Shown here: one piece after another, positions 1 to 26,598 of the stretch
How positions within the stretch are numbered: position 1 is the first letter of the stretch
How the letters are laid out: every line of letters begins with the position of its first letter
Virus record (IMG/VR): IMGVR_UViG_3300047392_000167
Coordinates: 1 to 26,598 of that record
Strand: one strand, 5' to 3'
DNA length: 26,598 nucleotides
From: a virus
Notes under the pieces: generated by a model
Database searches by the model: none
What the model saw: the letters and a program-made list of their open reading frames with translations, nothing else
Told to the model about the DNA's origin: nothing
Position numbers and translations under genes: made by a program

Positions 1-657
1 GCATACGATGGTAGTTACACAGTACTTTCTTGTTCCAACACACAAGTTTCGTATATTGACAGCAACAAAGGAACTTATGGGTCAGGTGGCACAGTTAAAG
101 GACGAGACCGTAAATGGTATATCTCTAACTGCTACAATCCAATCACATACAGTGGGCGTGAATACAAAGCACTTGGTGGCTTTTTAGAGATTGGTGGCAT
201 CCAACAAGACCTAATGACTACCAACAATGAAATCACAATCAGTTTAAGTGCTATCCCGCCAGAATACATTGAGAACATTTTAGGACAGCAAATCAAAGGC
301 GGCCCTATCAAACTGTATCGTGTGTTCTTTGATCCAGATACAAAACAAGTAAGAACCATTGATGGTGTGCGTCAGATATTCCAACGCTTTGTTGGCATTG
401 TGACCAACTGGGGTGTTGCTGAACAAATCAACGACAGTGACAGTGCTGTTGAAATTACCTACACCATCACAATCAACTGTTCCAGCACAGTCGGTGTATT
501 AGAGAATCGTGTTGCTGGACGCAGAACAAACAACTCAAGTTATCAGACTTATTGGTCAGAAAGATACATTACTTCTGCTATTGTAGATGATTTAAGCATG
601 GCACGTATTGAACAACTACGCAGTGCCAGTTTTGACTTTGGTAAGCCACCCAAATAA
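1..657 (+). CDS. DUF2163-like phage tail protein (5' end missing)
   Basis: The reading frame is open from base 1 to the TAA at 655-657, giving at least 218 residues; the start lies outside the window. An internal ATG at 214 is not needed because the frame upstream is open and protein-like. The second half has a phrase ending in AGRRTN that I associate, from memory, with DUF2163-type tail proteins of aquatic phages, and the region around IGGIQQ also fits. In lambda-like tails, proteins in this position sit next to the tail hub, so a tail-tip or baseplate assembly role is likely. It is followed after 22 bases by an acetyltransferase and then by a J-like hub protein. The family assignment is from remembered sequence pattern, not a search. 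Confidence 0.6.
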   Translation, partial: AYDGSYTVLSCSNTQVSYIDSNKGTYGSGGTVKGRDRKWYISNCYNPITYSGREYKALGGFLEIGGIQQDLMTTNNEITISLSAIPPEYIENILGQQIKGGPIKLYRVFFDPDTKQVRTIDGVRQIFQRFVGIVTNWGVAEQINDSDSAVEITYTITINCSSTVGVLENRVAGRRTNNSSYQTYWSERYITSAIVDDLSMARIEQLRSASFDFGKPPK

Positions 658-679
658 ATAAAGCAAAGGATTTGAAGAT

Positions 680-1129
680 ATGATAAGATTAGCAGATAGA
701 GGAGATTTAAATCGTGTAGCACACATCCTCGTTGAATTCCTTTCCACAACCTCGTATGATAAACACACAGCAGATAATGTAAATATAGAGTACATTAAAC
801 GCTTGGTGTTTAATATTTTGAATGTGGGATATGTTTGGTTATGGGAACAAGATGACGAGGTATTGGGTTTGCTTGTTGCAATTAAAGAGCCAAATGTGTG
901 GATTCCAAGTAAGAAAAGTTTGAGAGAATTAGTCTGGTATGTAAAGCCAGAACATCGTGGAAAGAGCAGTGCTGGTAAGTTGTTTGTGAAGTTTTGTCAA
1001 ACAGGTGATGCACTAATGGCTTCTGGAGAGATACAAGGTTATTTCACCACACGCATGGGCACTACAGCAGATTATGATTTGGAGTCCAGAGGCTTTAGAT
1101 TAACAGAAAAATTATATTTGAAGGATTAA
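680..1129 (+). CDS. GNAT-family N-acetyltransferase
   Basis: A 149-residue protein with the size and layout of a single GNAT domain. A strand plus hinge reading LVWYVKP (residues 84-90) leads into HRGKSSAG (92-99), which matches the Arg/Gln-x-x-Gly-x-Gly/Ala acetyl-CoA pyrophosphate loop. The C-terminal part, with a GF pair at 138-139 and an ending of alternating hydrophobic residues, fits the family's last strands. The start is supported by AAGGATTTGAAGAT just upstream, a ribosome site almost repeated before the first fibre gene. The gene sits between two tail genes, where lambda-like phages often have an NlpC/P60 peptidase. Its substrate is unknown; it could modify a virion protein or a host target. 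Confidence 0.75.
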   Translation: MIRLADRGDLNRVAHILVEFLSTTSYDKHTADNVNIEYIKRLVFNILNVGYVWLWEQDDEVLGLLVAIKEPNVWIPSKKSLRELVWYVKPEHRGKSSAGKLFVKFCQTGDALMASGEIQGYFTTRMGTTADYDLESRGFRLTEKLYLKD

Positions 1130-1135
1130 AACAAG

Positions 1136-4100
1136 ATGCCAGCATTTACAGCCATAGCGGCCGCCATTGTAAGTTACGTGGGCGGCATTGGACTTGCAGC
1201 CGCAGTAGGTAGTTTTGGTATTTCCATTATTACAGGTGTTGTTGCAACTGGTCTTGCAATGATTACCAGTCGTTTAATTAACGGCAACCCAGGAGGTGGA
1301 GGTGGTGGAGGACAACAGGCACAAGGCACTCGTGTTCAACTGCAACCAGATACCACAAATAAAATCCCAGTAGTGTATGGCGAAGGCTACTTTGCATCCA
1401 TGGTTACTGATGCTTACTTGCATGATGAAAACAAGTGGATGACTTATGTAATGGTCATTGGCGAAACAAACAATCAGCAAGCAACATTCCAAGGCAGTAT
1501 TAGTGCCGCAACTTCAAGACTAACAGCAGTAGATATTCCAGAAGGCGACTCAGGCACACTAATGCTGGGTATGCAACTTAAAAACTCTGCAGGTGCAGTA
1601 GTTGGTGTTGTTGAAGAATTCATCTCAGGCACATATGGTGGTGTTGGCGTATATCGAGTAAGTGGTGCAGTTGAAACTTCAGCACAGTTGCTAACAGGTG
1701 CATTTGTGTACACAGTAGAAGACATTTACTGGAACGACGAACGCCTGGTGTTTGAAAATGGTGCCAAGAGTGGTAAAGTTGCTTCTGGTAAAAAGTATGT
1801 GGACAATTTGCCATACAACCCAGATACAGGCGCAGCCAATGTTGAAGATCACACAAACGACCATTACAAAGACCACGTAGAAGTTTATGTGTATGCTGGT
1901 AATTCAACAGCATCAGCACAAATTGGTGGTGGCACTGCTGAACCTGCTTACAAACGAGTAGGCACACAAGGCACTGATTACCAATGGACTCCTCCAGATC
2001 AAACAGGCGGACAACGCATGAGTGGTTTGATCTTTGCAGTTATCAAAGAAAAATACAACAGTGAAAAAGGCTTTACTGGCATGCCAGCAATGACCTTTAA
2101 AATCAAGTGTAGCTTGGATAACCCAGCAGTGGCATTGTATGATTACATGCGTTCAAACCGTTATGGTTGCGGTATCGGCAACAGTCAAATCAATGCGGCT
2201 GCTTTAGGCGACTTTGCCAACTACTGTAATGAATCAGTTACATATATTCCATATGGTTCAACAACTCCTGCAACACAAAAGCGTTATACAATCAATGGCT
2301 TGATTGATACTAACCGCAGTTGCCAAGACAACATTGATACAATCTTAATGAACTCAGGTGCTTGGATGGCATATGATGTACATACAGGGCAATGGCGCAT
2401 TATTCCTAAACGAGCAGTTGAAAGCAATCCAACATACCCAAATCGTTTATTGCCCGCACAATTGTTGCGTTTCACTGATGACAACATTGTTGGTGGTATT
2501 GGTATTAGTAGCACACGACTTGACAACTTGTACAATATTGCAGAAATTGAATTTTACGATCGACTAACAAAAGACCAAAGAGGTTTCCGTTCAATTGAAG
2601 TAAATGAAAGCCTACGCAATTACAACGAGCCTGATAATGCAATGCGTTTGACACTGGACTTGAGTAACTCAAATGTACAAGCAGAACGAGTTGCAAACTT
2701 GGAATTGAAACAAAGTCGCGATGACATGATTGTCACATTCAAAACAACACACTATGGATTACAAGCACAAGCAGGTGATGTGATTCAAGTAGAAAGCAGT
2801 TTGTATGGCTGGCAAGAACCTGTATTCCCATTGGGCAAGAAGTTTCGAGTTATTCAAGTGCGTGAAGAAGAAGGTCCAGAAGGCGGCTTGTTCTCTGAAA
2901 TTACTGCGCTTGAATACAACCCAGATGTTTACACAGATGAAAGCATCTCAGAATTTACAACTTCTGCCAACATTGGTATTATTCCGCGCAACAGTTCAGT
3001 TAACATTCCAGCACCTATTGTTGTGATTGATCCAAACAACATCAACTCTAAGTCAGGTGTTCCAAACTTTAGATTAAACATTCAGATTCCTTCAACTGGT
3101 GGTCCATTTGATGAACTGCAATTATGGTATGCTGAAGGCAATGACTGGGCAGGCACTGGTGGTGATTTCTCAGGCACAGGTCAAGCCGCAGGCGACAAAA
3201 TTTATGTTACAACTTGGAAAGGCCCAAATGTAATCCGCAGTTTCCTTGACTCAGGTGTAGCAACTATTATCTCAGGCAAGACTATTCCAGCAGACACACA
3301 AATCCAAAGTTTTGGTGCTGATGCAAGTCCTTACTATGGCAATGGCCAAACTGGCTATTACACAATGACCAGTTTCATTGAGCAAAATACTGGTTTGATT
3401 CCAATCTCGGGCACTATTACAAAAACAAAAGTCACTGCCAGTTTCTCTACCACTGCAAAAACAATGACAGTTACTGGTGCTGGAATAACACCTATTGATT
3501 TGCAAAGTTTAGTTCAAGGTGGGGTTGAATCAGCACAAATTACAAGTGCTAAGATTGTTAGCAAAACTTTAAGTGTATTTGCACTAACTGGAACTATTAC
3601 ACCAAGCCTTCCTTTTGGCAGCACCAGCACATCAGATCCAGGAACTGGAACTATTATCACTGGTGATGGTATTTTAACCAATACTCGAGTTAGAGTGCAA
3701 TTGACTACAACTGAACCAGACGGCAGTTACGGTAAGCGTGGCACATACGAAATTACCAAAACACAAGGCAATGCAAGAATTACTGAGGCACGAGGATTGT
3801 ATCCTAATGTGTTAAATGACACAGTTATTACTGCGGGTCCAGCAGGAGGTGGTGCTGGTGTTTATACCATCAATAAACAACAGAGCTGGGACACAAGTTT
3901 TACAGCAGAAATCAAACACGGCTATCCATTGCCAGCGGCCTACAACTTGTTAAAGAGCATCAAGCCAAGCCCTGATAGCACATTGTTGTTCAATCCATTG
4001 GAAATCCGTAATACATTTATTACGGAACTACCAGCCAACAATGAAAATTCCAAATACTTTGTTAAAGCACGTTTGGGTATCAACGGCATTTACGGACCAT

Positions 4101-4393
4101 ATAGCGAACTGGGCGAAGTAGATTTAGAAGCGCCAACGGTTTATTGGAACCCAGATGGTATGAGTTCGTTAAATATAAAAACTGAGTTGACCAAGATGGA
4201 CTTTGGCAAGTTCACTATCCCACGCAATGGATTGTGGTTGATTAGAACAGCAACACAGTTAGATGGTGGGCGATTTGGTCCCACTAACGGAGATTACTTC
4301 AACTTGGACTTGGGTAATTTAGAAGAAGAACATGTAATCACCAGCGATGAGATGATTGAAGAATTTAAAGCAGATCCACAAGCGGGTCTATAA
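1136..4393 (+). CDS. Tail tip / central hub protein, lambda J-like
   Basis: A 1085-residue structural protein. Residues 1-48 are a hydrophobic Ala/Gly-rich stretch, followed by a run of seven glycines (53-59), then a conserved-looking segment with KIPVVYGEGYF (76-86). Around residues 335-480 it has features of the J hub core: a NRYGCGIG segment, an alanine-rich segment ending in NYC, and an NGLID segment leading to a W-R-I-I strand. J-type proteins form the tip of the tail, hold the central fibre and contact the receptor. The C-terminal third has threonine- and glycine-rich beta-type sequence resembling fibronectin-like or carbohydrate-binding insertions. A ribosome site (AAGGATTAA) precedes the ATG, only six bases after the acetyltransferase stop. 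Confidence 0.8.
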   Translation: MPAFTAIAAAIVSYVGGIGLAAAVGSFGISIITGVVATGLAMITSRLINGNPGGGGGGGQQAQGTRVQLQPDTTNKIPVVYGEGYFASMVTDAYLHDENKWMTYVMVIGETNNQQATFQGSISAATSRLTAVDIPEGDSGTLMLGMQLKNSAGAVVGVVEEFISGTYGGVGVYRVSGAVETSAQLLTGAFVYTVEDIYWNDERLVFENGAKSGKVASGKKYVDNLPYNPDTGAANVEDHTNDHYKDHVEVYVYAGNSTASAQIGGGTAEPAYKRVGTQGTDYQWTPPDQTGGQRMSGLIFAVIKEKYNSEKGFTGMPAMTFKIKCSLDNPAVALYDYMRSNRYGCGIGNSQINAAALGDFANYCNESVTYIPYGSTTPATQKRYTINGLIDTNRSCQDNIDTILMNSGAWMAYDVHTGQWRIIPKRAVESNPTYPNRLLPAQLLRFTDDNIVGGIGISSTRLDNLYNIAEIEFYDRLTKDQRGFRSIEVNESLRNYNEPDNAMRLTLDLSNSNVQAERVANLELKQSRDDMIVTFKTTHYGLQAQAGDVIQVESSLYGWQEPVFPLGKKFRVIQVREEEGPEGGLFSEITALEYNPDVYTDESISEFTTSANIGIIPRNSSVNIPAPIVVIDPNNINSKSGVPNFRLNIQIPSTGGPFDELQLWYAEGNDWAGTGGDFSGTGQAAGDKIYVTTWKGPNVIRSFLDSGVATIISGKTIPADTQIQSFGADASPYYGNGQTGYYTMTSFIEQNTGLIPISGTITKTKVTASFSTTAKTMTVTGAGITPIDLQSLVQGGVESAQITSAKIVSKTLSVFALTGTITPSLPFGSTSTSDPGTGTIITGDGILTNTRVRVQLTTTEPDGSYGKRGTYEITKTQGNARITEARGLYPNVLNDTVITAGPAGGGAGVYTINKQQSWDTSFTAEIKHGYPLPAAYNLLKSIKPSPDSTLLFNPLEIRNTFITELPANNENSKYFVKARLGINGIYGPYSELGEVDLEAPTVYWNPDGMSSLNIKTELTKMDFGKFTIPRNGLWLIRTATQLDGGRFGPTNGDYFNLDLGNLEEEHVITSDEMIEEFKADPQAGL

Positions 4394-4410
4394 CAACAAG
4401 GATTTGAAAG

Positions 4411-7400
4411 ATGTCACTACAGATTAGACGCGGAACTAACCAAGAACGCTTAAACTTTACACCAGTAGAGGGCGAAGTAATTTATGTAACAGATAGCCAA
4501 TTGGTTTGGACTAATGCAACAGACATTGCCGCAAACGTATTAACAGTTGATGATGAACATCACTTAGTTGCTGACATCACAGTCAAGTTTATCAGTAACT
4601 CTCCTACAGTGGGGCAAACAGGTTATGGTTTAATTGAAGGAACAACTTACTATGTTAAGACTGTACCAACTACAACTTCATTTACACTAAGCACTACCAA
4701 AGGCGGCGCAACACTTGCACTAACTGCGGGTTCAGGTGCTAACTTACAGTTTGCAGTTACACCACGCAACTTAGAAGGCAATCCAACTGGTTACAACATT
4801 GCTCCTATTTGGGTTGGTGATGGCGTAACAGTTGGTGGTATTGCCGCAGGCGCAAGCACACTCGATGAGTTGGCAGACGTTACAATTGGTGTTAGTGGTT
4901 TATATGGCATCACATTAGATGCAAACCAACACTTGCAATATGATGGTGTAACCAACCAATGGCGCAACGTCAATGACATGATTATTCCTGGTTATGTCAA
5001 TATCCAAAGCACAATAGATGCAACTTCCAAAGACTCTGGTGCACTTATTGTTGAAGGTGGTGCAGGCATTGAAAAAGCCTTGTATGTAGGCACAATTGCT
5101 CGTATTGGTAGTTCAACTGACAGCACCAGCAAAGACACAGGTGCGCTGGTATTACAAAATGGTGGCTTGGGTGTAGAAAAAGCAATTGTTGCTGGCACAA
5201 GCATTACGGCAGGCACAAGCATTACAGCAGGAACAGATATCACAGCTGGTGGTGATGTTGCGGTTAATGGCGGCGACATTACAACTACAGCCACAACATT
5301 TACTATTGCAACTTCTGCAACAACAGTCAATGTTGGTGGTAATGTTGTAACAGGTGGAGATTTAACTGTAACTGGCAACGACATCAAATCAAGTTCTGGT
5401 GCAACTGCTATTACCATGAGTGGTGGTGATGTTGCAGTAGCAGGAGATTTAACTGTAACTGGCAACGACATCAAATCCAGCAGTGCAGTAGCAATCAGCA
5501 TGAGTGGAGCAGATGTTGCAGTAGCAGGAGATTTAACTGTAAATGGCAACGACATCAAATCCAGTACTGGTGCAACTGCTATTACACTAAGTGGCAATGA
5601 TGTAAGCATGCCCGACAAACTAACTGTTGCAAACGAAATTGTATTGACTGGTGACCAACCATTTGTTAGTTTCTTTAGAGATAATGCGGTTGATGGTGCA
5701 GAACCAGTACGTGGTGTGCGAGGTTCATTAACTGTTGATGATTACTGGTTTGTTGGTGGTGGATCAACTGGCGAAGATGATGGCTATTTGTTAATTGCTA
5801 CAAGTGACAACTCTGCTACAACAGGTGCAGGCGAGCCAATTCTTGTGCGCCAATATGGTGGCAGTGGCACAACATATCCACAAAATGCCCCATGGGGAAC
5901 ATCTACGCCTATTACTCGTGAAGCAAAACTACTTGATGAAAACGGTTACACAGTTTTCCCAGAACGTTTAGGTGTTGGCATCACGCCAACTGTAAAACTT
6001 GATGTTGATGGTAGTGCTCGTATTCGTGGAACCAGTTTAACAGTAGATGGTGACCTAATTGTTAACGGCACAACTACAACTATCAATTCAACAACACTTA
6101 CTGTAGATGACAAAAACATTGAACTTGGCTCAGTTGCAACTCCTTCTGATGTTACAGCAGATGGCGGCGGTATCACATTAAAAGGCACAACTGACAAAAC
6201 TATTGCATGGAGCGCAACTTCAACACGTTGGGAAAGCAATGTAGGCTTTGATGCCATTGCGGCAAAGTTTGGTAACGTTGATATTGCTCGTAGCACCAAC
6301 GACAACACTATTACTACTACCACTGGCAACTTGTTGTTAAATGCTGATAGTGGTTTAGTACAGGCTGAAGTGGCATTACAAGTTGATGGCAACTTGGATG
6401 TTATTGGACAACTACACTTCCATGACAACTTCCCAGTTTTAAACTATGGCGTTACAGGTGCGCCAAGCACCAACGCAGGTATTGCAGTTAACCGTGGCAC
6501 AAGCACTGATGTTGTATTCCGTTGGAATGAAAGCACAGACCGTTGGGAATCTACTGTAGATGGCACAAATTATATCAACTTACCAAACCAAGCATTAGAC
6601 ACAGGTAATGATGTTGTTTTTGCAAGTGCAAATATTGGCAACATTAGTATTGCCAACAGCACAAATGATAACACAATTACAACTTCAACTGGCACTCTTG
6701 CAATCACAGCGGCAAACAGCACAGTAGATATCACAGGTGACACAACTGTAATTGGTAATTTTAGAACCACTGACAACATTATTCGACTAAACTATGATGT
6801 GGAAACAGGCACACCAGTTGATAACTGCGGTGTAGCAGTACGTCGTGGCAGTTCAACAGATGCACAGTGGCTTTGGGATGAAACTTTTGATTGGTGGACA
6901 AACAAGATGGGCGACAACTCAGCCGCTGACATCTTCTCAAGTGCTCGTGTAATTGCCAATTCAGACCTGGCTACAAACGGACGCAACATTATTTTCAACA
7001 ATGATGATGCAACTCCAACTGATGCAGACAACATGACCTTGTTGGTCAAGCGTGGTAGCAGTGCTGATGTCAGCATTGTATGGGATGAAACTACTAATCG
7101 CTGGAAATCTACAAATGATGGTTCAACTTACATCAACTTCCCAGATCAAAACTTAGATACTGGTAATGATGTGCAGTTTGGTGCGGCTACTATTGGCAAT
7201 GTCAGCATTGCGGCTGGCGCAAATAACAACACAATCACTTCAACTACTGGTGGTTTGACCCTGGAAGCGTTCAACGGAACTATTACTGCCAACAGCGCAA
7301 TCAACGGCACAAGTTTAACACTAAGTGGCAACCTAACTGTCAATGGCACAACAACCACTGTTAATTCTGAAACTGTACTAATTGCTGACAACATTATCAC

Positions 7401-7929
7401 ATTGAACAGCAACGTTACTGGCTCACCAAGTGAAAACGCAGGTGTTGAAGTCGAGCGTGGTAGTGATGCAAATGTAAACATTGTTTGGGATGAAATCTCT
7501 GATCGTTGGAAAACAACCACAGATGGTTCAACTTATATCAACTTGCCAGACCAAGCCTTAGATGTTGCCAGCACAGTTACATTTGCCAAAGTCAACTTAG
7601 ATGGTGGGCGTGTGGCTTTGGATACAGCTACACTAACAACTACAACTACCACAGCAGATCAAGTGCTGGACAGTTTTGCTCTTGCAACTTACAGAACGGT
7701 TAAGTATGTTATTCAAGCAACCAGTGCTGGCGCAGGATGCCATGTAATGGAATGCTTAGTAATGCATGATGGCACAACTGCTTACATCACAACATACGGC
7801 GAAATGTACAGTGGTAGCAGTTTAACAACTGTATCTGCTGTTGTAAATGGTGCAAATGTCGAGTTAAGAGTAACTCCCGCAAACGCAGCCACAGTATACA
7901 AAGTCACTAAGACTTTGATCGCAGCCTAA
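4411..7929 (+). CDS. Tail fibre protein with internal repeats
   Basis: A 1172-residue fibre. The N-terminus (MSLQIRRGTNQERL, then an APIWVGDG segment near residue 130) is of the type found in many phage fibres that attach to the virion. Residues 316-401 are three tandem 28-29-residue repeats beginning GDLTV. Further on, a module ending in W-(D/N)-E-x(3-4)-W recurs near residues 705, 821, 890 and 1025, with linkers of the type LDTGNDV. The last ~110 residues (starting DGGRVALD) form a distinct, non-repetitive tip domain similar to those on fibres of aquatic phages. It probably determines adsorption. The ribosome site AAGGATTTGAAAG precedes the ATG. The repeats suggest growth by internal duplication. 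Confidence 0.8.
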   Translation: MSLQIRRGTNQERLNFTPVEGEVIYVTDSQLVWTNATDIAANVLTVDDEHHLVADITVKFISNSPTVGQTGYGLIEGTTYYVKTVPTTTSFTLSTTKGGATLALTAGSGANLQFAVTPRNLEGNPTGYNIAPIWVGDGVTVGGIAAGASTLDELADVTIGVSGLYGITLDANQHLQYDGVTNQWRNVNDMIIPGYVNIQSTIDATSKDSGALIVEGGAGIEKALYVGTIARIGSSTDSTSKDTGALVLQNGGLGVEKAIVAGTSITAGTSITAGTDITAGGDVAVNGGDITTTATTFTIATSATTVNVGGNVVTGGDLTVTGNDIKSSSGATAITMSGGDVAVAGDLTVTGNDIKSSSAVAISMSGADVAVAGDLTVNGNDIKSSTGATAITLSGNDVSMPDKLTVANEIVLTGDQPFVSFFRDNAVDGAEPVRGVRGSLTVDDYWFVGGGSTGEDDGYLLIATSDNSATTGAGEPILVRQYGGSGTTYPQNAPWGTSTPITREAKLLDENGYTVFPERLGVGITPTVKLDVDGSARIRGTSLTVDGDLIVNGTTTTINSTTLTVDDKNIELGSVATPSDVTADGGGITLKGTTDKTIAWSATSTRWESNVGFDAIAAKFGNVDIARSTNDNTITTTTGNLLLNADSGLVQAEVALQVDGNLDVIGQLHFHDNFPVLNYGVTGAPSTNAGIAVNRGTSTDVVFRWNESTDRWESTVDGTNYINLPNQALDTGNDVVFASANIGNISIANSTNDNTITTSTGTLAITAANSTVDITGDTTVIGNFRTTDNIIRLNYDVETGTPVDNCGVAVRRGSSTDAQWLWDETFDWWTNKMGDNSAADIFSSARVIANSDLATNGRNIIFNNDDATPTDADNMTLLVKRGSSADVSIVWDETTNRWKSTNDGSTYINFPDQNLDTGNDVQFGAATIGNVSIAAGANNNTITSTTGGLTLEAFNGTITANSAINGTSLTLSGNLTVNGTTTTVNSETVLIADNIITLNSNVTGSPSENAGVEVERGSDANVNIVWDEISDRWKTTTDGSTYINLPDQALDVASTVTFAKVNLDGGRVALDTATLTTTTTTADQVLDSFALATYRTVKYVIQATSAGAGCHVMECLVMHDGTTAYITTYGEMYSGSSLTTVSAVVNGANVELRVTPANAATVYKVTKTLIAA
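5356..5613 (+). repeat. Tandem repeat of three 84-87-bp units inside fibre gene
   Basis: Units start at 5356, 5443 and 5527, each beginning GGAGATTTAACTGTAA. They encode 29, 28 and 29 residues that read GDLTV(T/N)GNDIKSS then a variable part and a (M/L)SG segment. The frame is kept and the units are contiguous, so this is a protein repeat of the fibre shaft and not a CRISPR array. Confidence 0.9.
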
Positions 7930-7944
7930 AGGGGAAAATGAACC

Positions 7945-9792
7945 ATGGCAAATAAGAATTTTAAAGTTAAGAATGGATTGGAGATTGGTGATTCAATCTC
8001 CATTACAGATGCAGGAGTTGTTACAGGATTAGATACTGACAACTTAGCTGAAGGTGGAAACTTATACTACACTGATGCTCGTGCTCGTGCATCAAATAGT
8101 GGAGGCACTGGGGTAACTTATAACAGTTCAACTGGTGAAATTGCAATTGGGCAAAGTGTTGCTACTACAGCTGATGTCGCTTTCAATACAGTAAATGCCA
8201 ACATTACAGATGACAACTATGTGTTGGGTCAGTTGATTGCAACTCGCAATACTGCTTATGTTCCTCCTGCAAGTCCTCTTACAACACTTGCGGGTCAAAA
8301 CGGTTTTGTTGTTGTGTCAGGTAACGGTGGCCTTGGCTACGCTCCAAACATTACTATTCGTCAGCACGTAGGTGATACTACCGCAGGTTCAAACGTTGCT
8401 GGTGGCATTTCAATGAGCAATGCAAGTGGCACAAATACTGCACCAACTGGCACAGCCACCAACGCAGTTATTGGCACATTTAACTATGATGGTTATACTG
8501 CTGGCACAAGCAACAACTACGCCAACACTATTGCTACTACAAATTCAGGTGGTGGTACTACAAACATCAGCCCGTTACAGGCACAAGCCTATGCTCGTCA
8601 AGCCTTTACCAACTCAACTACTGTAACAACAGCAGTAACAGGTGCGTCAGGTACAGGCACCACAGCAACTCTAACATTCACACTACAAAACACAGCACCT
8701 TATGCTGTTGGTCAAACTGTGACTGTTGCTGGCATGACACCAAGTGGCTACAATGGCACTTATATTATCACAGCCGCAACTACAAGTTCAATTTCGTATG
8801 CTAACGCCACAACTGGCTTTACTACAGGTGGCACTATTGGTGCGGCGAATACTGTAACTGCGGCTGGTATGGGCTTTAGAATTCGTGGTTTTGCCAACAG
8901 CACGCCCTTAAGTGTAGCCAACAGATTTAACTTCATGGACTTGACTGCAAGTGCGGCTACATTTAAGAGTGATGCGTATACATTTGCTAACTCTGTAATC
9001 ACTGGTTCTACACTAACGGCAACCAACTACTTGACCTTGGGATCAACTGGTATCTCTATGGGTAACGTGGATGGTATCACAAACATGATTAGAGCCAGTG
9101 GCACTAACGTGGGCACTCGTCCTGTTGCGTTCTTAAAGAATATAGTCACAGCAACTACTACTCCAGCAAACAATGACGGTGCAAGTTTCCGTTTCCAAGC
9201 ACAAGGCTCAAACGGCACTGCTTATCATGTGGCGCAGTTTAGTGGTATCTACAGCACAACTGGCGATTCAGCATTTGGTGTAGATATTGCCAACGGTGAC
9301 CAAAATGGTGCTACAATGACTGTTGTTAGACCAATGACTGTTAAGTTGAGTGAAACACGCATTAGTGCTACATCATCACCTACTGCCACAGCAGGTGGCA
9401 ACACATTAAATGATGTTGTAGTATTTTCAGATGCCAGGATCCTAAACAAGCGTCCGCACCGCAGTGATGTCACAACAGCAACTATGGCTCGTGGTAACAC
9501 ATACACTCCAGCCGTAGGTGTCAATAACTTTATTGAACTAACACTTACAGCAGGCACAGACCCAACATACATTGATGTAGATAACTTGACCGTTGCAGGC
9601 GAAGGTGGCCACCAGGCTATCTTAGTTTACAACAACTCTGGTTCCACAGTAGGCAATGGTGACCTGGTTATTCGTAACAATGGCATACAAATCAATGCTA
9701 CACAAGACACTATTGCTAACGGAGCACGAGTTATCTTTACTGTATATTGCGTGGGCAACTATGCTTCATGTGAATACATGGTAGCCGCATAA
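7945..9792 (+). CDS. Tail fibre / receptor-binding-like structural protein
   Basis: A 615-residue protein. Its start (MANKNFKVKNGLEIG) and a segment reading LYYTDARARA (near residues 40-49) are typical of a fibre family common in aquatic phages. The middle is rich in Thr, Gly, Ala and Ser and contains an Ig-like segment with VTVAGMTPSGYNGTY (near residues 260-274). The C-terminal ~115 residues lack the low-complexity character and probably form a folded tip. The ATG at 7945 is chosen over an ATG at 7938, which hits a stop after five codons; a purine-rich AAAGGGGAAA lies upstream. It follows the longer fibre by 15 bases, so the two are probably co-expressed and may form one fibre assembly. Confidence 0.75.
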   Translation: MANKNFKVKNGLEIGDSISITDAGVVTGLDTDNLAEGGNLYYTDARARASNSGGTGVTYNSSTGEIAIGQSVATTADVAFNTVNANITDDNYVLGQLIATRNTAYVPPASPLTTLAGQNGFVVVSGNGGLGYAPNITIRQHVGDTTAGSNVAGGISMSNASGTNTAPTGTATNAVIGTFNYDGYTAGTSNNYANTIATTNSGGGTTNISPLQAQAYARQAFTNSTTVTTAVTGASGTGTTATLTFTLQNTAPYAVGQTVTVAGMTPSGYNGTYIITAATTSSISYANATTGFTTGGTIGAANTVTAAGMGFRIRGFANSTPLSVANRFNFMDLTASAATFKSDAYTFANSVITGSTLTATNYLTLGSTGISMGNVDGITNMIRASGTNVGTRPVAFLKNIVTATTTPANNDGASFRFQAQGSNGTAYHVAQFSGIYSTTGDSAFGVDIANGDQNGATMTVVRPMTVKLSETRISATSSPTATAGGNTLNDVVVFSDARILNKRPHRSDVTTATMARGNTYTPAVGVNNFIELTLTAGTDPTYIDVDNLTVAGEGGHQAILVYNNSGSTVGNGDLVIRNNGIQINATQDTIANGARVIFTVYCVGNYASCEYMVAA

Positions 9793-9802
9793 GGAGCACG
9801 AC

Positions 9803-9868
9803 ATGAGAAACTTACCTGTACGTGGTTCAAGAACTGCAAAAAATCGTAAACGCCCACCAAAGCGTTAA
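9803..9868 (+). CDS. 21-residue basic peptide
   Basis: A short frame ATG to TAA encoding MRNLPVRGSRTAKNRKRPPK plus a final R: nine of 21 residues are Arg or Lys and none is acidic. A strong ribosome site (AAGGAG) lies seven bases before the ATG, just after the fibre stop. A hairpin follows the stop by two bases. The strong ribosome site and tight fit argue that it is translated, but no family is recognisable. It could be a nucleic-acid-binding or virion-associated peptide. Confidence 0.5.
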   Translation: MRNLPVRGSRTAKNRKRPPKR

Positions 9869-9870
9869 AG

Positions 9871-9890
9871 AATAGCCCAGTAGGGCTATT
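9871..9890 (+). terminator. Hairpin ending the tail operon
   Basis: An 8-bp perfect stem AATAGCCC / GGGCTATT with a four-base loop AGTA. Only a short pyrimidine run (TTCTC) follows, so it may be a weak terminator or an RNA-stability hairpin. Its position between the tail genes and the next gene set fits termination. Confidence 0.6.
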
Positions 9891-9909
9891 CTCAGTAACT
9901 GGAGAGTGT

Positions 9910-10092
9910 ATGCTGTCAGAATTTGAAATTAGTCAGATTGCACGAAGTGATATTGTTGTTAATCGCAAGTCGCTACTAATCAAGTCAGCAGTTCGACGCA
10001 TAATTCGAGAGATGCGTGAAGAAGAAATTCGAGAAATCATAACAAAGGAACAAGAGAGATGTCGCAGATTGATAGCACAGAAGCAAGATTAA
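9910..10092 (+). CDS. Small charged hypothetical protein
   Basis: A 60-residue protein with a strong ribosome site (GGAGAG) close before the ATG. From residue 23 on it is very rich in Arg, Glu, Lys and Ile, predicted as one long charged helix. Its last 34 bases overlap the next gene in another frame, which suggests translational coupling with the holin-like protein. No family is recognised. A lysis-associated or regulatory role is only a guess from position. Confidence 0.6.
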   Translation: MLSEFEISQIARSDIVVNRKSLLIKSAVRRIIREMREEEIREIITKEQERCRRLIAQKQD

Positions 10093-10349
10093 CCACACAT
10101 GAGCAAGTGTGTGCAGAACGTTATAAAGCCTTGGAAACCCGTATGGACAGCGTAGAAAAACGAATGGATGCAATTAGTAGTGATGTTAAAGAACTAAAGC
10201 AATCCAATGAGCGACAGTTCTCTGAAATTAAATCAATGCTAAGTGGTGCCAAAGACGACAAGTTCAAAACCATGGTCACAGTAGCAGGCACAATCATAGT
10301 GGCGTTGTTGGGCACAATGGGCTATTTGATTACCCACTTGCCAAAATAA
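10059..10349 (+). CDS. XhlA/holin-like coiled-coil membrane protein
   Basis: A 96-residue protein. Residues 1-60 form an amphipathic heptad-like helix (ALETRMDSVEKRMDAI type), and residues 71-92 form one hydrophobic membrane segment (VTVAGTIIVALLGTMGYL), leaving a short polar tail. This order, a coiled coil then a C-terminal transmembrane helix, is that of haemolysin XhlA-type phage proteins, which cooperate with holins in lysis. The ribosome site AAAGGAAC lies inside the preceding gene. I see no endolysin nearby, so the lysis assignment rests on architecture alone. Confidence 0.6.
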   Translation: MSQIDSTEARLTTHEQVCAERYKALETRMDSVEKRMDAISSDVKELKQSNERQFSEIKSMLSGAKDDKFKTMVTVAGTIIVALLGTMGYLITHLPK

Positions 10350-10392
10350 GTTCAGATCTAACAGCCAGACCATTTCGTGCATATATAATTGT

Positions 10393-11097
10393 ATGCAAGA
10401 AGATACATGGACAAACACACAAACCCAAGTAGGACACGGGGTTACAGGACCTTTGGGCAGTCCCCGTGCTTGGCTACGCAGGGCACTCAATGAAGCCAAC
10501 TTAATAGACACTACCTTTGCAGAAGGTAGTTTGACCACATACGAAATATCAGTTGCAGGCGTTTGGTATAAGAAGCCAGAAGGCTACGGCTTGCCAGTAA
10601 CTGGTATGCATCGTGAATTGTTTCGTTGGTATACCATTCCCGCACCAGGCAAGATGAATCACCCCAAGTCCAAAGACTTTGTGCCAGCATTAGGATTATG
10701 TGCCGCAGTGCCCATGGGCGAAGTGATGAAGTGGTTAAAGATATATCAAGAACATGGTGCGGCTTATGTATGGTGGAAGCGTCCTACAAACTCGGCCCAA
10801 CGAGCAGTTGGTGAAGGTTTAGTGCAAAGACGAGTGCTTGACCATGGTAAGGTCTATGACATGTTGGATGCAGGCAAAACGGCCGCAGAAATTTCCAAGG
10901 CATTGGACTTTCCAGAACCAAACATTTACTATGTGGTCAAGAAATGGCGTGAAGGCATCCCTTTAAAGAATCGCAAACAGGTGGATCATGTAGCAGTGCT
11001 ACAAGACAATGCCGCGGGTATGAGTGTTGATGATATGGCACTTAAACATGACACAAGCCGTTCATACATCTATAGGATCATAGGAGGAAAGAAATAA
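10393..11097 (+). CDS. Hypothetical protein with two C-terminal HTH-like segments
   Basis: A 234-residue protein. Residues 152-186 (MLDAGKTAAEISKAL then NIYYVVKKW) and 202-231 (AGMSVDDMALKHDTS then YIYRII) each look like a Hin/resolvase-type helix-turn-helix, so DNA binding is likely. The N-terminal 130 residues are rich in Trp, Tyr and Pro and are not recognised. The start is uncertain: no ribosome site precedes ATG 10393, and the sequence before it contains a -10-like TATAAT (10384-10389). The next in-frame ATG is at residue 72. The last base of its stop is the first of the next gene's ATG. It could be a late regulator or a DNA-packaging helper. Confidence 0.65.
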   Translation: MQEDTWTNTQTQVGHGVTGPLGSPRAWLRRALNEANLIDTTFAEGSLTTYEISVAGVWYKKPEGYGLPVTGMHRELFRWYTIPAPGKMNHPKSKDFVPALGLCAAVPMGEVMKWLKIYQEHGAAYVWWKRPTNSAQRAVGEGLVQRRVLDHGKVYDMLDAGKTAAEISKALDFPEPNIYYVVKKWREGIPLKNRKQVDHVAVLQDNAAGMSVDDMALKHDTSRSYIYRIIGGKK

Positions 11098-11390
11098 TGG
11101 CCCGCCCCCAACCAACAATCATTTGCACACATGCTGTTGAAGATCGTATTTTTGAAGTGTGTGAAGCAGATGCGGTATTTGCTGTTTTGTATAATGGTGA
11201 ACCTATCAAGGTGCGAACATACAATCCTGACCTTGGCTACCAAGGTTACAAGTATGGTAAAAGTATGTTTCCAGAAGCAGGACATGCTATTCGACTTGCT
11301 CGTCGACTAAACGAAATCCACTCAACTGATGCCTTCACTGTGGGCATTATGGCAGTGAGTAGAGTGTTAGAACCCAACGAAAACGATTAA
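11097..11390 (+). CDS. Hypothetical protein
   Basis: A 97-residue protein whose ATG overlaps the TAA of the HTH protein by one base (TAATG), so it is translationally coupled. AGGAGG lies 7-12 bases upstream. The middle is rich in Tyr and Gly (LGYQGYKYG), followed by an amphipathic helix (residues 60-72). I do not recognise a family. It is the last gene before a pair of terminator hairpins, so it shares a transcript with the HTH protein. Confidence 0.7.
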   Translation: MARPQPTIICTHAVEDRIFEVCEADAVFAVLYNGEPIKVRTYNPDLGYQGYKYGKSMFPEAGHAIRLARRLNEIHSTDAFTVGIMAVSRVLEPNEND

Positions 11391-11419
11391 ACCGCAACAA
11401 AACGTCACTTTGTACAGAC

Positions 11420-11454
11420 AACGCCACTATGCTACCCCGCTGGTGGCGTTTTTT
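11420..11454 (+). terminator. Rho-independent terminator
   Basis: An 8-bp stem AACGCCAC / GTGGCGTT... counted as A11420-C11427 against G11443-T11450, with a 15-base loop and an immediate T run to 11454. It closes the 9910-11390 gene set. Confidence 0.85.
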
Positions 11455-11479
11455 ACTGGTTTTTACTGGATTTTTCATA

Positions 11480-11508
11480 GCATAGCGGCACCGCTATGCA
11501 TGGTTTTT
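11480..11508 (+). terminator. Second hairpin, possible backup terminator
   Basis: An 8-bp perfect stem GCATAGCG / CGCTATGC (11480-11487 with 11492-11499) and a four-base loop GCAC. It is followed by ATGG and six T. It lies 25 bases beyond the first terminator, just before the accessory region with its own promoters. Confidence 0.65.
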
Positions 11509-11538
11509 TGCCATTGTCAAGCGTTTTTTGGTGGTTTT

Positions 11539-11554
11539 GTAGCAAAAATACAAC
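11539..11554 (+). promoter_or_regulatory. Degenerate copy of upstream palindrome (promoter P1)
   Basis: GTAGCAAAAATACAAC, matching 14 of 16 bases of the perfect palindrome found before P2 and P3. It ends 21 bases before the -35 box, the same distance as at P2. Only the right half-site is intact here. Confidence 0.5.
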
Positions 11555-11575
11555 AAAAATAGGCTCAAAAAGTGC

Positions 11576-11604
11576 TTGACTTTTTGTTACGCAGGCCGTA
11601 TAAT
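11576..11604 (+). promoter_or_regulatory. Sigma70-type promoter P1
   Basis: TTGACT (11576-11581), 17-base spacer, TATAAT (11599-11604). The spacer contains GTTACGC, also present at P3 and nearly so at P2 and P6. Predicted +1 is about 11611, the A of an in-frame ATG. It drives the gene at 11638. Confidence 0.9.
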
Positions 11605-11637
11605 AAACACATGTTAAACAAAAAGGAGTATGTAAAA

Positions 11638-11922
11638 ATGTCAAAAGTTGTAACACATTACATTTGCCCTGCTAATACAAACAGCACGTTCCCTACAACA
11701 AGTTTGCCTATGTCAAAAAACGATAGCAAAATAATGCAAGCAGTTCTTGCTTCAAAGTGCATGTATACCATTAGCGTTCATTTAATGCATTTTGGCAAAA
11801 AGTATTTTCCACAGCATACAGCACAACATTTTGGTGTCAGCACAATGTCGCATACGCAACTTGCACAATGCACTATTACTAAAAAAATAGACAGCACTTG
11901 CAGTAGCCCAGTTTTACAATAA
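11638..11922 (+). CDS. Hypothetical small protein, first of accessory set
   Basis: A 94-residue protein from the ATG at 11638, which has AAGGAG nine bases upstream. A longer in-frame start at ATG 11611 would fall on the predicted transcription start and add nine residues. The protein is rich in Thr, Ser, His and Lys with four Cys, but no motif is recognised. It forms a one-gene transcription unit: its own consensus promoter before it and a hairpin after it. Early expression is likely from the promoter strength; the function is unknown. Confidence 0.65.
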   Translation: MSKVVTHYICPANTNSTFPTTSLPMSKNDSKIMQAVLASKCMYTISVHLMHFGKKYFPQHTAQHFGVSTMSHTQLAQCTITKKIDSTCSSPVLQ

Positions 11923-11938
11923 GTTAGTATGCACTAAC

Positions 11939-11963
11939 GCAAGCACTACATGTTAGTGCTTGC
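11939..11963 (+). terminator. Hairpin after first accessory gene
   Basis: A 10-bp perfect stem GCAAGCACTA / TAGTGCTTGC with loop CATGT. The same hairpin recurs at 12413-12437. No long T run follows, so termination may be partial; it may also protect the RNA 3' end. Confidence 0.6.
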
Positions 11964-12002
11964 TAACCTTTATATGTTAGTGACTACTGACCAATAGTTA
12001 CC

Positions 12003-12018
12003 GTTGTAAAAATACAAC
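12003..12018 (+). promoter_or_regulatory. Palindromic upstream site, P2
   Basis: GTTGTA-AAAA-TACAAC, perfect 6-bp arms with a 4-base centre. It ends 21 bases before the -35 box. Repeated exactly at 12478-12493. Its fixed place suggests an operator or activator site, or an UP-like element because of the A runs. Confidence 0.6.
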
Positions 12019-12039
12019 AGTAGCAGGCTCAAAAAACAC

Positions 12040-12068
12040 TTGACTTTGCGTTATGCTTTTGCTATAAT
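12040..12068 (+). promoter_or_regulatory. Sigma70-type promoter P2
   Basis: TTGACT (12040-12045), 17-base spacer with GTTATGC, TATAAT (12063-12068). Predicted +1 is A12075, which is also the first base of a leader hairpin. Confidence 0.9.
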
Positions 12069-12074
12069 AACAAC

Positions 12075-12109
12075 ATAGCAACAAAAAGCATGTCGCACAA
12101 CGTTGCTAT
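12075..12109 (+). ncRNA. 5' leader stem-loop, copy 1
   Basis: ATAGCAAC (12075-12082) pairs perfectly with GTTGCTAT (12102-12109) around a 19-base loop ending GCACAAC. The stem begins at the predicted transcript start. The paralogous leader at 12549-12588 keeps the stem with changed bases. Likely a 5'-end stabiliser or a translation control element of the mRNA. Confidence 0.55.
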
Positions 12110-12131
12110 ACTTTAACAAAAAAAGGTCTAT

Positions 12132-12398
12132 ATGTTAAAACATTATACAATAGTTGGCGTCAGCAAACGCAACAACAAGTATGCTTATCGTTTTTCAAAC
12201 GGTAATGCTAAAGTACGCTTCAAGCAGTTGCTTGCAACTGGTAATACTGAAGTAATACTTTACACTTTAGCAGAGCCAACACTACGCAGTTTTGCCGCAC
12301 AGCAGTGTCGCAACAACATAGACAACAATGTTGCAAGCGAGCACATGTCTGCATGCTTTAACTTTGTCAACGCAGAGGGAACTGTTTACAAGTTGTAA
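12132..12398 (+). CDS. Hypothetical small basic protein
   Basis: An 88-residue protein; AAAAAAAGG lies about seven bases before the ATG. The N-terminal half (YTIVGVSKRNNKYAYRF, residues 5-21) reads as alternating beta strands with basic residues. The second half is helical with two Cys. No family recognised. The stop codon lies inside the left arm of a long hairpin (12395-12441). Single-gene transcription unit under P2. Confidence 0.65.
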   Translation: MLKHYTIVGVSKRNNKYAYRFSNGNAKVRFKQLLATGNTEVILYTLAEPTLRSFAAQQCRNNIDNNVASEHMSACFNFVNAEGTVYKL

Positions 12399-12441
12399 GC
12401 AAGCACTAACCAGCAAGCACTACATGTTAGTGCTTGCTTAC
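12395..12441 (+). terminator. Nested alternative hairpins at gene end
   Basis: GTAAGCAAGCACTAA (12395-12409) pairs over 15 bp with 12427-12441. An inner copy AGCAAGCACTA (12412-12422) competes for the same right arm (12428-12438) with loop CATGT. The outer stem includes the stop codon of the upstream gene, so ribosomes ending there should favour the inner stem. Confidence 0.6.
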
Positions 12442-12477
12442 CTACGTAAGTTAGTGACTACTGACACAGAAGTTACC

Positions 12478-12493
12478 GTTGTAAAAATACAAC
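12478..12493 (+). promoter_or_regulatory. Palindromic upstream site, P3
   Basis: Exact second copy of GTTGTA-AAAA-TACAAC, ending 20 bases before the P3 -35 box and preceded by AGTTACC as at P2. Confidence 0.6.
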
Positions 12494-12513
12494 AAAAAAA
12501 TAACAAAAAGTGC

Positions 12514-12542
12514 TTGACATCCTGTTACGCTTTTGCTATAAT
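12514..12542 (+). promoter_or_regulatory. Sigma70-type promoter P3 (perfect consensus)
   Basis: TTGACA (12514-12519), 17-base spacer with GTTACGC, TATAAT (12537-12542). Both boxes are the full consensus. Predicted +1 is A12549, again the first base of a leader stem. Confidence 0.92.
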
Positions 12543-12548
12543 AACTAC

Positions 12549-12588
12549 ATAGACAGCAAACAACGCACTTTTGCACAACGCTGTTTAT
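12549..12588 (+). ncRNA. 5' leader stem-loop, copy 2
   Basis: ATAGACAGC (12549-12557) pairs with GCTGTTTAT (12580-12588), one G-U, around a 22-base loop ending GCACAAC as in copy 1. Compared with copy 1, both arms have changed while pairing is kept. Confidence 0.55.
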
Positions 12589-12612
12589 ATTTTTAACAAA
12601 AAGGCTCTTACT

Positions 12613-12807
12613 ATGCAAAGTTTATTGCAACAAAAACTTGCCAGCTACGCAGTAGCACAAGCATTTTTAGACACACTAACGGATGCACAACTGCAACAAC
12701 TGCATGCAGTGTTAGTAGATGACAGTGTAGCAGGCATTACATTGCGTCGCAACTTGCATGTTGTTGTATCAACTACAATGCTCAACCGCGAGGACGCACA
12801 AGCGTAA
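12613..12807 (+). CDS. Hypothetical small helical protein
   Basis: A 64-residue protein from ATG 12613, preceded by AAAAAGG. An upstream TTG at 12571 in the same frame lies in the leader hairpin and is rejected as the start. The sequence is Gln-, Leu- and Ala-rich (SLLQQKLASYAVAQAFL, residues 3-19; DAQLQQLHAVLVDD, 23-36) and should fold as an amphipathic helix pair. No family recognised. It shares a transcript with the next gene. Confidence 0.6.
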   Translation: MQSLLQQKLASYAVAQAFLDTLTDAQLQQLHAVLVDDSVAGITLRRNLHVVVSTTMLNREDAQA

Positions 12808-12811
12808 TAAC

Positions 12812-12967
12812 ATGCAAGCAACACACATTTTGATTACTACACTACAAAAACGCATTGCCGCACTAACTGCACTGCAACAACAACAAACAGTGCCTGCTAA
12901 ACGTGCGTATTACACACGCCGCATTAACAATGCACAAAAGCAACTTGCAAAATACCTTGCGTATTAA
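12812..12967 (+). CDS. Hypothetical small helical protein
   Basis: A 51-residue protein starting four bases after the previous stop. The ribosome site is weak, so translation probably depends on coupling to the upstream gene. It is rich in Gln, Ala, Arg and Lys, and is almost entirely predicted helix with a basic C-terminal half (RAYYTRRINNAQKQLAKYL). No family recognised. A terminator follows directly. Confidence 0.55.
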   Translation: MQATHILITTLQKRIAALTALQQQQTVPAKRAYYTRRINNAQKQLAKYLAY

Positions 12968-12974
12968 ACAAGCC

Positions 12975-13007
12975 AGCAAGCATACACAATGTATGCTTGC
13001 TATTTTT
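12975..13007 (+). terminator. Rho-independent terminator, copy 1
   Basis: An 11-bp stem AGCAAGCATAC / GTATGCTTGCT (12975-12985 with 12991-13001), short loop, then ATTTTT. Part of the exact 62-bp repeat. Confidence 0.85.
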
Positions 13008-13036
13008 AAAAGTTACCGCAAACAAGGAAAAACATG
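12975..13036 (+). repeat. 62-bp exact direct repeat, copy 1
   Basis: Identical to 13293-13354: terminator hairpin, AAAAGTTACCGCAAAC, ribosome site AAGGAAAAAC and the ATG of the next gene. The two copies are 318 bases apart and flank the gene at 13034. Confidence 0.95.
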
Positions 13037-13282
13037 TCAAACACATACACTTTTAACAACTTAAACTTTACAGCAGAACTCATGCAAGATGCAGACTTTG
13101 TTCAAAGCATTGAGGAAAGCATCAACGATCACTTGCCAATGACAGCAGACTTTGATTACAAGTATTGCATTGACACCAACACATTGCAAGTCAATATCAA
13201 CTGCGACTTGTCTGTAGAGCAGTTGGCAGATTTAGCAGACTGCTACAGCGAACTGTTGTTGATGCCGCAAGCATTTGCCTAA
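13034..13282 (+). CDS. Hypothetical acidic small protein
   Basis: An 82-residue acidic protein, with many Asp and Glu and only one basic residue visible (Lys43). AAGGAAAAAC supplies the ribosome site. The start is shared with the 62-bp repeat. No promoter lies directly before it, only the terminator of the preceding unit, so expression must come from read-through or from processing of that RNA. Strong acidity is common in DNA-mimic anti-defence proteins, but that is only a suggestion. No family recognised. Confidence 0.65.
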   Translation: MSNTYTFNNLNFTAELMQDADFVQSIEESINDHLPMTADFDYKYCIDTNTLQVNINCDLSVEQLADLADCYSELLLMPQAFA

Positions 13283-13292
13283 CACACACACA

Positions 13293-13325
13293 AGCAAGCA
13301 TACACAATGTATGCTTGCTATTTTT
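13293..13325 (+). terminator. Rho-independent terminator, copy 2
   Basis: Same 11-bp stem, short loop and T run as at 12975-13007, now between the acidic protein and the methyltransferase. Confidence 0.85.
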
Positions 13326-13354
13326 AAAAGTTACCGCAAACAAGGAAAAACATG
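13293..13354 (+). repeat. 62-bp exact direct repeat, copy 2
   Basis: Identical to 12975-13036 up to and including the ATG. It supplies the ribosome site and start codon of the methyltransferase. Confidence 0.95.
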
Positions 13355-13990
13355 AAATATCTATTAGATGATTTAAAACAAGCGTGGCGCTATCGCAACG
13401 CACCAACACCACGTTGGACTGGGGACAGTTTAGACTATTGTGCCCGCAAGTTTGGTTCAGTACCAAGTTACCGCAGTGACCTGCGTTTGCATCGAGCAGT
13501 AGCATCACAAGCCGTGCCTGGAGGCTATATTTTAGAGTTAGGTGTAGCAACTGGACGCAGTATCCGTCATTGGGCCAGTTTATTCCCAAACCAAACTGTT
13601 TATGGCTTTGATGGCTTTGAAGGCATTTACGAAGATTGGAATGGATTTAAAGCAGGGCACTTTGCACAGAAGTTACCGCAGGTGCCGCATAACGTTGAAC
13701 TTGTAGTTGGACGCTTTGATGCTACACTGCCAGGCTGGACACAGCAAAACCCAGGCTTTGCAAGCATTATTCACATTGACAGTGATTTGTATAGTGCGGC
13801 AAAAGATGCGTTCAAGTGGTTAAAACCTTACATACGCTCTGGCACCATCATTGTGTTTGATGAGTATTGGAACTACCCAACTTGGCAAGAACACGAATAT
13901 CGGGCCTGGCAAGAAGAAGGTATCCCATATGACTATATTGGTTATGTGCATGGTGGCAACTACCAACCTGTAGCAGTAAAGGTAAAATAA
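13352..13990 (+). CDS. TylF/MycF-like class I SAM-dependent methyltransferase
   Basis: A 212-residue protein with class I methyltransferase motifs: ELGVATGRS (62-70) as the SAM-binding glycine loop, GFDGFEG (85-91), HIDSDLY (141-147) and VFDEYW (168-173). The acidic residues of the last two motifs fit the metal site of the TylF/macrocin O-methyltransferase and Methyltransf_24 group, which methylate sugars or small molecules. In a phage it could alter a surface glycan, a nucleotide or a metabolite; the substrate cannot be told from sequence. The start and ribosome site come from the second 62-bp repeat. It overlaps the next ATG by one base (TAATG). Confidence 0.8.
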   Translation: MKYLLDDLKQAWRYRNAPTPRWTGDSLDYCARKFGSVPSYRSDLRLHRAVASQAVPGGYILELGVATGRSIRHWASLFPNQTVYGFDGFEGIYEDWNGFKAGHFAQKLPQVPHNVELVVGRFDATLPGWTQQNPGFASIIHIDSDLYSAAKDAFKWLKPYIRSGTIIVFDEYWNYPTWQEHEYRAWQEEGIPYDYIGYVHGGNYQPVAVKVK

Positions 13991-14142
13991 TGACAACTGA
14001 AAACAAACAACCAAAAAAGATGGGTCGCCCACCAAAACCAGGTGGGGCAATGAGCAACAAAGAACGCCAGCAAGCATGGAGAAACCGTCAAAAAGCACTG
14101 AAAAATAGTGTTGTAAATCAGCAACAACCCGCAAAAGCATAG
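13990..14142 (+). CDS. Small AT-hook-like basic peptide
   Basis: A 50-residue peptide starting on the last base of the methyltransferase stop. It carries GRPPKP at residues 12-17, close to the AT-hook core that binds the minor groove of AT-rich DNA. It is followed by a basic, Gln-rich helix (KERQQAWRNRQKAL, 24-37). The peptide has no hydrophobic core. The stop codon overlaps a terminator-like hairpin. A DNA-binding or nucleoid-directed role is plausible; there is no direct evidence. Confidence 0.55.
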   Translation: MTTENKQPKKMGRPPKPGGAMSNKERQQAWRNRQKALKNSVVNQQQPAKA

Positions 14143-14155
14143 GGTTTTTGGTTGC
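14121..14155 (+). terminator. Terminator-like hairpin before P4
   Basis: AACCC (14126-14130) pairs with GGGTT (14142-14146), then TTT. GCAAC (14121-14125) can extend the stem by pairing with GTTGC (14151-14155). It overlaps the stop of the AT-hook gene and the -35 box of P4. Confidence 0.5.
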
Positions 14156-14180
14156 CCAGAATCCAAAACAGCAGTATAAT
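14152..14180 (+). promoter_or_regulatory. Promoter P4
   Basis: Perfect TATAAT at 14175-14180. At 17 bases upstream is TTGCCC, a poor -35 (three of six), but exactly conserved at P5. Predicted +1 is the A of ATG 14187. The weak -35 suggests activator help or a middle-class promoter. Confidence 0.65.
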
Positions 14181-14216
14181 AAACACATGTTCAACAAAGT
14201 ATCAGGAGATACAAAA

Positions 14217-14822
14217 ATGGCTAAGCATACATTCACTACATTTCGCTACGATGACGAGAACCAAAAACTGGCTCAAGCATTGTTTCAGTTTAAGAGAAAC
14301 AAGACCTATGCTGTAGAGCGTATGGGCTTAGGAGACTTAAATCCTAATGACGATATCGCAGAGTTTTTTGTTGTTGCTGAAGTAGAGACTCAGTATCGCA
14401 AAAAGAAAACAGATGCTTGGCAAAGTCGCGAAGACTTTTGGACCATAAAGAACATCTTTGCTAAAAGTTGCCCTCATTGGGAACGAAACGCAGTTAGCGT
14501 GTCAGTTGGTGTAGGTATTCGCGGCGATGATAGCGAAACACCACTTACCCAAAAGGTAGTGACCTTCCAAACTTGGTTTGATAACAAATACAATAGTCAA
14601 GCAGACGGTATAGCCAAGAAAATTGTTAGAGGCGAATACGATCAAACTTGCGAAGTGGTCCGTGCTAAATGGAACGATTACTATATTACAGATGGACAGG
14701 TCAATTTGAATGCTCTCAAAAATGGTGTTGGCATTATGTTGGTCCTGGGCAAGCATCTTGAACAAGAGCAAGAGGCTCAGAACCAAAAGACTCGTGACAT
14801 CTTTAACAAGATTAAAATCTAA
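14217..14822 (+). CDS. Hypothetical protein, 201 residues
   Basis: The start at ATG 14217 has CAGGAGAT upstream. An earlier in-frame ATG at 14187, on the predicted transcript start, would add ten residues. The protein begins MAKHTFTTFRYDD. A mixed alpha/beta core includes AEFFVVAEV (48-56) and AVSVSVGVGI (about 92-101), then a helical C-terminus rich in Gln, Glu and Lys. No family recognised. It is a single-gene unit between P4 and a strong hairpin. Confidence 0.7.
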   Translation: MAKHTFTTFRYDDENQKLAQALFQFKRNKTYAVERMGLGDLNPNDDIAEFFVVAEVETQYRKKKTDAWQSREDFWTIKNIFAKSCPHWERNAVSVSVGVGIRGDDSETPLTQKVVTFQTWFDNKYNSQADGIAKKIVRGEYDQTCEVVRAKWNDYYITDGQVNLNALKNGVGIMLVLGKHLEQEQEAQNQKTRDIFNKIKI

Positions 14823-14836
14823 AAAGTAATACTAAA

Positions 14837-14885
14837 GTAGGGTGTTGCGTAAAAGCAACAACCCTACTAATAATAGGGTTTTTGG
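14837..14885 (+). terminator. Two mutually exclusive hairpins
   Basis: Hairpin A: GTAGGGTGTTGC (14837-14848) pairs with 14855-14867, with one bulged A at 14860 and loop GTAAAA. Hairpin B: AACCCTA (14860-14866) pairs with TAGGGTT (14874-14880), loop of seven, followed by TTT, a standard terminator. A and B share 14860-14867, so only one can form. Confidence 0.65.
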
Positions 14886-14923
14886 TTGCCCATAACACAA
14901 AAGAGCAGTATAATAAACACATG
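14855..14923 (+). repeat. Promoter module C, copy 2
   Basis: Same length and order as 14121-14189. The hairpin loop and the promoter spacer differ; the stem, TTGGTTGCCCA and GCAGTATAATAAACACATG are kept. Confidence 0.85.
14886..14914 (+). promoter_or_regulatory. Promoter P5
   Basis: TTGCCC (14886-14891), 17-base spacer, TATAAT (14909-14914), then AAACACATG as at P1 and P4. Predicted +1 is A14921. Confidence 0.65.
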
Positions 14924-14971
14924 GACAGCAAAAACAAGGTCCATGACACACTTAACACACAGGAGTTAGAT

Positions 14972-15190
14972 ATGAATACATTCACAAAGTTTAAGGACCA
15001 ATACAACCTTACCTGGACTACAGAGCATGGTGAGATTCTTGATTGCTTAGATGCATTTCAAGAAGGCACATACTTCTTTGGCACACCGCAAGAAGCACTG
15101 GTCTGGGCCGTTAAAAACTTATCTGCTGATGAGTTTAAAACACATCGTATCAACACCGTAGCACAAGACTACAATGAGGAGGCCGCATAA
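14972..15190 (+). CDS. Hypothetical small acidic protein
   Basis: A 72-residue protein from ATG 14972, with AGGAG eight bases upstream. An in-frame ATG at 14921 on the predicted transcript start would add 17 residues. The protein contains two Trp and many Glu/Asp; LDAFQEGTYFFGTPQEAL (residues 22-39) suggests a helix-strand-helix. No family recognised. It overlaps the next ATG by one base (TAATG), with GAGGAGG placed to serve that gene. Confidence 0.65.
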   Translation: MNTFTKFKDQYNLTWTTEHGEILDCLDAFQEGTYFFGTPQEALVWAVKNLSADEFKTHRINTVAQDYNEEAA

Positions 15191-15429
15191 TGCACATCGA
15201 GCGTAAAACATATCCTGGATATGGTGGCAGTTTAACAATTGCGTATAGTACCAGGCATGATGCGGCCAATGTTGCACTTGAACGCATCATGCGAGAATAT
15301 CAAGTGCGATCAGATCACAGTAACTTTTTTCGTGATGGTGTAGGGCACATTACGTACAACATTGACGAAGAGTATTGGATCAATGAAGATTTTCAACAGG
15401 ACATTGTAATGTGGCAACTGGAGCATTGA
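15190..15429 (+). CDS. Hypothetical small protein
   Basis: A 79-residue protein coupled to the previous gene by a TAATG overlap and by the ribosome site GAGGAGG inside it. It has a basic Gly/Tyr-rich start (ERKTYPGYGGSL, residues 4-15), a central helix (AANVALERIMREYQV, residues 25-39) and an acidic Tyr/Trp-rich end. No family recognised. It belongs to the P5 transcript. Confidence 0.65.
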   Translation: MHIERKTYPGYGGSLTIAYSTRHDAANVALERIMREYQVRSDHSNFFRDGVGHITYNIDEEYWINEDFQQDIVMWQLEH

Positions 15430-15430
15430 T

Positions 15431-15556
15431 ATGATACAACTACTTGGATTTATTTTGTTGGTGGTGTTGGGTGTTAAACAAAGTCAACGCCGTTCTGCTC
15501 GACGACAGGCAAAGTGGGAAAAGCGCAACTACGATGGATCACGGAGGCCAAAATGA
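15431..15556 (+). CDS. 41-residue membrane peptide
   Basis: Starts one base after the previous stop. Residues 2-15 (IQLLGFILLVVLGV) form one hydrophobic segment, and the rest is strongly basic (RRSARRQAKWEKR, 20-32), which predicts an inner-membrane anchor with the basic part in the cytoplasm. Its stop overlaps the ATG of the lipoprotein gene by four bases (ATGA). The pairing with a lipoprotein recalls spanin genes, but this peptide is much shorter than usual inner-membrane spanins and its basic part lacks a clear coiled coil. Confidence 0.55.
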   Translation: MIQLLGFILLVVLGVKQSQRRSARRQAKWEKRNYDGSRRPK

Positions 15557-15801
15557 AACTTTACTTCAGTACTATACTCACTTTAGTAGTAGGACTAAGT
15601 GGTTGCGGTGCAATGATGGATAGTGTTGCACTGTACCATGATAGGCAAGACAGTTGCCAAAGTGGCATCAACAGACCAGAGTTGGGACGACCTCCAGGTT
15701 ATCAAGTTCCTGCGTATTGTCGTGCTGGTAGTCGAACTTCAACAACAACCTTTTACACAAACTCCGGAGTTCAAACAGGCCGTGCAGTCACTAAATATTG
15801 A
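15553..15801 (+). CDS. Small outer-membrane-type lipoprotein
   Basis: An 82-residue protein with a classical lipoprotein signal: MK start, hydrophobic core TILTLVVG, and lipobox LSGC with the acylated Cys at residue 18. Mature length is 65 residues, with two further Cys. The second residue after the lipidated Cys is Ala, not Asp, so sorting to the outer membrane is expected. It has a Pro-rich stretch (RPELGRPPGYQVP) as in some o-spanins, and a Thr-rich end. Alternatives are a superinfection-exclusion (cor-like) lipoprotein. It is the last gene of the P5 transcript and is followed directly by a terminator. Confidence 0.65.
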   Translation: MKLYFSTILTLVVGLSGCGAMMDSVALYHDRQDSCQSGINRPELGRPPGYQVPAYCRAGSRTSTTTFYTNSGVQTGRAVTKY

Positions 15802-15829
15802 TGTTGCACAGAGTGCGACACACTTTTTT
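15802..15829 (+). terminator. Rho-independent terminator
   Basis: An 8-bp stem TGTTGCAC / GTGCGACA (15802-15809 with 15813-15820, one G-U), loop AGA, then CAC and six T. It starts on the base after the lipoprotein stop. Confidence 0.75.
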
Positions 15830-16119
15830 GATAGCACACAGCACCTCTCACGTTGTGAAACGCCGGAGGTGTTGCCTTTTGTGGAAATAAAAAGGCCCTT
15901 TTGCTTTCGCGGTAAACAGGCGATCAACCCCGTCCAGGCACAAGTTACCAGTTTGGTGCGTAGTGTGCGGATCACTACTATTTTGGAGAATGCATTTGTT
16001 AAACAAAGACACCAAACCTAACGTTTCCGTTGCAGATAACGCTAACAGTAATTATACAACACTATCCATCAAGATACAATGACAAAATTAAAAAATGCAT
16101 TTTTTCTGGCTAATGTAGC
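15830..16119 (+). other. Non-coding stretch with a branched hairpin and a palindrome
   Basis: No convincing gene. CACCTC (15842-15847) pairs with GAGGTG (15866-15871) enclosing a small TCAC-GTT-GTGA hairpin, followed by GCCTTTT, a possible second terminator. AAAAAGG runs into CCCTTTT at 15895-15901. At 16090-16105 is the perfect palindrome AAAAAATGCATTTTTT, 14 bases before the P6 -35 box, likely an operator or UP-like site. I looked for a tRNA and did not find one. Confidence 0.5.
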
Positions 16120-16148
16120 TTGACTTTGCTACGCTAACTAAGTATAAT
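16120..16148 (+). promoter_or_regulatory. Sigma70-type promoter P6 (replication operon)
   Basis: TTGACT (16120-16125), 17-base spacer with GCTACGC, TATAAT (16143-16148). A 9-bp stem TAACAACAC / GTGTTGTTA (16150-16158 with 16169-16177) overlaps the predicted start, so a shorter form of it would begin the transcript. Confidence 0.9.
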
Positions 16149-16193
16149 ATAACAACACACAGATCAAAGTGTTGTTACAACTGGAGAGAAAAT

Positions 16194-16352
16194 ATGAAAA
16201 CTAAAGCAGAAGTTGCAGAGCTTATCACCCTCCGCATACAAGAACTTGAACAAGACATTGAAGTTTTGAAACAAGTAGGTGATTGGAATTTGTTAAAAGA
16301 TAAAGAAGCGCAACTTGCACTTCGCCGTCGAGAACTGGAGATCTTTAAATGA
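16194..16352 (+). CDS. Small coiled-coil protein, first of replication operon
   Basis: A 52-residue protein with ribosome site TGGAGAG. It is almost wholly helical and charged: EVAELITLRIQELEQDIEVL (residues 6-25) has leucine/isoleucine heptads, and a second helix is basic (ALRRRELEIF). Probably a dimerising two-helix peptide. It overlaps the next gene by ATGA. No family recognised. Confidence 0.65.
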   Translation: MKTKAEVAELITLRIQELEQDIEVLKQVGDWNLLKDKEAQLALRRRELEIFK

Positions 16353-16681
16353 GAACACCAGAAGAAATTGCACGAATGGTGCAAATACTAACAGGTATTG
16401 TTCGCCCAACAGCAGAACAAACACTTGATTACGTACTTGAATTGGAAGTAAAAGCAGAACAAGAACGTATAGAGCAGGAAGAACGAAGGGAGCAGGAAAT
16501 GCTATCAGCATTGGCTGGCAATACAAAACCCAAATGGGTCAAACCTGAAGGCTTTGGCAAAGACATGCATATTGAAATTATGCAAGGATTGATTTTAACT
16601 TACCAACAAACAGGTGCTCCGCAGGATTTAATTGATACTGCATTGGCACGTTTGGAAGAATTACAAGGAAAGAAAAAATGA
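16349..16681 (+). CDS. Hypothetical protein with charged central helix
   Basis: A 110-residue protein coupled by ATGA overlaps on both sides. The N-terminal part (EEIARMVQILTGIVRPTAEQ, residues 5-24) is helical, followed by a long Glu/Arg helix (about 32-52), a flexible linker with two Lys-Pro/Trp-Val pairs, and a C-terminal helical segment (LIDTALARLEELQGKK). No family recognised. It lies in the transcript of the primase and ATPase, so a replication accessory role is possible. Confidence 0.65.
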   Translation: MRTPEEIARMVQILTGIVRPTAEQTLDYVLELEVKAEQERIEQEERREQEMLSALAGNTKPKWVKPEGFGKDMHIEIMQGLILTYQQTGAPQDLIDTALARLEELQGKKK

Positions 16682-17364
16682 AAAAAATTAAATCTACAGT
16701 CGAAGCCTTGCACTGTTTTATTAAATGGAGGCAAACTCCAATACAAGGGGATATACCATCTATAATTTTGCCAAGAACATTTGCGGGCATGGGGCCTGGT
16801 ATGGTTAAGCAAAAACCATGGGACAATGCAAGGCCAAAACAGTGTTTATCTAATTCTTATCTGGCTCCTGATAATTTTAATGTTGTCAGCGGATGGATGA
16901 TGTCACCTACTAAACTTAAAATGGGTGCATCAAGATCAACAGGTAAAGCAGTATACGGTTGGATGCTAACAGCACATTTTTGGAATATTGATCCAATTAC
17001 ACAAGCACAACATGATGGCACGCCTTTTGTAATACCTGAAGGATTAACACGCAAACAAATGCCATATGATGACAAGGATGCTTTTTACATTTTAGATAGC
17101 GAAGTTCATCACTTTATGTGCGACATGAATAAGTGTGGCTTTAGCCTTAACATACCAAACTCTTTAACATTATTAGACACTGGTGAAGTATACAAAATTA
17201 AAGAAGATGGTGTGCTTGGAGTGGTTGATTTTGAAAATGGAGCGATGCCAAGTGGATGGGCACCAATGTTGTGGGATGATATTGTATTAGATGAAACTGG
17301 CAAATTTAAAAGCAACTTTACTGATGCGTTTGAAAAGTTAATTGAAATGAAGGATTCACAATGA
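16678..17364 (+). CDS. Hypothetical protein, 228 residues
   Basis: ATGA overlaps with both neighbours. AAGGAAAGAAAA before the ATG serves as ribosome site. The sequence is rich in aromatic residues and glycine, with an aromatic centre (YGWMLTAHFWNIDP, residues 93-106), a Cys/His cluster (HHFMCDMNKC, 144-153) and a beta-rich C-terminal part. The Cys/His cluster could bind a metal, though only two Cys and two His are close together. No family recognised. Co-expressed with the primase. Confidence 0.65.
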   Translation: MKKIKSTVEALHCFIKWRQTPIQGDIPSIILPRTFAGMGPGMVKQKPWDNARPKQCLSNSYLAPDNFNVVSGWMMSPTKLKMGASRSTGKAVYGWMLTAHFWNIDPITQAQHDGTPFVIPEGLTRKQMPYDDKDAFYILDSEVHHFMCDMNKCGFSLNIPNSLTLLDTGEVYKIKEDGVLGVVDFENGAMPSGWAPMLWDDIVLDETGKFKSNFTDAFEKLIEMKDSQ

Positions 17365-17585
17365 TACCAATTGGAATGAGTAAGGAGCAAGCCGAACACG
17401 CTATCAAGTTATTGATGCCAATATATGAAAAGCATCTTGCAGGAGAAATGACACTCGAAGACGTACAATTCTTGTATGATCATGCACACTTGGTAGGAAG
17501 TACCATAAGTGACAATAGTCGTGAAATGCTTGCATTGCATAAAGAATTATCATCTCTAATGTTAAAACTTGGAGGCTTAGAATGA
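17361..17585 (+). CDS. Hypothetical small helical protein
   Basis: A 74-residue protein overlapping both neighbours by four bases. It is predicted as a bundle of three or four helices (KEQAEHAIKLLMPIYEKHLA, 8-27; LEDVQFLYDHAHLVG, 32-46; the Leu-rich end). An acidic-basic balance and repeated Leu suggest an oligomerising protein. No family recognised. Directly ahead of the primase. Confidence 0.6.
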   Translation: MIPIGMSKEQAEHAIKLLMPIYEKHLAGEMTLEDVQFLYDHAHLVGSTISDNSREMLALHKELSSLMLKLGGLE

Positions 17586-18664
17586 AAACACATTTAACTG
17601 TGCTTGAAGGAGATAAAGCCAGCACCAAGCATTATACAATTGATCCAGAGACTGGCAAGACAAAGAAAGGACATGTATCAACAAGTTATCTACACAATAG
17701 CGTAACAGTTGATATTGAAAATATTGCAGACTTGTATGAACAGCTTGCAAGTGTAAGAAACAATCCAAATGCTTTTATCATTCGTGGTAAAGGTGTTGAG
17801 GATGTGCAAATTGGTATTAGGCGCACTAAAGATGATCCGCAAAACTTTATAGAAGAGCCAACAGCATGGGTTTGTTTAGACTTTGATGAATGGGTATTGC
17901 GTAGCGATGAAGAAGAATGTCGTGGCAAGAACATACAGCGTGATTTGTATGCTCCAGGTAGGACTACACAAGAAGCAATTGAACACATTATACAATGGGA
18001 CTTGCCGAGACAATTTCATAATGTCAGTTACATTTATCAATGGAGTTCCAGCGCAGGATTAGAGTATGATAGTAAGCCTGTTAAACCAGGTACTAACTTG
18101 CACTTGTTTTTTATGTTGGATCGTGCGTTAGTAGATCGTGAACTAACTGCTTGGTTAGAAAATATTGGTTCGCCAGAACAAGTGTTTGATACCTCCGTGT
18201 TTAGGACTATAACGCCTATTTTTGTAGGCAATCATATTGTTAAAGATCCTCGCATTACAGATACAATTGAAGATGAACGCAAGTTTGGTATTGTTGTAAA
18301 AGAACTGCTTGAAGTGCCAGTTCCTGATATTACTATACGCGAACAACATATTGTTTTAGATAGCATATCGTTTGAAACTACAAATGATATATTACAAAAA
18401 CTACAGGAAGTAGGCGCAGTTCACAAGCGTAGTGGATCATGGATTAAGTTAAAACATCCAAATGAAAAGACTCCTGGTGATTGGCATGTGCGATATGATA
18501 GTCCAGCGTATGTGCATCACCATGTTAAGAAAAGTATGCCAGTAAGTGATTGGCTTAAGGAGTTTTACGGGGTTGATTTTGCGTATGCAAAAGAGCCTGT
18601 TACAGGTACTATTGCCGCAAGGCAGTATATGAAACAACAGAACAGTTTCAAATATAAATTTTAA
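17582..18664 (+). CDS. AEP-type DNA primase (primase-polymerase-like)
   Basis: A 360-residue protein with the three archaeo-eukaryotic primase motifs in order: CLDFDEW (98-104) supplying D100 and D102; NLHLFF (172-177) with H174 in the s-x-H position, preceded by a serine-rich QWSSSAG (153-159); and FDTSVF (202-207) with D203 as the third acidic residue. This spacing fits primases fused or linked to phage and plasmid helicases. The product would make primers, or polymerise, for phage DNA replication. The C-terminal 150 residues lack known motifs. It overlaps the previous gene by ATGA and is nine bases before the DUF3987 ATPase. Motif assignment is by eye. Confidence 0.7.
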   Translation: MKTHLTVLEGDKASTKHYTIDPETGKTKKGHVSTSYLHNSVTVDIENIADLYEQLASVRNNPNAFIIRGKGVEDVQIGIRRTKDDPQNFIEEPTAWVCLDFDEWVLRSDEEECRGKNIQRDLYAPGRTTQEAIEHIIQWDLPRQFHNVSYIYQWSSSAGLEYDSKPVKPGTNLHLFFMLDRALVDRELTAWLENIGSPEQVFDTSVFRTITPIFVGNHIVKDPRITDTIEDERKFGIVVKELLEVPVPDITIREQHIVLDSISFETTNDILQKLQEVGAVHKRSGSWIKLKHPNEKTPGDWHVRYDSPAYVHHHVKKSMPVSDWLKEFYGVDFAYAKEPVTGTIAARQYMKQQNSFKYKF

Positions 18665-18673
18665 GGAAATAAA

Positions 18674-20083
18674 ATGAACGAACGATTTAAACGGTTACCA
18701 GTAGCCATGCAAGAAGCAATTACTGCGTTAAAAGAACTACACAACACTCCAGACGAAATGGCCATACAAGTTGTATTGGGTGTTGCAAATGCAGCCGCAA
18801 TGAAAATGTACAATGTGGACAGTCGCAAGTATGGCATTAGGCCAATTAATGAATTTTTTGTGTGTATGGCGCCTACTGGAGCAATGAAAAGCACAAACTA
18901 CAAAGAACTACTTCCGGGCATTGAACGCTTTGAAGAATTCAAACAAGATGAACTGCGTGATGAGCCTACACGTTATGCACTTGACAAAAAAGTGTTTGCC
19001 AAAGAAGAAGCCGCATACTTGAAAGCAATGGAAACAGATCCTACCACTGCTACACTGCCAAAACCGCTACGCCCAATTGAAACTGCCAAGTACATTATCA
19101 GCAAAGCAACTGTAAATGGCATTGTAAATCAACTCAAGAGCCAAAGTTTTGTGGGCTTGTTTAGTAGTGAAGCAGGTGAGTTCTTTAATGGACACAGTTT
19201 CCAAGGTGGCAAGGATAACAATAAAGCAGTTGAAATGAGTGCCAGTTTGACCAGTATGTGGGATGGACACCCTATTGAAAAACTAACTGGCATGGAAACA
19301 ACAACACTAAAGAACCGTCGAGTTAACATGTTGTTTTTGTTGCAAGCAGAAACTATCCAAGCAATCTTAAACACACCTATTTTTAGTGAGCAAGGCTTTA
19401 TTCACCGTATGCTGATTACACAATGTGATTACTATGAAAAGCCAGAATGGGAATTTACAGAAGAAAGCCAGGAACGCGAAAAGCTGGCACGTGATAGGCT
19501 TGAGCAGTTTCACATACAAATTGGACGCATGATGCATCAACCCGTGCATTACAAAAAGAACAGTAATTTTGAATTGGACTTGCCTACTTTGGGGCAAACA
19601 GATGGCGCTTGGCTTGCATTAGGTAATTGGCGCAATGCTGGTAGAGAACGTGGTGCAGGTGATTTGAAAAACTATTCTGGCTTTGCTGAACGCTTGCATG
19701 AACACTGTTTACGATTAAGTGCAGTTATTGCGGCTTTTAATGGACACCGTGATGTCACAGAAGAGGATGCGCTTTGTGCAATTGATTTAATGGAATTTTA
19801 CATTGAGCAACGCCGTAAGTTGGAAGTTGGTATTGCTGACTGGGATCCAACTCGTAGTGCTGGTGCTAATAAATTATTTGAATGGATAGAAGAAAAGAAA
19901 TGGTCTGGCACCAAACGTGAATTAGTACAAAGAGGACCTACTTGGTATCGTAAGTTAAATGTGGAACAGCGTGATGAAATTCTTGCTGATTTGTTGCGTG
20001 ATGAGAAAATTGACATTGTAGAAGTCGTAGCGGCAAACCGCAGAGTAGTCCAAACGATTGTGCTACACAATGCTACAGTGTAG
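18674..20083 (+). CDS. DUF3987-family ATPase / putative replicative helicase
   Basis: A 469-residue protein with DUF3987 marks in order: Walker A-like APTGAMKST (66-74), where Met replaces the usual Gly before Lys; SSEAGEFF (164-171) as Walker B-like; SMWDGHPIEKLTG (194-206); LFLLQAETIQAIL (220-232) containing the sensor-like Gln; and QGFIHRMLIT (240-249). DUF3987 proteins lie next to AEP primases in many mobile elements and are thought to be primase-linked helicases. Ribosome site AAGGAAAT precedes the ATG. It ends the replication operon and is followed by the candidate origin. A winged-helix-like C-terminus is possible (about 410-460). Confidence 0.8.
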   Translation: MNERFKRLPVAMQEAITALKELHNTPDEMAIQVVLGVANAAAMKMYNVDSRKYGIRPINEFFVCMAPTGAMKSTNYKELLPGIERFEEFKQDELRDEPTRYALDKKVFAKEEAAYLKAMETDPTTATLPKPLRPIETAKYIISKATVNGIVNQLKSQSFVGLFSSEAGEFFNGHSFQGGKDNNKAVEMSASLTSMWDGHPIEKLTGMETTTLKNRRVNMLFLLQAETIQAILNTPIFSEQGFIHRMLITQCDYYEKPEWEFTEESQEREKLARDRLEQFHIQIGRMMHQPVHYKKNSNFELDLPTLGQTDGAWLALGNWRNAGRERGAGDLKNYSGFAERLHEHCLRLSAVIAAFNGHRDVTEEDALCAIDLMEFYIEQRRKLEVGIADWDPTRSAGANKLFEWIEEKKWSGTKRELVQRGPTWYRKLNVEQRDEILADLLRDEKIDIVEVVAANRRVVQTIVLHNATV

Positions 20084-20104
20084 CAACGCAAACCTGCATT
20101 TGCG
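20071..20104 (+). terminator. Palindrome and hairpin at end of ATPase gene
   Basis: TGCTACA-G-TGTAGCA (20071-20085) spans the stop codon. CGCAAA / TTTGCG (20087-20092 with 20099-20104) follows. Neither has a T run, so they may be RNA-stability elements or part of the origin region. Confidence 0.45.
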
Positions 20105-20130
20105 GCTAAAACAGACAGAAAAAACCATGG

Positions 20131-20235
20131 GTAGCGTAGCGTAGTGGGGGTTTTACATATAAACGAAATTAAGACTATATTCTTTTATATATTTGTATGT
20201 TTTTATGTATAACCGTAAAACCCCTGCTACGCTAC
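20131..20235. other. Candidate replication origin: inverted repeat around AT-rich core
   Basis: The left arm (20131-20156) contains GTAGCGTAGC then six extra bases (GTAGTG) and GGGGTTTTAC. The right arm (20215-20235) is GTAAAACCCC-T-GCTACGCTAC, complementary apart from the extra bases and one T. The 58 bases between are almost all A and T, with few C or G. GCTAC/GTAGC units recur in and around the arms. It lies between the primase/ATPase operon and small genes. This layout fits an origin; a strong transcription terminator or protein-binding site is the alternative. Confidence 0.5.
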
Positions 20236-20270
20236 ACAACGCTTTGAAAACTTAAAAAAGAAACCAAAAT

Positions 20271-20657
20271 ATGATAAACTTTACCAATTTCGACAATTAC
20301 AATATAGATGTAGAGCAACAGTATTACATCTTTGGATCTGAACGCAGAGATTGCGTTATCCAAACACACAACATAACAATAACAACAAGTCGCGAGCACG
20401 ACAGCATAATCATGTACACAGATTACCAAACTACAGCACATCCCAGAACAATTTTGCGCGAGCATGCTAACTTGCAAGAACTTTTTGACACTTGTGTGCA
20501 GTATGACATAGCCGAATATCATTCTGAAACAAGTGATGAAGATCCTGATAAATTGTTTAGTGCAAGCCAAGTTAGTTTTTTGTTGCGTGTGCCTGAACAG
20601 CAACACGAAGAATTAGAGCATGCAAGATTAATTCACACTTTAACTTACGGACTATAA
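20271..20657 (+). CDS. Hypothetical acidic protein
   Basis: A 128-residue protein starting ATGATAAAC after a purine run (AAAAAAGAAACC). The N-terminal half is beta-rich with many Asn, Thr and Tyr; the C-terminal half is acidic (SETSDEDPD, about 86-94) then a His/Glu-rich helix. No family recognised. No clear promoter is visible, though the AT-rich segment before it could hold one. It may be paired with the next gene, four bases downstream. Confidence 0.65.
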   Translation: MINFTNFDNYNIDVEQQYYIFGSERRDCVIQTHNITITTSREHDSIIMYTDYQTTAHPRTILREHANLQELFDTCVQYDIAEYHSETSDEDPDKLFSASQVSFLLRVPEQQHEELEHARLIHTLTYGL

Positions 20658-20661
20658 GACG

Positions 20662-20961
20662 ATGATAAAATACCCAATTACCAATCGTGACTTACTGCGT
20701 AATGTAATGGCTCGTGTGCCAGCCGCAGGAGTAGTTTATAACGACCCAGTTGTCCAAAATTTTGCCGTAGATAGCACAAAAGGACTTTGTTCCTTTACCA
20801 TAGTGCGGGAACCAGAAGTAAAAACTTTACAAACAGTTTACAATCCTGATGGCACCACAAGAGAAGTCACAACCACAGTTCAGCATCACCATCTTGAAGT
20901 ACAATATTACGATCCTGAAGATGAATTTGAAATGAGATTAAGAATAGATGGGAGTCTGTGA
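20662..20961 (+). CDS. Hypothetical protein
   Basis: A 99-residue protein. The ribosome site is weak (ATAAGACG), so coupling to the previous gene is likely. After a helical start (TNRDLLRNVMARVP, 7-20), the protein is mainly beta strands, with an NPDGTTREVTTTVQHHH segment (59-75). It looks like a small structural or head-joining fold, but I recognise no family. A region of hairpins follows before the packaging genes. Confidence 0.65.
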   Translation: MIKYPITNRDLLRNVMARVPAAGVVYNDPVVQNFAVDSTKGLCSFTIVREPEVKTLQTVYNPDGTTREVTTTVQHHHLEVQYYDPEDEFEMRLRIDGSL

Positions 20962-21018
20962 TACTCATAAATAAATGCAACAATAACAGAACAAATACCT
21001 TAGGACCGTTGTTGTTAC

Positions 21019-21068
21019 GCAGAGGTTTTTATTAGGCCATTTTCCTCTGCAACCCTGGGAGTTTTTTT
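21019..21068 (+). terminator. Hairpin with downstream T run
   Basis: A 7-bp stem GCAGAGG / CCTCTGC (21019-21025 with 21044-21050) with an 18-base loop, then AACCCTGGGAG and seven T. Plausible terminator of the 20271-20961 genes, though the T run is 11 bases away from the stem. Confidence 0.45.
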
Positions 21069-21096
21069 GTTTAATCATTAATTTCCTCCTCCCATT

Positions 21097-21129
21097 AGAA
21101 AGCCCCGTGGTCGGACATTGGGGCTTTCT
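21097..21129 (+). terminator. Strong hairpin before the packaging genes
   Basis: A 10-bp perfect stem AGAAAGCCCC / GGGGCTTTCT with a 13-base loop, followed by a pyrimidine-poor CTGAG. It ends 19 bases before the small-terminase ATG. It may terminate or protect a processed transcript 5' end. Confidence 0.6.
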
Positions 21130-21148
21130 TCTGAGTATAAGTAGTAGT

Positions 21149-21700
21149 ATGGATAATGAACAAAATAACGACTTTCCTGAACGCAATCGTATCTTCCGTA
21201 TGGCCAAGGAACGCATTGCAGAACAGAATGAACAACTAAGGGCTCAGCACAAAGCCACGTTGGGCAAGCGTGGTCCCAAGACTGGCCACACTGTAGAAGT
21301 AATCAAATTGGCCAAGGTAGTAGGCCGCAACAAGGTTCCAGTTGTGCCAGAAGATGTTGAGCACATGGCACAACTGGGTTGCACTGACAATGAGATTGCC
21401 AAGTACCTGGGCATTACTGATCATAGTCTACGCCGCAACTTTGAAGATGAGCTGATCAATGGACGTCATAGACTACGCACAAGTCTGCGTCAAGCACAGA
21501 TACGTTTTGCATTAGAAGGCCAACCAACCCTTTTAATCTGGTTAGGCAAGAACTTATTGTCACAAAATGAAATGGGACAAGCCAATGATGAGAATCGACC
21601 ATTACCATGGAGTGACACATTAGATGATGATGTAGTTGATGAAGACGACGATGAAACCACTATTCAAACCCAAGACGATGAAGATACAGCATTTGAGTGA
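21149..21700 (+). CDS. terS: Terminase small subunit-like protein
   Basis: A 183-residue protein. The start at ATG 21149 is preferred because an earlier GTG lies in the hairpin loop. A charged N-terminal helix is followed by an HTH-like core near residues 75-95 (LGCTDNEIAKYLGITDHSL), a helical oligomerisation part (NGRHRLRTSLRQAQIRFALE) and a very acidic C-terminal tail (about 155-175). This layout is that of small terminases, which recognise the packaging site and hand DNA to the large subunit. The ribosome site is poor. The large terminase follows, separated by one small gene. Confidence 0.75.
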   Translation: MDNEQNNDFPERNRIFRMAKERIAEQNEQLRAQHKATLGKRGPKTGHTVEVIKLAKVVGRNKVPVVPEDVEHMAQLGCTDNEIAKYLGITDHSLRRNFEDELINGRHRLRTSLRQAQIRFALEGQPTLLIWLGKNLLSQNEMGQANDENRPLPWSDTLDDDVVDEDDDETTIQTQDDEDTAFE

Positions 21701-21869
21701 TACTGGTGCTGGTGGTGGAACAACACTTGATGTAAAAGTCACATGGCTTACTCCAGATATGATTAGACTAAGTTTTGCTCGTCAAAATGAAACGCCACAG
21801 GATTATTTTCTCTCTCCACAAGAGTTAGCAAAGATAGCTGACCACATTAATGATGTATTGTGTAGATAA
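21678..21869 (+). CDS. Small protein between terminase subunits
   Basis: A 63-residue protein from ATG 21678, overlapping the end of the small terminase by 23 bases in another frame. An earlier ATG at 21636 is possible but deeper in that gene. The sequence is a beta hairpin type (TLDVKVTWLTPDMIRLSF, residues 15-32) and a helix (SPQELAKIADHIND). The stop lies directly against the large-terminase ATG, with no gap. The tight fit supports translation. No family recognised. Confidence 0.6.
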   Translation: MKIQHLSDTGAGGGTTLDVKVTWLTPDMIRLSFARQNETPQDYFLSPQELAKIADHINDVLCR

Positions 21870-23099
21870 ATGGCACTAAGCGCAAAGCAACAAGAAATAG
21901 CCAATTGCACAACACGCTTTCGAGTAGTGTTGGCAGGCCGTCGTGGAGGCAAAACCTTTCTTGCCATGCGTGAAGCGTGCCGCTTTGCAAGTAAGCCTAA
22001 CTCCATTGTGTGGATGTTAAGCAATTCACGCCAACAAATTAAGAGCCTGGTCTGGAACAAACTTAAAAAGAAATTAAACAGCCTGCGTTGGGTTGCTGGC
22101 ACCAATGAAAGTGAACTCAGCATCACACTTAAGAACGGTAGCCAAATTTGTTTAAAGTCAGCAGAGCAAGGTGACAACCTGCGTGGTGAAAGTTTAGATG
22201 CAGTCTTAATTGACGAGTTTTGCGATATCGACTTAGAAGAAATATGGCATCAGATTATTCGACCAGCATTATCTGACAAGCGTGGACATGCGTTATTCAC
22301 AGGAACTCCCAAAGCAGGCAATCAAGCCGCACGTGACTTGTATGACAAACACTTAACCAACAAGAACTGGGCAAGTTTCTCTTACACCACTGAGGAAGGT
22401 GGGTTTGTGGATGCTGAAGAAATTGAACAAGCACGGCAGGACTTATCACCAAAGGTGTTCCTGCAAGAGTATTGTGCCTCATGGCAAAACTTTGCTGGTA
22501 TCATATTCTCAGACTTTGGCGAGCATAACATAGGGGAAGTACGCAAGCCCACAAGTAGTGAACCAGTATTTGTAGGCATGGACTTTAACGTTACGCCTAT
22601 GAGTGCAGTGATTGGGCGTCAAACTAAGTCTGGCATTGAGATATACGATGAGATATATCTTGACAACTCAAATACAACGGAGATGATAGATGAAATCAAA
22701 AACAGATACCCCACTAACCCTATCACAGTGTTTCCAGACCCTGCTGGTGTCCAACGACGTGCGTCAGCAGGAGGCAATACTGATATCAAATTGCTTGAAA
22801 TGGCTGGCTTTGCCACAAGATACCACCGTCAGCACCCACTCGTGCGAGACCGTATTAACAGCGGCAACAGTTTGTTCTTTAAACGAGATGACGGATCTAC
22901 TCGATTTACAATAGATCCTGCTTGCAAGAAAACAATTACTTGCTTGAAGAATTGGGCTTACAAGACTGACACAATGATTCCCTCTAAGGATTCTGGTTTC
23001 GATCATGGCTGCGATGCCTTAACGTACATGGTCCAATTCTTATTCCCAATCACAAAACCAGTAGAGCCAAGAGCACCACAACGATTTGGTGCTAAATAA
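21870..23099 (+). CDS. terL: Terminase large subunit
   Basis: A 409-residue packaging motor. The ATPase domain has Walker A AGRRGGKT (22-29), Walker B AVLIDEF (111-117, catalytic Glu116) and coupling motif TGT (144-146). The nuclease domain has acidic residues at GMDFN (D238), VFPDPAG (D290) and DHGCDAL (D378, D382), as in RNase H-fold terminase nucleases. It cuts concatemers and pumps DNA into the procapsid through the portal. The length is typical. It begins directly after the previous stop. Portal, scaffold and capsid genes follow in the usual order. Confidence 0.95.
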   Translation: MALSAKQQEIANCTTRFRVVLAGRRGGKTFLAMREACRFASKPNSIVWMLSNSRQQIKSLVWNKLKKKLNSLRWVAGTNESELSITLKNGSQICLKSAEQGDNLRGESLDAVLIDEFCDIDLEEIWHQIIRPALSDKRGHALFTGTPKAGNQAARDLYDKHLTNKNWASFSYTTEEGGFVDAEEIEQARQDLSPKVFLQEYCASWQNFAGIIFSDFGEHNIGEVRKPTSSEPVFVGMDFNVTPMSAVIGRQTKSGIEIYDEIYLDNSNTTEMIDEIKNRYPTNPITVFPDPAGVQRRASAGGNTDIKLLEMAGFATRYHRQHPLVRDRINSGNSLFFKRDDGSTRFTIDPACKKTITCLKNWAYKTDTMIPSKDSGFDHGCDALTYMVQFLFPITKPVEPRAPQRFGAK

Positions 23100-23125
23100 C
23101 CCAACACTTAAAGGACCATAAACCT

Positions 23126-24592
23126 ATGGCAGAATTAACATTTAGTGATGCTTATACACGAGCAACCACAACAAACACATTATACACACGCAATCGTGAA
23201 CGCTGGCAGTTCCTAATGGACTCACATGCTGGTGGAGACGATTTCCGCAACGGCGCATATTTGTATCGTTACCAATTAGAAACGGACAACGACTATGCCA
23301 AACGCACTCGTAGCACTCCACTTGACAACCAATGTAAGAGTCTAATCTCACTTTACATCTCATTCTTGTTTCGTGAAGCCCCAGAACGTGAATGGGAACA
23401 GTTTGAATACAATCCTGTCATAAAAGATATCTTAGAAGATGCTGATCGTGATGGACGCAGTATGAATGCGTTTATGAAGGATGTGGCAATTTGGGCAAGT
23501 GTATTTGGACACGCCTGGATCTGTGTTGCCAAACCCAATGTGGAAGCCATTACACTTGCTGATGAGTTGGCACAAGGTGTGCGTCCATACTTTTCAGTTT
23601 ACACGCCCCTGGCAGTTGTAGATTGGACCTGGAGCCGTCAACCTAACGGTGGTTATGCACTGTCAATGATTCGTGTGCTTGAAGAAGTCAATGACACTTT
23701 CACAGTGGTCAAAGAATGGAGCGATACTGAAATTATTACAACCACAATCAATACTCGTGATGCTAAGGCAGTTGACATGATTGTAGAGCCAAATGGCTTG
23801 GGCTATGTGCCATTTGTTTGCACGTATGCAGAACGCAGTCCAGTGCGTGGCATTGGTACAAGTTTAATCAATGACATTGCTGACCAACAATTAATGATTG
23901 CTAACGAACTTTCAGAAATTTACGACAGCATTAAATTAGATACACATCCAAGTCTGGTTGCCACAGCAGAAACAAATGTAACAGGAGCAGCCGCAGGACA
24001 AGTTATCACAATGCCTGAGAACATGGATCCAAACTTAAAACCGTTTGTGCTACAGTTCCAAGGTGGACAAATCTCAGCAATTTACGACAGCATCAACAAT
24101 CGTCGCAAGATGATTGATGGTATGGGCAACGTAGGCAGTGTTCGTGCAACTGAAACTCGTGAGATGAGTGGCATTGCTATTGAAACTGAATTCCAATTGC
24201 TAAACGCACGTTTAAGTAGCATTGCTGACAACTTAGAACTTGCTGAAGAACAAATTTGGCAAATCGTTTGTGATTACATGGGCATGGAGTGGACAGGGGA
24301 GATTGATTATCCTTCCAACTTTGCATTGCACAACACAGACAATGAATTGGACCAGTTGGCCAAAATGAAAACTCTAAGCACTCGTCCTGAAGTACAAGCA
24401 GAGATTGATCGACGCTTGGCTGAAATATTAGACATTGAAATGTTGGAAGCACAGTTAGGTGTAGAAGTTGCTGAAGGTGAAGCACCAGAAGACTTTGTAG
24501 CACACAACATGACAGCCCCAGATGGTACTGTAATGTGGGTAGAAACACCTGCTGAACATGCGGCGGCAATTGCGGCTGGCTACGTGGAATAA
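23126..24592 (+). CDS. Portal protein
   Basis: A 488-residue protein in the portal position after the large terminase. The N-terminal part has the RTRSTPLDNQCKSLISLYISF type segment (60-80), and a long helix (SLINDIADQQLMIANELSEIYDSIK, about 241-265) matches the portal stem/hinge region. A further ETREMSGIAIETEF segment (about 340-353) is typical of portal cores of this type. The acidic C-terminus ends in AAIAAGYVE. Portals form the ring at one head vertex for DNA entry and tail attachment. AAAGGACC gives the ribosome site. It resembles DUF4055-type portals, without certainty. Confidence 0.85.
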   Translation: MAELTFSDAYTRATTTNTLYTRNRERWQFLMDSHAGGDDFRNGAYLYRYQLETDNDYAKRTRSTPLDNQCKSLISLYISFLFREAPEREWEQFEYNPVIKDILEDADRDGRSMNAFMKDVAIWASVFGHAWICVAKPNVEAITLADELAQGVRPYFSVYTPLAVVDWTWSRQPNGGYALSMIRVLEEVNDTFTVVKEWSDTEIITTTINTRDAKAVDMIVEPNGLGYVPFVCTYAERSPVRGIGTSLINDIADQQLMIANELSEIYDSIKLDTHPSLVATAETNVTGAAAGQVITMPENMDPNLKPFVLQFQGGQISAIYDSINNRRKMIDGMGNVGSVRATETREMSGIAIETEFQLLNARLSSIADNLELAEEQIWQIVCDYMGMEWTGEIDYPSNFALHNTDNELDQLAKMKTLSTRPEVQAEIDRRLAEILDIEMLEAQLGVEVAEGEAPEDFVAHNMTAPDGTVMWVETPAEHAAAIAAGYVE

Positions 24593-24612
24593 TCACAAGG
24601 CTAAATAGAATA

Positions 24613-24627
24613 CGGGGCATTGAGCCC
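24613..24627 (+). terminator. Hairpin between portal and scaffold
   Basis: GGGGC / GCCCC with loop ATTGA. No T run. It may tune relative expression of portal and capsid genes. A strong ribosome site (TAAGGAGG) follows at 24642-24649. Confidence 0.4.
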
Positions 24628-24661
24628 CAACTTTAACCACTCCTAAGGAGGCGCAGATACA

Positions 24662-25342
24662 ATGACTGACCAAAACATTGGCAACACAGAAGATACTGGA
24701 ACTTCAGCCACAGAGCAAACAACCCAGGCAACAAAGACATTCTCTCAAGATGAGGTGAACGCTATTTTAGCAAAGACTAAAAGTCAGTTAGAAAAGAAGT
24801 TCGCATCACGTTATGAAGATCTTGGTGATCCAGAGCAACTACGAGAAATCGTAAGTCAGCATCAGAAAGCTCAACAAGAACAACAACTCAAGAGAGGTGA
24901 ATTTGATAGAGTAATGCAAGAGCTCGCGTCTAAGAAAGATGCAGAGATTCAAAAACGAGATCGTATTATTGAAAGTTTCAAACTTGAAACACCAGTAATT
25001 GATGCGGCGGCCCGTTACCGTGCTATTAACCCAGAGCAAGTAAAAGCGTTAATTAGAAATAATCTACGTTTAGGTGCAGAAGGTGAAGTAGAGGTATTGG
25101 ACCGTGAAGGTAAAGTTCGCTACGATGACTCTGGTCGTCCATTATCCGTAGACTCTTTTGTCCAAGCCTGGTTACAAGAGAATCCGCACTTTGTTCAAGC
25201 AACACCTTCAACCACATCAAGTCGCAGTAATGTAGCTGGCGGAACAAGTGGTAAATTAGATATAAGCAAACTTGATTTTAAGAATCCAGAGCACAGAAAA
25301 CAATACGCAGAATACAGAAAAACTGCTGGTATTGCAAAATAA
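24662..25342 (+). CDS. Capsid scaffold protein
   Basis: A 226-residue protein between portal and capsid. The N-terminus is Thr-rich and disordered, residues about 28-105 form a charged helix with coiled-coil character, a short beta/turn part (GEVEVLDREGKVRYDDSG) follows, and the C-terminus is basic (KQYAEYRKTAGIAK). This is the layout of tailed phage scaffolds, whose basic C-terminus binds the coat. TAAGGAGG gives the strongest ribosome site of the head genes. No protease gene is visible here. Confidence 0.8.
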   Translation: MTDQNIGNTEDTGTSATEQTTQATKTFSQDEVNAILAKTKSQLEKKFASRYEDLGDPEQLREIVSQHQKAQQEQQLKRGEFDRVMQELASKKDAEIQKRDRIIESFKLETPVIDAAARYRAINPEQVKALIRNNLRLGAEGEVEVLDREGKVRYDDSGRPLSVDSFVQAWLQENPHFVQATPSTTSSRSNVAGGTSGKLDISKLDFKNPEHRKQYAEYRKTAGIAK

Positions 25343-25360
25343 TTTTAAAGGAATTTAATC

Positions 25361-26224
25361 ATGGCAGGTTCAACTACCACAACATTAGCGGACTTAATCC
25401 CAGCAATTACTGCTGAGGCAATGTTCGTTGCTAACGAGCGCAGTATCATGCGTGGTCTCGTTAAAAACTATAACTTGGCTCCAGGTCAAGGCAAAACAGT
25501 TCACGTTCCAATTTACCCTCTAATGACAGCAGCCGCTTACACTGAAGCCAATGCTGCCGCAGGAACTGAAATCCCAACACAAGCAGTACAAACTACTGGT
25601 GCTGATTTGGCAGTATCTACAGCCGCTATCCGCACATTGGTTACTGACCTAAGTGTAGCATCCGCAGCCAGCAACGTTGTTGCTGACATTGGTCGTTTGT
25701 TTGGCGAAGCAATTGCTCGCAAGATCGACACAGACTTGTTGGCATTGTTCTCTGGTTTCTCTACAACTGCTGGCGACACAAGCACAGCATTGAGCGCCGC
25801 AACAATTGCTCAAGCAGCCGCTAAGTTACGTGCTCGTGGCGTGTCTGGTGCTGACTTGGCATGTGTGGTTAACCCATACGTTGCTTACGATTTGAAAGCA
25901 AGTTTAACAAACACATTTGCTAACCCAAATCCAGGTTTAGTTCAGAATGAAGCAATGGCAACAGGTTATGTTGGTTCATTGTTTGGTATCCCAGTATTCG
26001 AAAGCTCATTGATTGCTAACAACGGTACTGCTGGTGACTACGTTGGTGGTGTATTCCACAGAGAAGCACTTGGCTTGGCCATGATTGGTGACATCACTAT
26101 CGAAACACAACGTCGTGCCGCATTGCTTGGTACTGACATCGTTGGCGCTTGCCACTTTGGTGTTGGTGAGTTGTATGACAACTACGGTGTTGGTGTTGTT
26201 GCTGATAGCTCACTAATTGCTTAA
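25361..26224 (+). CDS. Major capsid protein
   Basis: A 287-residue protein right after the scaffold gene. It begins with a Ser/Thr stretch, then LADLIPAITAEAMFVANE (residues 9-26). A conserved-looking ADLACVVNPYVAYDL segment (163-177), a GYVGSLFGIPVFES segment (201-214) and the HREALGLAMIG segment (229-239) fit HK97-fold coats of the P22/N4-gp56-like type. It makes the icosahedral shell. A good ribosome site (AAAGGAATT) and G/C-ending codons fit high expression. Confidence 0.85.
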   Translation: MAGSTTTTLADLIPAITAEAMFVANERSIMRGLVKNYNLAPGQGKTVHVPIYPLMTAAAYTEANAAAGTEIPTQAVQTTGADLAVSTAAIRTLVTDLSVASAASNVVADIGRLFGEAIARKIDTDLLALFSGFSTTAGDTSTALSAATIAQAAAKLRARGVSGADLACVVNPYVAYDLKASLTNTFANPNPGLVQNEAMATGYVGSLFGIPVFESSLIANNGTAGDYVGGVFHREALGLAMIGDITIETQRRAALLGTDIVGACHFGVGELYDNYGVGVVADSSLIA

Positions 26225-26243
26225 TCAATAAAGGACAGCGATC

Positions 26244-26598
26244 ATGACATTTAGAATCATCTCAAGCGTTTTTAAATCATTTGCATTTGCAAGTGATGTC
26301 ACTGGTCGCGATCCTCGTTTCTTTGAAGCCAATGAAGGCGTTACCACAGCAGACATTGAATCAGCATTAGAGCAAAGCAGTGCAAGAATTTTAACACAAA
26401 TCCGTAATACAGATTGGTGGGCCGATTATCAGTTCAGTAGAGATACTGCATTGAAAAACGACTTGCGCTTGCTTCCCGCTGTTGATCCACTTTTCATCTT
26501 AAGTCGTGAGCAAGAATTTAAAGATTTAAATGTTTACTTTGCTTTGTCAGAATATTTGTTCCCAGGTCGTGCAGACTTTGGTGATGAAACTTCTGCAG
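26244..26598 (+). CDS. Head-completion/connector-like protein (3' end missing)
   Basis: Open from ATG 26244 to the window edge, 118 residues seen. AAAGGACAG lies upstream. It comes next after the capsid gene, where head-tail connector or adaptor genes usually lie. The sequence is helical with DTADIESALEQSS-type acidic helices and several Trp/Phe (NTDWWADYQF). The family is not recognised and the connector role is inferred from position only. Confidence 0.55.
   Translation, partial: MTFRIISSVFKSFAFASDVTGRDPRFFEANEGVTTADIESALEQSSARILTQIRNTDWWADYQFSRDTALKNDLRLLPAVDPLFILSREQEFKDLNVYFALSEYLFPGRADFGDETSA

Follow-up and report, generated by a model that had tools for sequence, protein, structure and literature searches.

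Short messages of a lineage of largely uncultured phages appear to begin with a hairpin. In the 26,598-nt stretch of viral DNA that we analysed in full (the window; IMG/VR record IMGVR_UViG_3300047392_000167), leaders behind sigma-70 promoters form stems whose placement is set relative to the -10 element. Related phage contigs carry such stems with arms that covary, and in a subset the loop is conserved; all of this was observed in silico. By analogy with the ompA mRNA of Escherichia coli, we judge it slightly better than an even bet (a probability of roughly 0.55) that the main function of the hairpin is that of a 5'-terminal stem-loop, shielding the triphosphate end from RppH and RNase E. 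The promoters and leaders of the window are as follows.

11576..11604, + strand: promoter P1, of the same promoter series; short leader with no real hairpin (an internal contrast)
12040..12068, + strand: promoter P2, TTGACT-17-TATAAT, with TG preceding at -14
12075..12109, + strand: leader hairpin of P2, arms AUAGCAAC (12075-12082) and GUUGCUAU (12102-12109), loop AAAAAGCAUGUCGCACAAC
12132..12398, + strand: ORF behind P2, 88 aa, no known family
12514..12542, + strand: promoter P3, TTGACA-17-TATAAT, 12/12 consensus
12549..12588, + strand: leader hairpin of P3, arms AUAGACAGC (12549-12557) and GCUGUUUAU (12580-12588), loop with inner GCA/UGC
12613..12807, + strand: ORF behind P3, 64 aa, no known family
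14152..14180, + strand: promoter P5; short leader with no real hairpin (an internal contrast)
14886..14914, + strand: promoter P6, TTGCCC-17-TATAAT
14921..14944, + strand: leader hairpin of P6, AUGGAC / GUCCAU (DNA ATGGAC...GTCCAT), 7 bp counting the preceding C-G pair; weak match to the covariance model (E 0.18)
16120..16148, + strand: promoter P4, TTGACT-17-TATAAT
16150..16177, + strand: inverted repeat at P4, TAACAACAC / GTGTTGTTA

Strict sigma-70 promoters with a 17-bp spacing occur four times in the window, against 0.17 expected. At P2 and P3 the first base of the stem is the seventh base after a perfect TATAAT, the canonical +1, and is an A preceded by C. In DNA letters the arms are ATAGCAAC (12075-12082) and GTTGCTAT (12102-12109) at P2, an 8-bp stem, and ATAGACAGC (12549-12557) and GCTGTTTAT (12580-12588) at P3, a 9-bp stem with one G-U pair; both loops end in GCACAAC. 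The original prediction had described exactly these arms, their start on the predicted +1 and this loop ending, and our analysis confirmed all three. It had also proposed that the arms change with pairing kept. The pairing holds; the step from P2 to P3 involves a difference in length, and the clean compensatory changes come instead from relatives. Taken alone, the hairpins have minimum free energies of -9.3 kcal/mol (P2, z -2.8) and -9.8 kcal/mol (P3, z -3.4), and each leader folds into one outer hairpin with 2-3 bp of inner pairing, to which P2 adds only a weak 5-bp pairing. Besides these two hairpins, both of them real, the window holds two more that had been missed, at P6 and P4.

P5 (14152-14180) and P6 each come immediately after a terminator-like hairpin. 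Before P6 this is AACCCTACTAATAATAGGGTTTTTGG, and its tail runs into the -35 TTGCCC to form a fused terminator-promoter unit (14860-14914). Strong inverted repeats also follow small genes at 11939-11964, 12395-12441, 12975-13001 and 13293-13319. Two of the four are nearly identical intrinsic terminators; the other two lack a T run and have two alternative pairings (12395-12410 with 12426-12441). These repeats may protect 3' ends.

P2 and P3 alone are little proof of a conserved structure; the proof is the position of stems across the window and a relative. This close relative, G006 (contig L004/L241, 20 kb), was found through the gene behind P2 and has eight promoters of the window kind, six of them with a hairpin; its arms include AUAGACAGU/GCUGUCUAU, AUAGCG/CGCUAU (with two different loops) and AAGCAAC/GUUGCUU. 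The promoter set of the window and G006 was gathered without looking for hairpins and comprises 11 strict sigma-70 promoters. At 8 of them a stem of 6 bp or more begins at offset 5 or 6 (6-7 nt) after the -10; 500 sets of shuffled leaders gave a mean of 1.0 and a maximum of 5. When the stems of this set are counted by where they begin, the maximum is at offset 6 from the -10. Judged by the predicted start, the stem therefore lies at most a few nucleotides from the 5' end of the mRNA, as in ompA.

The distance from the -10 to the ATG is mostly 44-89 nt in hairpin leaders and 17-38 nt in plain leaders, with P1 of the window and G004 5893, both short, scored as hairpins on weak stems and L247 611 (57 nt) falling below the hairpin threshold. 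We interpret this shift in length as a short A-rich leader having gained the hairpin as a module of some 25-35 nt, inserted between the start site and the ribosome site. The constant feature across the hairpins is the paired 5' end. Inner structure varies, from a long A-rich loop with an inner GC/GC pairing to short loops in other hairpins; in L348, L244, L012 and L293 an A.A mismatch is followed by 2-3 more pairs, and L071 has a 12-bp stem with the loop AUAG. In the hairpin leaders that were read out, the Shine-Dalgarno sequence and the ATG lie downstream of the 3' arm, and the ribosome site is thus outside the hairpin, as in ompA. Such an arrangement could also serve translation directly, if the hairpin were a spacer or insulator that keeps the ribosome site from pairing with varying upstream sequence, or a standby site, with the start at +1 incidental. 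In several leaders (for example L293 and L069) the stem does end close to the ribosome site and never includes it. We nevertheless consider this unlikely, given that it leaves the sharp +1 peak of stem starts unexplained and that the distance from stem to ATG varies.

Second, and independent of the position test as evidence for a conserved hairpin, is a covariance model built from ten leaders, all from other phages and none from the window. It finds both P3 (E 4.4e-5, 28.5 bits) and P2 (E 9e-4, 23.5 bits). A sequence-only model of the same alignment scores them at 11.7 (P3) and 12.0 (P2) bits; pairing adds 11-17 bits and so carries half or more of the signal. Within the ten-leader set, 98% of cells are paired with one two-sided change, the stems being too alike for more than weak covariation, and the inner GC/GC pairing of the loop is invariant and therefore without covariation support. 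The collected +1 hairpins comprise 14 distinct stems, all fully paired. All six outer positions vary on both sides of the stem: A-U is replaced by G-C at position 3 and by C-G at position 5, for instance, and C-G by A-U or G-C at position 6. The count is descriptive, since 3' arms without the conserved loop were chosen by complementarity. Only 15 of 150 combinations of arms from different classes cross-pair.

The original prediction had suggested building a covariance model and looking for homologues with covarying pairs; different, still-pairing arms are present in at least eight related phage contigs. Its proposal of an undescribed, conserved leader RNA is thus supported, both by these covarying homologues and by Rfam 15, where neither the window nor six carrier loci had a match and a relaxed threshold brought up only scores far below the gathering cut-offs. 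The roles that it put forward, stabilisation of small mRNAs or a shared translation switch, are candidate functions. Neither the region nor single leaders gave a meaningful blastn match to known phages, and we found no description of the hairpin family in the literature on phage leader hairpins.

The same changes in the arms bear on whether the inverted repeats act as DNA, as operators at the start site for a repressor dimer with the RNA hairpin a by-product. Overlap with the start site is the classical position of an operator, and the repeat at P4 extends upstream of +1. We regard a DNA operator as very unlikely because the arms change together: they differ between sites of one phage, which would not be possible for the operator of a single repressor. 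Nor is the loop core palindromic, and a separate palindrome that keeps its sequence, GTTGTAAAAATACAAC, lies upstream of P1-P3. Its copies at 11539-11554 (the first, reading GTAGCAAAAATACAAC), 12003-12018 and 12478-12493 are about 20-25 bp upstream of the -35 elements, and it recurs at five G006 promoters (L004 1320, 1784, 2259, 2699 and 4311). Because its sequence is kept, this palindrome looks like a DNA operator or activator site.

P2 and one G006 leader share the loop AAAAGCA-NNN-YGCA. We searched viral contigs for TATAAT followed by a loop of this type, with a loose pattern and then a strict one, and obtained 15 stretches. Some eight distinct phages account for the 14 that lie behind a promoter, and L364, the fifteenth, lacks both promoter and hairpin. 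Almost every stretch has a stem at +1, usually AUAGACAGY / GYUGUYUAU. The resulting type-A subset, ten leaders from several phages, is defined by the near-invariant loop AAAAAGCAYNYYGCAAAAU. In bacterial genomes the same loop pattern gave 13 matches, a chance-level number, none of them behind a promoter with a +1 hairpin.

In most carriers whose fetched DNA covers these genes, the terminase, portal and capsid proteins are 42-83% identical to those of the window, which places them in one siphovirus lineage. L259 matches only other window proteins, and L293 has no terminase, portal or capsid match to the window within its 3.7-kb stretch. The carriers are a group of largely uncultured, water-borne bacterial viruses. 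The known relatives that were scanned (Phage DSL-LC06 and the pelagiphages HTVC026P and HTVC202P) have no such hairpins, and the primase used as bait found no relatives. As far as searched, the conserved loop is restricted to one phage lineage. Our data do not support the idea that +1 hairpins are general to phages: among the loose promoter + CATAG matches listed, mostly from unrelated phages, the excess is modest (2.5 stems of 7 bp or more expected at +1, eight observed), and offset +10 has an excess of similar size. Two phage contigs with no detectable protein similarity to the window (L138 167-250 and L209 6685-6770) carry a 10-bp +1 hairpin, AUAGGCAGCA AAGG UGCUGUCUAU, possibly an independent case.

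Could the hairpin exist mainly to present its loop? An RNA-binding protein of phage or host might read AAAAAGCAYNYYGCAAAAU and jointly raise or lower the translation or decay of a set of small genes. Ten leaders of several phages keep the loop near-invariant although their flanks and downstream genes differ, and its pattern is linked to promoters in phages and at chance level in bacterial genomes. We hold this to be possible yet doubtful, as many +1 hairpins of the same phages lack the type-A loop, no binding protein is known, and a recent spread of the module could account for the conservation. Protection alone, for its part, does not explain the type-A loop, which points to an extra factor. 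We tentatively raise a combined possibility, that of a new class of phage regulatory RNA in which a modular 5'-cap hairpin has an invariant A-rich loop read by a dedicated phage or host factor, and a small-gene regulon would be protected or released together. The best candidate for an antisense partner of the loops on the + strand of the window is 11 nt long and lies inside a gene.

Part of the conservation of the 5' arm has another source. The arm CAUAGACAGCAAA is also found without a hairpin, and leaders that start with CATAGACAGCAAA or nearly so and have no 3' arm occur in G006 (16184), G008 (6870) and unrelated phages such as Acinetobacter phage Acibel004; these hairpin-free copies suggest that some of the conservation belongs to the promoter or leader. 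The start CATAGACAGCAA(A) directly after the -10, again with no hairpin, recurs in phages of different hosts (L004 3942, L017 4480, L085, L099 and Acibel004, L381 1965-2045), and Enterobacter phage EC151 (L378 2979) has the hairpin-free variant CATCGACAGCAAA in the same place; this start may have a role of its own, in promoter escape or translation. In Acibel004, a conserved sequence between promoter and ribosome site has been described in eight genes (PMC4128745). Like the hairpins it is repeated between sigma-70 promoters and ribosome sites, and one site reads CATAGACAGCAAACAAC, similar to the 5' arm of the present phages. In contrast to the window leaders, which start AAACAACGCAC... or AAAAAGCAUG... 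and continue to a 3' arm, the Acibel004 element has neither 3' arm nor hairpin, and its consensus AAGCAAACAACTTAAAAGG takes in the ribosome site; the window leaders do not carry this consensus in front of the start codon and resemble it at the leader start only.

Behind a hairpin leader there is, in most cases, a single short ORF that belongs to no known family. Gene 13034-13282 of the window has a plain leader behind a terminator; its 95% identical G006 ortholog (L004 2393-2638) is in another place, with its own promoter and a type-A hairpin. Promoter-leader-gene cassettes seem to move as units.

This gene content also bears on a further idea, a cis-acting antiterminator that would bind the RNA polymerase that made it and allow passage through intergenic terminators. 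The HK022 put RNA is of this kind, with two stem-loops near the transcript start, a conserved sequence and an action on polymerase. The hairpins do lie at the very start of phage transcripts, as structured RNAs, and terminator-like hairpins lie between genes. Unlike the conserved two-hairpin put element, the window leaders fold into one short hairpin of varying sequence (P2 and P3), and behind hairpin leaders are mostly single short ORFs. Their size and variability make a put-like function highly improbable. Translational operators of the type bound by the MS2 coat protein contain the start codon or lie next to it, and their effect is to repress translation; they resemble the leader element in being small hairpins near a ribosome site, with a conserved loop here in a subset, and differ in that the leader hairpin sits at +1, at a distance from the ribosome site.

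We favour protection of the 5' end because stems mostly begin at offset 5-6 after the -10, the loops and the inner structure differ among hairpins that all keep a paired 5' end, a model from other phages finds P2 and P3 with pairing adding 11-17 bits, the ribosome site is outside the stem and hairpin leaders are longer than plain ones, and because the constant +1 stem matches known mRNA protectors (PMC3997798). Both RppH and RNase E require the 5' end to be single-stranded, and adding a 5' hairpin to an mRNA makes it more stable (review PMC3997798). Stabilising 5'-terminal stem-loops are those of E. coli ompA and papA (Emory, Bouvet and Belasco 1992; Bricker and Belasco 1999, as cited in PMC3997798). 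The phage element resembles these in having a 5'-end hairpin with a free ribosome site downstream, and the block to RppH and RNase E is predicted here; it differs in recurring at many promoters within a single genome, in its covarying arms and, for a subset, in a conserved loop.

We infer the start sites and every functional step of protection as follows. The promoters would drive short mRNAs in which transcription begins on the first base of a 6-12 bp hairpin. With no free 5' nucleotides, the paired end would hinder conversion of the 5' triphosphate by RppH; RNase E would find no docking site, and the message would live longer. An unpaired Shine-Dalgarno sequence just downstream would keep translation on, and in the subset the conserved A-rich loop probably binds an additional factor. 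All of this assumes that the host would use RppH and RNase E in the known way. Two further observations count against protection: the P4 repeat starts about 5 nt upstream of the canonical +1, so that maybe only 4-5 pairs are transcribed, and hairpins are absent from several promoters of these phages. The G006 promoter that resembles P4 (L004 7052) has AAGCAAC/GTTGCTT at about +1.

A few bacterial genes have known hairpins at the 5' terminus, and such hairpins also feature in engineered expression constructs. The phage element would work like this known kind; new is its use as a repeated, exchangeable module with a conserved loop in a subset. Many sigma-70 promoters of the lineage appear to employ the 5' hairpin as an interchangeable module, which one gene has and another lacks, and leader length changes with it. 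Hairpin and plain leaders are thus natural test cases for how phages keep the transcripts of host polymerase alive. The hairpins would offer a ready series of natural 5' stabilisers, and the invariant loop is a lead to an RNA-binding partner.
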